A stretch of 64,000 nucleotides of DNA, taken from NCBI GenBank assembly GCA_030831965.1, contig JAURJZ010000007.1, positions 1 through 64,000 on the forward strand. Direction: 5' to 3'. The translations under genes were made by a program, and so were the position numbers. The stretch comes from Verrucomicrobiota bacterium (lineage in GTDB: Bacteria > Verrucomicrobiota > Verrucomicrobiia > Opitutales > UBA953). A model generated the notes under the pieces. That model was given only the letters and a program-made list of their open reading frames with translations. It ran no database searches and was not told the DNA's origin. Within the stretch, counting starts at the first letter, position 1, and every line of letters begins with the position of its first letter. Shown here piece after piece: positions 1-64,000 of this stretch.

Positions 1-26
1 CCGGGGGCAAGCGCGGGAAAGGGGAC

Positions 27-55
27 TTGACCGTGGGGGGGTGGGTCGGTAGCAC
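27..55 (+). promoter_or_regulatory. candidate promoter of rpmF-plsX-fabH
   Basis: A TTGACC box (27-32) and a TAGCAC box (50-55) are separated by 17 bp and lie about 24 nt before the rpmF start codon. No Shine-Dalgarno-like sequence is visible in that leader. The call rests on motif and spacing only. Confidence 0.45.
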
Positions 56-79
56 CGACCCTCACAACCGACGTCCGCC

Positions 80-259
80 ATGGCCAATCCCAAACGCAAG
101 CAGTCCAAGCGCCGCAGCCGGCTTCGCCGCGGCCAGAACCAGTTCCGCGCCCCCAAGCTGGTCAAGGACGCCGAGTCGGGCGCCCTGCGCCGTCCCCACC
201 GCGTGGACCCGGTCACCGGCAAGTACCGCGGCCGCCAGGTGATCGACACCGGCGCCTGA
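80..259 (+). CDS. rpmF: 50S ribosomal protein L32
   Basis: A 59-residue basic protein of the large ribosomal subunit. It begins with MANPKRKQSKRRSR, the typical L32 N-terminus, and the downstream segment includes KLVKDAESGALRRPHRV. The four-cysteine zinc site of some L32 proteins is absent, so this is the zinc-independent form. It lies 25 bp upstream of plsX, the classic rpmF-plsX-fabH order that links ribosome and phospholipid synthesis. The ATG at 80 is the only sensible start. The upstream yceD-like gene, if present, lies outside the window. Confidence 0.93.
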   Translation: MANPKRKQSKRRSRLRRGQNQFRAPKLVKDAESGALRRPHRVDPVTGKYRGRQVIDTGA

Positions 260-284
260 CCCCGCCGGGCCGAGCGCCCGAGCC

Positions 285-1346
285 ATGGAAACACCCCAGG
301 CCGCCCACCGCATCGCCGTCGACTGCATGGGCGGCGACATGGGCCCCTCGGAGGCCGTCGCCGCCGTCGCCATCGCGCTGAAGGAGGGCTTGGTCGGTCC
401 GCAGGACCATCTCGTGCTCGTGGGCAACGAGGAGATCCTCCGCCTGCTCGCCCGCGAGCATCGCATCCGGCTCAGCGCCAACGTCAGCTTCCGCCACGCC
501 CCGGCCATCATCGCCCCGGACGACACGCCGATGACGGCGATGAAGGGCAAGAAGGACGCCTCGATGCTCGTCGCGGTCGAGATGCTCAAGGCGGGCGAGG
601 TCGACGCCGTCGTGTCCACCGGCAACACCAAGGTGCTGGTCGGCGCGGGCACCATCCGCCTCCGCGCGATGGAGGGCGCCGAGCGCCCCGCGCTCGCCGC
701 CATCATGCCGCGCCGCGAGGGCCACTTCGTGATGCTCGACGTCGGGGCCAATCCGGAGGCGACGCCGGAGCACCTCGTCCACAACGCGGTCCTCGGCCGC
801 ATCTACGCCCAGTCGGCCCTCGGGATCGCCGACCCCCGGGTCGGCCTGCTGACCGTCGGGACCGAGGAGGGCAAGGGCGGCGACCGCATCAACCGCACGC
901 ACGCCCTGCTGAAGGCGATGGGCGAGCGCATCCGCTACGTCGGGCCGGTCGAGGGCTTCGACGTCTTCGGCAATGTCTGCGACGTCGTGGTGACCGACGG
1001 CTTCACCGGCAACATCATCATCAAGACGCTCGAGGGCATGGTCTACATGGTGCGCGACCTGGTCGGCCCCAAGGTGCGCTACAACCCGGTCTACCTGGCA
1101 GGCGGCATCGCCATGTTCCCGCTGCTGCGCGAGCTCAAGGGCCACCTCAAGCCCGAGCGCTACGGCGGCGCCCCCCTGCTCGGGCTCAACGGCTTGGTCA
1201 TGAAGGCGCACGGGTCGAGCAACCGGCACGGGATCGCCAGCGCCATCCGGCTCGGCCGCGAGGCGCTCGAGGCCGGGGCCGGGCGGCGCATGCGGGAGGA
1301 GCTGGCCGCGGCCAACGCGGTCATCGCCGCCCACCCCGCCGCCTGA
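285..1346 (+). CDS. plsX: phosphate acyltransferase PlsX
   Basis: PlsX converts acyl-ACP and phosphate to acyl-phosphate, the acyl donor for glycerol-3-phosphate acylation in phospholipid synthesis. It is a peripheral cytoplasmic enzyme. The 353-residue product has the family's normal length. It shows the N-terminal VDCMGGDMGP motif, a VVSTGNTK segment, LDVGANPE, and a C-terminal KAHGSSN motif. It sits between rpmF and fabH, with 25 bp and 51 bp gaps, as in many bacteria. It is very probably co-transcribed from the promoter upstream of rpmF. Confidence 0.95.
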   Translation: METPQAAHRIAVDCMGGDMGPSEAVAAVAIALKEGLVGPQDHLVLVGNEEILRLLAREHRIRLSANVSFRHAPAIIAPDDTPMTAMKGKKDASMLVAVEMLKAGEVDAVVSTGNTKVLVGAGTIRLRAMEGAERPALAAIMPRREGHFVMLDVGANPEATPEHLVHNAVLGRIYAQSALGIADPRVGLLTVGTEEGKGGDRINRTHALLKAMGERIRYVGPVEGFDVFGNVCDVVVTDGFTGNIIIKTLEGMVYMVRDLVGPKVRYNPVYLAGGIAMFPLLRELKGHLKPERYGGAPLLGLNGLVMKAHGSSNRHGIASAIRLGREALEAGAGRRMREELAAANAVIAAHPAA

Positions 1347-1397
1347 GGCGTTTTTGCGTTCCCTTCGGGAGCCAAAACCCCTTCCCTTGACCCGTCG

Positions 1398-2408
1398 ATG
1401 CCCGCCCCGAAGTCCGTCATCATCCGCAGCGTCGGGGTCCACACCCCGGAGCGACGGGTAACCAACGAGGAGCTTTCCCGCACGGTCGACACCTCCGACG
1501 AGTGGATCCGCACCCGTTCGGGCATCGGCGAGCGGCGCATCGCCGGGCCGGACGAGAACCCCTCGGACATGGGCGCCAAGGCGGCCGCCCAGGCGCTGGA
1601 GCGGGCCGGCCTCTCGCCCGCCGACGTCGACCTGCTCGTCGTGGCCACGATGACGCCCGACCTGCCCTTCCCGTCCACCGCCTGCCTCGTCCAGGCCAAG
1701 CTCGGCCTCCGGCGCGACATCCCCTGCTTCGACATCGCCGCCGCCTGCTCCGGATTCATCTACGCCCTCCAGGTCGCGGCCGACATGGTGCGCGCCGGCC
1801 GCTACCGCCGGGCCCTCGTCATCGGGGCGGAAAAGCTCTCCAGCGTCGTCGACTGGACCGACCGCTCGACCTGCGTGCTCTTCGGCGACGCCGCGGGCGC
1901 CGCGGTCGTCGAGGCCTGCGACACGGCCGGGGTCGGCATCCTCGCCAACCTCCTCGGCGCCGACGGCTCCAACGCCGAGCTGCTCTGGGCGCCCGCCGGC
2001 GGCTCGGCCAAGCCCGCCTCGGCCGAGACCCTCGCGGCCCGCGAGCACTACCTCCGGATGAACGGCAAGGAGGTCTTCAAGCTCGCCGTGCGCGTCATGG
2101 CGAGCTCCTGCGAGAAGGTGCTCGCCGAGGCCGGCGTCGCCTCGGACCAGGTCGCCTGCTTCATCCCCCACCAGGCCAACATCCGCATCATCGAGGCGGT
2201 GGCCGCCCAGCTCGGGCTGGGCATGGACCGATTCCCCCTCAACCTGGAGTGCTTCGGCAACACCTCCGCCGCCTCCATTCCCCTCGCCCTCGAGCAAGCC
2301 TGGCGCGAGGGGAAGGTCCGCCACGGCGACCTCGTCCTCATGGTCGCCTTCGGCGCCGGGCTCACCTGGGGCGCCACCCTGCTCCGCTGGCATGAACCTA
2401 AACGCTAA
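1398..2408 (+). CDS. fabH: beta-ketoacyl-ACP synthase III FabH
   Basis: FabH condenses an acyl-CoA primer with malonyl-ACP to start type II fatty-acid synthesis. The 336-residue protein carries the full KAS III triad: Cys117 in AAACSGF, His258 in IPHQANIR and Asn288 in FGNTSAAS. The N-terminal DEWIRTRSGI motif is also typical. It follows plsX in the conserved lipid cluster. Its last 17 nt overlap the start of the next gene, which suggests translational coupling. The TTGACC just before the start codon is too close to act as a -35 box for this gene. Confidence 0.96.
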   Translation: MPAPKSVIIRSVGVHTPERRVTNEELSRTVDTSDEWIRTRSGIGERRIAGPDENPSDMGAKAAAQALERAGLSPADVDLLVVATMTPDLPFPSTACLVQAKLGLRRDIPCFDIAAACSGFIYALQVAADMVRAGRYRRALVIGAEKLSSVVDWTDRSTCVLFGDAAGAAVVEACDTAGVGILANLLGADGSNAELLWAPAGGSAKPASAETLAAREHYLRMNGKEVFKLAVRVMASSCEKVLAEAGVASDQVACFIPHQANIRIIEAVAAQLGLGMDRFPLNLECFGNTSAASIPLALEQAWREGKVRHGDLVLMVAFGAGLTWGATLLRWHEPKR

Positions 2409-3498
2409 CCTCCTCCTCGCGCTGGCCCTCCTCGCCGCAGCCCCCGCCCGGGCCGAGCTCCGACGTGGCGCCGACGGCTCCTGGGCGCTCGCCGAGGGAC
2501 GGCCGACCGACCTGCCCGCCGACCCCGCCGCGCGGGCGGAGATCCTCTCGGCGCTCAACCGGGCCCAGGCCGCCCTCGACGCCGGACGCAACGGCGACGC
2601 CATCGGCGCGGCCGACGACGCCATCGACCCCGCCGAGGAATCGGAGGCCGCGGCGCAGGCGCGCCTCATCCGGGCCCGGGCGAGGGCCGAGCGCCGCCAA
2701 TTCGACGACGCCCTGGCCGACCTCCGCTGGGTGACCAGCCGGCGCATCGACTTCCCCAAGCTCGACGCCGCGGTCGACCTCCAGCTGGCCCTCGGCCGGC
2801 GCCTCGCCTCCGGCGAGTCCCGCCGGCTGGGCGGGTGGATGCCCTGGTTCGCCGACCGAGCGCTCGCCCTCGAGGCCTACCAGGACGCGCTCCGCGCGGC
2901 GCCGCGCGGCCGCCGGGCCGACACCGCGCTCCTCGAGCACGCGCGCCTCGCGCACGAGCTGGAGCGGCCCGAGGACGCGCTCGAGTCCCTCGAGCGCCTG
3001 GTCGGCGAGCACCCCGACTCGCCCCACCTCCCCGAGGTGCTCGCGCGGCTCGCCGAGCTTCGCGCGGCCGATTCCCCCGGCCCCCACTGGGACCAGGCCT
3101 CCGCGCGCGAGGCGCTGCTCGCCCTCGAGAGCCTCGTCAGCCAATACCCGTCGAGCCCCGAGGCCGCGGCCGCCCCGGCGCGCATCCGCGAGCTGCGCGA
3201 CCAGATGGCCGCCGCGCGCCTGCGCCTCGCCGAGTTCTACTGGCAGCGGCGCAACAATCCGGCCGCCGCGCGCCTGATGGCGGCCTCGGCCGTCACCCTC
3301 GCGCCCGACTCCGATTCCGCCAGGGAGGCGGGGGCGCTGATCGCGCGGATCGACGCCGGCGAGGAGGCGCCCGCCACCCTGGCGGACCGCGTGCTCGGCC
3401 GCTACCCGCGCCGCGCCGTCGCCGCCAAGCCCGGCGAGGCCGCGGCCGCCGCGCCCGCCTTCCGGGAGGAGCCGCCTCGGGCGGCCGGCGAGCGATGA
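2392..3498 (+). CDS. secreted TPR-like protein
   Basis: A 368-residue alanine- and leucine-rich protein of unknown function. Residues 1-21 form a signal peptide ending APARA. The rest is helical-repeat sequence with TPR-like units, such as AIGAADDAIDPAEESEAAA followed by ARLIRARARAERRQFDDAL, and another near DALESLERLVGEHPDSPHL. This is the pattern of periplasmic or outer-membrane-associated tetratricopeptide proteins such as YbgF or BamD-like scaffolds. It overlaps fabH by 17 nt upstream and the next lipoprotein gene by 4 nt, so the three are likely one operon. A specific function cannot be assigned. Confidence 0.75.
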   Translation: MNLNANLLLALALLAAAPARAELRRGADGSWALAEGRPTDLPADPAARAEILSALNRAQAALDAGRNGDAIGAADDAIDPAEESEAAAQARLIRARARAERRQFDDALADLRWVTSRRIDFPKLDAAVDLQLALGRRLASGESRRLGGWMPWFADRALALEAYQDALRAAPRGRRADTALLEHARLAHELERPEDALESLERLVGEHPDSPHLPEVLARLAELRAADSPGPHWDQASAREALLALESLVSQYPSSPEAAAAPARIRELRDQMAAARLRLAEFYWQRRNNPAAARLMAASAVTLAPDSDSAREAGALIARIDAGEEAPATLADRVLGRYPRRAVAAKPGEAAAAAPAFREEPPRAAGER

Positions 3499-3977
3499 GG
3501 GTCGCGGCGCTCGCCCTCCTCGCGGCCTGCCTGTCGGGATGCTCCGCCTACCGGCTGGGCGGGGAGCCCGCGCTGCGCGACATCGAGGTCCGGCCGGTCC
3601 GCAACGCCACGCCGCGCCCCGGGACCCACGCCGCGCTCGACCAGGCCCTGCGCGCCGCCCTCGCGTCCGACGCGCGCCTCCGCGTCCGAGCGGGCGGCGC
3701 GCCGCTCGAGGCCGAGGTGGTGGCCTTCCAACGGGCCGGCGCGGCGCGGCAGGCGGACGACGCGGTCCTCGACCAGGCCTTCCGCGTCACCCTCACCGTG
3801 CGCTGCACGCTCCGGTCGGCCGACGGCCGGCGCACGCTCTTCCGGGACCGGGACTTCTCGTCCTCGGGCATCCTGGCCGCCACGGGCGACCTGGCCGGGG
3901 AGGAATCCCGCCTGCTTCCCCGGCTGTGCGCCGAGGTCGCCGCCCAGGTCCGCGACGCCGCCGTCGGCGCCTGGTGA
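3495..3977 (+). CDS. LptE-like outer-membrane lipoprotein
   Basis: A 160-residue predicted lipoprotein. The signal peptide MRVAALALLAACLSGCSAYR contains the lipobox LSGC, so mature Cys would be residue 15. The mature part begins SAYRLG, then has a DIEVRPVRNATPRPG strand and a central FRVTLTVRC strand. This is the arrangement seen in LptE, which plugs the LptD barrel during lipopolysaccharide export. Length matches LptE (about 160-190). Its ATG overlaps the upstream stop (ATGA). Sequence identity in LptE is always low, so the name is an inference; DUF4136-type or other small lipoproteins are alternatives. Confidence 0.6.
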   Translation: MRVAALALLAACLSGCSAYRLGGEPALRDIEVRPVRNATPRPGTHAALDQALRAALASDARLRVRAGGAPLEAEVVAFQRAGAARQADDAVLDQAFRVTLTVRCTLRSADGRRTLFRDRDFSSSGILAATGDLAGEESRLLPRLCAEVAAQVRDAAVGAW

Positions 3978-3978
3978 C

Positions 3979-4632
3979 ATGAACCCCGTCGTCCTCGCGC
4001 CCTCCCTGCTCGCCGCCGACCACGCGGACTTCGCGGGGGGCGTCGCCGCGATCGAGCGCGCCGGGCTCGGCTGGGTCCACCTCGACATCATGGACGGGCA
4101 CTTCGTGCCCAACCTCAGCTTCGGACCCCAGGTGCTCGCGGCGCTCCGGCCGCGCACCAAGCTGCACTTCGACACCCACCTGATGCTGCTCAACCCCGAC
4201 CGCTACGTCGAGGCCTTCGCCAAGGCGGGCGCCGACCGCATCACGGTGCACGCCGAGGCGGACCACGACGTCGCCCGGACCCTCGCCCGCATCCGCGAGC
4301 TCGGCTGCTCGGCCGGCATCGCCATCAACCCCGACGCCGACCCGAGCGCGACCTTCCCCCACCTCGACGCGGTCGACCTCGTGCTGTGCATGACCGTCTT
4401 CCCCGGCTTCGGCGGGCAAGCCTTCATCGCCGGCGCGGCCGAGAACATCCGCGGGGTCGCGGCCGAGCGCGCCCGCCGCGGGCTCGCCTTCCGCATCGAG
4501 GTCGACGGGGGCATCAACGCCGAGACCGCCGCGGTCTGCCGCTCGGCCGGCGCCGACACCCTCGTGGCCGGCACGTCCTTCTTCAAGGCGCCCGACCCCG
4601 CGGCGGCGGCTCGGGCGATGGCGGGAGCCTGA
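3979..4632 (+). CDS. rpe: ribulose-phosphate 3-epimerase
   Basis: Rpe interconverts ribulose 5-phosphate and xylulose 5-phosphate in the pentose phosphate pathway. The 217-residue TIM-barrel protein has LAPSLLAAD at its N-terminus, the metal-binding HLDIMDGHFVPN motif, and HFDTHLML. The second Asp region is EVDGGINAET and the phosphate site is LVAGTSFF. It starts 1 nt after the stop of the lipoprotein gene, so it is likely in the same transcript. Length is normal. Confidence 0.96.
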   Translation: MNPVVLAPSLLAADHADFAGGVAAIERAGLGWVHLDIMDGHFVPNLSFGPQVLAALRPRTKLHFDTHLMLLNPDRYVEAFAKAGADRITVHAEADHDVARTLARIRELGCSAGIAINPDADPSATFPHLDAVDLVLCMTVFPGFGGQAFIAGAAENIRGVAAERARRGLAFRIEVDGGINAETAAVCRSAGADTLVAGTSFFKAPDPAAAARAMAGA

Positions 4633-4659
4633 GCCGGGGGCAAGGGCGGCCGACGGGGA

Positions 4660-5838
4660 TCAGGCGGCGGGGGGCGGGTCGAGCCGCAGCGCCTTCTCCG
4701 TCTGCAGGCGGAGCTGGCCGCAGGCCGCCTCGATGTCGTGGCCCTTCTCGCGCCGCAGGGTGACGGACACACCGGCGTCGCGGAGGATGTCGGCGAAGCG
4801 CGCCTGGCGGGTGAGGCTGGGGCGCTTCCAGGGGAGGCCCTGGACGGTGTTGTAGGGGATGAGGTTCACGTGCGCGTGGAGGTCGCGGGCGATGTCGCGC
4901 AGCCGCTCCGCCTGGTCGAGCCCGTCGTTCACCTCCTCGATGAGGATGTACTCGAGGGTCAGCATCCGCCCATGCCGCCGCGCGAAGGCCTTGCAGGCGG
5001 GCAGGAGCTCCTCCAGCGGCCACTTGCGGTTGACGGGCATGATCTTCTCCCGGACCTCGTTGGTCGCCCCATGCAGGCTGATGGCCAGGCGAAGCCCGAG
5101 GGGCTCCTCGGCCAGCTGGAGAATCCTCGGGACGACGCCGGAGGTGGAGACGGTGATGCGGCGGGCGCCGAAGCCCAGCCCCCAGGGAGCGTTGACGGCC
5201 CTGAGGGCGGCCATGAGGTTGTCGTAGTTGGCCATGGGCTCGCCCATGCCCATGACCACGATGTTGTCGAAGGAGGCCAGGCCCTGGGCCGCGCGCTCGG
5301 GCGAAACCGCGTCCTCGACCCGGCAGACCTGGATCAGCTGGCAGACGATCTCGCCCACGGACAGGTTGCGCTTGAAGCCGTCGAGCCCCGAGGCGCAGAA
5401 CCGGCAGCCGAAGGCGCACCCGACCTGCGTGGAGATGCAGATCGTGCGGCGCGAGCGCTCCTGACCCACGCCCTCCATCGGCGCCCGGATGATCACGGTC
5501 TCGATGAGGGAGCCGTCGCGCAGCCGCTGCAGCAGCTTCTGGGTCACGTCGGTGGCGACCCGCTTGCCCATCACCTCGGTCGGGGAGAAATCGAAGGTCG
5601 CCTCGAGCCAGGCCCGGAGGGGGGCCGGGAGGTTGGTCATGGCGGAGGCCGACTCCGCCCGCCGCTTGTGGACCCACTCCAGGATCTGGGCGGCCCGGTA
5701 ACGGGGATGGCCCTCGGCCCCGAGCCGCGCGGCGAGGGTCTCGGGGGTTTCCCCGTGAATGGGGGGTTTTTCGGGGCTGAAAGCCATGGGGGGAGGGCGG
5801 GCAAGGAGGACGGCCGCCTTCTTACTTGCAAGGCCCAT
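4660..5838 (-). CDS. rlmN: dual-specificity 23S rRNA/tRNA adenine-C2 methyltransferase RlmN
   Basis: A radical-SAM methyltransferase acting on A2503 of 23S rRNA and A37 of some tRNAs. With the start used here it has 392 residues. The [4Fe-4S] motif is CAFGCRFC (Cys141, Cys145, Cys148). GMGEPMANYDN and ISLHGATNEVREKIMP are family signatures. The methyl-carrier Cys lies near the end in IEAACGQLR. I chose the ATG at 5838 because GGAGG (5846-5850) lies 7 nt before it. The alternative ATG at 5787 gives 375 residues and no SD. The long start would place the RBS within the leader of the divergent GreA fusion gene. Confidence 0.93.
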   Translation of the reverse strand: MGLASKKAAVLLARPPPMAFSPEKPPIHGETPETLAARLGAEGHPRYRAAQILEWVHKRRAESASAMTNLPAPLRAWLEATFDFSPTEVMGKRVATDVTQKLLQRLRDGSLIETVIIRAPMEGVGQERSRRTICISTQVGCAFGCRFCASGLDGFKRNLSVGEIVCQLIQVCRVEDAVSPERAAQGLASFDNIVVMGMGEPMANYDNLMAALRAVNAPWGLGFGARRITVSTSGVVPRILQLAEEPLGLRLAISLHGATNEVREKIMPVNRKWPLEELLPACKAFARRHGRMLTLEYILIEEVNDGLDQAERLRDIARDLHAHVNLIPYNTVQGLPWKRPSLTRQARFADILRDAGVSVTLRREKGHDIEAACGQLRLQTEKALRLDPPPAA

Positions 5839-5866
5839 CGTTTTGCCTCCAAAAACCACCTTTGCA

Positions 5867-7882
5867 ATGAGCAACAAGGCGACTTCCCAGCAGCAACCCA
5901 AGGGTCCGAATCTCGACCATGCCCTGCAGCGGCTGGCGGACGGAAAACCCGCCTACTGCCTGCACCAGAACTGGGGCCTCGGCATCATCCGCGAGCTGGC
6001 CTCCGACGGCCAGTCGCTGCGCATTGATTTCCCCGAGCACAAGCGGGTCGGCCATCCGATGGACCTCGGGTTCTGCCGCACCAAGCTGGAAATCCTCGAT
6101 CCCGCCTCCCTGCTCGCGTCCGCCTACTCGCCCGAGAGCAAGGACAAGGTCGCGGCGATGGTCGCCAACGACCCCGTCGGCCTCGTCAAGGCCCTGCTTC
6201 ACGAGACCGAGACCGGCGACCTCTCGGCCCTCCGCCTCGAGAACACCCTCGAGCGCATCTTCTCGGCCTCCGCGCCCGCGGACAAGGACCGGGCCGCCGC
6301 CTTCAAGACCTGGTGGACCCGAGCCCGCGCCGCCCTCCGCAAGGACCGCGCCATCCTGACCCCGGAACGCAAGGGGGGCGTCTACACCCTCCTCGAGGCG
6401 CCCTCCGACCCCGGCCAGGACCTCTTCGGGCAGTACGCCGCCGCCAAGGACGACGCCCGGCGCCTGCAGCTCCTCGCCGAGCTGGTCTCCCTCCCCGCCG
6501 CCGACTCGCGCGGCGTCGCCACCGCCGAGAACCTGGCCGTCGTCTCCGCCCACCTCTCGGAGGCCCTGGGCCAGGTCCCTCCCCCGGGTCGCCCCGCCCG
6601 CCGCGGCGAGCGCCTCGCCGACCTCCTCGTGGGGATCTGGAACCGCAACCTGCTCTTCGCCCCCGCCAACGAGAACGTCGCCACCCTGGCGCCGACCGCC
6701 TCGGACGTCGTCGCCCTCATCCTCGACGAGGCCGAGCTCCTCCACCTCGCCCTCAACATCCCCCACTCGAGCGAGCACATCCGCAACCTGCTCGACCTCA
6801 TCCGCGCCCACCACGGCGCCAGCTGGCAGGAGAAGGTCTTCGGCCTCCTCTCCCACAAGGGCCTCGGCCAGACCAAGGGCGGCTCGGCGAAGCTCGTCTC
6901 CGAGACCATCAACTACCTCTCCGAGGCCGACCTCGAGAAGGAGCTGGGCGCCCGCCTGGCCGACTGGGTCGACCGCCGCCAGGCCGCCGGCCCCGTGCTC
7001 ATCTGGGCCACCAAGAACCGCGGCTCGAAGCGCCACGCCGCCATCCTCTCCCAGCTCTCCGGGGCCGGCCTCCTGCGCGCCATCCTCGCCTCCATCGGGG
7101 ACGACGCCCTGGCGTCCAACTCCACCGCGCGGAACCCCCTCGCCAACGAGCTGCAGCGCGACCGCACGCTGCTCTCCGACCTGCTCCGTCCGGAGGGCGG
7201 CGAGCCGGCCAGCACCGAGGTGGTCTTCGACCTCGCGCGCACCCTCCTCCGCACGATGGGCCTCGACCCCATGACCAAGAAGTCGCTGCTCGCGCGCCTC
7301 ATCGCCATCGAGCCCGAGGTCAACTCCGTCGCCAAGTCGCTCGGCGAGTCCAAGGCCGAGCCCGGGGCCGAGCAGCAGGTCGACCGCGAGAAGGTGCTCT
7401 ACGTCTCCAAGGAGTCGCTCGCGGCGCGGCGCGCCGAGCTGGAGGACATCGTCAAGCACAAGCTCCCCGAGATCAACGAGGCGATCCAGGTCGCCAAGGA
7501 GCACGGCGACCTTCGCGAGAACTCCGAGTACAAGATGGCCCGCCAGGAGAAGGAGCGCCTCCAGGCCCGCGCCCAGGACCTCGAGAAGGGCATCGCCAAG
7601 GCCGAGGTCGTCGACTTCGCCAAGGCCACCGCCGACACCGTCGGCATCGGCTCGCTCTTCGAGCTGACCCGCGCCTCCACCGGCACGACCGACACCCGCG
7701 CCATCCTCGGCGCCTGGGACACCGACACCGAGGGCCCGGTCGTCATCATGCCCTACCTCTCGGCCCTGGCCAAGGGCCTGATGGGCAAGAAGGCCGGACA
7801 GCTGATCAAGGTCTCCGTCGGCCAGACCGTCGAGCACTGGACCATCTCCAACCTCCGCCGCTGGGTCGACCACCGGGGCTGA
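5867..7882 (+). CDS. transcription factor: Tudor-like N-terminus fused to GreA
   Basis: A 671-residue protein whose C-terminal 165 residues (about 507-671) are a complete GreA/GreB module. The coiled-coil tip GDLRENSEYKMAR keeps the two acidic residues (Asp548, Glu551) needed to stimulate transcript cleavage by RNA polymerase. The C-terminal FKBP-like part ends SVGQTVEHWTI. Residues about 30-80 (HQNWGLGIIREL, then LRIDFPEHK) resemble the Tudor-like domain of PcrA/Mfd/CarD that binds the polymerase beta subunit; this is my pattern match. The middle (about 90-490) is helical and unassigned. A strong terminator follows. Standard GreA is only about 158 residues. Confidence 0.85.
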   Translation: MSNKATSQQQPKGPNLDHALQRLADGKPAYCLHQNWGLGIIRELASDGQSLRIDFPEHKRVGHPMDLGFCRTKLEILDPASLLASAYSPESKDKVAAMVANDPVGLVKALLHETETGDLSALRLENTLERIFSASAPADKDRAAAFKTWWTRARAALRKDRAILTPERKGGVYTLLEAPSDPGQDLFGQYAAAKDDARRLQLLAELVSLPAADSRGVATAENLAVVSAHLSEALGQVPPPGRPARRGERLADLLVGIWNRNLLFAPANENVATLAPTASDVVALILDEAELLHLALNIPHSSEHIRNLLDLIRAHHGASWQEKVFGLLSHKGLGQTKGGSAKLVSETINYLSEADLEKELGARLADWVDRRQAAGPVLIWATKNRGSKRHAAILSQLSGAGLLRAILASIGDDALASNSTARNPLANELQRDRTLLSDLLRPEGGEPASTEVVFDLARTLLRTMGLDPMTKKSLLARLIAIEPEVNSVAKSLGESKAEPGAEQQVDREKVLYVSKESLAARRAELEDIVKHKLPEINEAIQVAKEHGDLRENSEYKMARQEKERLQARAQDLEKGIAKAEVVDFAKATADTVGIGSLFELTRASTGTTDTRAILGAWDTDTEGPVVIMPYLSALAKGLMGKKAGQLIKVSVGQTVEHWTISNLRRWVDHRG

Positions 7883-7901
7883 GCCCGCCCGCCCCCCTGC
7901 C

Positions 7902-7933
7902 GAAGGCCCTCCGCCGGGGGGCCTTCCTCTTTT
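7902..7933 (+). terminator. intrinsic terminator after the GreA fusion gene
   Basis: A perfect 8-bp stem (GAAGGCCC at 7902-7909 with GGGCCTTC at 7919-7926) is followed by TCTTTT. It lies 19 nt after the stop codon of the GreA fusion gene. Confidence 0.85.
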
Positions 7934-7960
7934 GACACCCGGCCGCCGCGGCCCCTTGAT
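7932..7960 (+). promoter_or_regulatory. candidate leaderless promoter of the ArsR-methyltransferase gene
   Basis: TTGACA (7932-7937), 17 bp, CTTGAT (7955-7960), then 6 nt to the ATG at 7967. The expected transcription start coincides with the start codon. The -35 box shares its first bases with the T-tract of the preceding terminator. Confidence 0.5.
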
Positions 7961-7966
7961 GGGCCC

Positions 7967-8905
7967 ATGCCCGCCCCCGCGGAACTCCTCCGGCTCCTCG
8001 CCGACCCCACCCGGGCTCGCATCATGCTCCTCATCGCCAAGGGCGAGCTCACCGTCGGCGAGCTCCAGGAGATCCTCGGGATGAAGCAGGCCCGCATCTC
8101 CACCCACCTGTCCCTGCTCCGCCAGTCCGGCCTGGCGGCCGACCGGCGCGACGGCAAGCGGACCCACTACACGCTCGCCCCGGGCCTGCCGCCGCCCACC
8201 CAGGCCCTCCTCCGGGCCGTGCGCGACGCCCTGGCCGACGACCCGCCCGCGCAGGCGGACCAGAGGGCCCTGCGCCGCCTGGCCGACAACCGCCGACGCG
8301 CCGCCGACGCGCACTTCAACCGCGTCGCCGGCCGCCTCGGGCGCCATTACTGCCCGGGGCGATCCTGGGAGGCCGTCGGCCGCATGCTCTGCCAGCTGGT
8401 CCCCGCGATCCGCATCGCCGACCTCGGCGCGGGCGAGGGCGTCCTCTCCCAGCTCCTCGCCCGCCGGGCCGAGTTCGTCCACTGCGTCGACAAATCACCC
8501 CGCATGGTGAAGGTCGGCCGCGAGCTGGCCCGGCGCCAAGGCATCCGCAACCTCGACTATGTGCTCGGCGACATCGAGGACATCCCCCTGCGCGCGGGAA
8601 GCGTCGACCTCGCCCTGCTCAGCCAGGCCCTCCACCACGCCGAGCAGCCCCGAAGGGCCCTCGCCGAGGCCCACCGCATCCTTCGCCCCGGCGGACGCAT
8701 CGTCATCCTCGACCTCAAGGCCCACCGCTTCGAGAAGGCCAGGGAACTCTACGCCGACCGCTGGCTCGGGTTCGAGCCCAACGACCTCTGCGACTGGCTC
8801 GAGGCCGCCGGATTCACCCAGCCCGAGGCCCGGGTCGTGGCCCGGGAGGACACCGGTCCCCGGTTCGAGACCCTGCTGGCCGTGGCCGGGAAACCCGCCC
8901 GCTGA
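7967..8905 (+). CDS. ArsR-family HTH fused to a SAM-dependent methyltransferase
   Basis: A 312-residue two-domain protein. Residues 1-95 are an ArsR-type winged helix (LLADPTRARIMLLI, then ELQEILGMKQARISTHLSLL, then a DGKRTHYTL wing). Residues about 145-300 are a class I methyltransferase with the SAM-binding IADLGAGEGVLSQLL motif, the acidic D and E of motif II/III, and ALHHAEQPRRAL followed by LRPGGRIVILDL. No Cys metal-sensing pair is seen in the HTH. This fusion is known in many bacteria and may couple SAM or methyl acceptor status to repression. The regulated target is unknown. It appears to be monocistronic. Confidence 0.85.
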   Translation: MPAPAELLRLLADPTRARIMLLIAKGELTVGELQEILGMKQARISTHLSLLRQSGLAADRRDGKRTHYTLAPGLPPPTQALLRAVRDALADDPPAQADQRALRRLADNRRRAADAHFNRVAGRLGRHYCPGRSWEAVGRMLCQLVPAIRIADLGAGEGVLSQLLARRAEFVHCVDKSPRMVKVGRELARRQGIRNLDYVLGDIEDIPLRAGSVDLALLSQALHHAEQPRRALAEAHRILRPGGRIVILDLKAHRFEKARELYADRWLGFEPNDLCDWLEAAGFTQPEARVVAREDTGPRFETLLAVAGKPAR

Positions 8906-8911
8906 GGGCTT

Positions 8912-8929
8912 CTCCCCACCCCGGGGGAG
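8912..8929 (+). terminator. weak hairpin after the ArsR-methyltransferase gene
   Basis: A 6-bp stem (CTCCCC 8912-8917, GGGGAG 8924-8929) a few bases after the stop codon. It is followed by G-rich sequence and AATTTC, not a true U-tract, so terminator strength is doubtful. Confidence 0.35.
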
Positions 8930-8952
8930 GGGGAATTTCAAGGGCTTCGGGC

Positions 8953-8981
8953 TTGGCATCCCCCGCCGCCCCCAATAGGTC
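8953..8981 (+). promoter_or_regulatory. candidate promoter of the TPR-ExbBD region
   Basis: TTGGCA (8953-8958), 17 bp, TAGGTC (8976-8981), followed by about 23 nt to the ATG at 9005. The leader is pyrimidine-rich and has no SD-like sequence. Confidence 0.45.
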
Positions 8982-9004
8982 TTCCCTCCCCCTCCACAAC
9001 CCCG

Positions 9005-12000
9005 ATGGCCCGCACCGCGTCCCGCTCCTACCGCCTGGCCCACGCCGCCCTGCTCTCGGTCCTCGTGGCCCTCGCCGCCCTGCCCGCGAGCTCGCCCGGA
9101 CAGGCCGCGAAACCCGCGCCCGCCAAGGAGGAGGAGAGCCCCACCCAGCGGCTCTGGAACGAGGCCGAGACCGCCCTCGGCAAGAAGCAGTACAAGGCGG
9201 CCCTCGACCTGTTCAAGAAACTCGAGGGCGAGTCCGACAAGGCCGGTCTCCCCGAGATGGCCAAGGCTGCCATCGCCTTCCGCCAGGCCACCTGCCTCTA
9301 CCTCATGGCCGGCCAATCCAAGAAGACCGAGGATTGGGCCAAGGTCGAGGAGGCCCTCAAGGGCTTCCTCGCCAAGTACCCCCGGGGCACCGAGACCCTC
9401 CTCGACCCCTCGAACAACATGCGCGGGGTGGTCCGCCTCTCCCTCATCGAGGTCTACGCCAACCTCTCGAAGTGGGACGCCGCCCTCGCCGACCTCGAGG
9501 CGCTCCGTCGCCCCAGCCCCGAGATCCGGGCCGAGGACCGCGTGCTCGCCTTCGTGCTGACCGCCAAGGTCCTCGAGGAGAAGGCCAAGGGGCAATCCGA
9601 GCCCGAGCTCAAGCTGGCGCTCAACCAGGCCATGAACCTGCTCAAGCAGGTCACCGCCGCCGGCATCGGGACAAGCGAGAGCCGCGAGGCCGCCAACAAG
9701 CTCGTCGAGGTCTACACCAAGCTCGGCATGGCCAAGGAGGCCGAGCAGCTCCGCGCGGAGATCGAGGCCAAGGGCGGCGGCTCGCCCGCCGAGATGGTCC
9801 GCGCCAACGTCCAGCGCCTCGAGATCGGCGACGCCCGCTTCCAGGCCGCCGAGGAGGCCTCCGACGGCAAGGCCCGCGAGACCCTCTACCGCCAGGCCCT
9901 CGCCAGCTACCAAGGCACCCTGCGCCGCGCCGCGCTCGCCCGCGCGCTCGGCCAGGCCGTCGAGTCGAAGCAGGCCGAGGTCGACCAGCTCAACCGCCTC
10001 TACGCCAAGCCTGACGACAACCAGAAGGCCCTCATCGACAAGGCGAAGGAGGAGGTCGACTCCTTCAAGAAGATCCAGGCCGAGTTCACCGCCAACAAGG
10101 ACTACGACGCCGTCATCGCCTACCGCATCGGGCTCTGCCTCCTGGAGCTCGGCCGCCCCTGGGAGGCCTTCGTCGCCTTCCGCGACATCTTCCAGAACAA
10201 CCCGGGCTTCGAGAAGGTCTCCGGCGCCTATTACTACTACATCGACGCCCTGCGCCGCATCGGCCGCAACGACGAGGCCCAGAAGGTCAGCCGCGACTTC
10301 CTCCAGAAATACCCGGACTCCCCCGAGGTGGCCCCGATCGCGGTCGGCCTCGGCGAGATCTGCATGGAGCAGGAGGAGTACGACAAGGCCATCGAGCAGT
10401 TCAGGTGGGCCAAGGCCAACGTCCGCAACCTCGACCCCCAGGCCCAGCAGGAGATCGACTTCGGCATCGTCCGCGCCCTGTTCTCCAACGTCGACTGGGC
10501 CAAGGCCCGCGCCGCCCTCGACGAGTTCCTCGCCAAGCACCCCAAGTCGCCCGCCCGCGAGTCGGCCCTGTACATGCACGGCCTGACCTGGTTCTTCGAG
10601 GGCCGCTACCGCGAGACCAAGGCCTCGCTCGAGAAGTACATGGCCGAGTTCCCCAACGGCCAGTACCAGGCCGACGTCCTCTACCGCCAGGGCATCGTCG
10701 CCCTCAACGTCCAGGGGCCCGACGAGGCCATCGCCATCGCCAAGCGGTGGCTGGACAAGCACGGGAAGTCCAAGGCCGAGGCGATCGTCGCCCAGGTCCC
10801 CGAGCTCCACGTGCTCATCGGCGACGCCCACACCAAGAAGGCCGAGCTCCTCGGCCGGAAGGCCGGCGAGGCCGAGTACAAGGCGCGCGTCACCGCCGCC
10901 CCCGGTCCCAAGGCCCAGCACATGAAGGCCAAGGCCGAGGCCGAGGCCGCCAAGGAGGAGCAGGTCAAGGCCTCCATCGAGGCCTACCTCGTCGCCGTCC
11001 GCGCCGCCCGCTCCAACCCGCAGGTGCTCGACTTCGCCATCGGCGAGGTCAACAAGCTCCTCACCGGCCGGGGCGAGCAGAGGCGCCTCCGCGAGATCTA
11101 CCAGGAGCTCTACGACTGGGACCCCAAGGCGCCCAAGGCCCTCTCCTACCTCTACGAGGTCATCAAGGCCACCGAGAAGATGGGCGACGGCGCCGAGTTC
11201 CGCGCCCGCACCGAGGCCGCCCAGTCGCGCTTCGGCGACCTGCTCGCCGCCGCCCGCAGGAAGGTCGACACCCTGGAGCGCGCCGGCAAGCCCAACACCC
11301 CCGAGCTGACCCAGGCCAAGGCCGAGGTCGCCAAGCTCTCCGACGACCTCGCCAAGGACCTGGATGCGGTCGAGGCCGACCGCCAGAAATCCATCCAGGC
11401 CGCCCGCCAGGAGGCGCTGGGGATCCTCGGCGCCGCCCTCAAGAGCAGCCTCAACGACCGACGCCAGGAAGGCGCCGAGCGCCTCGTCGCCTTCCTCGCC
11501 GAGAAGCTCGCCCGACGCATCAAGCGCGTCCGGCCCGGCCAGGAACCCGCCCCCGACGCCTACACGCTCAAGAAGGCCGAGGCCGACCTCGAGGCCACCA
11601 TGGGCGTGACCGAGTCCAGCGGCAGCCTCATCGCCCAGGCCCGCCTCTACTACGGCAAGGGCACCCTCGCCCTGCTCGCCCGCGACCCGGCCCGCGCCGA
11701 GTCGATGTGGCGGCGCATCGCCGACCTCTACAAGGCGGAGGAGCTCAGCCCCGGCATCCTCGGCACGGTCGGCGATTACCTCGCGTCCAAGCAGGATCCC
11801 AAGGCCGAGGCCTACTTCGCCTACATCGCCGAGCACCACCGCTCCTCCGAGTACGCCGACTTCGGCTTCGCGGGCCTCGCCGAGGTCCGGCTCGCCCAGG
11901 GCAAGGCCAAGGAGGCCCTCGCCATCGCCGACGAGGCCACGGCGATGGGCATCACCCTCTCGAAGGAGAAGGACCTCCGGTTCACGCGGGCCCGGGCCTT

Positions 12001-12346
12001 GGTCGAGCTGGGCCAGTTCGACGAGGCCAAGAAGGAGCTGACCTACATCAGCGGCGTCCGCGAGTGGCGCGGCGAGACCACCTCGGGCTGCCTCTACCAC
12101 CTCGCCCTCATCGAGGAGAAACAGGGCCGGATGCAGGAGGCCGTGGTGCTCCACCAACGCAACATCCTCGCCTGGAAGAAGCACGAGCGCTGGGTCGCCC
12201 GCTCCTACCTCCGGGCCGGCGAGCTCCTCGCCAAGCTCGGGCAGCGCGACGCCGCCCGGGCCACCTACCAGGAGATGCTGACCAAGGACCGCGTGAAGGA
12301 CACGCCCGAGGCCCAGGAAGCCCGCTCCCGCCTCACCCGAATCTGA
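9005..12346 (+). CDS. giant secreted tetratricopeptide repeat protein
   Basis: An 1113-residue protein with an N-terminal signal peptide (hydrophobic core AALLSVLVALAALPASSPGQA, about residues 13-33). The rest is lysine/alanine-rich helical repeat. Clear TPR-type units include QYKAALDLFKKLEGESDKA, DYDAVIAYRIGLCLLELGRP, and EYDKAIEQFRWAKANVRNL. A charged coiled-coil segment lies near residues 745-800. It is the first gene of a run ending in ExbB-ExbD-ExbD, 5 nt before the next gene. Such TPR proteins may dock partners onto the ExbB/ExbD motor in the periplasm; that role is inferred from context. No enzymatic motif is seen. Confidence 0.8.
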   Translation: MARTASRSYRLAHAALLSVLVALAALPASSPGQAAKPAPAKEEESPTQRLWNEAETALGKKQYKAALDLFKKLEGESDKAGLPEMAKAAIAFRQATCLYLMAGQSKKTEDWAKVEEALKGFLAKYPRGTETLLDPSNNMRGVVRLSLIEVYANLSKWDAALADLEALRRPSPEIRAEDRVLAFVLTAKVLEEKAKGQSEPELKLALNQAMNLLKQVTAAGIGTSESREAANKLVEVYTKLGMAKEAEQLRAEIEAKGGGSPAEMVRANVQRLEIGDARFQAAEEASDGKARETLYRQALASYQGTLRRAALARALGQAVESKQAEVDQLNRLYAKPDDNQKALIDKAKEEVDSFKKIQAEFTANKDYDAVIAYRIGLCLLELGRPWEAFVAFRDIFQNNPGFEKVSGAYYYYIDALRRIGRNDEAQKVSRDFLQKYPDSPEVAPIAVGLGEICMEQEEYDKAIEQFRWAKANVRNLDPQAQQEIDFGIVRALFSNVDWAKARAALDEFLAKHPKSPARESALYMHGLTWFFEGRYRETKASLEKYMAEFPNGQYQADVLYRQGIVALNVQGPDEAIAIAKRWLDKHGKSKAEAIVAQVPELHVLIGDAHTKKAELLGRKAGEAEYKARVTAAPGPKAQHMKAKAEAEAAKEEQVKASIEAYLVAVRAARSNPQVLDFAIGEVNKLLTGRGEQRRLREIYQELYDWDPKAPKALSYLYEVIKATEKMGDGAEFRARTEAAQSRFGDLLAAARRKVDTLERAGKPNTPELTQAKAEVAKLSDDLAKDLDAVEADRQKSIQAARQEALGILGAALKSSLNDRRQEGAERLVAFLAEKLARRIKRVRPGQEPAPDAYTLKKAEADLEATMGVTESSGSLIAQARLYYGKGTLALLARDPARAESMWRRIADLYKAEELSPGILGTVGDYLASKQDPKAEAYFAYIAEHHRSSEYADFGFAGLAEVRLAQGKAKEALAIADEATAMGITLSKEKDLRFTRARALVELGQFDEAKKELTYISGVREWRGETTSGCLYHLALIEEKQGRMQEAVVLHQRNILAWKKHERWVARSYLRAGELLAKLGQRDAARATYQEMLTKDRVKDTPEAQEARSRLTRI

Positions 12347-12351
12347 GAACC

Positions 12352-13305
12352 ATGCGCACCCTCGCCCCCGCCCTTCTGCTGCTCGCCGCCGCCGCGCTGC
12401 CCGCCCAGGTCGTCACCTTCAAGAGCGGCGAGCGCTGGGAGGTCAACAACCCCTTCCAGCTCGACGCCAAGGGCCAGCCCGTGGTCGACGCCAAGAAGGC
12501 CCGGTTCAACACCACCTTCGACCGCCTCGAGCGCAAGACCACCAGCGGCACCATCGAGGTCGTGGCCAACCGGAAGATGGAGGAGGTCGTCCAGATCGAG
12601 TGGCCGGCCATCGCCCAGCTCGACCAGGCGCGCCAGATGATCCTACGCGGCGAGGCCGCCAACGCCCTCGAGCTCGTCGAGACCGTGCTCCGCCCCTTCG
12701 ACAAGGTGAAGAAGGTGCCCGGGAGCCCCTGGGTGACCGCCGCCATCGTCAAGCTCGACGCCATCGACCGTCTCGACAACGACGCCGCCCTCGCCGCCTT
12801 CCTCTCGGCCCTCGAGTCGGTGGACGACGGTTCCAACGCCGAGCTCGCGCAGAAGATCAAGCTGGCCAAGCTCATCCAGAAGGCCCGGCGCGGCGAGCAC
12901 GCCGCCGTGGTGGCCGACGCCGACGGGCTCATCTCCCAGTTCGACGGGGCCGACACCCTCGCCCGGCTCCACATCCTCAAGGGCGCCTCGCTCCTCGCCC
13001 TCAAGCGCTACGAGGACGCCATGAACACCTACCTGCGCGTGCCCGTCTTCTACGGCTCCCAGCAGGAGCACCTGCCCAAGGCGCTGCTCGGCGCGGCCAA
13101 GGCCTTCCGCGGCATGGACTCGCCCGCCACCAAGTCCCAGCGCCTCGGCGAGGTCGCCAACACCTACCTCCGGGAGCTGGTCGCCACCTTCCCCGTCTCC
13201 GTCGAGGCCGAGGAGGCCAAGGCCCTCCTCCCCAGGGAGGATCGACAGGCCGCCGAGAAGGCCCAGTCCGGCCTGCCCACCCAGGGCGCCGCCGCCCCCC
13301 AGTGA
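12352..13305 (+). CDS. secreted helical-repeat protein next to ExbB
   Basis: A 317-residue protein with a signal peptide (residues 1-19, ending ALPAQ). A short N-terminal beta-rich region (VVTFKSGERWEVN) is followed by helical repeats such as LDQARQMILRGEAANALELVETVL, shown here only to its key DQAR...NALEL pattern. It ends in a Pro/Ala-rich tail. It lies 5 nt after the giant TPR gene and 43 nt before exbB, so it is likely part of the same functional unit. I do not recognise a named family. Confidence 0.65.
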   Translation: MRTLAPALLLLAAAALPAQVVTFKSGERWEVNNPFQLDAKGQPVVDAKKARFNTTFDRLERKTTSGTIEVVANRKMEEVVQIEWPAIAQLDQARQMILRGEAANALELVETVLRPFDKVKKVPGSPWVTAAIVKLDAIDRLDNDAALAAFLSALESVDDGSNAELAQKIKLAKLIQKARRGEHAAVVADADGLISQFDGADTLARLHILKGASLLALKRYEDAMNTYLRVPVFYGSQQEHLPKALLGAAKAFRGMDSPATKSQRLGEVANTYLRELVATFPVSVEAEEAKALLPREDRQAAEKAQSGLPTQGAAAPQ

Positions 13306-13309
13306 GTCC

Positions 13310-13338
13310 TTGCACCCCGCCGACAACCCCGCTATTCC
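13310..13338 (+). promoter_or_regulatory. candidate internal promoter of exbB
   Basis: TTGCAC (13310-13315), 17 bp, TATTCC (13333-13338), then 10 nt to the ATG at 13349. Predicted leader is only a few nucleotides. It lies immediately after the upstream stop codon. Confidence 0.5.
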
Positions 13339-13348
13339 CAAGACACCC

Positions 13349-14143
13349 ATGACCCCCAGCCTCCGCACCCCCCTCGCGCTGGTCCTGATGACCGCGCTGA
13401 TCCACGCCCAGGAAGCCGCCGCCCCCGGCGTCAAGGAGAAGACGATGATGGACATCTTCCACGAAGGCGGGTGGGTGATGTACCCCCTCCTCATCAGCTC
13501 GATGCTGATGGTCTGGCTCGTCATCGACGGCTACATGAAGACGACCAAGAAGTACGCCTACCCCGCCGACCAGGTCGAGCAGATGCGCAACTACTTCGCC
13601 ACCGGCGACTACCGGGGCGCGTACGCCTACGCCCAGAGCTCCAACTCGCCCTTCGCGGAGATCATCCGCTCGGGCCTCAAGATGGCGCCCGAGGGCAAGG
13701 AGATGACGGAGGAGGCCATGTTCGCCGAGATCGCCCGCATCAACGGCGACATGCAGGGACGCATCTCCTACCTCTCGGTGCTCGGCGTCTGCACGCCGAT
13801 GATCGGACTCGTCGGGACCGTCGTCGGCATGATGAGCGCCTTCGACACGCTCGGCAGCTCGGGCGTGGGCGACCCTTCCAAGCTCGCCGGCGCCATCGGC
13901 GAGGTGCTCGTCGCCACCGCCTCGGGCCTGGCCGTCGCCATCCCGTCCTTCATCTTCTACTACCTCATCCGCAACCGCGTCGCCGAGAACCTCCACGACC
14001 TCGGCGAGCTCGCCACCTCCTACTTCCGGGCCTTCCCCTACGAGGAGATCTCCGGCAAGATCAGCGAGATCGGCGCCGAGCCGCCCATCGCCGCCGCCCC
14101 GGTCTGGAATCCCGCCCAGGAAGCCGCCGGCAGCCAGGGCTAA
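13349..14143 (+). CDS. MotA/TolQ/ExbB proton channel family protein
   Basis: A 264-residue inner-membrane protein of the ExbB/TolQ family, which forms the pentameric stator around an ExbD/TolR dimer and uses the proton gradient. It has an N-terminal signal-like segment (about 1-20), then three membrane helices: GGWVMYPLLISSMLMVWLVI, LSVLGVCTPMIGLVGTVVGM, and VLVATASGLAVAIPSFIFYY. The PMIGLVGTVVGM motif is the family core. The N-terminal signal segment is frequent in environmental ExbB homologues. Two ExbD genes follow, so the complex probably contains two different ExbD subunits. The partner transducer is not adjacent. Confidence 0.88.
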   Translation: MTPSLRTPLALVLMTALIHAQEAAAPGVKEKTMMDIFHEGGWVMYPLLISSMLMVWLVIDGYMKTTKKYAYPADQVEQMRNYFATGDYRGAYAYAQSSNSPFAEIIRSGLKMAPEGKEMTEEAMFAEIARINGDMQGRISYLSVLGVCTPMIGLVGTVVGMMSAFDTLGSSGVGDPSKLAGAIGEVLVATASGLAVAIPSFIFYYLIRNRVAENLHDLGELATSYFRAFPYEEISGKISEIGAEPPIAAAPVWNPAQEAAGSQG

Positions 14144-14164
14144 CCCCCAACCCGAACCAAGACC

Positions 14165-14605
14165 ATGGGAGGAGGAGGGGGAGGAGGGGACGGGGAACCG
14201 GAGTTCCAGGTGGCGCCGATGATCGACGTCCTCCTGGTGCTGCTCATCTTCTTCATGTCCATCACCTCGGCCCAGGTGCTCAAGGTCGACAAGAACATCG
14301 AGCTTCCCCTCGCCGTCCACGGCAAGAAGCGCGACGACAAGGCGGCCGCCGGCCTGATCAACATCTCCTGGGACGCCACCACCGGCCAGGCCAAGTACAA
14401 GCTCGACGACCGCGAGCTCGACCCCAACGACAAGGAGGGAATCGCCCGCGAGCTCGCCGCGCGCAAGGGCAACAACAAGGACTTCCGCCTCCTCATCCGG
14501 GCCGACAAGTCCTGCCACGCGAAGTTCATCTCCAAGGCCCTCGAGTGGGGCGGCGAGGCCGGCATCGACAACATCGCCTTCTCCGGGCTCAACAACGAGA
14601 ACTGA
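14165..14605 (+). CDS. ExbD/TolR family protein 1
   Basis: A 146-residue single-helix inner-membrane protein. A glycine run at the N-terminus (residues 2-8) precedes FQVAPMIDVLLVLLIFFMSI, the membrane helix carrying the essential proton-binding Asp (Asp21). The periplasmic part (about 45-146) has the ExbD alpha/beta fold pattern, ending in FISKALEWGGEAGIDNIAFSG. It lies 21 nt after exbB and 3 nt before the second ExbD. The start is fixed by the ATG immediately before the glycine run; the sequence GGAGGAGG inside the gene is coding, not an RBS. Confidence 0.88.
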   Translation: MGGGGGGGDGEPEFQVAPMIDVLLVLLIFFMSITSAQVLKVDKNIELPLAVHGKKRDDKAAAGLINISWDATTGQAKYKLDDRELDPNDKEGIARELAARKGNNKDFRLLIRADKSCHAKFISKALEWGGEAGIDNIAFSGLNNEN

Positions 14606-14608
14606 CCG

Positions 14609-15058
14609 ATGGCCAAGGATCGCGCCAAGGGCGTCACCAACCCCGACGTGGGCTTCCAGATCGCCCCGATGATCGACGTGGTGTTCGTCATCATGCTCTT
14701 CTTCATGGTCATGGCCGGCGCCGTGAAGGTTGAGCACGAGCTCAAGACCACCCTGCCCGGCAACGTCGAGACCGCCCAGGAGACGGAGATGCCCGACGAG
14801 CTCACCATCTCCGTCGCCGAGAACGGCCAGGTCTCCCTCAACGACGAGCCCGTGGGCACCCCCACCGACCGCGAGCTCACCGGGCTCTACCAGGAGATGG
14901 TCCGCGCCCGGAAGAACGCCGAGAGCGGCAAGACCAAGCTCCTCGTCACCGTCCAGGCCGAGGAAACCACCCGCTACGAGCGCGTCATCAACGTGCTCGA
15001 CATCCTCGCCAAGGCCGAGGTGAGCAACGTCACCTTCGCCGTCGCCGAGCCGGAGTGA
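14609..15058 (+). CDS. ExbD/TolR family protein 2
   Basis: A 149-residue ExbD paralogue. The helix FQIAPMIDVVFVIMLFFMVM carries the conserved Asp (Asp23). The periplasmic domain contains DELTISVAENGQVSLNDEPV and the C-terminal YERVINVLDILAKAEVSNVTF. It differs from ExbD1 in the cytoplasmic tip, which is basic (MAKDRAKG). Co-encoded divergent ExbD pairs may form a heterodimer inside the ExbB ring. A terminator follows its stop codon. Confidence 0.88.
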   Translation: MAKDRAKGVTNPDVGFQIAPMIDVVFVIMLFFMVMAGAVKVEHELKTTLPGNVETAQETEMPDELTISVAENGQVSLNDEPVGTPTDRELTGLYQEMVRARKNAESGKTKLLVTVQAEETTRYERVINVLDILAKAEVSNVTFAVAEPE

Positions 15059-15079
15059 TCCCGGCCGACGGGAACCCCC

Positions 15080-15103
15080 GGGCCCGCCGTCGGCGGGCCC
15101 TTC
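15080..15103 (+). terminator. intrinsic-type hairpin after exbD2
   Basis: A perfect 9-bp stem (GGGCCCGCC 15080-15088, GGCGGGCCC 15092-15100) with loop GTC, followed by only TTCG. It lies between exbD2 and convergent thrC. The U-tract is poor. Confidence 0.55.
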
Positions 15104-15113
15104 GCATGCCGGC

Positions 15114-16433
15114 TCAGAAACCCCGGCCGGAGGCGAGAACAACCCCCAGCTCGGCCCCATCCGAACCCACGCGGAGGGCGTCCGGCGGGGGCAGGCCCCC
15201 GTCCCAGCCCGGAGCCGAGCCCGGACCCAGGGCCGCCTCCACCACCTCGGGGAACTTCCCCGGATGGGCCGTGCCGAGGACGGCGAGCTCCTCGGGCGCG
15301 CCGGGCTCCGCCAGGAGCCTTTCCGCCACCCTCCAGCCAACCGCGGTGTGGGGACACAGCAGGTAGCGCCCGTCGCGGCTCACGCGCCGCATCGTCTCGA
15401 GGGTCTCGGCGTCGTCCACCGCCTGGGCGCGCACGGGCAAGGCGGCGTCCCTCCATGCCAGCAGGCGCGGCAGGTTGTTGGGATCGCCGATATCCATGGC
15501 GTTGGAAAGGGTCGGCGTCGCCCGGCGGGGACGGTAGGGACCGCCCGCCAGCAGCTCGGCGAGGGGGGAATTGACATTCGTGGCCGCGGTCAGCGAGGCG
15601 AGGCGAAGACCCATCCGCCGCGCCAGCTGGACGGCGGCGACGTTGCCCAGGTTGCCCGAGGGGACCACCACGCCGAGGGAGCGCCCGGCCGGGACCAGCC
15701 GGCGCAGGTGAAACGCGAAGGGGACCTGCGCGATCAACCGCACCGGGTTGATCGAGTTGGCCGTGACCAAGCCGTGGCGCTCGCGCAGGCCGGGGTCGGA
15801 CAGCGCCCGCTTCACCAAGGCCTGGCAATCGTCGAAGGTCCCCTCGACCGCCAGGGCGACCACGCCGGGCCGCGCCCGGGCGATCTGGGACTCCTGCACG
15901 GGACTGACCCCGCCCCTAGGGTAAAGGATGACGGCGCGGAGCCCGGGCACGCCGGCGCAGGCCTCGGCCACGGCCGCCCCGGTGTCGCCCGAGGTGGCGG
16001 TGAGGACGGTCAGCCGGCGCTCGGCGCCGAGGACGGCGGCGAGGACCCGGACGAGGAAGCGCACGGCGAAATCCTTGAAGGCCCCGGAGGGACCCCGGAA
16101 AAGTTCCAGGACCGACAGCCGCGACTCGGGGCGACCCGCGAAGCCGGGAGGCCGGGCCAAGGGGACCGGGAAGTCGAACGCGCCCTCGCAGGCGCGGCGA
16201 AGGGCGTCGCCCCCCAGGGATTCGCCGAGGAACGGGCCGATGACCGTCTCGGCGAGGCGGGCGTAGGCAAACTCCGCCATGCCGGCTTGCTCCCGCTCGC
16301 CAAGCCCGGGCAGGGAGGCGGGAACCCAGAGGCCGCCGCCCGGCGGCAGCGGGTCGAGCAAGACCCGGCGGAGGCTTGCCCGCACCCCCGCGTCCGCCGA
16401 GGAGACGAAGGGCTCAGCGCTCGGAGAGGACAT
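15114..16433 (-). CDS. thrC: threonine synthase
   Basis: A PLP enzyme converting O-phosphohomoserine to threonine. The 439-residue product shows the PLP-lysine motif SGAFKDFAVRFL, TATSGDTGAAVAEAC, the phosphate-binding VPSGNLGNVAA, and SNAMDIGDPNN. Its gene overlaps the 3' end of thrB by 20 nt, so the two are translationally coupled. Length matches short bacterial threonine synthases. It converges on exbD2 with a 55-nt gap. Confidence 0.93.
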   Translation of the reverse strand: MSSPSAEPFVSSADAGVRASLRRVLLDPLPPGGGLWVPASLPGLGEREQAGMAEFAYARLAETVIGPFLGESLGGDALRRACEGAFDFPVPLARPPGFAGRPESRLSVLELFRGPSGAFKDFAVRFLVRVLAAVLGAERRLTVLTATSGDTGAAVAEACAGVPGLRAVILYPRGGVSPVQESQIARARPGVVALAVEGTFDDCQALVKRALSDPGLRERHGLVTANSINPVRLIAQVPFAFHLRRLVPAGRSLGVVVPSGNLGNVAAVQLARRMGLRLASLTAATNVNSPLAELLAGGPYRPRRATPTLSNAMDIGDPNNLPRLLAWRDAALPVRAQAVDDAETLETMRRVSRDGRYLLCPHTAVGWRVAERLLAEPGAPEELAVLGTAHPGKFPEVVEAALGPGSAPGWDGGLPPPDALRVGSDGAELGVVLASGRGF

Positions 16434-17367
16434 GGACGCCCCGGGGGTTGACCGGTGAGACGTAAGGCGTGGCTTTCAGCGGGATCGCCGCGAAGGCCGC
16501 GGCGACGGCCTCGGCGACCCGCCGGGCGGCGATCTCGCCCTCGCAGAGCGCGAACACGCTGGGCCCCGCCCCCGAGATGGAGAAGCCGAGCGCGCCGGCC
16601 GACAGGGCGGCGTCCCGCGCGGCGGAGAAGGCGGGGATGAGGCGGGCGCGGTGCGGCTCGGCGATCAGGTCCTGCAGCGAGCGCCCGATGAGACGGTAAT
16701 CGGAGGCGTGCAGGCCGCAGAGAAGCCCGCCCAGATTCCCCGTCTGGCGGGTCGCCGTGCCCAGCGGCACCTCGCGCGGAAGGATCTCGCGCGCCTCCTT
16801 GGTCAGGATGACGATGTCGGGGTGGACGACCGTCACCCACAGCCTCGAGGGGATGGGCACGGGGGCGACATCGAGCTCGACGTTGGAGCGAATGAGGGTG
16901 ATCCCGCCCAGCAGGCAGGGCGCCACGTTGTCCGCATGCCAGGCGCCGTCCGCCGCCGCCTCGCCCTCGACCGCGAAGGGCAGCAAGCCGACGCGGGGGA
17001 AAGGCTCTCCCAGCAGCCGGTTCACCGCGAAGGCCCCGCCGACCGCGCTGGCGGCGCTGGAACCCAGCCCGCTGCCGAAGGGCATCCGCTTGTGAATCTC
17101 GAGCTCGACCCCCTCGGATTCGCGGCCGAGGCGGCGGAGCAGGGCCAAGGCGGCCACGCCGGCGGTGTTGCGCTCGGGCTCGAGCGGAAGCCGCCCGCCG
17201 TCGCCGGTCACGGCGGCGATCCTCAGTCCGGGCCGGGATGACAGCCGCGCGACCACCTCGTCGCCGGGCTGCTCGATGGCCAGGCCGAGCACGTCGAAGC
17301 CGCAGGCGACGTTGGCGACCGTGGCGGGGGCGAACACCCTGACCTCTTGCAGGCGGACATGGGACAT
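16414..17367 (-). CDS. thrB: homoserine kinase
   Basis: A GHMP-family kinase making O-phosphohomoserine for threonine synthesis. The 317-residue protein has the N-terminal FAPATVANVACGFDVLG motif, the ATP-binding PFGSGLGSSAASAVGG loop, and the C-terminal GAGPSVFAL motif. It is the first gene of a thrB-thrC pair on the minus strand and is divergent from nadE across 57 nt. The start ATG at 17367 follows a predicted leaderless promoter. Confidence 0.94.
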   Translation of the reverse strand: MSHVRLQEVRVFAPATVANVACGFDVLGLAIEQPGDEVVARLSSRPGLRIAAVTGDGGRLPLEPERNTAGVAALALLRRLGRESEGVELEIHKRMPFGSGLGSSAASAVGGAFAVNRLLGEPFPRVGLLPFAVEGEAAADGAWHADNVAPCLLGGITLIRSNVELDVAPVPIPSRLWVTVVHPDIVILTKEAREILPREVPLGTATRQTGNLGGLLCGLHASDYRLIGRSLQDLIAEPHRARLIPAFSAARDAALSAGALGFSISGAGPSVFALCEGEIAARRVAEAVAAAFAAIPLKATPYVSPVNPRGVHVLSER

Positions 17368-17374
17368 GGCCACG

Positions 17375-17403
17375 ACCTTTCGGGTTGCCTCGACAGGTCG
17401 CAA
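17375..17403 (-). promoter_or_regulatory. candidate leaderless promoter of thrB
   Basis: On the minus strand TTGCGA (17403-17398), 17 bp, AAAGGT (17380-17375), then 7 nt to the ATG at 17367. It overlaps the candidate promoter region of divergent nadE. Confidence 0.42.
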
Positions 17404-17413
17404 GTCGGAATCT

Positions 17414-17419
17414 AGGAGG
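17414..17419 (+). promoter_or_regulatory. strong Shine-Dalgarno of nadE
   Basis: AGGAGG lies 5 nt before the nadE ATG. It is notable because most first genes in this window lack any SD. A weak TTGCCT box (17385-17390) lies 40 nt upstream of the start. Confidence 0.7.
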
Positions 17420-17424
17420 TTCCC

Positions 17425-19362
17425 ATGCCCAACAGCCTGCACCAGCACGGCTTCGTGACCGTCGCCGCGGTCTCCCCCGCGCTGCGGCTGGCCGACCCGC
17501 AGGGCAACGCCACCCTCGTCATCCAGGCCCTCGAGAAGGCCGCCGCCGAGGGCGCGGAGCTCGTTGTGCTGCCCGAGCTCTGCCTCACGGGCTACTCCGT
17601 GGGCGACCTCGTCGCCCACCGCACCCTCCTCGCCGGGGCCCTCGAGGCCCTCGGCAAGGTCGCCGAGGCGACCGCCCGGCTCGGCCTGACCGCGGTGGTC
17701 GGCCTCCCCCTGGAGGTCGACGGCCGCCTCTTCAACTGCGGCGCCTTCGTCTCGCGCGGCAAGGTCCTCGGCGTCGTGCCCAAGACGCACCTGCCCAACA
17801 GCGGGGAATTCTACGAGCAGCGCTGGTTCGCCTCCGCGCGGATCGCGCGGCCGCTCGCCCTGCCCCAGCTGGGCGGAGCGCCCTTCGGGACCCACCTGCT
17901 CTTCCGCGCCACCGACGTCCCCGACTGCGTGGTCGGCGTCGAGCTCTGCGAGGACCTCTGGGCGGTCGAGCCCCCGAGCGGCCGGCTCGCCCTGGCCGGG
18001 GCGACCGTGCTCTGCAACCTGTCGGCGAGCGACGAGCTCCTGGGCAAGTCCGCCTACCGGCGCGACCTTGTCCGGGGGCAGTCGGCCCGCTGCCTGGCGG
18101 CCTACGTCTACGCCTCGGCCGGCGCGGGCGAGTCGAGCACCGACCTCGTCTTCAGCGGCCACGGCATCATCGCCGAGAACGGCGTCGTGCTCGGCGAGTC
18201 GGAGCGGCTCCGCTTCGACCACGCGCTGCTCGTCTCGCAGGTCGACGTCGACCGGCTCGCCGCCGAGCGCCGTCGCAACAGCACGTTCTTCGGCACCCCC
18301 GCCCCCGAGACGGTCGCGATCCCCTTCTCGCTCGGCCATCCGACCGGCCACGCCCCCCGCGTCCGCCGCCGCTTCAGCCAGCATCCCTTCGTGCCTTCCG
18401 ACCCGGCCCGCCGCGACGAGCACTGCCAGGAGATCTTCGCGCTCCAGTCGACGGCGCTCGCCCGGCGCCTCCGGCACACGGGCGCCCGTCAGGCCGTGAT
18501 CGGCATCTCCGGAGGCCTCGACTCGACCCTCGCCCTGCTCGTGACCCTGGAGGCCTTCGGCCGGCTGGGCCTCGACGCCCGGGGAATCCTCGGGGTGACC
18601 CTGCCCGGGCCGGGCACGAGCGCCCGCACCCTGCTCAACGCCCGCCGGCTGATGGAGGCGCTGGGCGTCACCGCCCGCGAGATTCCCATCGGCGCGGCGG
18701 TCGAGCAGCACCTGCGCGACATCGGCCATCCTCCGGGCCGGCACGACGTCACCTACGAGAACGCGCAGGCCCGGGAGCGCACCCAGGTGCTGATGGACCT
18801 CGCCAACCAGGCCGGCGGCTTCGTCGTGGGCACGGGCGACCTCTCGGAGGCCGCGCTCGGCTGGTGCACCTTCAACGCCGACCACATGTCGATGTACCAC
18901 GTCAACATCGGCGTGCCGAAGACCCTCGTCCGGCACCTCGTGGCCTGGGCGGCCCACGCGCGCCACGTCGGCCCGACCCGCGCCGTGCTCGAGGACGTGG
19001 TCGCCACCCCGGTCAGCCCCGAGCTGCTCCCGCCGGGCGCGGACGGCGCCATCAGCCAGCAGACCGAGGCCGTGCTCGGGCCCTACGAGGTGCATGACTT
19101 CTTCCTCTTCCAGGTCATCCGGGGCGGCCACCGCCCGGCCAAGGTGCTCTGGATGGCGACCCATGCCTTCGCGGGCCGGCACGACGCCGAGAGCCTGCGC
19201 AGGTGGCTCCGCCTCTTCCTCACCCGCTTCTTCTCCCAGCAGTTCAAGCGCTCGGTCATGCCGGACGGGCCCAAGGTGGGCACCGTGGCCCTGTCGCCCC
19301 GCGGCGACTGGCGGATGCCGTCCGACGCCGAGGCCGCGGCGTGGCTTGCGGAGCTGGGGTGA
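17425..19362 (+). CDS. nadE: glutamine-dependent NAD+ synthetase
   Basis: This enzyme makes NAD+ from nicotinate adenine dinucleotide, using ammonia from glutamine. The 645-residue protein has two domains. The N-terminal nitrilase-type glutaminase (about 1-300) carries the triad Glu51 (LPELCLTG), Lys120 (PKTHLP) and Cys175 (GVELCEDLW). The C-terminal synthetase (about 330-645) has the ATP pyrophosphatase loop [13 protein letters not shown] and [16 protein letters not shown]. It is one of few genes here with a consensus SD. The promoter of the next gene overlaps its 3' end. Confidence 0.95.
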
Positions 19363-19374
19363 AGCCCCCACGCT
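19346..19374 (+). promoter_or_regulatory. candidate leaderless promoter of the GlcD-like gene
   Basis: TTGCGG (19346-19351), 17 bp, CACGCT (19369-19374), then 7 nt to the ATG at 19382. It overlaps the nadE stop codon. Confidence 0.4.
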
Positions 19375-19381
19375 GGCCGGC

Positions 19382-20845
<1,464 letters not shown>

Positions 20846-20847
20846 GC

Positions 20848-21510
20848 GTGGGCCGGGCCGTCGCCATCTTCGACTGGGACGGGGTCGTGGTCGACTCCTC
20901 CGCCGCCCATGAGCAGGCCTGGGCGCGCCTCGCCGCGGCCGAGGGCCTGACCCTCGCCCCGGGCAGCTTCCTCCGGGGCTTCGGCAAGCGCAACGAGGTC
21001 ATCATCCCCGAGATCCACGGCTGGGCAAGCGACCCCGCCGAGATTCGCCGGCTCTCCCTCGCCAAGGAGGCCCATTACCGCGAGCTGGCCGCGGGCGGCC
21101 TCATCCGCCTCCTGCCCGGGGTGCGCGAGCTGCTCGACGGGCTGCGGGCCGCGGGCATCCCGCGCGTCATCGGCACCTCCACCCACCGGGCCAACCTCGA
21201 CCTGGCCTTCGCCCGCTTCGGGCTGGGCGAGCTGTTCGGGGGCGCGGTGACCAGCGAGGATGTCACCCGCGGCAAGCCCGACCCGGAGGTCTTCCTCAAG
21301 GCCTGCGCTCTCGCGGGCGGCGACCCCGCGCGCTCGGTCGTCTTCGAGGACACCCTCGCCGGCGTCGCCGCCGCCAAGGCGGGCGGCTTCCGCGCGGTCG
21401 GCCTCTGCACCACCAACGCTCGTGGGATCATGCTGGGCTCCGGGGCCGACCTCGTGGTCGCCGACCTCTCGGAGGTCACGCCCGCCCTCGCCCTGCCCGG
21501 GAGCGCCTGA
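20848..21510 (+). CDS. HAD-superfamily phosphatase, beta-phosphoglucomutase-like
   Basis: A 220-residue HAD hydrolase. Motif I is FDWDGVVVDS (nucleophile and acid/base Asp), motif II is the Thr of GTSTHRANL, motif III is the Lys of RGKPDPEVF, and motif IV is FEDTLAGVAAAKAG. The cap is helical, as in subfamily IA. It starts with GTG 2 nt after the GlcD-like gene and ends 4 nt before uvrB. If the upstream oxidase acts on glycolate, this could be a phosphoglycolate phosphatase; sugar phosphates are equally possible. Confidence 0.82.
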   Translation: MGRAVAIFDWDGVVVDSSAAHEQAWARLAAAEGLTLAPGSFLRGFGKRNEVIIPEIHGWASDPAEIRRLSLAKEAHYRELAAGGLIRLLPGVRELLDGLRAAGIPRVIGTSTHRANLDLAFARFGLGELFGGAVTSEDVTRGKPDPEVFLKACALAGGDPARSVVFEDTLAGVAAAKAGGFRAVGLCTTNARGIMLGSGADLVVADLSEVTPALALPGSA

Positions 21511-21514
21511 GGCG

Positions 21515-23497
21515 ATGACGCCCTTCCGGCTGCAGTCCGACTACCGGCCCACCGGCGACCAGCCCCAGGCCATCGCGGCCCTCGAGGCCTCGCTTCGCGC
21601 GGGCAACGCCCACCAGACGCTGCTCGGCGTGACCGGCTCGGGCAAGACCTTCACCATGGCCAGCCTGGTCGAGCGCTTGCAGCGCCCGACCCTGGTCGTG
21701 AGCCACAACAAGACCCTCGCCGCCCAGCTCTTCGCCGAGTTCAGGAAGTTCTTCCCCGACAACGCGGTCGAGTACTTCGTCAGCTACTACGACTACTACC
21801 AACCCGAGGCCTACGTGCCGCAGACCGACACCTACATCGAGAAGGACTCGTCGATCAACGACGACATCGAGCGCCTCCGGCTCCGGGCGAGCAGCGCCCT
21901 GCTCTCGCGCCGCGACGTGCTCGTGGTCGCCACCGTCTCCTGCATCTACGGCCTCGGCTCGCCCGAGGAGTTCCGGCGGATGATGATCCCGCTGCGGCCC
22001 GGCATGGCCCTCCGGCGCGACGACCTCCTCGCCCGGCTCGTGGCCAACCTCTACACCCGCAACGACGCCGTGCTCGAGCGCTGCGCCTTCCGCGCCCGCG
22101 GCGAGACCGTCGACCTCTGGCCGGCCTACCTCGAGAACGCCGTGCGGCTCGAGTTCTGGGGCGACACCCTGGAGTCGATCCGCGAGCTCGACCCCGTCAC
22201 CGTGCGGACCGGCGCCGCCCTGCCCGCGCTCGACCTCTACCCCGCCAACGCCTACGCGACCTCCGCCGAGAGCCTGCCCCCCGCCATCGAGGGCATCCGG
22301 GCCGAGCTCGAGGAGCGCGTCGCCTGGTTCGAGCGCGAGGGCCGCCTGGTCGAGGCCCAGCGCATCCGCACCCGGACGGAGCACGACCTCGAGATGCTGC
22401 GCGAGACGGGCTTCTGCCCCGGCATCGAGAACTACTCGATGCACATCGGCGGCCGGAAGCCGGGCGAGCGCCCGTTCTGCCTGCTCGACTTCTTCCCCGA
22501 CGACCGGCTCGTCATCCTCGACGAGAGCCACGTCACCCTCCCCCAGGTCGGCGGAATGTACCACGGCGACCGCTCGCGCAAGCAGCGCCTGGTCGACTTC
22601 GGCTTCCGCCTGCCCTCCGCCCTCGAGAACCGCCCCCTCCGGCCGGAGGAGTTCGGGGCGCTCGCCCCCCAGTCGCTCTACGTCTCGGCCACGCCGGGGC
22701 CGGAGGAGCTCCGCCGCTCCGCCGTCGTCGCCGAGCAGGTCATCCGCCCCACCGGCCTGCTCGACCCCGTCATGGAGGTCCGGCCGATCAAGGGCCAGGT
22801 CGAGGACATGATCGGCGAGGCCAAGGCCGAGGCCGCCAAGGGCCGCCGCACGCTCGTCACCACCCTGACCAAGCGGATGGCCGAGGACATCGCCGACTAC
22901 CTCCGCGAGCAGGGCGTCAAGGTCGAGTACCTGCACTCGGACATCGACGCGGTCGAGCGCGTCGAGATCCTGCGCCGCCTCCGCGCCGGCACCTGCGACG
23001 TCCTCGTGGGCGTCAACCTCCTCCGCGAGGGCCTCGACCTCCCCGAGGTCGCGCTGGTCGGGATCCTCGACGCCGACAAGGAGGGCTTCCTGCGCAGCGA
23101 GACCAGCCTCATCCAGACCGCCGGGCGCGCCGCGCGCCACATCGAGGGGCGCGTGCTCCTCTACGCCGACGTCCGCACCCGCTCCCTCGAGCGCGCCCTG
23201 GCCGTCTGCGCCGACCGCCGCCGCCGCCAGGCCGAGCACAATGCCCGCCACGGCATCACGCCCCGCTCCGTGGTGCGGGCCCTCGAGGCCAGCCTGGTCG
23301 AGCCGGCCGAGGATCCCGTCACGGGCCCCGCCGGCGACCGCGACCTGGCCTCGACCCTGGCCGTCCTCGAGGAGGAGATGCTCGCCGCCGCCGACCGGCA
23401 CGAGTTCGAGCGCGCCGCCCACCTGCGCGACCAGATCTCCCTGCTCCGCGGCGAGCGACCAAGGCCGGGCGGCCGAGGCGGGCGGCGCCGCCGCTGA
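21515..23497 (+). CDS. uvrB: excinuclease ABC subunit B
   Basis: UvrB is the damage-verification helicase of nucleotide excision repair. The 660-residue protein has Walker A GVTGSGKTFT and the beta-hairpin region with YYDYYQPEAYVP. The DEAD-type box is LDESHV, helicase motifs VI and the QTAGRAARH motif follow. The C-terminal UvrC-binding UVR motif is EFERAAHLRDQI. The start ATG 4 nt after the HAD gene gives the typical N-terminus FRLQSDYRPTGDQPQAI. Its stop abuts the mutL stop on the other strand with no gap. Confidence 0.97.
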   Translation: MTPFRLQSDYRPTGDQPQAIAALEASLRAGNAHQTLLGVTGSGKTFTMASLVERLQRPTLVVSHNKTLAAQLFAEFRKFFPDNAVEYFVSYYDYYQPEAYVPQTDTYIEKDSSINDDIERLRLRASSALLSRRDVLVVATVSCIYGLGSPEEFRRMMIPLRPGMALRRDDLLARLVANLYTRNDAVLERCAFRARGETVDLWPAYLENAVRLEFWGDTLESIRELDPVTVRTGAALPALDLYPANAYATSAESLPPAIEGIRAELEERVAWFEREGRLVEAQRIRTRTEHDLEMLRETGFCPGIENYSMHIGGRKPGERPFCLLDFFPDDRLVILDESHVTLPQVGGMYHGDRSRKQRLVDFGFRLPSALENRPLRPEEFGALAPQSLYVSATPGPEELRRSAVVAEQVIRPTGLLDPVMEVRPIKGQVEDMIGEAKAEAAKGRRTLVTTLTKRMAEDIADYLREQGVKVEYLHSDIDAVERVEILRRLRAGTCDVLVGVNLLREGLDLPEVALVGILDADKEGFLRSETSLIQTAGRAARHIEGRVLLYADVRTRSLERALAVCADRRRRQAEHNARHGITPRSVVRALEASLVEPAEDPVTGPAGDRDLASTLAVLEEEMLAAADRHEFERAAHLRDQISLLRGERPRPGGRGGRRRR

Positions 23498-25234
23498 TCA
23501 GCCGCGGCCGAGGCGGCGGTCGAGGTCGGTCTCGGCCAGCTCGAAATAGGTGCGTCGACCCAGGGGATCCGTTCCCGGCTGGGTGGTGAGGAAAAGCCGC
23601 CGGACAAGGTCGAGCAGCTCGGCGTCGGAGAGCGTGTCCGTCCGATACCGCGCCCGGCGGACGGCCAGCCGCGCCAACCCCTCGGCCGCGAGGTGCGCGC
23701 GCGCGAAGTCGCCCTCCCGCCGCGCCATCTCGGAGAGCAGGTCGCGCAGGAAGGCCTCCGCCTCGCCCGGCTCGAGCCAGGTCGGCAGCGAGACCACGCG
23801 CCAGAAGTTCCGTCCATAGGGCTCGAGGCCGAAGCCGGCGGCCGACAGGAACGCCGACCGCTCCCCGAGCACGGCCGCGGGAAGCGGGTCGAGCTCGAGG
23901 GGAATCGGCAGGAGCAGGGGCTGGGAGACCGGATGCTCGGACGCGATGCCCGCCACGATCGACTCGAAGAGCACGCGCTGGTGGGCCGAGCCGAGGTCGA
24001 GGACAACGAGCCCCGAGGGCGTCTCGAAGGCGGCGCGATCGCCGCGCAGCCGGCCCACCAGCCGCCAGCCCATCCGGAGGGGCGCGCCTGCCGGCGGGGG
24101 CGCGGCGGGCGCGGGTCCGCCGCCGGACGCCGCGGCGGGCGCGTCGGCGACGGAGGGCGGGGACTCGGCGGGTCGGGCGCCCGTGGCGCCCAGGACCTCG
24201 ACCGCGGGCACGGCGGGCAAGGGGGAGCCGGCCTCGGGCCGGCCGCGGAGGGCGGCCAGGACGGATCCCATGACGAAGGCGCGCACCTTGGCCTCGTCGC
24301 GGAAGCGGATCTCGCGCTTGGCGGGGTGCACGTTGACGTCGATGGCCGCGGGGTCGATCTCGAGGAAGAGGAAGGCGAGCGGGAAGCGGCCCTTGGGGAT
24401 CAGCGTGTGGTAGGCCTCGACCAGCGCGTAGGTCAGGGCGCGGCTGTCGACCGGCCGGCCGTTGACGACCGTGACGATGTCCTGCCGCGTCGAGCGGCTG
24501 ACCCCGGGCTTGCCGAGCAAGCCGGAGACACCCATGCCCGCGCCCTCGGCCGCCGGGAGCGGCAGCAGCTCGTCGGCGACCGACTTTCCCCAGATGCCCC
24601 GCACGCGCTCGGCGACAGGGACGTTGCCGGGCGAGCGGAAGACCTCCCGCCCGTCCTCGCGGAGCAGGAAGCCCACCTCGGGATGGGCCACGGCGTAGAG
24701 GCGCACCATGCGGACGATGTGGGCGGCCTCGGTGTCGTCCGACTTGAGGAACTTGAGGCGCGCCGGCACCGGATGGAAGAGGTTGGCCACCTCGATGCGC
24801 GTGCCGACCGCCATGCCGTGCTCGCGGACATGCACGGTGCGCCCGGCGTTGACCAGGATCTCGCAGCCGGCCTCCGCGCCCTCGGCCCGGGTGCGCAGGG
24901 TGAAGCGCGAGACGCTGGCGATCGACGGCAGGGCCTCGCCCCGGAAGCCGAAGGAGCGGATGCGCCCGAGGTCGGCCGCGTCCGCGATCTTGCTCGTGGC
25001 ATGGCGCTGCAGGGCCAGCTCGGCCTGGTCGGGGGTCATCCCATGGCCGTCGTCCTCCACAGCCAGGAGGGCCTTGCCGCCCCGGGAGAAATCAAGGGTG
25101 ACCCGGCGGGCTCCGGCATCCAGGGCGTTCTCCAGGAGCTCCTTGGCCGCCGCCGCGGGGCGCTCCACCACCTCGCCGGCCGCGATCTGGTTCGCGACCT
25201 TGGGGTCGAGGAGGCGGATGAGGGGGCGCGGCAC
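23498..25234 (-). CDS. mutL: DNA mismatch repair protein MutL, endonuclease motifs absent
   Basis: MutL links mismatch recognition to strand incision. The 578-residue protein has all GHKL ATPase motifs: [29 protein letters not shown], and [13 protein letters not shown]. The C-terminal dimerisation domain is present, but the DQHA(x)2E(x)4E endonuclease motif reads [12 protein letters not shown] (Asp413-Glu424), and the CPHGRP motif reads DPLGRR. It starts with GTG at 25234 ([14 protein letters not shown]). A Pro/Ala-rich linker joins the domains. It is divergent from the DUF255 gene and convergent with uvrB with zero gap. Confidence 0.93.
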
Positions 25235-25243
25235 GGGCCAATC

Positions 25244-25273
25244 ACCTATGGCCCCGGCTTGGCCGCTTGCCAA
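25244..25273 (-). promoter_or_regulatory. candidate promoter of mutL
   Basis: On the minus strand TTGGCA (25273-25268), 18 bp, ATAGGT (25249-25244), then 9 nt to the GTG at 25234. Its -35 overlaps that of the divergent DUF255 gene within a palindrome. Confidence 0.4.
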
Positions 25274-25276
25274 GCC
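25256..25276. repeat. inverted repeat between mutL and DUF255 genes
   Basis: GGCTTGGC (25256-25263) and GCCAAGCC (25269-25276) are perfect inverted arms around a 5-nt spacer. Both divergent -35 boxes fall in the right arm. It could be an operator or only a by-product of the overlapping promoter boxes. Confidence 0.5.
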
Positions 25277-25294
25277 GTCACTCCCCCGAATCGT
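25267..25294 (+). promoter_or_regulatory. candidate leaderless promoter of the DUF255 gene
   Basis: TTGCCA (25267-25272), 16 bp, AATCGT (25289-25294), then 6 nt to the GTG start at 25301. Confidence 0.42.
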
Positions 25295-25300
25295 GGCGGG

Positions 25301-27244
25301 GTGCCGAACCGACTGGCCGCCGAGCCCAGCCTCTACCTCCGCCAGCACGCCGACCAGCCGGTGGACTGGTGGCCTTGGTGCGCGGAGGCGTTCGCCGAGG
25401 CCCGCCGGAGGGATGTGCCCGTGCTGGTCTCGGTCGGCTACGCCTCCTGCCACTGGTGCCACGTGATGGCCAGGGAAAGCTTCGACGACCCCTGGATCGC
25501 CGACCTGATGAACCGCCACTTTGTCTGCGTCAAGGTCGACCGCGAGGAGCGCCCGGATGTGGACCAGCTCCACATGGACGCCGTGCAGATGATCCAGCAC
25601 CAGGGCGGCTGGCCCCTCAACAGCTTCTGCCTGCCCGACGGCCGGCCCTTCTTCGGCGGGACCTACTTCCCGCCCGACGACCGCGGCGGGCGCACGCCCT
25701 GGCCCCAGCTCCTCATGCGCGTGGCCGAGCACTACCGCACCCGGCGACACGAGCTCGAGGCCAACGCCGAGGCCGTCGTCGGCAACCTGCTCCACCAGGC
25801 GGCGGCGCCCGCCGGGCAGGCCGGGGAAACCGACGCCCCCGGAAGGCTCGCCGCGGCGCGGACCCTGCTGGCCGACGCCGACCCGGCCCACGGGGGCTTC
25901 GGCGGCGCGCCCAAGTTCCCGCCGCCGATGGCGCTGGATTTCCTCCTCGCCGTCCGCGAGCGCAGGGACCTCGACCCGTCCACCCGCGACGGAATCACCC
26001 AGACGGTCGGCCTCTGCCTCCGCCGGATGGACGAGGGCGGCCTGCACGACCAGGTCGGCGGCGGCTTCCACCGCTACTGCGTCGACGCGGACTGGACCGT
26101 GCCGCACTTCGAGAAGCTCCTCTGCGACAACGCCCTCCTCCTCGGCGCCTACGCCAAGGCGGCCGTCGCCCTTGGCGAGCCCCGCTTCCGCGAGGTCTGC
26201 GCCGACATCGTCGGCTGGCTCGAGCGCGAGATGCGCGTCGGCCCGGCCTACGCGGCGTCGCTCGACGCCGACACCGACCACGAGGAGGGCCTGACCTACC
26301 TCTGGACGCCCGCCCAGGTCGCGGAGGTCCTCGGCGACCGCGCCGAGGCGTTCTGCCTCGCCCATGGCATCACCGCCGAGGGCAACCTCGAGGGCGCCTC
26401 CGTGCCGACCTTCCGCGCGGGAGCGGACCGGGCCGCCTTCGAGGCCGACCGGGCGCGGCTGCTCTCGGCGCGCGCCCGTCGCCCCCAGCCGTCGAGGGAC
26501 GACAAGGTCCTCGCCGGGTGGAACGCCCTCCTCGCCGCCAACCTTGCCCGGGCGGGCCTCCTCCTCGGGGAGCCCGCGTGGGTGAGGCGCGCGGGCGATC
26601 TGCTCGACCACCTGGCGGCGACGGTCGTCGCGCGCGACACCCGGGGACTCGCCGTCCGGGCCGTGGCCGGATCCGAGACACCCGCCACCCTGCCCGACCT
26701 CGCCTGGCTGGCCGAGGCCTCCCTCGTGCTCGCCGCGAGCGGCGGACAGGCAAGGGTCGACCTCGCCGCCGAGCTGGTCGACGCCGCCTACGCCCGCTTC
26801 GAGGACCCCCGTTCCGCCGGCCTGCACAGCTCCGCCAACGAGCACGGCCTCCTGCCTGTCCGACAAAAGTCGTGGTGGGACCAGGCCGTGCCCTCCGGCA
26901 ACAGCGCGCTCCTCGCCGCCCTGGCCGGCCTCGAGGCCCTCGGGGTCGCGTCGGCCGGGCCGAGATTCCGCTCGCTGGCGGCGGCCTACGCCGGGGCCGC
27001 CCGCCAGATACCCCACGGCGTCCCCCGGGCGCTGGCCGCGCTGGAGCGAGCGGGCCAGGGCATACCCCTGGTGAAGCAGGCACCCGCCGCGCCGACACCC
27101 CACGCCGCCCTCGGCGAGCTCCGCGGCGAGATCCTCTCGCTGCCCGAGGCCAGCCTCGGCGGCGGCTTCCAGCTCTGCGTCGGCTCGACCTGCCTGCCTC
27201 CGGTGGGCGACATGGCGAGCCTCCGGAGGCAGCTGGGCACCTGA
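25301..27244 (+). CDS. DUF255/YyaL thioredoxin-fold protein
   Basis: A 647-residue protein of the spermatogenesis-associated-20/YyaL family. The N-terminal thioredoxin-like domain (about 1-160) begins [20 protein letters not shown] and carries the CxxC-like site Cys50-His-Trp-Cys53 in [10 protein letters not shown]. The C-terminal part (about 190-600) is an (alpha/alpha)6-barrel of the glycosidase/isomerase type with [15 protein letters not shown] and [16 protein letters not shown]. Its substrate is unknown in bacteria. The GTG start gives the family's usual N-terminus. It stands alone, divergent from mutL. Confidence 0.88.
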
Positions 27245-27248
27245 GGGG

Positions 27249-27276
27249 TTGGCAAGCGGGCCGGGCCGGCCAGTCT
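27249..27276 (+). promoter_or_regulatory. candidate leaderless promoter of the TSUP gene
   Basis: TTGGCA (27249-27254), 16 bp, CAGTCT (27271-27276), then 6 nt to the ATG at 27283. Confidence 0.42.
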
Positions 27277-27282
27277 CGGGAC

Positions 27283-27651
27283 ATGCCCTCTCTCCCCCTG
27301 CTCCTCGGCCTCGGCCTCGCGGCCGGAACCCTCAGCGGCCTCTTCGGCATCGGCGCCGGGGTCGTCATCACGCCGGCGCTCCTCTGGCTGACCGCCTGCG
27401 GTCAGGTGCAGGCCCAGGGCACGGCCTACGCCGTGATGGTGCCGATGGCCATCCTCGGCGCCTGGCGCTACCACACCCAACCCGGCGTGAGCCTCGACTG
27501 GTCGCTTCTCCTGCCCCTGGCGGCGGCTTGCCTCGCCGGCGTCTGGCTTGGCAGCCACCTGGCCTTCGCCGCCGAGGAAGGCCTGCTCCGCAAGGCCTTC
27601 GGCGCCTACCTCGTCCTCGCGGGGGCCCACCTGCTGCTGGGAGCCCGCTGA
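27283..27651 (+). CDS. half-length TSUP (TauE/SafE) permease
   Basis: A 122-residue integral membrane protein with about four helices. The N-terminal motif GLAAGTLSGLFGIGAGVVITPALL is the TSUP signature (key SGLFGIGAG), and AQGTAYAVMVPMAILGAWRY is the second conserved stretch. Full TSUP permeases have two such repeats and 7-8 helices (about 250 residues). Here only one repeat is present with a normal stop, so it would have to dimerise. Known relatives transport sulfite, sulfonates or other anions. No frameshifted second half is seen downstream; the next gene starts in unrelated sequence. Confidence 0.75.
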   Translation: MPSLPLLLGLGLAAGTLSGLFGIGAGVVITPALLWLTACGQVQAQGTAYAVMVPMAILGAWRYHTQPGVSLDWSLLLPLAAACLAGVWLGSHLAFAAEEGLLRKAFGAYLVLAGAHLLLGAR

Positions 27652-27663
27652 GCTCGGTTGCGC

Positions 27664-27691
27664 TTGCCCCCGGCGGGCGCTTGGCTGGAAT
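27664..27691 (+). promoter_or_regulatory. candidate promoter of the membrane TPR gene
   Basis: TTGCCC (27664-27669), 16 bp, TGGAAT (27686-27691), then 10 nt to the ATG at 27702. The leader would be about 3-4 nt. Confidence 0.35.
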
Positions 27692-27701
27692 CCTACCTCC
27701 C

Positions 27702-29381
27702 ATGGCCGACGACACGCGCTATGTCTACGCCCCGGGGTCCCGCGGGTCCCGACGCATCCTCCTGGGCATGTTCCAGGTCGAGAACCTCGGCGAGCAGGGC
27801 CTGCGCTACACGCCCGTCTGGTCGCGCATCTGGAAGATCGGCGTCGGCTGCGTCGCCCTCGCCTACCTGTCGCTCGTCTCGCTGTTCTACTTCCGCGAGA
27901 GGTACATGCGCGGCATCGAGGGCACGAGCTGGGGCAACGCCTTCCTCTATTTCGTCTCCGGCGACGCCAAGGAGCGGCACCTGACGATGAAGGGCGACAC
28001 CTACATCGAGATGGCGAAGGACGCCCTCAAGCGCGAGGACTACGGCGAGTTCGCCCGCTACATCGGCGTCGGGGCCAGCCTCTCCCGGGCCAACCTCGAG
28101 GGGCAGCGCCTGTGCGCCGACCTCTACTTCGCCTTCGGCCGCACCGAGGACGGCTACCGCGTGCTCGAGGAGTCGCTGGTCCACGCCAAGCAGGACCGGG
28201 CCCACTTCCGCAACCACCTCCGGCGCTGCTTCACCCTCGACCAGGACCAGATGATCATCCGGGCCGCCGAGACCTACATGGACGACCCCGAGGTCGACCC
28301 CGGCATCCAGGCCGACCTCCGCGTCGCCTACGCCCAGGCCAACTTCCTCCGCGGGAACTTCGACCTCGCGACCGACTTCATCCGCAAGCGCCGGCTCGAC
28401 CTCACGCTCGAGGGATACACCCTGCTCTGCCAGATCTCCTGGGAGCGGGGCGACCGTCAGGTCGCGGTCACGCGCCTGGCCGACGCCGCCCGCACCTTCC
28501 CCAACGCCGATCACCTCAGGGCCATGCTCGCCCGCTGGCACAAGGAGCTGGGCAACGCCGAGGAGTCGCGCGACGCCCTCAACCTGCTCGCCGTGCGCGA
28601 CCCCTCGGCCCACTCCCCCCGGATCCAGGTCCTCTACCTGCTGACCGGACCCGAGAACGCCGCCCGGCGCAAGGAGCAGGTCGACCGGCTGATGGCCGAT
28701 TTCGCGGTGAGCGAGGCGGCCCTCCTCGAGCTCGGCCAGTTCGCCAACGACACGTCCGACACCGCCCTGAGCGAGCGCCTGCTCAAGCACGCCACCGACA
28801 ACCGCTTCCCCAGCCGCCCCAAGTTCCTGCTCACCCACGTCGAGTGCCTGACCAACGCCGGCCGCAACCAGGAGGCCATCGCCATCGTCGACGAGCTCTT
28901 CCAGCGCGACGCCAAGGCCCAGTGGTTCGGCGAGATGCGCGTGACCTTCGAGGCCCTCCGCACCATCGCCTACTACGCGGACAACCAGCCCGACATCGGG
29001 GCGATCAACCTCAAGAAGGTGATGGACGCCCGCAACGTCCCGCCCCAGCTCCTCGTCGCCATCGGCCGCAAGCTCATCCAGTGCAAGCGCTTCGCCGAGG
29101 CCAACAACACCCTGGTCGCCGCCCACCTCCGGCACGAGAACAACCAGGCCCTCCTCCTCCAGCTGGTGAAGATGAAGATCGAGAACGAGGAGATGTCCGA
29201 CGACCTCGAGATCTACCTCCGCCGCCTGATGGCCACCCGCCGCCCCCCTTCCGAGGTGCTGGAGAGGGCCTACGCCCGCATCGCCTCCGACCGCTTCCTG
29301 TTCTCCGAGGGCCGCTCGTCGCTGCTGCGCGACATCACGGAGGCGCTCAAGGTCTCGTCCCGCTCGGACCCAGGGGCCTGA
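27702..29381 (+). CDS. membrane-anchored TPR protein
   Basis: A 559-residue protein of unknown function. A single membrane helix lies at about residues 45-65 (IWKIGVGCVALAYLSLVSLF), after a basic cytoplasmic N-terminus. The rest is helical repeat, TPR-like: YGEFARYIGVGASLSRANLE, then LRVAYAQANFLRGNFDLA, then KRFAEANNTLVAAHLRHE. The repeats would face the periplasm. Its last 35 nt overlap the 3' end of the convergent ApbE-like gene. No enzymatic motif is visible. Confidence 0.78.
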   Translation: MADDTRYVYAPGSRGSRRILLGMFQVENLGEQGLRYTPVWSRIWKIGVGCVALAYLSLVSLFYFRERYMRGIEGTSWGNAFLYFVSGDAKERHLTMKGDTYIEMAKDALKREDYGEFARYIGVGASLSRANLEGQRLCADLYFAFGRTEDGYRVLEESLVHAKQDRAHFRNHLRRCFTLDQDQMIIRAAETYMDDPEVDPGIQADLRVAYAQANFLRGNFDLATDFIRKRRLDLTLEGYTLLCQISWERGDRQVAVTRLADAARTFPNADHLRAMLARWHKELGNAEESRDALNLLAVRDPSAHSPRIQVLYLLTGPENAARRKEQVDRLMADFAVSEAALLELGQFANDTSDTALSERLLKHATDNRFPSRPKFLLTHVECLTNAGRNQEAIAIVDELFQRDAKAQWFGEMRVTFEALRTIAYYADNQPDIGAINLKKVMDARNVPPQLLVAIGRKLIQCKRFAEANNTLVAAHLRHENNQALLLQLVKMKIENEEMSDDLEIYLRRLMATRRPPSEVLERAYARIASDRFLFSEGRSSLLRDITEALKVSSRSDPGA

Positions 29382-30189
29382 GGTCGAGGTCCGCCGCCAC
29401 GCCCAGCCGGGTGCCGTCCGCGAGCCAAAGGCCCCGGCCGCAGCCCAGCCGCGACCATTCCTCGGCCTCCGCGGCGGTTCCGAAGGCCAGCGCCCGGGCC
29501 AGGCAGGCCGCCTCGGCGGCGCTGCCCGACATCGCCCGGAGCGGCCTGGGCAAAGCCACCTCGGCGCCCGAGCGCGGATCCCGCGCCCGGGCGGGTTCGG
29601 CGCCGCCGAAGCTGGCGAGGGCCACGTTGCGGAGGCACACCTCCCATTCCCCCGCGGCGACGCGCCAGCCCTCGCGGTCGCCCGGCGGCTCCAGCGCGGT
29701 CAGCAGCCCGCCGCCCGCGGTGACCAGGGCGTGGTCGACGCCCCACTCGCGCAGCGCGTCGGCCATGCGGTCGAGGGCGTGGCCGCGCGCGAGAGCCCCG
29801 AGGTCGACCGTCCAGCCGGGACGATGGCAGACCAGGTCGTCGCCCTCCACCTCCCAGGCCGGACCCGCCTCGGGCACGCCGGGAGCCGGGGCGGAGGCGC
29901 CCTCCGCGTCGAACGCCCCGCCGGTCTCCGTCCTCAGCCGCCGGGCGAGGACGAGGCAATCCCTCAGGTGCGAGGGGATGCGCATGCGCTCGCCCCCGGT
30001 CATCCGCAGGGCGGCGTCGAGCGCGTTGCCGGGCCGCTCCGGGCTCACCTCGCCCTCGACATGGGCCAGCTGGTCCCAGGCGGTCTCGATCACGGTGCGC
30101 AGGTAACCGGGATCCTCCGAGCCGGCGATGCGGATCTCAAAGACGGCCCCGAGGGCCTCGCGGTGGAAACGCTTGATCGGGGTGGTCAT
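29347..30189 (-). CDS. divergent ApbE-like flavin transferase
   Basis: A 280-residue protein related to ApbE, the FMN transferase that flavinylates periplasmic redox subunits. Recognisable parts are the TGGAFDAE turn, VDLGALARGHALDRMADALREWG (key VDLGALARGHALD) and LVTAGGGLL. The usual HIIDPRTG segment is degenerate (ARARDPRSG) and no signal peptide is visible, so it would be cytoplasmic or inactive. Its ATG overlaps the stop of the preceding gene (ATGA), so it is the last cistron of the VWA-thioesterase-membrane protein operon. It is shorter than most ApbE proteins (about 330). Confidence 0.7.
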   Translation of the reverse strand: MTTPIKRFHREALGAVFEIRIAGSEDPGYLRTVIETAWDQLAHVEGEVSPERPGNALDAALRMTGGERMRIPSHLRDCLVLARRLRTETGGAFDAEGASAPAPGVPEAGPAWEVEGDDLVCHRPGWTVDLGALARGHALDRMADALREWGVDHALVTAGGGLLTALEPPGDREGWRVAAGEWEVCLRNVALASFGGAEPARARDPRSGAEVALPRPLRAMSGSAAEAACLARALAFGTAAEAEEWSRLGCGRGLWLADGTRLGVAADLDLRPLGPSGTRP

Positions 30190-31571
30190 CGCGGGGGGCG
30201 CAGGGCGTCCTCAATCCTCCGGGCCAGCGGGTCCGGCGCAAGCGCCCACCAAAGCTCATCCGGGCGGACCGAGAAGGGGATGGCGCGTCGACCGGGCGCG
30301 GAGGGGGCGTCGGGACCCGTGGCCTGGAGCAGCCAGACCTCGGCCTGCGCCGCCTCGGGCACCGCCCCGTAGGCGACGCGGAGACCTCGCAGGTAAAACG
30401 GGAAAGGCCAGACATGGTCGCCCTGGACGAGGACGAGCGAGGGTCGCATCCCGGATTCGCCGGTCAGGGCCGAGGCGAGGGCGGGGACATCCCGGCGGGT
30501 CTCCACGTAGTCGTAGCGACCGGGATGGGAGAGCAGGCCGACGAGGACGACGGCCGACGCCTGCAGGGGCCGTCGCGCGCGCGACCCGAGCAGGCCGAGC
30601 CCACCCGGGAGAACGAGCGTCAGGAGGAGAAAATCGGGGCCCATCGTCAGCCACGACGTCTTGTAGGGCAAGGCGAGGTGAACAAGGTAGACAAGACCGG
30701 CGGCGAGCAGGAGGAAGTCCGTCGCCAAAACCTTGCCCACACGCCCCTCACCCGGCGTCAGGAAGCGAAGGGCGGCGGCCGCGGCGAGCAAGCCGCCCGT
30801 GAAGCACCAAGGAAGCGGCGAGCCCATCGGGAGCGGTGGCTCGCTCACGCCCGAGGCCAGGCCGAAGGCCCGGAAGAACTGCGCCCACCAGGTTCCCAGG
30901 GCCGGCAGATCGGCCAGGAAGGAGCTCTGCCAGAGCACCCACGAGCCGATTGTCCCGGCAACGAAGACCGCAAAGCCCCTCCAGCCGGGGCAGGACTGCC
31001 GGAGGATGAGAACCGCCAAGGCGGCCAGGCCGAGGTGCATCGCTGCCGTGATCTTGCAGGCCAGCGCGAACCCGGCGCAGAGTCCGGCCAGGAGACGGAA
31101 GCGCGCCTCGCCCGCGGGACCCGACCGAATCCAGAGGGCGGCGGCCCAGGTGAGCGCCGCGGCCATCAGGGGTTCCTGGATGAACCGGACGCTGGCGGGG
31201 GCGAGGAGGACGGCCAGGGCGACCGCCAGCCCGCCGGGGACCGCGCGCGAGGGAAGGACCAAGGGAATGAGGAGCAGGCTCAGGCCGAAGGCGAGCGGCA
31301 CGGCGCGGAGGCCGGTGGCGGTGGCCGAGGCGACATCCGCGCCGGCGACCGCATGGGCGGCGCGGCTCAGCAGGCCGAGGGTGGGTCCGTGGAAACGGTC
31401 GCCGGTCCCGCTGTGGGGCGCGGCCTCGGAAGCCAAGGCCCATTGCCCGGCCTCGTCGGCGTGAAAGGGCCGATCGATGAACGCCCAGGCGATCCAGGTC
31501 GCGGCCAGCAGGACCGCCGGCAGGATCCAGAGCGGGGGCCGCGGCGCGGCGCCGGCGCTCCCCTCCTCCAT
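30186..31571 (-). CDS. PMT-like membrane glycosyltransferase (TIGR03663/Agl23-like)
   Basis: A 461-residue polytopic membrane protein with about 10-12 helices. The first periplasmic loop after helix 1 has RPFHADEAGQWAL, the acidic DE site typical of GT-C glycosyltransferases (PMT/ArnT type). LACKITAAMHLGLAAL is another characteristic segment, and a soluble C-terminal tail follows (about 370-461). It resembles the flippase-associated Agl23 group; that assignment is from memory of the fold, not a search. It is coupled to its neighbours by 1-nt and 4-nt overlaps. Substrate is unknown. Confidence 0.65.
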   Translation of the reverse strand: MEEGSAGAAPRPPLWILPAVLLAATWIAWAFIDRPFHADEAGQWALASEAAPHSGTGDRFHGPTLGLLSRAAHAVAGADVASATATGLRAVPLAFGLSLLLIPLVLPSRAVPGGLAVALAVLLAPASVRFIQEPLMAAALTWAAALWIRSGPAGEARFRLLAGLCAGFALACKITAAMHLGLAALAVLILRQSCPGWRGFAVFVAGTIGSWVLWQSSFLADLPALGTWWAQFFRAFGLASGVSEPPLPMGSPLPWCFTGGLLAAAAALRFLTPGEGRVGKVLATDFLLLAAGLVYLVHLALPYKTSWLTMGPDFLLLTLVLPGGLGLLGSRARRPLQASAVVLVGLLSHPGRYDYVETRRDVPALASALTGESGMRPSLVLVQGDHVWPFPFYLRGLRVAYGAVPEAAQAEVWLLQATGPDAPSAPGRRAIPFSVRPDELWWALAPDPLARRIEDALRPPR

Positions 31572-31987
31572 CAGCGGAACCGCGCCTCGAGGGCGCGCTT
31601 GACCTCGGCGGGGATAAGGGCGGCCTGCATCGCGCCCTGCCCCTCGCGCCAGGCGTAGACGGTGGCCAGGCTGCCCTTGGCCACGGGCTTTCCGGCCACG
31701 GAGGCCTCGAAATCCCAGCGGATGCGCTTGTCGCCGATCTCGCCCGCGGCCAGGGCGAGGGTGACGCGGTCGCCGCGCTCGACCGGAGCCAGGTAGTCGC
31801 AGGTCACGGCAACGCGGGGAAAGCCGCGCAAGATCGCTCCCTCGCGGCGGATGAAGGGCAGGCCGAGCTCGGCGAAGACCGCCTCCTCGGCGCCCTCGAC
31901 CCAGCGGAAGACGGTGGTGAAGTGGACGATGCCCGCCGCGTCGGTGTCGGCGAAGGCGGCGATGAACTCGGAAAGGTGGGGGCGCAT
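31571..31987 (-). CDS. YbgC-like acyl-CoA thioesterase
   Basis: A 138-residue hotdog-fold protein. The family motif FADTDAAGIVHFTTVFRW holds the catalytic Asp16. RVAVTCDYLAPVERGDRVTL is the second strand pair. YbgC thioesterases hydrolyse short acyl-CoAs and are often encoded with Tol-Pal genes. Here it is 2 nt after the VWA1 gene, and its stop overlaps the next start (TGATG). This links a Tol-type accessory gene to the TonB-like VWA proteins upstream. Confidence 0.82.
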   Translation of the reverse strand: MRPHLSEFIAAFADTDAAGIVHFTTVFRWVEGAEEAVFAELGLPFIRREGAILRGFPRVAVTCDYLAPVERGDRVTLALAAGEIGDKRIRWDFEASVAGKPVAKGSLATVYAWREGQGAMQAALIPAEVKRALEARFR

Positions 31988-31989
31988 GG

Positions 31990-33045
31990 TCAGCGCGCGG
32001 GCGGGGCGCGGCCGACCTCCACCATTGCCACGCTCCCGCCGGAGGCAACCGCGCATTGGCGAAGGAAGGCCTGCGGCTCGGTCTCGCTGGAGAACAGGTA
32101 GAGGCGCGGCGCCCGGCCGCGCGGGGCCTCGGCGAACCGATCGAGCCAGGCCTTCCGCCAGCGGTCGTCGCCCGGCCGCCGCTCGTCCACCCGCCGCCGC
32201 TTGCTGTCGGCGTAGACCAGCTCGGGCGGGCCCTTGGCGGGGTCGCGGTACTGCCGGATGCCGTCCTGGAAATCCGAGAAGACGACCAACCCGTCGTAAG
32301 GCTCCTCGAGCATCCAGTCGATCCAGGCCCCCAGCGAGCCGGCCTCGCAGCGGGACGCGATCCGGTCGAGCAGCCGACGGCCCTCGGACGTCATCGTGGC
32401 GGGGTCCGACAAGCCCGGGCGGCGCGGCGAGGAGGGGCCGTCGTATCCCCTGCCCTCCGCCACCCGCCCGTCGACGACGATGACGCGCGCGCCGTCGAAC
32501 CGGAACACGTCGGCGTCGGGGAATTCCCTCCGAATCTCCGCCTCGACGCGCGCAAGGTGCGGACGCATCGAGCCGGAGCAATCGAGGTAGACGGCCAGGC
32601 GGCGCGCCGCGACGCGCGCCCCCATCACCGGCCTGCCAACCCAGCCGGCGCCCGTCCCGCCGAGCGCGGCACCGGCGGACGCGCCCACGCCGCCTCCGAA
32701 GCCGCCCAAGCCGGTCCGCGCCGCGCCGGCAGGACCGGCCAGGCCCAGGCTGGGCACCGACGGAAGCGCGGGGCTGGCCGGGAGGGCCATCACCGCGTCG
32801 GCCGACCGCGAGAGGATGCGCCCGGAGGGGGCTGAGGGCGGGGGACGCCGCGGCGCCTTCGCCTGGATTGTCCGGGCCGCGGGCGACCCGCCCGACGGAA
32901 GGGCGAAGACGGGGTCGGCGGGCGGCTTGGCAGGCTCAAGGACGGACCGGAAGACCCAGACCAAGGCCAAGCCCACCAAGGCGGCGTGAAAGCCGAGGCT
33001 GACCAGCCACGGGGCGGCGCCGGAAGGGGGAGCATGGGGACGCAT
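31990..33045 (-). CDS. VWA-domain protein 1 with TonB-like N-terminal anchor
   Basis: A 351-residue membrane-anchored protein. The single N-terminal helix (about 13-32) contains Ser16-x3-His20 (VSLGFHAAL), the same spacing as the S16/H20 pair of TonB that couples to ExbB/ExbD. A Pro/Ala/Gly-rich periplasmic linker (about 40-130) ends with GRPVMGARVAARRLAVYLDCSGSM, where DCSGS is the MIDAS motif of a von Willebrand A domain (about 145-330). FSDFQDGIRQY is the second metal-binding part. It is a paralogue of the adjacent VWA2. The start ATG follows a leaderless promoter motif. Confidence 0.78.
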   Translation of the reverse strand: MRPHAPPSGAAPWLVSLGFHAALVGLALVWVFRSVLEPAKPPADPVFALPSGGSPAARTIQAKAPRRPPPSAPSGRILSRSADAVMALPASPALPSVPSLGLAGPAGAARTGLGGFGGGVGASAGAALGGTGAGWVGRPVMGARVAARRLAVYLDCSGSMRPHLARVEAEIRREFPDADVFRFDGARVIVVDGRVAEGRGYDGPSSPRRPGLSDPATMTSEGRRLLDRIASRCEAGSLGAWIDWMLEEPYDGLVVFSDFQDGIRQYRDPAKGPPELVYADSKRRRVDERRPGDDRWRKAWLDRFAEAPRGRAPRLYLFSSETEPQAFLRQCAVASGGSVAMVEVGRAPPAR

Positions 33046-33051
33046 GACGCA

Positions 33052-33080
33052 TCCCAAGAGCGCGACGCAGCCAGGTTCAA
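33052..33080 (-). promoter_or_regulatory. candidate leaderless promoter of VWA1
   Basis: On the minus strand TTGAAC (33080-33075), 17 bp, TTGGGA (33057-33052), then 6 nt to the ATG at 33045. The -10 match is poor; geometry is the main support. Confidence 0.33.
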
Positions 33081-33118
33081 CCGCGCCCAGCCGGGGTTCC
33101 TCACCCGGTCAGGATGAC

Positions 33119-34402
33119 TCAGCGGGGCGGCCGGTAGGACTGGGGCTGGACGGGCGTGACCGGGTTGGCGGCGGCGGCGCCGGCGTCGGGCGGAGGCCCC
33201 GGGGGCTGGCCGCCGGTGCGAAGCCAGCCGACGTCCTTGATCTCGCCGCCGGAGAGGTCGACGCACGAGGCGATGAGCCTCTGGGGCTGGACCTGGGTGG
33301 TGAAGCAATAGAGCCGGGGACCCTGGCCCTCCTTGGCCTTGGCGAAGGTGTTGGTCCAGTCGAGCTCCCAGCGCTGGTCGTTCTTGCCGCGGTTGTTCAC
33401 CGGGTCGCGGATGCCGTCCTTGTAGATGACCTCGCCGGCCTTGTTGCGCTGGATGACGCCGTCCTGGAAGTCGGAGAAGACGACGAGCGCGTCGTAGTTC
33501 CGCTCGCGCATCATGACGTCGAGCCAGGCGCCGGCCGAGCCGCGGCGGAAGTTGTCGTCGTACTTGCGGAAGAGGTTGCGCCCCTCGGTGGTGAGCGTCT
33601 TGGGGTCGGTGGTGAAGGCGTTGGGATCCTGGGGCGCGGTGTTGTTGCCCTTCATGGTCTTCCTCCCGCCCACGATGCCCTCCTCCTCGACAAAGGTGAA
33701 GGCGCCGTTGTAGCGGAAAATGTCGGCCTCGGGGAACTGGCGGCGGATCTCCTCCTCGACCCGCGCGAGATAGGGCTGCATCGACCCCGAGGCGTCCAGG
33801 TACACGGCGATCCGGGTGGCGACGATGCGCGCGCCCATCACGGGCTTGCCGACGAAGTTGCGGGCATTGCCGACGCCGACGCCCTGGCCGGAGCCGATGC
33901 CCCCGCCGGAGCCGCCGCCGAAGCCCTTGGAGGAGCCGCCGGCGGTCATGCCCGTGAGGAGCGAGGCGACCGAGGTGGTCGGCAGGTCGGGGAGGGCCAC
34001 CGAGGCCGTGCTCGACTTGCTCGTGATGCGGGCGGAGGTCCGGGCGATGGCCTGGGCGTTCTTCGGCGCGACCTTGTGGTCGCGGATGACCGCCTTCTCG
34101 CCCTTCGAGCCGCCGCCGGCGCCGGTGGCGAAGGTCTCGGGCTCGCCCCCGGCCTCGTCGGTGATGGTCACAATCACCCAGGCCGCGAAGAGCAGGAGAA
34201 GGGCGCCGTGGAAGGCCAGGGAGACCAGCAGGCCCTGGCCACCGATGCGGTCCCAGAGCCGCGTCCTGCGCCGGCCCAGCGAGGCCTCGGAGGATCCGGG
34301 GAGGGTCTCCGCGTCCCCGGCGGCGGGGTCCGCGTGGGCGCCATCCCCCTCGGTCGGAGGGGGCATGTCTTCCGGCAACCCTTCGGGCGGGGTCAGGGAC
34401 AT
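33119..34402 (-). CDS. VWA-domain protein 2 with TonB-like N-terminal anchor
   Basis: A 427-residue paralogue of VWA1. An acidic, Pro-rich cytoplasmic N-terminus (about 1-50) leads to a membrane helix (about 57-78) with Ser61-x3-His65 (VSLAFHGAL), the TonB-type coupling motif. A Gly/Ser-rich linker (FGGGSGGGIGSGQG) precedes GKPVMGARIVATRIAVYLDASGSM with the MIDAS motif DASGS. VVFSDFQDGVIQ and a Pro/Ala-rich tail follow. No TonB C-terminal domain is present. Its gene is divergent from DUF1800 and is transcribed towards VWA1, 73 nt away. Confidence 0.8.
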   Translation of the reverse strand: MSLTPPEGLPEDMPPPTEGDGAHADPAAGDAETLPGSSEASLGRRRTRLWDRIGGQGLLVSLAFHGALLLLFAAWVIVTITDEAGGEPETFATGAGGGSKGEKAVIRDHKVAPKNAQAIARTSARITSKSSTASVALPDLPTTSVASLLTGMTAGGSSKGFGGGSGGGIGSGQGVGVGNARNFVGKPVMGARIVATRIAVYLDASGSMQPYLARVEEEIRRQFPEADIFRYNGAFTFVEEEGIVGGRKTMKGNNTAPQDPNAFTTDPKTLTTEGRNLFRKYDDNFRRGSAGAWLDVMMRERNYDALVVFSDFQDGVIQRNKAGEVIYKDGIRDPVNNRGKNDQRWELDWTNTFAKAKEGQGPRLYCFTTQVQPQRLIASCVDLSGGEIKDVGWLRTGGQPPGPPPDAGAAAANPVTPVQPQSYRPPR

Positions 34403-34408
34403 GACCTT

Positions 34409-34436
34409 AGGCTAAAACGGGGGCGACGGGGGGCAA
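34409..34436 (-). promoter_or_regulatory. candidate leaderless promoter of VWA2
   Basis: On the minus strand TTGCCC (34436-34431), 16 bp, TAGCCT (34414-34409), then 6 nt to the ATG at 34402. This is one of the best matches of the leaderless class in the window. Confidence 0.55.
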
Positions 34437-34452
34437 ACAAATACAGATTTGT
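34437..34452. repeat. AT-rich inverted repeat ACAAAT-acag-ATTTGT
   Basis: A perfect 6-bp-arm palindrome immediately upstream of the VWA2 -35 box, in the 111-nt divergent region with DUF1800. AT-rich palindromes are rare in this sequence, so it may be an operator or UP-like element. Confidence 0.5.
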
Positions 34453-34513
34453 CGCTCCCCGGACGAACTTGAGTCCGCCTTGGGGGTTAATAGCATGGAA
34501 AGGACAAGACCCT

Positions 34514-36001
34514 ATGTCGGCCACCCCGCCCCTCCCCCCTCCCGAACGCGCCTGGCAACCCTTCGACACCCGCCGCTGGGACGAGGGCTGCGCCCGCCAC
34601 CTGCTCCGGCGGATGGGCTTCACCGCCACGCCCGCCGCCACCACCCAGGCCCTGCGCGAGGGGCCGGCGATGACCGTCCGACGCGCCTTCTCCGCGGTGC
34701 GCCCGATGCCGATGCCGGACAAGCTGGCCGACCTGGCGGAGGACAGCGACAAGAACCGGGAGAAGCTCAAGACGCTCACGCCCGAGGAGCGGCGCGAGTT
34801 CGTCCAGGAGCTGCGCCGCAAGTCCGAGGCCGCGATGCGCGACTACAACGTCGAGTGGCTCGAGTTCGCCCGCCGACCCGAGATGAGCGCCCAGGAGAAG
34901 CTCGTGCTCTTCCTGCAGGACATCTTCGTGGTGAACAACGAGAAGATCCGCCGCACCGAGACCCTCTTCGACTACCAGGCCCTCATCCGCTCCCACCTCG
35001 ACAAGGATTACACCTCCCTCGTGCGGGCGGTGATGAAGCATCCCGCGATGGTCGAGTTCCTCGACCTCGGCCAGAACCGCAAGGGCAAGCCCAACGAGAA
35101 CTTCGCCCGCGAGCTGTTCGAGCTCTTCTGCCTGGGCGAGGGCAACTACACCGAGGCCGACGTCAAGGAGGCCGCCCGGGCCATGACGGGCGTGACCCTC
35201 CGCCGCGGCACCTTCCTGGTCGACCCGAACCAGCACGACGCGGGCGAGAAGGTCATCTTCGGCCAGAAGGGCAGCTTCAACCCCGACACCCTGGTCGAAC
35301 TCACCATGCGGCAGCCGGCCGCCTCGGCCTACGCCCCGCAGGAGCTGATCAAGTTCTACCTCGTGGCCGAGGGCCTGCCCCGGGCCTACGCCCAGGCCTT
35401 CGGGCGCGTCTGGAAGCAGTCCGGCCACCGCATCGCCGAGCTCCCGCGCATCCTCTTCAACTCCGAGATCTTCTACCACCCCGCCTTCCGGGGAAAGCTG
35501 ATCAAGTCGCCCATCGCCTACTACCTCGGCCTCTGCCAGGACCTCGGGGTCGACGTGGTCCCCTACCCCGCGCCGGTGGTCAACGCCCTCCGCGGCATGG
35601 GACAGCCCTTCTTCAACCCGCCCAACGTGCGGGGCTGGATCTACGGGCGCAACTGGATCAGCTCGACCACCCTCGCCGCGCGGCGGGCCGTCGCCCGGGG
35701 CCTCTTCGCCCCGGTCAACGAGGAGCGGCTCAACGCCGACGAGCAGGCCGCCCTCAAGGAGGCCCGCGCGGCTGGCCGGGGCAACTACGTGGTGACGCCC
35801 GACCGGCTGGAGTACCTCGCCAAGAACCGGACCGACGCCGAGATCGTCGTCCATCTCTGCAACTACTTCCTGCCGGCCCCGGTCAGCCCCGAGTTCCGCA
35901 AGGTCCTCGAGGAGCACCTCAAGCCCGACCAGAACCGCGTCCGCAGCATCCAGGAGGCCGTCGTGGCCATCCTGCAGGCCCCCCTCTACCAACTCTCCTG
36001 A
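34514..36001 (+). CDS. DUF1800 family protein
   Basis: A 495-residue protein of the DUF1800 family, common in Verrucomicrobiota and Planctomycetota and nearly always paired with DUF1501. Typical segments are HLLRRMGFTATPA near the N-terminus, LVLFLQDIFVVNN, KGKPNENFARELFELFCLGEGNYTE (key NENFARELFELF) and FNPPNVRGWIYGRNWI. No signal peptide is visible. Biochemical function is unknown. It ends 4 nt before the DUF1501 gene, so they form a two-gene operon. AAAGGA at about -11 may serve as a weak SD. Confidence 0.85.
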   Translation: MSATPPLPPPERAWQPFDTRRWDEGCARHLLRRMGFTATPAATTQALREGPAMTVRRAFSAVRPMPMPDKLADLAEDSDKNREKLKTLTPEERREFVQELRRKSEAAMRDYNVEWLEFARRPEMSAQEKLVLFLQDIFVVNNEKIRRTETLFDYQALIRSHLDKDYTSLVRAVMKHPAMVEFLDLGQNRKGKPNENFARELFELFCLGEGNYTEADVKEAARAMTGVTLRRGTFLVDPNQHDAGEKVIFGQKGSFNPDTLVELTMRQPAASAYAPQELIKFYLVAEGLPRAYAQAFGRVWKQSGHRIAELPRILFNSEIFYHPAFRGKLIKSPIAYYLGLCQDLGVDVVPYPAPVVNALRGMGQPFFNPPNVRGWIYGRNWISSTTLAARRAVARGLFAPVNEERLNADEQAALKEARAAGRGNYVVTPDRLEYLAKNRTDAEIVVHLCNYFLPAPVSPEFRKVLEEHLKPDQNRVRSIQEAVVAILQAPLYQLS

Positions 36002-36005
36002 ACCC

Positions 36006-37289
36006 ATGAGCCTCCGCCTCACCCCCCACACGCGCCGCGAATTCCTCGCCACCTCCGGCCGCGGCCTCGGCTTGGTGGCCTTCGCCGGCTTCGCCCCCTC
36101 CTTCCTCGTCCAGTCGATCAAGGCCGAGACGCCGAAGGCCGAGAAGGACCGGAGCATCCTCGTGCTCGTCCAGCTGGCCGGCGGCAACGACGGGCTCAAC
36201 ACGGTCGTCCACCACGAGAACGACGGCTACCACCGGCTGCGCCCCAACCTGGCGCTGCGCCCCGCCGCGGGCCTGCTCAAGGTCGACGACCAGATCTCGC
36301 TCCATCCGTCGATGGGCAAGATGCACGAGCTGCTCAAGGAGGGCAAGCTGGGCGTCGTCCAGAACGTGGGCTACCCCAACCCGAACCGCTCCCACTTCCG
36401 CTCGACGGAGATCTGGGAGACGGCGTCCGACAGCGACAAGGTGGCCTACGACGGCTGGGTCGGCCGCTATTTCGACGCCGACTGCGCCGGCGCCCCCGGC
36501 AAGGACCCCCTGGCCATCCACGGCGGCAGCGTCCTCCCGCAGTCCTTCCAGTCGTCCCGCAACCACAACATCTTCGGGCTTGGCGGCGGCGTCGGCCGCG
36601 GCGCGCGCAAGGGCTCGAAGTCGCCCTCCGGTGGCAAGGAGGAGACCGAGCTGCTGATGGACCTCAACGCGGCCGCCCTTCCCGGGGTCGACGAGAAGGA
36701 CCCCTCGGACAACACCCACTACCTCCGGCACGCCATGATGGACGCGCTCCTGACCGAGAGCCGGGTGGCCGAGACCATCGCCGCCTACAAGCCCTCCGTC
36801 GCCTACCCGGCGAGCAACCTCGGCCAGTCCCTCCAGCGCATCGCCGCCCTCATCGCCTCCGGCATGGAGACGCGCGTCTACTACGCCACGCTCGGCGGCT
36901 TCGACACGCACGCCAACCAGCTCGGCCGCCACGCCCAGCTCCTGCGGGACCTCAGCGACTCGCTCGCGGCCTTCCAGGCCGACCTGGAGAAGAAGCGCCT
37001 GGACCGCCAGGTCCTGACCATGACGTTCTCGGAGTTCGGGCGGACCGCGCGCGAGAACTCGACCGTCGGCACCGACCACGGCACCGCCGCGCCGCTGTTC
37101 GTCATGCACACCGGGGTGAGGCAGGCCGTGACCGGCACCCCGCCCAGCCTGGACCTCAAGCCCGGCCAGGACGTCACCTTCTCGACCGACTTCCGCCAGG
37201 TCTACGCCACCGTGCTCAAGGGCTTCCTCAAGTCGGATCCGGCCAAGGTGCTCGGCAAGGCGGGCTTCAAGGACGTCGGCTTCATCTGA
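36006..37289 (+). CDS. DUF1501 family Tat-exported protein
   Basis: A 427-residue protein of the DUF1501 family (alkaline-phosphatase-like fold). The N-terminus has a twin-arginine signal: TRREFL (Arg10-Arg11) followed by hydrophobic LGLVAFAGFAPSFLV, so it is exported folded. LVLVQLAGGNDGLNTVV and RSHFRSTEIWETA are family signatures, with TMTFSEFGRTARENSTVGTDHG (key FGRT...GTDHG) near the C-terminus. It follows DUF1800 by 4 nt and ends just before a strong terminator. The physiological role is unknown. Confidence 0.88.
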   Translation: MSLRLTPHTRREFLATSGRGLGLVAFAGFAPSFLVQSIKAETPKAEKDRSILVLVQLAGGNDGLNTVVHHENDGYHRLRPNLALRPAAGLLKVDDQISLHPSMGKMHELLKEGKLGVVQNVGYPNPNRSHFRSTEIWETASDSDKVAYDGWVGRYFDADCAGAPGKDPLAIHGGSVLPQSFQSSRNHNIFGLGGGVGRGARKGSKSPSGGKEETELLMDLNAAALPGVDEKDPSDNTHYLRHAMMDALLTESRVAETIAAYKPSVAYPASNLGQSLQRIAALIASGMETRVYYATLGGFDTHANQLGRHAQLLRDLSDSLAAFQADLEKKRLDRQVLTMTFSEFGRTARENSTVGTDHGTAAPLFVMHTGVRQAVTGTPPSLDLKPGQDVTFSTDFRQVYATVLKGFLKSDPAKVLGKAGFKDVGFI

Positions 37290-37313
37290 GGCCGCGCGGG
37301 AAACGGCGGCAGG

Positions 37314-37349
37314 CCGCGCCGCGCGCGCGACCCGGCGCGGGGGCTTTTT
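37314..37349 (+). terminator. intrinsic terminator after DUF1501
   Basis: An 8-bp stem (CCGCGCCG 37314-37321, CGGCGCGG 37333-37340), then GGGC and TTTTT. It lies 24 nt after the stop codon. Confidence 0.7.
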
Positions 37350-37353
37350 GCTC

Positions 37354-37381
37354 TTGCCCCGGAAGGCCGCCGGACCATCGT
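37354..37381 (+). promoter_or_regulatory. candidate promoter of tRNA-Met(initiator)
   Basis: TTGCCC (37354-37359), 16 bp, CATCGT (37376-37381), then 16 nt to the mature tRNA. The -10 box and the distance are the same as for tRNA-Cys at 51 kb. Confidence 0.55.
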
Positions 37382-37397
37382 GGACTTTCCGCTGACC

Positions 37398-37475
37398 TGC
37401 AGGGTGGAGCAGCCCGGTTAGCTCGTCAGGCTCATAACCTGAAGGTCGTAGGTTCAAATCCTACCCCTGCACCCA
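37398..37475 (+). tRNA. tRNA-Met (CAT), initiator type
   Basis: A 78-nt tRNA including encoded CCA. The acceptor stem is TGCAGGG/CCCTGCA, the anticodon stem is TCAGG/CCTGA around CTCATAA (anticodon CAT at 37433-37435), and the T stem is GTAGG/CCTAC. The D arm (GGAGCAG...AGCTCGTC) is that of initiator tRNAs. Two initiator hallmarks differ from the E. coli form: positions 1 and 72 form a U-A pair, and the three anticodon-stem G-C pairs read AGG/CCU. The discriminator is C. Confidence 0.9.
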
Positions 37476-37752
37476 GCGGATGTTAACAACTGGCCGGCCC
37501 TTTACGGCTGTTTGACACTTCCAGGCGCGTCCCGGAGCGCCATTCAAGCCCGGTTTTGGCCGCCCTGGGAGGTCGGGGAACGATAATACGCCAAAAAACG
37601 CTTTTTTGCTTGCGCCCACCGGGCACTTATCCACATTCAGCCTCACTTCTCCTACGGGAGATGGGGTAAGTAAGACAAAGTAGAAAATAAAGGCGGGCTA
37701 CGTAGGGGTACGTAGCCCGCCTCCTTTTTGGGCCCGTGCGCCGGGGCGCGGG
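37476..37752. other. structured 277-nt intergenic region
   Basis: No ORF is supported here. It holds a perfect DnaA-box sequence TTATCCACA (37627-37635), an A6-CGC-T6 inverted repeat near 37593, a small UACG-tetraloop hairpin (37648-37661), and a bidirectional terminator at its right end. It is AT-richer than the neighbourhood. A short non-coding RNA is possible but no good promoter is visible, only GATAAT at 37582. Confidence 0.45.
37692..37729. terminator. bidirectional terminator between tRNA-Met and pilC
   Basis: A perfect 13-bp stem (37692-37704 with 37709-37721, key TACGTA at the tip) with loop GGGG. On the plus strand it is followed by TCCTTTTT; on the minus strand by TTTATTTT. On the minus strand it would end the pilus operon; on the plus strand the tRNA transcript or a small RNA. 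Confidence 0.85.
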
Positions 37753-39027
37753 TCAGCCCCCGGTCATCTGGGTGATGAGCGTGATGAGGGGGAGGAACAT
37801 CGCCAGCACGATGGTGCCGACGACGACCGCGAGGAAGACGATGAGCACGGGCTCGATGATCGAGGTGAGGGCGCCGACGGCGTTGTCGACCTCCTCGTCG
37901 TAGATGTCGGCCACCCGGTTGAGCATCTCGGGCAGCTGGCCCGTCTCCTCGCCGACCTGGATCATGGAGGTGACCATCTGCGGGAAGACGCCGGACTGCT
38001 CGAGGGGGACGGAGAGCGGCTCGCCGTCGCGCACGCGGTCGTGGACGCGCTCGAGCGAGTCGGCGATGACGACGTTGGAGAGGGTGTCGCGGGTGATGTT
38101 GATCGACTGCAGGATGGGCACGCCCGAGGCCATCAGGGTGCCGAAGGTGCGGGCGAAGCGCGAGACCGTCACGATCTGCACGAAGCCGCCGATCTTGGGG
38201 AGGCGGAAGAGCATCCGGTCGAAGACCTGCTTGCCCGCCTTGCTCGCCAGCCAGGACCGGAGGCCGAGGTAGCCGCCGAGGAGGACGCCGTAGGCGATGA
38301 CCGGGCGGAGGAGGCCGGTGACGGACAGCTCGGAGGGCAGCATCCAGTTCTGGAGGAAGGTCGAGATGCCGATGACGAAGGCGGTCAGCGGGGGCATGGC
38401 CGTCTTCTGCGCGGCGAGCAGGTTCTGGAAGGCCGGGACGACCTTGACCAGGAGGACGATGACGATGACGACCGCGACCGAGACGACGACGGCCGGGTAG
38501 ACCATGGCGGACTTGACCTTCTTCTGGATGCGCTGGGCCTTCTCGCGGAAGCCGGCGAGGCGGCCGAGGACCTTGTCGAGCACGCCGCCCGCCTCGCCCG
38601 CCTTGACCATGTTGACGAACAGGCGGTCGAAGGCCTTGGGATGGGCGGCGAGGGCCTCGGAGAAGTTGTTGCCCTGGGAGACGTTGTCGGCGATCTGGCC
38701 GAGGATCTCCTTGAAGAGGGGGTTGCGCTCCTGCTTGTGGATGAGCTCGAGGGCGCGGAGGAGGGGAAGGCCGGCGGTGAGCAGGGTGGCCAGCTGGCGG
38801 GCCATGGTGGTGACCTCCTCGGGGGTGACCTTGGCGCCGAAACGGAAGCCCTTGGAGGGGGCGGGGGCGGCGGGCTTGGCGGCCGCGGGTCCGTCGCCGG
38901 AGAGGGCCGTGACCATGAGGCCCTTGGCCATGAGCTTCTTGCGGGCGTCGTCGGCGGAGTCGGCGTCGACCTTGCCGGCGGCCTGCTGGCCGCTGCGGTC
39001 GATGGCGGTGTACTTGAACTCGGGCAT
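37753..39027 (-). CDS. type IV pilus/type II secretion platform protein PilC/GspF
   Basis: A 424-residue inner-membrane protein that anchors the assembly ATPase. It has the N-terminal cytoplasmic extension EFKYTAIDRSGQQAAGKV, two GspF domains (about 70-195 and 275-400) with RQLATLLTAGLPLLRAL and RFARTFGTLMASGVPILQS, and three membrane helices, the last at VLIVFLAVVVGTIVLAMFL. It is the last of four genes (GspE-PilT-PilB-PilC, transcribed leftwards) and is followed by a strong terminator. Alternative name GspF; the family cannot be split by sequence alone. Confidence 0.9.
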   Translation of the reverse strand: MPEFKYTAIDRSGQQAAGKVDADSADDARKKLMAKGLMVTALSGDGPAAAKPAAPAPSKGFRFGAKVTPEEVTTMARQLATLLTAGLPLLRALELIHKQERNPLFKEILGQIADNVSQGNNFSEALAAHPKAFDRLFVNMVKAGEAGGVLDKVLGRLAGFREKAQRIQKKVKSAMVYPAVVVSVAVVIVIVLLVKVVPAFQNLLAAQKTAMPPLTAFVIGISTFLQNWMLPSELSVTGLLRPVIAYGVLLGGYLGLRSWLASKAGKQVFDRMLFRLPKIGGFVQIVTVSRFARTFGTLMASGVPILQSINITRDTLSNVVIADSLERVHDRVRDGEPLSVPLEQSGVFPQMVTSMIQVGEETGQLPEMLNRVADIYDEEVDNAVGALTSIIEPVLIVFLAVVVGTIVLAMFLPLITLITQMTGG

Positions 39028-39047
39028 GGGGGTGGGGTGGTGAAGGT

Positions 39048-40739
39048 TCAGGTGTACTTGAGGACCTCCTCGATGGTGGTCTGCCCGTCGAAGATGGCGC
39101 GGAGGCCGTCGTCACGCAAGGTCCGCATGCCGAACTCGATGGATTTCTGCTTGAGGACGAGGGTGGGGGACTTGCGGGTGATGAGCTCGCGGAGGGGGTC
39201 GTTGACCCGCATCAGCTCGAAGAGGCCCTGGCGGCCCTTGTAGCCCGACTTGTTGCACTCCGGGCAGCCCTTGCCGAAGAAGAACCGCTTGTTGGCGATC
39301 TCGATGGGGTCGACCTGGAGGAGGGCGACGGTCTCCTGGTCGGGCTCGAAGGCGGTGCGGCAGGACTTGCAGACGCGGCGAAGGAGGCGCTGGGCGAGGA
39401 CGCCCTCGACCGCGGCGGAGATGAGGAAGGGCTCCAGCCCCATGTCGATGAGGCGGGTGATGGCGCCGGGCGCGTCGTTGGTGTGGAGGGTGGAGAGGAC
39501 GACGTGGCCGGTGAGGGAGGCCTGGACGGCGATCTGGGCGGTCTCGAGGTCGCGGATCTCGCCGACCATGATGGTGTCGGGGTCCTGGCGGAGGAAGGAG
39601 CGGAGGGCGGCGGCGAAGGTCAGGCCGACCTGGTGGTTGATCGGCACCTGCATGATGCCCTCGACCTCGTACTCGACGGGGTCCTCGGCGGTGAGGATCT
39701 TGACGTCCTCGGTGTTCACCTCGCGCAGCGCGGAGTAGAGGGTGGTGGTCTTGCCCGAGCCGGTGGGGCCGGTCACGATGAAGACGCCGTTGGGCCGGTT
39801 GACCAGCTCCCGGATGCCCTCCATGATGTCGGGCTGCATCGAGAGGTTGCCGAGGTCGAGGTTGACCACGGTCTTGTCGAGGATGCGGAGCACCACGGAC
39901 TCGCCGAACTGGGTCGGCAGGGTGGAGACGCGGAGGTCGATGGCGCGGCCGCCGATGGTGGTCTTGATGCGGCCGTCCTGCGGGACGCGGCGCTCGGCGA
40001 TGTTGAGCGCGGACATCACCTTGACGCGGGCGATGACGGCGGGGGCGAGGTTGCGGGGCGGCGGCGCCATCTCGTAGAGCGAGCCGTCGATGCGGTAGCG
40101 GATGCGGAACTGGTCCTCGAAGGGCTCGAAGTGGATGTCGGACGCCTTGGCCTTGACCGCCTCCTGGAGGACGAGGTCGACGAACCGGATGATGGGGGCC
40201 TGGTTGGCGGCCTCGGCGACGTCGGCCTCGCTGGCGGGATCGCCCGCCCCGGCCTCGCCCGTCTCGAACTCGCCGAGCAGGTCCTCCATCGAGGACTGGG
40301 CGGGCTCGCCGTAGGTCCGGATGACGGCGGCCTCGACGAGGTCGGGGTCGACCACGGCGAACTCCACGTCCTTCTGGAGCATGAAGGTCAGCTCGGAGAC
40401 GGCGGAGGAGTTGAAGGGGTCGCGGGCGAGGAGGGTGACGCGGGCGCCGTCGAGGGCGACGGGCAGGGCCAGGTAGCGGTGGGCCTGGGCGGGCTTGAGG
40501 ATGCGGGTGACCTCGGGATCGACGTCGCCGGGGACGGCGGCGTAGAACGGGACGCCGAGGGCGTCGGCCACCGCCTGCAGGATGGCGGGCCGGTCGGCGA
40601 TGCCGGAGTCGAGCAGGAGGGCGGCGTAGGACTTCCCGCTGGAGAGGTGGTTCTCCCAGATCTCGGCGTCCTGCTCGTCGGTGACGAGGTGGTGCGAGCG
40701 CGCGATCTCCCTCAGGCTGTCGCTATGGTCGTCGAACAT
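39048..40739 (-). CDS. type IV pilus assembly/type II secretion ATPase, second copy (PilB/GspE)
   Basis: A 563-residue AAA-type ATPase that powers pilin extension. The N-terminal MshEN-like domain (about 1-150) precedes the N2 domain ([20 protein letters not shown]) and the Walker [17 protein letters not shown]. The Asp box is [10 protein letters not shown], the His box STLHTNDA. The zinc motif is CKSC (about 30 residues later CPEC). It is the third gene of the operon, 3 nt after pilT, with which it likely works against. Two PilB-type ATPases in one operon is noteworthy. Confidence 0.92.
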
Positions 40740-40742
40740 GGA

Positions 40743-41813
40743 TCAAAGCTTGCCGGCCTCCTTGAGCCGGCTGCGCATCATCTCATGGTCCTGGCAGTGG
40801 ACGAGGGCCTCGTCGGGCGCGATGCGGCCCTGCTGGACGAGGGCGAGCAGGTCGGCGTCGAGGGTGCGCATGCCGCGGGAGCCGCCGGTCTCGATGTCGG
40901 AGACGATCTGGAAGGTCTTGTTCTCGCGGATCTTGGCCGCGATGGCGTCGGTCTTGACCATGATCTCGTAGGCGGCGACGCGCTTGCCGTCGACCGTCCG
41001 GCAGAGCGACTGGGAGATGACCGCGACGACAGAGGAGGCGAGCTGGACGCGGATCTGGTCCTTGGCCCCGGTGGGGAAGGCGTCGAGGATGCGGTCGACG
41101 GTGCGGGCGGCGCCGGTGGTGTGGAGGGTGCCGAAGACGAGGTGCCCGGTCTCGGCGGCGGAGACCGCGGCCTCGATGGTCTCGAGGTCGCGCATCTCGC
41201 CGATGAGGATGACGTCGGGGTCCTGGCGGAGGGCGGAGCGGATGCCGTCGGCGAAGGAGGGCACGTCGCTGTGCACCTCGCGCTGGGTGACGACGCAGCG
41301 GCGGTGGGTGTGATAGTACTCGATCGGGTCCTCGATGGTGACGATGTGGCCGTCGTTGGTCTCGTTGATCCAGCTGATCATCGAGGCGAGGGTGGTCGAC
41401 TTGCCCGAGCCGGTCGGTCCGGTGACGAGGATGAGCCCGCGGGGGCGGGCCAGCAGGTCCTTGACCATGTCGGGCAGTCGGAGGTCCTTCAGCGAGTAGA
41501 TGGTGGTGGGGATGAGCCGCAGGACGAGGCCGACCACGCCCTTGCCCCGGTAGACGTTGACGCGGAAGCGGGCCTTGGACTGGTAGGAGAAGCCGAAGTC
41601 GCAGCCGCCGTCGCGCTTGAGGCGCTCGAGCTGGTCGGCGGGCCCGATGGACTGGGCGAGGGCCTGGGTGTCCTCCGGCGTGAGCTTGTCGCCCTCGAGC
41701 GGGATCATGTCGCCCGAGATGCGCAGGCAGGGGGTCTGCCCGACGTGGAGGTGGAGGTCGGAGGCGCCGTTCTCGATCATCGCCTCCAGCAGCTGGTGCA
41801 TCTCGTAGGCCAT
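40743..41813 (-). CDS. twitching motility retraction ATPase PilT
   Basis: A 356-residue hexameric ATPase for pilus retraction. It has [19 protein letters not shown] at the N-terminus, Walker [17 protein letters not shown], the Asp box [22 protein letters not shown] (key LIGEMRD), and the PilT-type His box [14 protein letters not shown], which has HTTGA rather than the HTND of PilB. PilT presence implies real type IV pili and twitching rather than only type II secretion. It starts 5 nt after the first GspE-like gene. Confidence 0.94.
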
Positions 41814-41818
41814 GGAAT

Positions 41819-43537
41819 TCAGTCGTCGGCGGCGACGGTGGCGGCGACGACCTCCTCGACGGTGGTCATGCCGGAGGCGATCTTGCGGATGCCGTCCTCG
41901 CGCATCGTGCGCATGCCGGCCTGCCGCGCCTTGCGGCGGAGGTCGACGAGGGTCGCGCCGGAGTAGATCATCTGCTGGATCTCCTCGCTGACCACGAAGA
42001 ACTCGAAGACGCCGCGGCGGCCCTTGTAGCCGCGCTCGCCGCAGCGGGCGCAGCCGGCGCCCTTCATCGGGGTGGCGCCCCTCAGGTCGGCCGCGGTGAT
42101 GCCGAGGGCGGCGAGCTCCCTGGAGGTGGGCTGGTAGGGGGCGGCGCAGGACTGGCAGATGCGGCGGATGAGCCGCTGGGCGAGGGCGCCGCGGAGGGCG
42201 GCGGAGACAAGGTAGGGGGCGACGCCGATGTCGACCAGGCGGGTCACCGCGCTGACCGAGTCGTTGGTGTGGAGGGTGGAGAAGACCATGTGGCCGGTGA
42301 GGGCGGCGTTGATGGCGATCTCGGCCGTCTCCTTGTCGCGGATCTCGCCCACCATGACGATGTTGGGGGCCTGGCGGAGCATGGCGCGGAGGGCGGCGGC
42401 GAAGGTCATGCCGACCTCGCGCTTGACGCCGACCTGGTTGATGCCGGCCAGCTGGTACTCGACCGGGTCCTCGACCGTGATGATCTTGCGGTCGGGCTTG
42501 TTGATGTAGTTGAGGGCGGAGTAGAGGGTGGTGGACTTACCCGAGCCGGTGGGGCCGGTGACGAGGAAGACGCCGTCGGAGCCGCCGATGAGGCCCTGGA
42601 AGACGGCCTGGTCGTCCGCGAAGAAGCCGAGCTCGGGGAGGCCGAGCCGGAGGCCCTCCTTGTCGAGGATTCGCATGACGATGGACTCGCCGTAGACGGT
42701 GGGGAGGACGGAAACGCGCAGGTCGATGTCCCTGCCGCCGGACTTGGCCTGGATGCGCCCGTCCTGGGGGACGCGCTTCTCGGCGAGGGAGACGTCCGCC
42801 ATGAGCTTGAGGCGGGAGATGATGGAGGCCTGGAGGCGCTTGGGCGGGCCCTTCATCTCCTGCAGGACGCCGTCGACGCGGAAGCGGACGCGGAAGCGCT
42901 TCTCCATCGGCTCGAGGTGGATGTCGGACGCCTTGCGCTTGATGGCGTCGACGATGAGGGAGTTGACGTACCGGATGATCGGGGCGTCGTCCTCCTTGAC
43001 GTCGCCGCCGGCGGGCAGGTCGAGGCCGGCCTCGGCGCCCTCGGCGGCCTTGCCGAAGACATCCTCGTAGGAGACGTTCATCTGGCCGCCGGAGTAGCAG
43101 CGCTCGATGGCCTTGGTCAGCTGGTCGGGCGGGGCGAGCCGGGGGTTGAGGGTCAGCTTGAGGATGCGGGAGAGGGAGTCGAGGGAGTCGGTGTCGAGCG
43201 GGTCGCCGACGGCGACCTGGAGCTCCGAGCCGTCCATCTGGAGGGGGAGGATGCGGTGGCGCTCGGCGAGGTCGCGGCTGACCAGCTTGAGGACCTCCTC
43301 GGCGGGGGCGACCTGGGCGAGGTCGACGACCTCCATGTCGAACTCCCGGGCGAGGGCGGCGGTGATGGCGTCCCAGGTGACCGCCCCGCCGGAGACGAGC
43401 TTCTCGAGGGCGAGGGTGTCGGCGTTGGCGGAGGCGGGGACGTCGCCCAAGGCCGCCCGCGCGGCGGCGACGACCGCGGGGGGCACAAGTCCCTTGTCCT
43501 GGATGAACTGGATGACGAAGTCGTCGGCGGTCGTCAC
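41819..43537 (-). CDS. type IV pilus assembly/type II secretion ATPase, first copy (PilB/GspE)
   Basis: A 572-residue ATPase, paralogue of the copy at 39-40.7 kb. It has an N-terminal MshEN-like domain, [21 protein letters not shown], Walker [28 protein letters not shown], and [12 protein letters not shown]. The zinc motif is CQSC and CARC. It is the first gene of the operon and begins with GTG at 43537. No clear promoter lies directly upstream, only a terminator for coaE, so the promoter may be within the 100-nt gap. Confidence 0.92.
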
Positions 43538-43597
43538 GGGAGGGTATCCTGGGGAGGCTGGGGTGAAGGGGTGTCCAAACCCCGGGGAAGGGCTGGG

Positions 43598-43623
43598 AAA
43601 AAACTAGCCCCGCGCGCAGGGGC
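43598..43623 (-). terminator. intrinsic terminator of coaE
   Basis: On the minus strand GCCCC (43623-43619) pairs with GGGGC (43611-43607) and is followed by TAG and six T. It lies 14 nt after the coaE stop. Confidence 0.6.
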
Positions 43624-43637
43624 GGCAAAGCCTAAAT

Positions 43638-44219
43638 TCAGCCCCGGACGGCCCGGAGCCGGGCGACCAAGGCGGCCACCTGGGCCTCGAGCTGCTCGAG
43701 GGTGCCGTCGTTGGTCAGGACGTGGTCGGCGCGGCGGGCCTTCTCCTCCACGGGCAGCTGGGCCGCGAGCCGGGCCTGGATCTGGGCGCGGGTCCAGCCA
43801 CGGCCGAGGAGGCGCTGGACCTGGACCTGGGGCTTGGAGACCACGGCCACGGTCGTGTCGAAGTCGCCCTGCCAGCCCTTCTCGAAGAGCAGGGGGATGT
43901 CCACCACCCAGTCGCGGGCGGCATCCCGGGTGGCCTCCTGCCATTCGCGGCGGATGCGGGGGTGGATGCGCGACTCCAGCCATCGGAGCTCGGACGGCTC
44001 GGAGAAGACGCGCTCGGCGATGAAGTCGCGGTCCGGAAGGCCGTTCTCGAGCAGGGACTCGTCGCCCCAGCGGGCTTGGATCTCTCGGACGAGGGCGGGG
44101 TCGAGCAGGGCGGCGTGGGCGAGCCGGTCGGCGCAGATCACCTGGAAGCCCTGGCGGCCGAAGCAGGCGGAGGCGGCGGTCTTGCCGCAACCGATCCCTC
44201 CGGTGAGTCCGATGCGCAT
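43638..44219 (-). CDS. coaE: dephospho-CoA kinase
   Basis: CoaE adds the 3'-phosphate to dephospho-CoA, the last step of CoA synthesis. The 193-residue protein begins MRIGLTGGIGCGKTAAS, with the P-loop GGIGCGKT. ADRLAHAALLDP is the substrate lid start and VVDIPLLFEKGW the Walker B region. Length is normal (about 200). It is flanked by a predicted leaderless promoter upstream and a terminator downstream, so it may be a monocistronic unit between ftsH and the pilus operon. Confidence 0.94.
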   Translation of the reverse strand: MRIGLTGGIGCGKTAASACFGRQGFQVICADRLAHAALLDPALVREIQARWGDESLLENGLPDRDFIAERVFSEPSELRWLESRIHPRIRREWQEATRDAARDWVVDIPLLFEKGWQGDFDTTVAVVSKPQVQVQRLLGRGWTRAQIQARLAAQLPVEEKARRADHVLTNDGTLEQLEAQVAALVARLRAVRG

Positions 44220-44226
44220 GGGAGGC

Positions 44227-44254
44227 ATGCTGCCCGCGGCGCGGGGAAAGGCAA
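44227..44254 (-). promoter_or_regulatory. candidate leaderless promoter of coaE
   Basis: On the minus strand TTGCCT (44254-44249), 16 bp, CAGCAT (44232-44227), then 7 nt to the ATG at 44219. Confidence 0.4.
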
Positions 44255-44269
44255 CCCCTTGTGGCGAGG

Positions 44270-46243
<1,974 letters not shown>

Positions 46244-46250
46244 GACGGAC

Positions 46251-46278
46251 GGTCTAGGGTGAGCACGGGCCCTGCCAA
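46251..46278 (-). promoter_or_regulatory. candidate leaderless promoter of ftsH
   Basis: On the minus strand TTGGCA (46278-46273), 16 bp, TAGACC (46256-46251), then 7 nt to the ATG at 46243. It overlaps the last codons of tilS. Confidence 0.5.
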
Positions 46279-47657
46279 GTCAACCGGAGAGCCCCCTTCG
46301 CCGGGCCGGACAGGCGCAGGGACTCGGCGGGCGGCACGCCGGGAACCCAGGCAGGGAGGCCTTCTACAAGGACTACAGGGAGGGATTCCCTCTGCTCGCG
46401 CGGGACCTTGCGGTCGATCAGCAGGTCGGCGACCTTGGCCGCGCCCGGGGCGCCGAGGGGCTGGTAGGCGTCGCCGGGCAGGCGCGAGCGCCAGGCAAGC
46501 CCGGCGGAGGGCGACACCTTGAGCCAAACCTCGCGCGCGGGCGGGATGCGCCCCGCGGAAAGCTCGGCCCAGGTCGCGGCGTCGAGGTCCCGCCGCTCGG
46601 CGACGAGGCCGCACGCCGCCGGCACGCCGTCGGCGCAGAGCGGCCTCGGCTCGCCGCCCCAGCTGGCCGCGGGCCGCCGGACCCTGAGCTGGTAGCCGTC
46701 CCAGGCCCAGTCGAGCCCACCGAGGCTGAGCTGGGTCCGCCGGCCGGCCGTGACGGCGTCGACGAGCTGTTCGAAGGAGGGCCCGCCGATCTCGGCGACG
46801 CCCGCGGCCCAGGCGGCCTCGGCGCAGGCGAGCCTGGCGAGGGCGCGGGGACGCCCCCTCAGCCCGGCGAGGCGCGAGACGCCCTCCGCGTCGGGCAGGC
46901 CGCCGAGCTCCGCCAGCCAGGCGCGGAGCGCGTCGGCGGCGTCGGCCAGGTTGTCCGAGGCTCGGGCCACGCCCTCGTGCCAGCCGGCGCCGAGGGCCTG
47001 CTCGAGCGCGGGCAGGGCCCCGAGACGAAGGCGGTTGCGGGGCGCCCCGGGCGCGGCGTTGGTCGCATCCTCCCTCCAGGGCACGCCGGCGGCGGCCAGC
47101 GCGGCGCGCAGGGCCTCGCGCCGGAGGCGGATGAGGGGGCGGACGCGGCGGGTGCCGTCGCGAAAGGCCTGGTCGGCCCGCGGCGCGGCGAGGCCCTCGG
47201 GTCCGGCGCCGCGCGCCAGGCGGAGCAGGAGCGTCTCCGCCCGGTCGTCGGCATGGTGGCCGAGGCAGATCGCCTTGGCGCCATGGGCGGCCATGGCCTC
47301 GGCGAGCCAGGCGTGTCGCGCCTCGCGCAGCGCGGTCTCGGAGGCGGGCCCGGCCTCGGCGCGGCGGGCGACCGCGAAGGGAAGGCCGAGGGCGGCGGCC
47401 AGCGCGCCCACGAAGGCGGCGTCCTCGGACGACTCGGCGCCGCGGACGGCGTGGTCGTAATGCAGCACGACCAGCCTGGACAGGAGCGCGGGTTGCGCGG
47501 CGAGCGACGCGAGGAGGGCGACGGAGTCGGCACCGCCCGAGACGGCGACGGCGAGGACCGGCTCGCGCGCGAGGGACTCGGCGAGGGCGGCGTCGAGGGG
47601 CACGGCGCGCCCGGCCGCCATCAGGCGGTCGCGCAGGTCCGGCGGCGACATCTCCAT
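46254..47657 (-). CDS. tilS: tRNA(Ile)-lysidine synthetase
   Basis: TilS converts C34 of tRNA-Ile(CAU) to lysidine. The 467-residue protein has the PP-loop VAVSGGADSVALLASL and downstream HYDHAVRG, then CLGHHADDRAETLLLRL. The N-terminal ATPase domain (about 30-220) is followed by the TilS-specific substrate-binding and C-terminal domains (WRSRLPGDAYQPLG is the C-terminal signature). An ATG two codons downstream (MSPPDLRD) is possible. It precedes ftsH by 10 nt. Confidence 0.93.
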   Translation of the reverse strand: MEMSPPDLRDRLMAAGRAVPLDAALAESLAREPVLAVAVSGGADSVALLASLAAQPALLSRLVVLHYDHAVRGAESSEDAAFVGALAAALGLPFAVARRAEAGPASETALREARHAWLAEAMAAHGAKAICLGHHADDRAETLLLRLARGAGPEGLAAPRADQAFRDGTRRVRPLIRLRREALRAALAAAGVPWREDATNAAPGAPRNRLRLGALPALEQALGAGWHEGVARASDNLADAADALRAWLAELGGLPDAEGVSRLAGLRGRPRALARLACAEAAWAAGVAEIGGPSFEQLVDAVTAGRRTQLSLGGLDWAWDGYQLRVRRPAASWGGEPRPLCADGVPAACGLVAERRDLDAATWAELSAGRIPPAREVWLKVSPSAGLAWRSRLPGDAYQPLGAPGAAKVADLLIDRKVPREQRESLPVVLVEGLPAWVPGVPPAESLRLSGPAKGALRLTWQGPCSP

Positions 47658-47663
47658 GGGCTC

Positions 47664-47692
47664 ACCCTACCCCGCCCCGCCCCGCTCGCCAG
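47664..47692 (-). promoter_or_regulatory. candidate leaderless promoter of tilS
   Basis: On the minus strand CTGGCG (47692-47687), 17 bp, TAGGGT (47669-47664), then 6 nt to the ATG at 47657. The -10 is good; the -35 lacks the first T. Confidence 0.4.
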
Positions 47693-47706
47693 CCGGAAGC
47701 GAGGGT

Positions 47707-48978
47707 TCAGCCCAGCGCGAGGCTGTCCTTGCCGAACCAGCGGCGCAGGGCCTCGGGGACGGCCACCGAGCCGTCGGGCCGGAGGTTGTTCTCGAGGATG
47801 GCCGCGAGGACGCGGGGAAGGCCGAGGCCCGAGCCGTTGAGGGTGTGGACGGTGTGGACCTTGCCCTCGGCGTCGCGGTAGCGGATGCCTGCCCGGCGCG
47901 CCTGGAAGTCGGTGAACGAGGAGCAGCTCGAGACCTCGAGCCAGCGCCTCTGGCCGCCGGCCCAGACCTCGAGGTCGTACTGCTTGCTGTGGGGGAAGCC
48001 GATGTCCCCGGCGCAGATGAGGAGGACGCGGTAGGGGAGGTTGAGCTTGCGGAGGATGAGCTCGGCGTCCTCGCGCAGGGACTCGAGCTCGGCGAGGGAG
48101 CGGTCGGGGGCGCACCACTTGACGAGCTCGACCTTGTCGAACTGGTGCAGGCGGTTGAGGCCGCGGACATGGGCGCCCCAGCTGCCGGCCTCGCGGCGGA
48201 AGCAGGGCGTGTAGCCGCAGCGCTTCACGGGGAGGTCGGCGGCGGACAGGATCTCGTCGCGGAAGAAGTTGGTGACGGGCACCTCGGCCGTCGGGATCAG
48301 GTAGAGGTCGTCCGTCGGCGCGTGGTACATCTGCCCCTCCTTGTCGGGCAGCTGGCCGGTGGCGGTGGCGCTGGCGGGGTTGACGAGCAGGGGGGCGTGG
48401 ACCTCGGTGTAGCCGCGCTCGGCCGCGTGCTCGAGGAAGAACTGGACGAGGGAGCGGACGAGGCGCGCCATGTCGCCCACGTAGAAGGGGAAGCCGGCGC
48501 CGGTGACCTTGACGCCGCGCTCGAAGTCGATCGCCTTGGCGAAGCCGGGGATGTCCCAGTGCGGCTTGGCGGCGGCGGAGACGAGGGCGGCGGGGTCGCC
48601 CCAGGCGGCGGCCACGACGTTGTCGGCCTCGGCGCGGCCCTCGGGGACGCTGGGGTCGGGGATATTGGGCACCGTCAGGCAGGCGTCGCGCCAGGAGGAC
48701 TCGGCGTCGGCCACCGACTTCTCCAGCTCCTTCACCTTGGCCGAGAGCGCCTTCATCTCGGCGACCTTGGCGACGAACTCGGGCGAGCCCTTGGGCAGCT
48801 TGGCCATGGCCTGGTTGGCGGCGTTCTGGCCGGCGCGGGCGGACTCGAACTCGGTCACGGCGTGGCGGCGGCGCTCGTCGGCGGCGAGCACGGCGTCGAG
48901 GTCCACCTGGAACTTCTTCCGGGCGACGCCCTTGCGGACGGCGTCGGTGTTCTCGCGCAGGAACTTGGGGTCGAGCAT
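47707..48978 (-). CDS. serS: seryl-tRNA synthetase
   Basis: A class II aminoacyl-tRNA synthetase. The 423-residue product has the N-terminal coiled-coil arm (about 1-110: MLDPKFLRENTDAVRKGV start), motif 2 CFRREAGSWG, and motif 3 GSGLGLPRVLAAILEN. TAEVPVTNFFRDEIL is the serine-binding TxE region. I chose the ATG at 48978 because it gives the normal SerRS N-terminus. A TTGCCC box lies 39 nt upstream. Confidence 0.96.
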   Translation of the reverse strand: MLDPKFLRENTDAVRKGVARKKFQVDLDAVLAADERRRHAVTEFESARAGQNAANQAMAKLPKGSPEFVAKVAEMKALSAKVKELEKSVADAESSWRDACLTVPNIPDPSVPEGRAEADNVVAAAWGDPAALVSAAAKPHWDIPGFAKAIDFERGVKVTGAGFPFYVGDMARLVRSLVQFFLEHAAERGYTEVHAPLLVNPASATATGQLPDKEGQMYHAPTDDLYLIPTAEVPVTNFFRDEILSAADLPVKRCGYTPCFRREAGSWGAHVRGLNRLHQFDKVELVKWCAPDRSLAELESLREDAELILRKLNLPYRVLLICAGDIGFPHSKQYDLEVWAGGQRRWLEVSSCSSFTDFQARRAGIRYRDAEGKVHTVHTLNGSGLGLPRVLAAILENNLRPDGSVAVPEALRRWFGKDSLALG

Positions 48979-48989
48979 GACGGGGCGAG

Positions 48990-49017
48990 ATTGCCCAAAC
49001 CCCCCGCCCGAGGGCAA
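48990..49017 (-). promoter_or_regulatory. candidate promoter of serS
   Basis: On the minus strand TTGCCC (49017-49012), 16 bp, GGCAAT (48995-48990), then 11 nt to the ATG at 48978. The -10 is weak. Confidence 0.35.
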
Positions 49018-49023
49018 GGGGGA

Positions 49024-49695
49024 TTAGCGCCCGAGGGCCAGCCTGGCGTTGAGGTAGCGCAGGGCCCAGGCCAGGCGCTCGCGGCTCACGCCCGAGCCGA
49101 GGCTGTGCTCGGCGCCGGGACCCTTGAGGACGACGGCGAAGGTGGTGCTGTACCCGCCCTTGCGACGCCGGGTCGACTCCTCGAGCTCGGCCCGGTCGAA
49201 GGCGCCCCAGTCGCGCCGGCGCGTCCAATGGAGCCCGAGAAAGCCCACCCGGTGGAGCAGGATGCCGTTGCGCTGCTCGAGCACGACCTTCCCGCAGGCG
49301 CTCATCAGGGCGAGCGCGCCGAAGAGGAGGGTGCCGAGGACGAAGGGGATGCCGAAGAGGGACAACTTCAGGTCGAACTCGCCCTTCCAAATCTGGGTGC
49401 CGTAGATGCCGCCGAGCGAGAAGCCGCTCCAGACCATCATGAAGGGCACGAGGAAGAACGCGGCGGCGCTGCGCGTCGAGAGCGTCAGCCGGAAGCCGTC
49501 CATCAGCTCCTCGGCCAGGACGCCCTTGGGCGGGTCGGTGGGCAGGGGTTGGAAGCGGCTGCCGATGGGCGCGGCGGACATGCAGGCCCCAAGGCCGAAG
49601 GACTTGTCGCAGCTGCGGCAGACGGCGAGGCCGGCCGAGGGAGCGACCTCGGAGGCGGGGATGGGCAGGCCGCAGTCGGGACAGTGGAGCTCCAC
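49024..49695 (-). CDS. zinc-ribbon membrane protein of unknown function
   Basis: A 223-residue protein starting with GTG. Residues 5-31 form a zinc ribbon (CPDC, then CRSC). After a soluble stretch with EELMDGFRLTLS there are two membrane helices, AAAFFLVPFMMVWSGFSLGG and FGIPFVLGTLLFGALALMS. The C-terminal part (about 140-223) is cytoplasmic and basic, with RRRKGGYSTTFAVVL and RERLAWALRYLNARL. It looks like a small sensor or assembly factor, but I recognise no family. It stops 45 nt before the serS start and has its own promoter motif. Confidence 0.7.
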   Translation of the reverse strand: MELHCPDCGLPIPASEVAPSAGLAVCRSCDKSFGLGACMSAAPIGSRFQPLPTDPPKGVLAEELMDGFRLTLSTRSAAAFFLVPFMMVWSGFSLGGIYGTQIWKGEFDLKLSLFGIPFVLGTLLFGALALMSACGKVVLEQRNGILLHRVGFLGLHWTRRRDWGAFDRAELEESTRRRKGGYSTTFAVVLKGPGAEHSLGSGVSRERLAWALRYLNARLALGR

Positions 49696-49701
49696 GCGGG
49701 A

Positions 49702-49730
49702 ACCCTGCCGCCGGGCCGCCCCGCGGACAA
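49702..49730 (-). promoter_or_regulatory. candidate leaderless promoter of the zinc-ribbon protein
   Basis: On the minus strand TTGTCC (49730-49725), 17 bp, CAGGGT (49707-49702), then 6 nt to the GTG at 49695. This promoter supports the GTG start. Confidence 0.45.
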
Positions 49731-49796
49731 GCCGAGAAGGGGTTGGTCCGCGCGCGGGCTCCGGCCTTGCGCGCGGCCCCACCCCCTTAGGCAGGG

Positions 49797-49827
49797 GCGG
49801 TTCCCGCCGACGAGCGACGGGAACCGC
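49797..49827 (-). terminator. hairpin downstream of ndk
   Basis: A perfect 10-bp inverted repeat (GCGGTTCCCG and CGGGAACCGC with an 11-nt loop) 21 nt after the ndk stop. No U-tract follows, so it is a 3'-end stabilising hairpin or weak terminator. Confidence 0.5.
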
Positions 49828-49847
49828 GGGGTGCTGCTATGAACCGT

Positions 49848-50282
49848 TCAGACGCGGGCCGCCTGGGGGGCGAAAACCTCGTCGGGACGGAAAAACCTGC
49901 GAATCTCGGCCTCCGCGGCGGCGGGGCTGTCGGACGCGTGGCAAACATTGCGCATCATCTCGGTGCCGTGATCGCCGCGGATGGTGCCCTTGGGCGCGAC
50001 CTTCGAGTTGGTCGGGCCGAGGAGCTCGCGGACACGGGCGATGACATTGTCGCCGGCGAGGGCGAGGACCAGGACCGGCCTCGAGGACATGAAGGCCTCG
50101 ATCTCGGGGTAAAAGGGCTTGTCGGCCACGTGGGCGTAGTGCTCGCGCAGCAGGGCCGGCGTGAGGATCATCAGCTTGGCCCCGAGGATGTCGAACCCCT
50201 CCTTCTCAAAACGAAGCAGAACGGTGCCGTAAAGGCGGCGTTCCATCGCGTCGGGCTTGAGGATGACGAGGGTCTTTTCCAT
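49848..50282 (-). CDS. ndk: nucleoside diphosphate kinase
   Basis: Ndk equilibrates NDP and NTP pools through a phospho-histidine. The 144-residue protein starts MEKTLVILKPDAMERR. The catalytic motif reads NVCHASDSPAAAEAEI, with His in CHASDS where most Ndk have VHGSDS; this substitution keeps the His. GPTNSKVAPKGTIRGDHG is the nucleotide-binding segment. A GGAG lies about 9 nt before the start. Possible promoter TTGTCG with TCATTC is further upstream. Confidence 0.95.
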   Translation of the reverse strand: MEKTLVILKPDAMERRLYGTVLLRFEKEGFDILGAKLMILTPALLREHYAHVADKPFYPEIEAFMSSRPVLVLALAGDNVIARVRELLGPTNSKVAPKGTIRGDHGTEMMRNVCHASDSPAAAEAEIRRFFRPDEVFAPQAARV

Positions 50283-50373
50283 GGGCGCTCCAAGAATGGG
50301 TTGTTCAGAATGACAGACCCCGGGTCGCCCGACAAGGCTTTTCGGGCCTCCTGGCCCCACCCCCCTCAAAAGC

Positions 50374-50859
50374 TCACTTTCGGACGAGAAGAACCACGGC
50401 TTGGCAGGAGATTCCCCTACCCTCCCCCACGGCATCGAGCCCCTCCTTGGTGGTGGCCTTGACCCCCACCTGCCCCGGGTCGACCCGCAGGAGCTGGGCG
50501 ATCCGGGTCCGCATGGCGGGCGCGTGGCGGGCAATCCTGGGCCGCTCGGCCAGGACGACCAGGTCGAGGTTGCCGACCCTCCAGCCAAGGGCGTCGGACT
50601 CGGCCAGGGCTCGCTCGACGATGCGGGCCGAGTCGAGGTCCTTCAGGGCGGGGTCGGTGTTGGGGAATAGCTGCCCGATGTCGGGGAGGCCGGCGGCGCC
50701 GAGGAGGGCGTCGGCCACGGCGTGGAGGACGACATCCGCGTCGGAGTGCCCCTCCGGACCGACATCCGAGGGAATCTCAACGCCCCCGAGGACGCAGCGG
50801 CGGCCGGCGACGAGCCGATGGATGTCGTAGCCGAGGCCGATGCGAAAGGGGGGCTGCAC
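50374..50859 (-). CDS. ispF: 2-C-methyl-D-erythritol 2,4-cyclodiphosphate synthase
   Basis: IspF makes the cyclic diphosphate of the MEP isoprenoid pathway. The 161-residue protein has the metal motif GYDIHRL (Asp and His), GPEGHSDADVVLHAVADALLGA (key HSDAD), DIGQLFPNTDP, and the C-terminal KATTKEGLDAVGEG. It begins with GTG at 50859 (MQPPFRIGLGYDIH); this is the only start near the conserved N-terminus and it has a leaderless promoter motif. It is 91 nt upstream of ndk. Confidence 0.95.
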   Translation of the reverse strand: MQPPFRIGLGYDIHRLVAGRRCVLGGVEIPSDVGPEGHSDADVVLHAVADALLGAAGLPDIGQLFPNTDPALKDLDSARIVERALAESDALGWRVGNLDLVVLAERPRIARHAPAMRTRIAQLLRVDPGQVGVKATTKEGLDAVGEGRGISCQAVVLLVRK

Positions 50860-50866
50860 GGCGGGA

Positions 50867-50895
50867 AGGCTAGGCGGGGCGGCGGCGCTTGGGAA
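50867..50895 (-). promoter_or_regulatory. candidate leaderless promoter of ispF
   Basis: On the minus strand TTCCCA (50895-50890), 17 bp, TAGCCT (50872-50867), then 7 nt to the GTG at 50859. It uses the same -10 as VWA2. Confidence 0.45.
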
Positions 50896-50911
50896 CGGCG
50901 AAGTTTTCCCC

Positions 50912-50940
50912 TTGAAGGGGGCGCCGGGTCGGGGCATCGT
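50912..50940 (+). promoter_or_regulatory. candidate promoter of tRNA-Cys
   Basis: TTGAAG (50912-50917), 17 bp, CATCGT (50935-50940), then 16 nt to the tRNA. It shares CATCGTGG and a downstream TTCC with the tRNA-Met promoter. Confidence 0.55.
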
Positions 50941-50956
50941 GGCGCTTCCCAGGCGC

Positions 50957-51031
50957 GGTGCGGTAGCCAAGTGGTAAGGCCGGGCTCTGCAAAAGCCCCA
51001 TTCGTCGGTTCGATTCCGACCCGCACCTCCA
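50957..51031 (+). tRNA. tRNA-Cys (GCA)
   Basis: A 75-nt tRNA with encoded CCA. Acceptor stem GGTGCGG/CCGCACC, anticodon stem GGGCT/AGCCC around CTGCAAA (anticodon GCA at 50989-50991), T-loop TTCGATT, discriminator T as in other tRNA-Cys. It lies between ispF and argG, on the opposite strand to both. Confidence 0.95.
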
Positions 51032-51039
51032 CCTGGGAA

Positions 51040-51067
51040 AGCAAACGGGCCGCCCTCGGGCGGCCCG
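51040..51067 (-). terminator. intrinsic terminator of the arg operon
   Basis: A perfect 10-bp stem (51046-51055 with 51058-51067) downstream of argG. On the minus strand it is followed by TTTGCTTT. It sits 15 nt after tRNA-Cys on the other strand and may also delimit that transcript. Confidence 0.7.
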
Positions 51068-51088
51068 GCCATCCGTGATGGTCGGGTC

Positions 51089-52354
51089 TCAGCGCGCGGG
51101 ACGGCGGAGGCTGTCGGGACCGTTGACCTTGGCGTTGACGCGCAGGCGAAGGCCGTTGAGGCGGATGAACCCGGTGGCGTCGTCCTGGTTGTAGGCCTTG
51201 GTGGGATCGGCCTCCATCGTGGCGATGTGCGGGTTGTAGAGCGAGCGGGGGCTCCTGCGGCCGGCCACGTAGAGGCCACCCTTGTAGAGCTTGACCCGCA
51301 CGGTGCCGGTGACGTTGCGCTGGGTCTCGGCGACGAGCGACTGGAGGGCGAGCCGCTCCGGCGCGTACCAGAAGCCGTTGTAGACGAGGGCCGCGTAGCG
51401 GGGGATGAGGGAGTCGCGCAGGTGCATGACCTCGCGGTCCATGGTCAGGGACTCGACCTGGCGGTGGGCGAACTGGAGGATGGTGCCGCCCGGGGTCTCG
51501 TAGACGCCGCGGCTCTTCATGCCGACGAAGCGGTTCTCGACCATGTCGACGCGGCCGACGCCGTGGCGGCCGCCGATCCGGTTGAGCTCGCGCATGGCGG
51601 CAAAGGGGGAGAGCCTGCGGCCGTTGACGGCGACGCAGTCGCCCCGGCGGTACTCGAGCTCGACGAACTCCGGCCTGTCGGGCGCGTCCTCGGGGGCGAC
51701 GGAGAGCTTGAACATGTCCTTGTGCCTGGCCGAGAAGACGTCGAGCCAAGGGTCCTCGAGGATGCCGGCCTCGTAGGAGATGTGGAGGAGGTTGCGGTCG
51801 GAGGAGTAGGGCTTCTTGGCGCTGGCCTGGACGGGGATGCGGTGGCGGGCGCAGTAGGCAATCATCTCGGCGCGGCCGGGAAACTCGGCGCGGAAGCGCT
51901 CGTCGCGCCAGGGGGCGATGATCTCGAGGTCGGGGGCGAGGGCGGCGGCGGTCAGCTCGAAGCGGACCTGGTCGTTGCCCTTGCCGGTCGCGCCGTGGGC
52001 GATGGCGGTGGCGCCCTCCTTGCGGGCGATCTCCACCATGCGCTTGGCGATGAGGGGCCGGGCGATGGAGGTGCCGAGGTAGTACTGCCCCTCGTAGATG
52101 GCGTTCGCCTGGAGCATGGGGTAGATGAAGTCCCGGGCGAACTCCTCCTGCAGGTCGTCGACGTAGAGCTTGGCCGCGCCGGTCTTGCGGGCCTTGGCGG
52201 GCAGGCCCCGGAGCTCGTCCTCCTGGCCGACGTTGGCGCAGAAGGCGATGACCTCGGCGTCGTGGTGCTCCTTGATCCAGGAGAGCAGGACGGAGGTGTC
52301 GAGGCCGCCGGAGTAGGCCAGGACGATCTTCTTCTTGGGGGACTTCTTCTTCAT
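51089..52354 (-). CDS. argG: argininosuccinate synthase
   Basis: ArgG joins citrulline and aspartate with ATP. The 421-residue protein has the PP-loop [16 protein letters not shown], then [27 protein letters not shown], and [15 protein letters not shown]. The N-terminus MKKKSPKKK is a lysine-rich extension. It is the last gene of argCJBDFG, 13 nt after argF, and is followed by an intrinsic terminator. argH is not in the window, so argininosuccinate lyase must be encoded elsewhere. Confidence 0.96.
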
Positions 52355-52367
52355 GGAGGAAAAGGGC

Positions 52368-53312
52368 TCAGCGGGAGGCGGCGAGGTGGGCGAGGATGGC
52401 CTTCTGGACGTGCAGGCGGTTCTCCGCCTGGTCGAAGACGATGCTGGCCGGGCTGTCGAGCACCTCCTGCGCGACCTCCTCGCCCGGGTGGGCGGGCAGG
52501 CAGTGCATGAAGAGGGCGCCGGGCTTGGCCTGCGCCATCAGGCGGGCGTTGACCTGGTAGGGCGCCATCTCGCGCAGGCGGCGCTCCCTCTCGGCCTCCA
52601 TGCCCATCGACACCCAGACGTCGGTCGCGACCATGTCGGCGCCGCGGACGGCGGCCGCGGGGTCCTCGCTGAAGGTCCAGGTCGGGGCGAGCTTCTCGCG
52701 GCGGAGGAGCTCCTGGATCTCGGGGCCGGGCGCGTAGCCCTTCGGTCCGGCAAGGGCGACCTCGACGCCGAGGAGGGCGCCGGCGAGGACGTAGGAGTTG
52801 CCCATGTTGCAGGCGGTGTCGCCGAGGAAGGCGACCTTGCGGCCGCGGAGGGCGTCGGCGTAGGCCTCGGGGCGGCCGGGCGCCCAGCGCTCGGCCAGCG
52901 AGAACATGTCGGTCAGCAGCTGGCAGGGGTGGAGGGAGTCGGAGAGGGCGTTGACGACGGGCATGGTGCCGGCGCGGGCGAACTCCTCGAGCAGCGCGTG
53001 GTCGTGGCAGCGGATGACCATGCCGTGGAGGTAGCGGGAGAGGACGCGGGCGGTGTCGGCGACGGTCTCCCCGCGGGAGAGCTGGAGGTCGTCGGCGTTG
53101 AGCATGACGGGCTGGCCGCCGAGCTCATGGACCCCGACCTGGAAGGAGACGCGCGTGCGGGTGCTCTTCTTGAAGAAGAGGAGACCCCAGGACTGCCGCG
53201 CGAGGGCGGGCGGCGTGTGGCGCCCCCGTCCGGCCTTGAGGGCGGCGGCGGTGGCGAAGACCGCGGCGACCTCGTCCCGGGTGAGGTCGGACTCCTTCAG
53301 GAAATGACGCAT
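52368..53312 (-). CDS. argF: ornithine carbamoyltransferase
   Basis: ArgF makes citrulline from ornithine and carbamoyl phosphate. The 314-residue protein has the carbamoyl-phosphate motif [22 protein letters not shown], the [10 protein letters not shown] motif with the HPCQ box, and the ornithine-side [18 protein letters not shown] rather than the SLRTR of N-acetylornithine enzymes and the upstream argJ support ornithine as substrate. A 58-nt gap separates it from argD and no convincing promoter is seen there. Confidence 0.95.
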
Positions 53313-53370
53313 CGGGCGTGAAGGGGCGACAATGACCCGTCGGGGAGGGCTTGGACAGCGGAAAAAGGCC

Positions 53371-54579
53371 TCAGGCCCGGGGCCAGTCGGCCAGGACGCG
53401 GCCGAGGATGTCGGCCGCCTCGGCGAGCTCGGCGGCGGAGGCGGTCAGGGGCGGCAGCAGGCGGACGGCGTTGTCGCCCGCCGGGACGGCGAGAAGGCCG
53501 GCCTCGCGCAGGGCGGCGACGACGGGGCGCGGCTCGACGGCGAGGGCCACGCCGACCATGTAACCGGCGCCGCGGACCTCGCGGACGAGGTCGGGCCGCG
53601 AGGCGGCAACCTGCCGGAGCCGGTCGTGCCAGACCGCGGACTGCCCGGTGACGCGGTCGAGGAGATCCTCGGCCTCGATGACCTCGAGGACGGCGAGGGC
53701 GGCGGCGCAGGCGAGCGGGTTGCCGCCGAAGGTCGTGCCGTGCGAGCCCGGCTGGAAGAGGTCGTCGTGCGGGGGGGCGATCCAGATGGCGCCGATGGGG
53801 AAGCCGCCGCCGAGCCCCTTGGCCATGGCGATGGCGTCGGGCCGGATGCCCGAGCGCTCGAAGGCGAAGAACGCGCCGCTGCGGCCGACGCCGCACTGGA
53901 TCTCGTCGATGAGGAGGAGGACGTTGCGCTCGCGGCAGATCCGCTCGAGACCCCGGAGGAAGGCGGGGTCGGCGGGGAAGACGCCCCCCTCGCCCTGGAT
54001 GGTCTCGAGCAGGACGGCGGCGGTGGACCGCGCGTCGATGAGCCGGTCCCAGGCGGCGAGGTCGTTGAGGGGCGCGGCGGCGAAGCCGGCGAGCAGGGGG
54101 CGGAAGCCGGCCTGGATCTTCTCCTGGGGCGTGGCGGACATGCCGCCGAAGGTGCGGCCGTGGAAGGCGCGCTCGGCGACGACGACGCCGACGCAGGCGC
54201 CTTCCTGGCCCGACTTGCGCCGGCCGTGCAGGCGGGCGAGCTTGAGCAGCGCCTCGTTGGCCTCGGCGCCGCTGTTGCAGAAGAGGGCGCGGCCGGGGCC
54301 GCAGCGGCGCGCGAGGGCGGCGGCGAGGCGCGCGGCGGGCTCGTTGCGGTAGAGGTTGCTGACGTGGACGAGCCGGCCGGCCTGCTCGCGGACGCGGGCG
54401 ACCCAGGTGGGGTGGCAGTGGCCGAGGGCGTTGACGGCGATGCCGGTGGAGAAGTCGAGGTAGGCCCGGCCGGCGTCGTCCCAGACGCGGCTGCCCTCGC
54501 CGCGGGCGAGGGTGAGGGCCGGGGCGGCGTAGTTGCCCGCGAGGTGGCGGGCGTGGAGGTCGGCGGTGTCGTCGGCCAT
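53371..54579 (-). CDS. argD: acetylornithine aminotransferase
   Basis: A class III PLP aminotransferase making N-acetylornithine. The 402-residue protein has YLDFSTGIAVNALGHCHP at the N-terminus, FCNSGAEANEALLKLAR, LLIDEIQCGVGRSG with the PLP Asp, and the PLP-lysine region AMAKGLGGGFPIGA. Its ATG overlaps the argB stop by 1 nt (TGATG), so it is translationally coupled. It is central in the argCJBDFG order. Confidence 0.95.
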   Translation of the reverse strand: MADDTADLHARHLAGNYAAPALTLARGEGSRVWDDAGRAYLDFSTGIAVNALGHCHPTWVARVREQAGRLVHVSNLYRNEPAARLAAALARRCGPGRALFCNSGAEANEALLKLARLHGRRKSGQEGACVGVVVAERAFHGRTFGGMSATPQEKIQAGFRPLLAGFAAAPLNDLAAWDRLIDARSTAAVLLETIQGEGGVFPADPAFLRGLERICRERNVLLLIDEIQCGVGRSGAFFAFERSGIRPDAIAMAKGLGGGFPIGAIWIAPPHDDLFQPGSHGTTFGGNPLACAAALAVLEVIEAEDLLDRVTGQSAVWHDRLRQVAASRPDLVREVRGAGYMVGVALAVEPRPVVAALREAGLLAVPAGDNAVRLLPPLTASAAELAEAADILGRVLADWPRA

Positions 54580-55457
54580 CAGGTGTGGACGATCTCGGTG
54601 CCGACGCCCTTGTCGGTGAAGATCTCGAGGAGCAGGCTGTGGGGGGCGCGCCCGTCGATGAAGTGGACGCGGCGGACGCCGTCGCGGAGGGCGGCGACGG
54701 CGCTGTCGACCTTGGGGATCATGCCGCCGGCGACGACGCCCTTGCGCTTGAGCTCCTCCACGTCGCCGATGCGGAGGGTGGGGATGAGGGTGGAGGGGTC
54801 CTGGGGGTCGGCGAGGAGGCCGGGGACGTCGCTCATGAAGATGAGGCGGCGGGCGCGGAGGGCGCCGGCCACGGCGGCCGCGGCGACGTCGGCGTTGGTG
54901 TTGTGGGGACGGTCCTCGGCGTCGAGCGCGATGGGCGAGATGACGGGGAGGTGGCCGTCGGCGAGGGCCTTCTTGATCAGCTTGGTCTTGACGAACTTGA
55001 TGTCGCCCACGAACCCGACGTCGACCGCCTTGCCCTGCCCGTCGCGCACGGTCATGCGCTCGCAGAGGTTGACGGCGTTGCCGGGCATGCCGAGCGGGTT
55101 GGCGCCGCGCTGGGCGAGGAGGGCGCAGATCTCGCCGTTGATCTCCTCGTTGAGGGTGCGCTCGACGATGCGGACGGTCTCGGCGTCGGTCACGCGCATG
55201 CCGCCGCGGAACTCGGCCTTGATCCCGGCCTTGTCCATCGCGCGGGTGATGGCCTTGCCGCCGCCGTGGACGACCACGACCTGGATGCCGACGGCGGCGA
55301 GGAAGGCGATGTCGCCCGCCACGCGCTCCCGGCCGGAGGGGTCGGCGTCGTCCATGAAGCTGCCGCCGTACTTCACCACGAAGGTGGAGCCGCGGAACTT
55401 CTGGATGTAGGGAAGGGCCTCGAGGAGCACCTTGGCCTTCTCAGCGGGGGAGGTCAT
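54579..55457 (-). CDS. argB: acetylglutamate kinase
   Basis: ArgB phosphorylates N-acetylglutamate and is usually the arginine-inhibited step in cyclic pathways. The 292-residue protein has [23 protein letters not shown], and [14 protein letters not shown] near the C-terminus. An N-terminal helix ([19 protein letters not shown]) is the one that forms the arginine-sensitive hexamer in other bacteria, so feedback inhibition is likely. The start at 55457 gives [11 protein letters not shown] promoter-like TTGCCC/GACACT pair lies 39 nt upstream. Confidence 0.96.
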
Positions 55458-55468
55458 CGGACGGGCGG

Positions 55469-55496
55469 AGTGTCGGGGCGCGGGGGCGGCGGGCAA
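55469..55496 (-). promoter_or_regulatory. candidate internal promoter of argB
   Basis: On the minus strand TTGCCC (55496-55491), 16 bp, GACACT (55474-55469), then 11 nt to the ATG at 55457. Confidence 0.35.
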
Positions 55497-55511
55497 CGGC
55501 AAAACGGCCGC

Positions 55512-56738
55512 TCACTCGCTCTTGTTGAAGTTGACGTACGCCTCCGAGAGGTCGGTGGTGAGGAGGCGGAAGGCGCCTTGGCCGAGGTTGAGGTTGAGCC
55601 GCACGGCGAAGCGCCGGCGGGTGACGACCTCCTTCCAGCGGGGCTTGTTCTCGGGCAGGGGGCGGCCCTGGACGACGGCGGGGACGTCGTCGTAGGCGAT
55701 GTCGAGCCGGGCCTCGTCGAGCCCGGTGCGGGCGTAGCCGGCGGCGTCGGCCAGGCGGCCCCAGTTGGGGTCCTCGCCGTACCAGGCCGACTTGACGAGG
55801 AGGGAGTTGCCCACGGCGCGGGCGACGGCCTCGGCGTCGGCCCGGGTGCGGGCGCCGGCGACCTCGACGGAGACGACCTTGGTGATCTTCTCGCCGTCGC
55901 CCACGATCTTCTCGGCGAGGGCGAAGCAGACGCGGTCGAGGGCCTCCTGGAAGCGGGCGGCGAGGCCGGCGGGGGCGCCGTCGAGCGCGAGGCCGGAGGC
56001 GCCGGTGGCGAGGAGGAGGACGGTGTCGTTGGTCGACATGTCGCCGTCGACGCTCACGCAGTTGAAGGACTGCGCGTTGGCGGCGAGGAGCGCGGCGCGG
56101 AGGACGCCCGGCGAGGCGGCGAGGTCGGTGGCGACGAAGGCGAGCATCGTCGCCATGTTGGGCTCGATCATGCCGGCGCCCTTGGCGATGCCGGCGACCG
56201 TGACGGTCCGGCCCTCCCAGGCGAAGCGGGCGGTGACGGACTTGGGGCGGGTGTCGGAGGTGAGGATGGCCCAGGCGGCGCGCTCGCCCTCCTGGGGCGT
56301 CGCGGCGAGGCGGGCGCCGGCCTCGGCGAGGCCCTTGGCAACGCGGTCCAAGGGCAGGGGCTCGCCGATCCGCCCGGTGGAGCAGACGAGGAAGGCGCCG
56401 CCCGGGCAGCCGGAGGCCTCGGCGGCGAGGCGGGCCATGGCCTCGGTGTCGCGCAGGCCCTGCTCGCCGGTGCAGGCGTTGGCGTTGCCGCTGTTGGCGA
56501 CGATGCCGCGGATGGCCGAGGCCCCGGCGGCGAGGACGGCCTGGGAGAAGCGGACGGGGGCGGCCCGGACGTCGTTGGTGGTGAAGACGCCGGCGGCGGC
56601 GCAGGGCCGGTCGGCGACGACGAGCGCGGTGTCGAGCCGGTCCTGGCCCTTGCGGCGGATGTCGCCCGAGCCGGCGCCGACGCGGAGGCCGGGGACGTCG
56701 GAGAGGCCGGGAGAGTTGTCGGTCAGCTCGATTGCCAT
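55512..56738 (-). CDS. argJ: glutamate N-acetyltransferase/amino-acid acetyltransferase ArgJ
   Basis: ArgJ recycles the acetyl group from acetylornithine to glutamate. The 408-residue precursor has the autocleavage motif EPNMATMLAFV; cleavage before the Thr makes the alpha and beta chains and frees the Thr nucleophile. FTTNDVRAAPV and GIVANSGNANACTG are N-terminal signatures. It implies a cyclic arginine pathway. Whether it also makes acetylglutamate from acetyl-CoA cannot be told from sequence. It lies 10 nt after argC. Confidence 0.95.
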   Translation of the reverse strand: MAIELTDNSPGLSDVPGLRVGAGSGDIRRKGQDRLDTALVVADRPCAAAGVFTTNDVRAAPVRFSQAVLAAGASAIRGIVANSGNANACTGEQGLRDTEAMARLAAEASGCPGGAFLVCSTGRIGEPLPLDRVAKGLAEAGARLAATPQEGERAAWAILTSDTRPKSVTARFAWEGRTVTVAGIAKGAGMIEPNMATMLAFVATDLAASPGVLRAALLAANAQSFNCVSVDGDMSTNDTVLLLATGASGLALDGAPAGLAARFQEALDRVCFALAEKIVGDGEKITKVVSVEVAGARTRADAEAVARAVGNSLLVKSAWYGEDPNWGRLADAAGYARTGLDEARLDIAYDDVPAVVQGRPLPENKPRWKEVVTRRRFAVRLNLNLGQGAFRLLTTDLSEAYVNFNKSE

Positions 56739-56748
56739 GGAAGCGGTC

Positions 56749-57798
56749 TCAGGCCAGCCCCTCGGACTCGGGCCAGCCCTGGAGAAGGTTGAGGAGCTGG
56801 ACGGCCTGGCCGCCCGCGCCCTTGAGGAGGTTGTCGATGGCCGAGGTCAGGACGAGGTTGCCGGTGCGGGGGTCGGCCACGGCCGAGAGGGCGGCGCGGT
56901 TGGAGCCGGCGACATGGCCGGTGTCGGGGAAGTCGCCCGGCCGCAGGACCTGGACGAAGGGGCGGCCGGCGTAGGCCTCGCGCCAGCAGGCCTCGACCTG
57001 GGCGGCGGTCACGCCGGGGGCGGGGACGGTGATCGTGGTTGCGATGCCCCGGTGCATCGGGGCGAGGTGCGGGTTGAACTGGACGACGACCGGCCCGCCC
57101 GCGGCCCGGGCGAACTGCTCCTCGATCTCGGCGACGTGCCGGTGGTTGGGCAGACCGTAGGCCTTGGCCGAGCCGTCGCGCTCGCAGAAGAGGTAGGCGG
57201 CCTCGGCCTTCTTGCCGGCGCCGGAGACGCCGGAGAGGGAGTTGATGACGAGCCGGCCGGGCTCGGGCCGGAGGAGGCCGGCGCGGAGAAGGGGAACGAC
57301 GGGCAGCTGGATGCTAGTCGGGTAGCAGCCCGGGCAGGCGAGGAGCGGGGCGGACTTCCAATCGCCCGCGGGCTCGAGCTCGGGGATGACGTAGCGCGCC
57401 TTGCCGAGCAGCTCGGGCGCGGGGTGCTCATGGCCGTAGTACGTCCGGTAGAGGGCGGGGTCGGAGAGGCGGAAGTCGGCCGAGAGGTCGAGGACGCGGC
57501 GGCCGGCGGCGACGAGCGGCCGCGCGTACTCGGCGGCGACGCCGTGGGGCAGCGCGAGGAACCAGGCCTGGACGCCGGACTGGGCGCAGGCCTCGGGCGA
57601 GGAGGCGGAGAAGGCGAGCGCGGGGTCGACCACGCCGCGGAGGCGGGGCATCTCGTCGGCCACGGCCTTGCCGGCGAGGCTGCGCGAGCAGACCGCGTCG
57701 AGGCTGACCCTCGGGTGGCGGGCGAGGATGCGCACGAGCTCCTCGCCGGTGTAGCCGGAGGCGCCGACGATGCCGATGGATAGGCGTTGGGTGGCCAT
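56749..57798 (-). CDS. argC: N-acetyl-gamma-glutamyl-phosphate reductase
   Basis: ArgC reduces N-acetylglutamyl phosphate with NADPH. The 349-residue protein has the Rossmann start IGIVGASGYTGEELVRIL, LALPHGVAAEYA, VLDLSADFRL, the catalytic Cys in LLACPGCYPTS, and the GLPNHRHVAEIEEQ region with the His. It is the first gene of the arg operon, preceded by a leaderless promoter motif. No ARG-box palindrome is apparent upstream. Confidence 0.96.
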   Translation of the reverse strand: MATQRLSIGIVGASGYTGEELVRILARHPRVSLDAVCSRSLAGKAVADEMPRLRGVVDPALAFSASSPEACAQSGVQAWFLALPHGVAAEYARPLVAAGRRVLDLSADFRLSDPALYRTYYGHEHPAPELLGKARYVIPELEPAGDWKSAPLLACPGCYPTSIQLPVVPLLRAGLLRPEPGRLVINSLSGVSGAGKKAEAAYLFCERDGSAKAYGLPNHRHVAEIEEQFARAAGGPVVVQFNPHLAPMHRGIATTITVPAPGVTAAQVEACWREAYAGRPFVQVLRPGDFPDTGHVAGSNRAALSAVADPRTGNLVLTSAIDNLLKGAGGQAVQLLNLLQGWPESEGLA

Positions 57799-57804
57799 GG
57801 GTGT

Positions 57805-57833
57805 AATCTGGAAAAAAGGGGGCGGGCTGGGAA
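57805..57833 (-). promoter_or_regulatory. candidate leaderless promoter of the arg operon
   Basis: On the minus strand TTCCCA (57833-57828), 17 bp, CAGATT (57810-57805), then 6 nt to the ATG at 57798. Confidence 0.42.
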
Positions 57834-57852
57834 GGACGAAGCGGGGGGCGGG

Positions 57853-57883
57853 AAAGCAAAGGACCCCGGCGGGCCGGGGTCCT
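57853..57883 (-). terminator. intrinsic terminator of rplM-rpsI
   Basis: A perfect 10-bp stem (AGGACCCCGG/CCGGGGTCCT, 57860-57869 with 57874-57883) followed on the minus strand by TTTGCTTT. It separates rpsI from argC. Confidence 0.85.
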
Positions 57884-57906
57884 GTCGTCCGTCTCCGGGG
57901 GCGCGC

Positions 57907-58308
57907 TCAGCGCTTGGAGAACTGGAAGCGCTTGCGGGCGCCCGGGCGGCCCGGCTTCTTGCGCTCGCGCATGCGGCCGTCGCGGGTGAGGAGGCCGGCC
58001 TTCTTGAGGGTGGGGCGGAGGTCGGCGTCGAGCTTCTGGAGGGCGCGGGCGAGGGCGTGCGAGATGGCGCCGGCCTGGCCGTTGGGCCCGCCGCCGTTGA
58101 CGCGGATGAAGACGTCGACCTGGCCGTCGAGGGAGGAGACCCGGAGGGGGGCGGTGGCGGCCTTGAGCAGGGCCTCGGTGTAGAGGAACTCGTTGGCGGG
58201 CTTGCCGTTGACGGTGATCTCACCGCTGCCGCGCTTGAGGTGCACGCGGGCGCTCGCGGTCTTGCGGCGGCCGACGGCGGTCAGGGTGGGGTTCTTGGTG
58301 GCGCTCAT
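57907..58308 (-). CDS. rpsI: 30S ribosomal protein S9
   Basis: A 133-residue ribosomal protein with the typical VGRRKTASARVHLKRGSGEI start, a GGGPNGQAGAISHALARAL helix and the C-terminal ARKRFQFSKR tail that reaches the P-site tRNA. It follows rplM by 17 nt, the universal L13-S9 order, and ends in an intrinsic terminator. Confidence 0.97.
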   Translation of the reverse strand: MSATKNPTLTAVGRRKTASARVHLKRGSGEITVNGKPANEFLYTEALLKAATAPLRVSSLDGQVDVFIRVNGGGPNGQAGAISHALARALQKLDADLRPTLKKAGLLTRDGRMRERKKPGRPGARKRFQFSKR

Positions 58309-58325
58309 GGAGAGGGTGCGGGAGG

Positions 58326-58757
58326 TCAGACCTTGGTCGGCACGGGGTTGTTGGAGGCGTGCGTGTGCTCGGGCCCGGCGAAGATGCGGAGCTTGGTCAG
58401 CATGTCGTTGGCGAGGCGGTTCTTGGGCAGCATCCCCTTGACCGCGTGGCGGAGGATGAACTCGGGCTTGCGGGCGCGCATGGTGGCGACGTTGCGGCGG
58501 TAGGCGGTGCCGACCCAGCCGGTGTAGAACATGTACTCCTTGGCCTCCTCCTTGTTGCCGGTGAGGCGGACCTTGTCGGCGTTGATGACGACGACGTAGT
58601 CGCCGGTGTCGACGTGGGGGGTGTAGGTGACCTTGTGGCGGCCCCGGAGGAGGTTGGCGATCTTGACGGCGAGGCGGCCGAGGACCTGGTCCTTGGCGTC
58701 GACGAGCAGCCAGGCGCGGTCGGTCGCCTTGACGTTCTTGGCAAGCGTGGTCTTCAT
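58326..58757 (-). CDS. rplM: 50S ribosomal protein L13
   Basis: A 143-residue ribosomal protein. It has RAWLLVDAKDQVLGRLAVKI, GDYVVVINADKVRLTGNK and HAVKGMLPKNRLANDML. It heads the rplM-rpsI operon. Its promoter has a CATCGT -10 box, the same as the two tRNA genes. No SD is seen in the pyrimidine-rich leader. Confidence 0.97.
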   Translation of the reverse strand: MKTTLAKNVKATDRAWLLVDAKDQVLGRLAVKIANLLRGRHKVTYTPHVDTGDYVVVINADKVRLTGNKEEAKEYMFYTGWVGTAYRRNVATMRARKPEFILRHAVKGMLPKNRLANDMLTKLRIFAGPEHTHASNNPVPTKV

Positions 58758-58772
58758 AAAAAGGAAGGTCGG

Positions 58773-58800
58773 ACGATGGAAGCCGCCCCCGCTCCGTCAA
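58773..58800 (-). promoter_or_regulatory. candidate promoter of rplM-rpsI
   Basis: On the minus strand TTGACG (58800-58795), 16 bp, CATCGT (58778-58773), then 15 nt to the ATG at 58757, including CTTCC downstream. Confidence 0.55.
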
Positions 58801-58835
58801 CAACGGAATTGGGGGCAAAACCCCTCCGAACCGGC

Positions 58836-59581
58836 TCAGAACGTCCGCTCGTAGGCCAGCTCAGCCCATCCGTCCCGGTCGCCGGGGGTGTCGGTGGCCT
58901 GTTGGCTGCCGAAGGTCAGGAAGAGGTTGCCGGAGCCCAGGGGGGCGGCCAGGGCGAGCCGGACGCCGCCGTAGGACCATCCCTCGACCCTGCCCTGCCC
59001 GTCGCCATCGGCGTCGAGGGCGCGGAGGTCCCCCGCGTGGAGGGAGAGATGCAGCGCCATGCCCCCGGCGGACCGATGGATGAGGCGGCCGAGGTTGGCC
59101 TCGGCCCGACGCTCCTCGCGGCGGGGGACGCCGGCGAGGTCCAGGCCGAGCTGCCACGAGTCGCCGAGGGGGATGCCGTCGAGTCCGGCCTCGACGGCGG
59201 TCTCGGACCTGAGCCGGCCGAGGGAGGCGGGGTTGGTCCCGAGGTTGAGGTCGCGGCGCCCGCCGAGGCGGGCGCGGAGGGATTCGCCGAACCACTCGAC
59301 GGCGAGCCCGGCGGAGCGGCGGTCGAGCCGCGGGGAACCGTCGAGCGACCGGTCGGCCGCGGCGGTCAGCACGAGGTTGAGGGCGGAGGCGGGGATGCTG
59401 AGTCGGGCGGACGCGTCGAGGCCGGCGACGGGGCCGAGGTCGGGCGCCCGGCCCCGCTCGACGGGGGCGGTGGCGGCGGTGGCGGCGAGGGTGACGTCGG
59501 TGTTGCGCCCGACCTCCTCCCATAGGCCGGCGGCGGCGGGAGCCGCGGCGGCGAGCAGGAGCAGGAGCGGCGCGCGGGCCA

Positions 59582-59582
<1 letters not shown>
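58836..59582 (-). CDS. exported protein, candidate outer-membrane beta-barrel
   Basis: A 248-residue protein of unknown family. It has a signal peptide (residues 1-18, ending APAAAG). The rest alternates polar and hydrophobic residues in short strands (LGPVAGLDASARLSI, GLAVEWFGESLRARL, LALAAPLGSGNLFLTFGSQQ, key GNLFLTFG) and ends in Phe (AYERTF), the C-terminal aromatic typical of outer-membrane barrels. The start ATG overlaps the icd stop (TGATG), so it is coupled to icd with no obvious functional link. The length would suit an 8-10-strand barrel. Confidence 0.6.
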
Positions 59583-60829
<1,247 letters not shown>

Positions 60830-60892
60830 GGTGGGAGGCGAATGGCAACCGAGCGGGGGCACCCCTTCAAGGGAAAACCTCCCGGCGGCGGA

Positions 60893-60930
60893 TGGGGGAA
60901 AAAGAAAAGGATTTCCCGTGGGAAATCCTT
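60893..60930 (-). terminator. intrinsic terminator of the RHH-lysine-tail gene
   Basis: A perfect 11-bp stem (60907-60917 with 60920-60930, key GGATTTCCC) and loop of 2 nt, followed on the minus strand by TTCTTTTTCCCCC. Confidence 0.85.
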
Positions 60931-60951
60931 GAACCGGCGGAGCCGGGGTTG

Positions 60952-60971
60952 CTGCGGGACGAGTCCCGCAG
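60952..60971 (-). repeat. extra hairpin in the 3' UTR of the RHH-lysine-tail gene
   Basis: CTGCGGGAC (60952-60960) and GTCCCGCAG (60963-60971) form a perfect 9-bp stem with a GA loop 9-28 nt after the stop codon. A smaller CCGGC/GCCGG hairpin lies between it and the terminator. Confidence 0.65.
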
Positions 60972-60979
60972 AAGAAGAA

Positions 60980-61372
60980 TTACTTCTTCTTCTTCGCAGC
61001 CTTCTTCTTGGCGGGAGCCTTCTTGGCAGCCTTCTTCTTGGCCATGGTGTTGGTGTTTGGGATCGGGGTTGGGTTGGAGGGCAGCGCGGACAGCGCCACC
61101 CTCACGATGCGCCCCAGGCTCACCCGGGCCTTGCCGGCCTGGCGGGTGATGCGGTTGCGGAGCTCCGAGGGGACTCGGAAAGACACTTGGCGGGAAGGAC
61201 GGCGGCTCGCGTCGCGGGCGCCGTCAAAGCGGAGGAGGGCGTGGCGGATCGCCTCGCTGAGCGTGGGCAACCCCGACTTGCGCTGGAAGGCGACGACGCT
61301 CGAGTGAAGTTCGGCCGGCAAGGAGACCGTGAGGAGGCTTTCGCCTGAGGTGGTTTCGCTGCGGGTGTTCAC
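60980..61372 (-). CDS. tandem ribbon-helix-helix protein with lysine-rich tail
   Basis: A 130-residue protein starting with GTG. It has two RHH units: residues about 12-48 (SLLTVSLPAELHSSVVAFQR, then SEAIRHALLRF) and about 62-100 (RQVSFRVPSELRNRITRQAG, then GRIVRVALSAL). A Pro/Thr/Asn linker (NPTPIPNTNT) leads to a Lys/Ala tail ending KKKAAKKKK, histone H1-like. It could bind DNA as a nucleoid protein. The internal ATG before the tail could start a 21-residue peptide, but frame continuity favours one protein. It has a strong terminator. Confidence 0.7.
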   Translation of the reverse strand: MNTRSETTSGESLLTVSLPAELHSSVVAFQRKSGLPTLSEAIRHALLRFDGARDASRRPSRQVSFRVPSELRNRITRQAGKARVSLGRIVRVALSALPSNPTPIPNTNTMAKKKAAKKAPAKKKAAKKKK

Positions 61373-61385
61373 TGCGGTACGACGC

Positions 61386-61413
61386 CAACGTAGCGCGCGC
61401 GCGTCGTCACGCA
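61386..61413 (-). promoter_or_regulatory. candidate promoter of the RHH-lysine-tail gene
   Basis: On the minus strand TTGCGT (61413-61408), 16 bp of alternating CG-rich sequence, TACGTT (61391-61386), then about 13 nt to the GTG at 61372. Confidence 0.42.
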
Positions 61414-61484
61414 AGCGTCTTTTTTCGGAAAAAAAGCGCGCGCGGTCCGGCGGGCGGCCCGCGCGCGCGTCGGCGGGAAAATGA

Positions 61485-61499
61485 ATCCAAATAATGGAT
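61485..61499. repeat. inverted repeat ATCCA-aataa-TGGAT upstream of the metal ATPase
   Basis: A perfect 5-bp-arm palindrome 13 bp upstream of the ATPase -35 box. A TACAAT (61499-61504) overlaps its right end. It is a candidate operator for a metal sensor or a second promoter element. Confidence 0.4.
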
Positions 61500-61512
61500 A
61501 CAATGAGCGGCG

Positions 61513-61540
61513 TTGACCCGCCGGGGCGCGGGCGTATCCT
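61513..61540 (+). promoter_or_regulatory. candidate leaderless promoter of the metal ATPase
   Basis: TTGACC (61513-61518), 16 bp, TATCCT (61535-61540), then 7 nt to the ATG at 61548. The clearest example of the leaderless class; it decides the start codon. Confidence 0.6.
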
Positions 61541-61547
61541 CCGGCGC

Positions 61548-63458
61548 ATGTCCTCAACCCACCATGACGGCGACCACGGACACGCCGACCACGGCTGGCG
61601 GGCGCTCGCGGCGCAGTCGGCGATCTGCGGGGCCCTCGGCCTGGGCGCCGTGGCGTGGCGCGACCTCGGGCCGGGCGCGCCGACCTGGGTCTTCGAGCTG
61701 CTCGTCCTGGGCGGCTGCCTCGCGGGCGGGTGGGAGGCGGCGGAGGAGGCCTGGCACTCGGTGCGCCACCACCGGCGGATCGACGTGCACCTGCTCATGC
61801 TGCTCGCGGCGGCGGGGGCGTGGTCGGTGGGCCAGCCGCTCGAGGGCCTGCTCCTGCTCTTCCTGTTCTCCGCCGCGGGCGCGATGGAGCACTACGCCCT
61901 GGACCGGACGCGCCGGGCGGTCGACGCGCTGATGGCGGGCGCGCCGACCCACGCGCGCCGGGCCGACGGCTCGCTCGTCGCGGTCGCCGAGCTGCGCGCG
62001 GGGGACCGCATCCTCCTGCTGCCCGGCGACCGCGTGCCGGCCGACGCGCGGGTGGCGGAGGGGTCGACCGAGGCCGACGAGTCGACCCTGACGGGGGAGA
62101 GCGTCCCGGTGCCCAAGCGCCCCGGCGACGAGCTGCTCGCGGGCACCCTGAACGGGAGCGGACGGCTGGTCGCGACGGTGCTGCGGGCGGAGGCCGAGAG
62201 CTCGGTCCAGCGCATCCTCCGGCTCATCCGCGAGGCCCAGGCGAGGAAGGCGCCCTCGCAGCGCCTGATCGACACCTGGGGCGGGACCTACGCGGCGGGG
62301 GTCATCCTCGCCTCCGCCGGCTTCCTGCTCTGGCTGCTGCACGGCGGCGCGCCCTTCGTGGCGGACGGCGCGGGGCAGGTCGCCTCGGACGGGGCGCTGT
62401 ACCGGGCGATGACCCTGCTCGTGGTGATGAGCCCCTGCGCGCTCGTGCTCTCCATCCCCTCCGCGGTGCTCGCGGCGATCGCCAGCGGGGCCCGCCGCGG
62501 GATCCTCTTCCGGGGAGGCGCCGCGGTCGAGCGGCTCGCGGAGGTCGAGGTGATCTGCTTCGACAAGACCGGGACGCTGACCCGGGGCGAGCCGGCGGTG
62601 GTCGGTCACCGCTGCGAGCCGGCCGAGGACGAGCCGGCGGCGCTGGCCGCGCTGGCCGCCCTCGGCGCCGCCTCCTCGCACCCCCTTTCCCGTTCCGTGG
62701 CGTCGTGGTGCGCCACCCGGGGCGTGCTGCCGACCGCGCCCGACGACTTCGAGAGCGTGGTCGGCGAGGGCCTGGCCGGCCGGGTCGGCGGGCGACTGTG
62801 GCGGATGGGCAAGCGCGGCTTCGTCGGCGCCCCGGAGCCCCGGGAGCGGGCCGAGGAGGGCCTGGGCAGCGAGGTCTGGGTCTCGGACGGCCGGACCTGG
62901 ATGCAGGTGCGCCTGCGCGACGCGGTCCGGACCGAGAGCCGGCCGATGCTGGCGGCCCTGGCCGCGAGGGGCATCCGCTGCGTCATGCTGACGGGCGACA
63001 AGTCGGGCGCGGCCGCCAAGGCGGCGGCCGAGATCGGCATGCCCGAGGTGGCCGCCGGCCTGAAGCCCTGGGACAAGGTCGAGCGCATCCGGACCTACGC
63101 CGCCCAGGGACGGGTCGTGGCGATGGTCGGCGACGGCATCAACGACGCGCCGTCGCTCGCGGCGGCCGACGTCGCCGTCGCGATGGGCGGACGCGGCAGC
63201 GACGCCGCCAAGGAGACGAGCGACATCCTGCTGGTCGACGACCGCCTGGACAAGCTGGTGGATGCCCACGACCTCAGCCTGCGCACGCACCGGGTCATCC
63301 GCCAGAACCTCGCCATCTCGCTCGGGACGGTGGTCCTGATGGCGCTCCTCACCGTGGCGCGGGGGGTGCCCCTGCCCGTCGGCGTCATCGCGCACGAGGG
63401 CAGCACCGTGCTGGTCTGCCTCAACGGGCTGAGGCTGCTGGCGCGGCCGAGGCGCTGA
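61548..63458 (+). CDS. P1B-type metal-transporting ATPase
   Basis: A 636-residue heavy-metal efflux pump. The His-rich N-terminus (HHDGDHGHADHGW) is followed by membrane helices, the actuator TGES (182-185), the ion-path SPC motif (Ser295-Cys297), the phosphorylation DKTGTLT (Asp339), and VGDGINDAPSLAAADVAVAMG. The last helices contain HEGSTVLVCLNGLRLL (His616-Glu617). SPC plus HEG(S/G)T marks the P1B-4 group (cobalt/zinc/iron type). No CXXC metal-binding domain is present. The ATG at 61548 is preferred over an upstream one because the promoter overlaps the latter. Confidence 0.92.
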   Translation: MSSTHHDGDHGHADHGWRALAAQSAICGALGLGAVAWRDLGPGAPTWVFELLVLGGCLAGGWEAAEEAWHSVRHHRRIDVHLLMLLAAAGAWSVGQPLEGLLLLFLFSAAGAMEHYALDRTRRAVDALMAGAPTHARRADGSLVAVAELRAGDRILLLPGDRVPADARVAEGSTEADESTLTGESVPVPKRPGDELLAGTLNGSGRLVATVLRAEAESSVQRILRLIREAQARKAPSQRLIDTWGGTYAAGVILASAGFLLWLLHGGAPFVADGAGQVASDGALYRAMTLLVVMSPCALVLSIPSAVLAAIASGARRGILFRGGAAVERLAEVEVICFDKTGTLTRGEPAVVGHRCEPAEDEPAALAALAALGAASSHPLSRSVASWCATRGVLPTAPDDFESVVGEGLAGRVGGRLWRMGKRGFVGAPEPRERAEEGLGSEVWVSDGRTWMQVRLRDAVRTESRPMLAALAARGIRCVMLTGDKSGAAAKAAAEIGMPEVAAGLKPWDKVERIRTYAAQGRVVAMVGDGINDAPSLAAADVAVAMGGRGSDAAKETSDILLVDDRLDKLVDAHDLSLRTHRVIRQNLAISLGTVVLMALLTVARGVPLPVGVIAHEGSTVLVCLNGLRLLARPRR

Positions 63459-63463
63459 GGGGG

Positions 63464-63493
63464 CGCCCCGCCCGCCGAGGGGCGGGCGGGGCG
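63464..63493. repeat. 13-bp hairpin between convergent metal ATPase and rng
   Basis: CGCCCCGCCCGCC (63464-63476) and GGCGGGCGGGGCG (63481-63493) form a perfect stem with loop GAGG. No T-tract on either strand. It probably stops convergent transcripts or blocks exonucleases. Confidence 0.6.
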
Positions 63494-63497
63494 GCGC

Positions 63498-64000
63498 TCA
63501 GCGCAGCTCCTTGCCGGTCCCGTCGAGGATCTTGAAGTTCTCGACGTGGTAGGAGGGGTCGGCCTTGGTCCCGAGCCGGACCTTGCACGACTTCATGAGG
63601 TCGCGGAAGAAGTCGCGGTCCTCGGTGACGATGCGGTCGAGGTTGAGGGGGTGCAGGACGATGTTGAGCTCGAGCTCGCGCTCCGGCCCGACCAGCTCGC
63701 GCTGCTTGCGGATGACGCTGAGCAGGCGCCGCTGGATCTCGACGGAGACGGTCCGGGCGTTCTTCACCTTGCCCGTGCCCGCGCAGTAGGGGCAGCGGGT
63801 GTAGAGGGTGGTGGTGGCGGACTCCGAGTGCCGCTGGCGCGTCATCTGGAGGACGCCGAGCTGGGAGATGGGCAGGATCTGGTGCTTGGCCCGGTCGGAC
63901 TCCATCTCCTCGCGGAGGCGGTCGAAGACCTTCTTCCGGTCCTTCGGGTTCTTCATGTCGATGGTGTCGATCATGATGAGCCCGCCGAGGTTGCGCAGGC
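63498..64000 (-). CDS. ribonuclease E/G, C-terminal part (cut by window edge)
   Basis: A partial gene running off the right end. The 167 visible residues are the end of an RNase E/G catalytic core: LGGLIMIDTIDM with catalytic-site Asp, KKVFDRLREEMESDRAKHQI, LGVLQMTRQR, and CPYCAGTGKV with the Zn-link CPxC. The C-terminal part EIQRRLLSVIRK resembles RNase G (rng/CafA), and there is no long degradosome tail after it. The start and S1 domain lie beyond the window. Confidence 0.9.
   Translation of the reverse strand, partial: LRNLGGLIMIDTIDMKNPKDRKKVFDRLREEMESDRAKHQILPISQLGVLQMTRQRHSESATTTLYTRCPYCAGTGKVKNARTVSVEIQRRLLSVIRKQRELVGPERELELNIVLHPLNLDRIVTEDRDFFRDLMKSCKVRLGTKADPSYHVENFKILDGTGKELR

Follow-up and report, generated by a model that had tools for sequence, protein, structure and literature searches.

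The closest described relatives of the two proteins considered here are the vWA force transducers proposed by Williams-Jones et al. 2025 (PMC12204202), which according to the text of that paper combine an S-x3-H (SHLS) helix, a disordered linker, and a vWA head, and are encoded behind TPR-tolQ-tolR-tolR genes, an adjacency worded there as "often"; in an AlphaFold3 model from the same paper, a related vWA transducer has its His at the motor site, and the text names no phenotype known to its authors for such transducers. Also described in that text are TPH-vWA proteins accompanied by TolQ only; these too are vWA proteins anchored in the membrane and linked to a TolQ-like motor, but they lack S-x3-H and have an ExbD-like pore helix with Asp, whereas the proteins described below combine S-x3-H with separate ExbDs. 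For TonB itself, Ser16 and His20 touch ExbB Ser34 and Trp38 in the solved Escherichia coli complex (PMC12215075), and the TonB D-box binds ExbD (PMC10907165).

The window, a 64,000-nucleotide stretch of DNA from a Verrucomicrobiota bacterium of the Opitutales (contig JAURJZ010000007.1), encodes two tandem paralogues on the minus strand: VWA2 (33119..34402; ATG start, 427 aa) and VWA1 (31990..33045; 351 aa from the ATG at 33045, the longest open reading frame beginning at a TTG at 33057). The proteins are 41% identical and share a three-part build: a single hydrophobic helix at the N-terminus, which bears S-x3-H, is followed by a linker rich in Gly and Pro and then by a C-terminal domain some 210 residues long. 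The VWA2 helix (34163..34240, minus strand; residues 40-82 in the predicted model) carries Ser61 and His65, with codons starting at 34222 and 34210; its periplasmic linker (33848..34156, minus) has a Phe about 26-28 residues past the His, an R-I-x(8-12)-LPxxP element, and a Gly-rich stretch, and is predicted to be disordered over about 100 residues (pLDDT <50 for residues 82-182); and its head, of the class that we call VWA-A, lies at 33203..33847 (minus), with DASGS at residue 203. VWA1 has its helix at 32938..33012 (minus), with Ser16 and His20 (codon starts 33000 and 32988) in a numbering that presumes the ATG start at 33045, and its VWA-A head at 32011..32634 (minus), with DCSGS at 155 and FSDFQ at 256. 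A sequence-only reading of this locus had described both proteins in these terms, and its coordinates, residue numbers, and motifs proved correct.

VWA1 and VWA2 resemble TonB in the S-x3-H helix (in VWA1 at identical residue numbers), the periplasmic linker, and the globular C-terminal domain, but they carry a VWA head in place of TonB_C, for which a Pfam scan finds no match in either protein, and a Gly-rich linker with R-I...LPxxP where TonB has a polyproline stretch and a D-box at 45-51. Both the Phe 26-28 residues past the His and the R-I...LPxxP element are conserved in the anchor linkers, and by position and pattern one or the other could be a counterpart of the D-box. TolA of the TolQR-TolA system shares the S-x3-H helix, the three-part layout, and a motor of the same superfamily; unlike TolA, VWA1 and VWA2 lack the TolA C-terminal domain, no tolB or pal neighbours are seen by eye, and the thioesterase gene next to them is not a YbgC equivalog. 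That gene, which encodes a 4HBT-family thioesterase (31571..31987, minus strand) and starts 2 bases past the VWA1 stop, had been taken for YbgC-like; at 18.9 bits against an equivalog cut-off of 141, we rejected it as a marker of a tol-pal locus. A thioesterase gene also accompanies the VWA pair in two relatives, G102 and G299. On the other side of the pair, divergent from VWA2, lie genes that look DUF1800- and DUF1501-like by eye (34480-37289, plus strand); DUF1501, the one of the two that was searched for, is not conserved beside VWA-A genes in the relatives searched.

We take the heads of VWA1 and VWA2 to be a divergent VWA fold, on the basis of a profile match to a sister class and of the predicted fold, because neither protein reaches the cut-off of any family in Pfam or NCBIfam. 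Specifically, i) the VWA-A class alignment matches that of the sister class VWA-B, whose members pass the Pfam VWA_3 cut-off, with an hhalign probability of 96.9%; ii) the MIDAS DxSxS motif and a downstream Asp (D203, S205, S207, and D311 of VWA2) are kept in 29/29 VWA-A proteins; and iii) the trimmed VWA2 head is predicted with a mean pLDDT of 84.8, and its best VWA-type matches in Foldseek are TFIIH p34 (probability 0.97) and the CLCA1 VWA domain (0.91), in a search that returned nothing at E <= 0.001 and in which the SGNH-fold PatB also scored 0.80-0.85. The full-length model was of no use in Foldseek, since 173 of its residues are disordered, and a profile search of solved structures did not help either. 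Near 8788-8931 of L113, in genome G241, a VWA-A-type match belongs to a protein without the S-x3-H anchor, seemingly with a Tat-like signal at its start.

The anchor motif was followed by profile searches of 388 Verrucomicrobiota genomes and in 77 neighbourhoods fetched around whole-genome matches; our home-made gene caller overcalls antisense frames in GC-rich DNA, so that statements on neighbourhoods are based on homology searches. An alignment of 10 VWA-A proteins from Opitutae (A2), selected by the VWA protein regardless of the motif, has both Ser and His in 10/10. Its profile finds the full VWA class in only a few genomes of the phylum sample, but shows anchor and linker to recur on many other proteins; a broader anchor profile was required. 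Among 99 Verrucomicrobiota anchor proteins the His is present in 99/99, a count slightly biased in that the profile was seeded from His-containing anchors only, and the Ser in 91/99, the others having Ala (5) or Thr (3). Other single-anchor open reading frames from the same loci have S-x3-H in 0/134 and any His in the membrane segment in 5. The motif is therefore more than chance, and its conservation among homologues, on which the sequence-only reading had staked its proposal, is borne out.

Behind this one anchor-linker stand several head classes: PA14/GLEYA-like (34 proteins), VWA-A (27, plus the two in the window), VWA-B (22), and a squalene-cyclase-like toroid (13), and in representatives PA14, VWA, and SQHop_cyclase_C score above the Pfam cut-offs. 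Anchor proteins are also multiplied within genomes: in the seven genomes in which all candidates were scored we count 4 (the window's own genome, in 5 pieces), 4, 1, 6, 4, 10, and 11, so that six of the seven have 4-11 transducers. Most of these seven genomes have only one strong ExbD1-type match among the matches listed, and for the genome with 11 anchor proteins none of that strength is listed. The eleven anchor proteins of that genome (G384, contig C1) include several in frames longer than 600 aa and with heads that have no assigned identity. The window's own genome has at least two PA14-type proteins, both cut by a contig end; C33 and C85 share an identical stretch of PA14-type gene pieces, and C90 and C16 probably belong to one PA14-type gene. 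The assembly breaks inside PA14-type paralogues (C33/C85 and C90/C16), apparently from similar anchor-linker DNA between copies. In another genome (G012, L096:8229-11238), transducer-type proteins encoded behind ExbB-ExbD-ExbD have a SAM domain before the S-x3-H helix, which places it on the cytoplasmic side; the domain is recognised in the first protein as PF00536 (E 2e-18) and in the second by eye, and a third SAM-like open reading frame follows.

The window also contains a candidate motor operon, at 9005-15058 on the plus strand, in the order TPR-X-ExbB-ExbD1-ExbD2: a TPR-like periplasmic protein (9005..12346), X, a secreted-type protein of 317 aa (12352..13305), ExbB (13349..14143), ExbD1 (14165..14605), and ExbD2 (14609..15058). 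Relatives of the TPR protein are encoded upstream of ExbB in transducer operons, relatives of X occur in many of those operons, and the overall make-up is the same. Both ExbDs retain the membrane Asp, and ExbB retains the TM1 Ser, the TM3 Pro, and both pore motifs (GTV and ATASG). Operons of this type in relatives close with an anchor-linker gene whose head is VWA, PA14/GLEYA-like, or the squalene-cyclase-like toroid; the window operon ends without a transducer gene, and VWA2 and VWA1 lie 17 kb off, a distance that is about 20 kb in G102 and G299.

Across the 77 neighbourhoods, an anchor gene lies directly beside ExbB-ExbD-ExbD genes of the window's operon type, on the same strand, in 24: by protein, 14/22 VWA-B (three of them scored as downstream through overlapping stop-to-stop frames, and adjacent in any case), 8/13 toroid, and 2/34 PA14, with three further PA14 genes and one further toroid gene within 2.5 kb of the motor. 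No VWA-A gene, the class of the window, had a motor as neighbour in the roughly 8-10 kb covered (0/27). ExbD1 is of a specific type, with 32 matches in 31 of the 388 genomes at E < 1e-43 and a sharp gap to the next match at 1e-28; anchor matches occur in 30 of these 31 genomes, the exception being G078, and conversely all 81 genomes whose anchor match is strong (E of roughly 1e-20 or lower) have an ExbD match (both tallies were read by eye off printed tables). Homologues in genomes without ExbB/ExbD, which would have spoken against the proposed motor, thus did not turn up among the strong matches, an overlap that is only mildly informative in that 290 of the 388 genomes have an ExbD match. The operon linkage of the sister classes supports an ExbBD motor driving these anchors. 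The proposal of an ExbBD-driven, TonB-type anchor without a TonB domain thus gains support from motif conservation, the 24/77 linkage, and the 30/31 co-occurrence, but falls short for VWA-A itself in its 0/27 linkage.

One corollary of that proposal, that the motor would occur in genomes lacking TonB, did not hold. TonB_C is present in 30 of the 31 genomes with the window-type motor; we therefore rejected the anchored VWA proteins as a replacement of TonB, and conclude that the anchored proteins work beside the Ton system and not instead of it. Similarly, the absence of tonB and tolA applies to the window but not to the genome, which encodes a single TonB_C protein, on contig C61, and a TolA-like gene on contig C38, both outside the window. 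In the C61 protein (L001) the anchor His is kept and the Ser four residues earlier is not (GVGIGH). The C38 locus (L029:5943-8687) encodes an ExbB-ExbD pair and then an SVIIH-anchored protein whose C-terminus is TolA/TonB-like by eye.

Because the genome has other ExbB/ExbD sets, including the C38 pair with the canonical S-x3-W of TM1, the partner motor of VWA1 and VWA2 is not certain. In ExbBs of the window type the TM1 Ser is mostly kept, and the Trp, if present, is found one residue later and is absent in deeper lineages; with the Trp out of register, the anchor contact may therefore differ in detail from that of TonB. This difference, together with the fact that VWA-A genes adjoin no motor, would fit VWA1 and VWA2 being energised by a different motor such as the C38 ExbB-ExbD pair, but we consider this unlikely: C38 has an S-x3-H partner gene of its own, the anchors co-occur with window-type ExbD1 in 30 of 31 genomes, and the sister classes sit in that very operon. 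We therefore keep the window operon as the most likely motor in what follows.

Whether the anchor is energised at all could also be questioned. VWA domains are common protein-interaction scaffolds, and conserved contact residues indicate binding at most, so that the helix might bind ExbB and thereby position or regulate the motor, with the head serving as scaffold or sensor and no force being transmitted. Such passive docking seems improbable to us, given that a helix, a long disordered linker, and a globular head make up the layout of TonB and TolA, and that the anchored proteins take the operon slot expected for TonB. A further possibility is that S-x3-H is a remnant from a TonB-like ancestor and that the VWA-A orphans no longer touch a motor, as their departure from the operon (0/27 linked) would allow; against this, every VWA-A protein whose N-terminus is complete retains the motif, amid surrounding residues that vary.

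The relation of VWA2 to its PA14-type paralogue bears on the same point. Between the anchor-linkers of VWA2 and PA14b, both from the window's genome, identity is 75% (80% in DNA), as against 41-51% between VWA2 and VWA-A proteins of other Opitutae, with whose VWA domains its own is 51-52% identical; and for 18 of the 99 anchor modules the nearest neighbour comes from the same genome but a different head class. These identities and neighbours point to exchange or conversion of the anchor-linker module between head classes, and the apparent homogenisation of the VWA2 anchor with that of its PA14 paralogue, together with a motif kept amid variable residues, argues for present-day constraint; we accordingly hold it very improbable that the motif is a mere remnant.

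We thus consider it likely that VWA1 and VWA2 are TonB/TolA-like force transducers in which a VWA head replaces the TonB C-terminal domain, with the window operon most likely supplying the motor. Docking, energisation, partner, and cellular role are here inferred as follows: the S-x3-H helix would dock on the outside of an ExbB pentamer, whose most likely source is the TPR-X-ExbB-ExbD1-ExbD2 operon; the linker box would probably engage the ExbD periplasmic domain; the linker would span the periplasm; the VWA head would use its MIDAS site to grip a putative partner in the periplasm or outer membrane; and proton flow would put tension on the partner so held. The transducer set of this genome would then comprise two VWA and two PA14/GLEYA-like proteins on a common anchor-linker module.

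The idea of ExbBD-driven VWA anchors that the sequence-only reading put forward is not new, since the same anchor and operon were proposed for vWA transducers in 2025, as the text of PMC12204202 sets out. Most probably VWA1 and VWA2 join that proposed family as new members, representing a class no longer located in the motor operon; unlike the transducers described in that text, the window genes are 17 kb away from the operon, and their class, VWA-A, is not seen beside a motor. What appears to be new is that heads are interchangeable, that transducers are multiplied, and that VWA and PA14 anchor-linkers are homogenised within one genome: the text of PMC12204202 mentions no PA14 or squalene-cyclase heads and no multiple head classes on one anchor-linker, and in the main text of open-access articles we found no account that combines ExbB/ExbD with PA14 or squalene-type heads.

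We wish to raise one broader reading, to which we give about even chances, namely that one proton-driven ExbB-ExbD1-ExbD2 motor serves many transducers per cell, with swappable heads on a common S-x3-H anchor-linker, copies scattered over the genome, and anchor-linkers homogenised from one head class to another. Ton and Tol are regarded as two fixed-head systems, and if the reading is true, this toolbox would be their modular, multi-output counterpart, and would offer a first way into the functions of a large, mostly unannotated set of Verrucomicrobiota proteins. The anchor His and the motor operon make the idea of one motor with many heads testable; and if one motor type does drive unrelated head folds, force from the inner membrane of diderm bacteria would reach beyond import and outer-membrane constriction.
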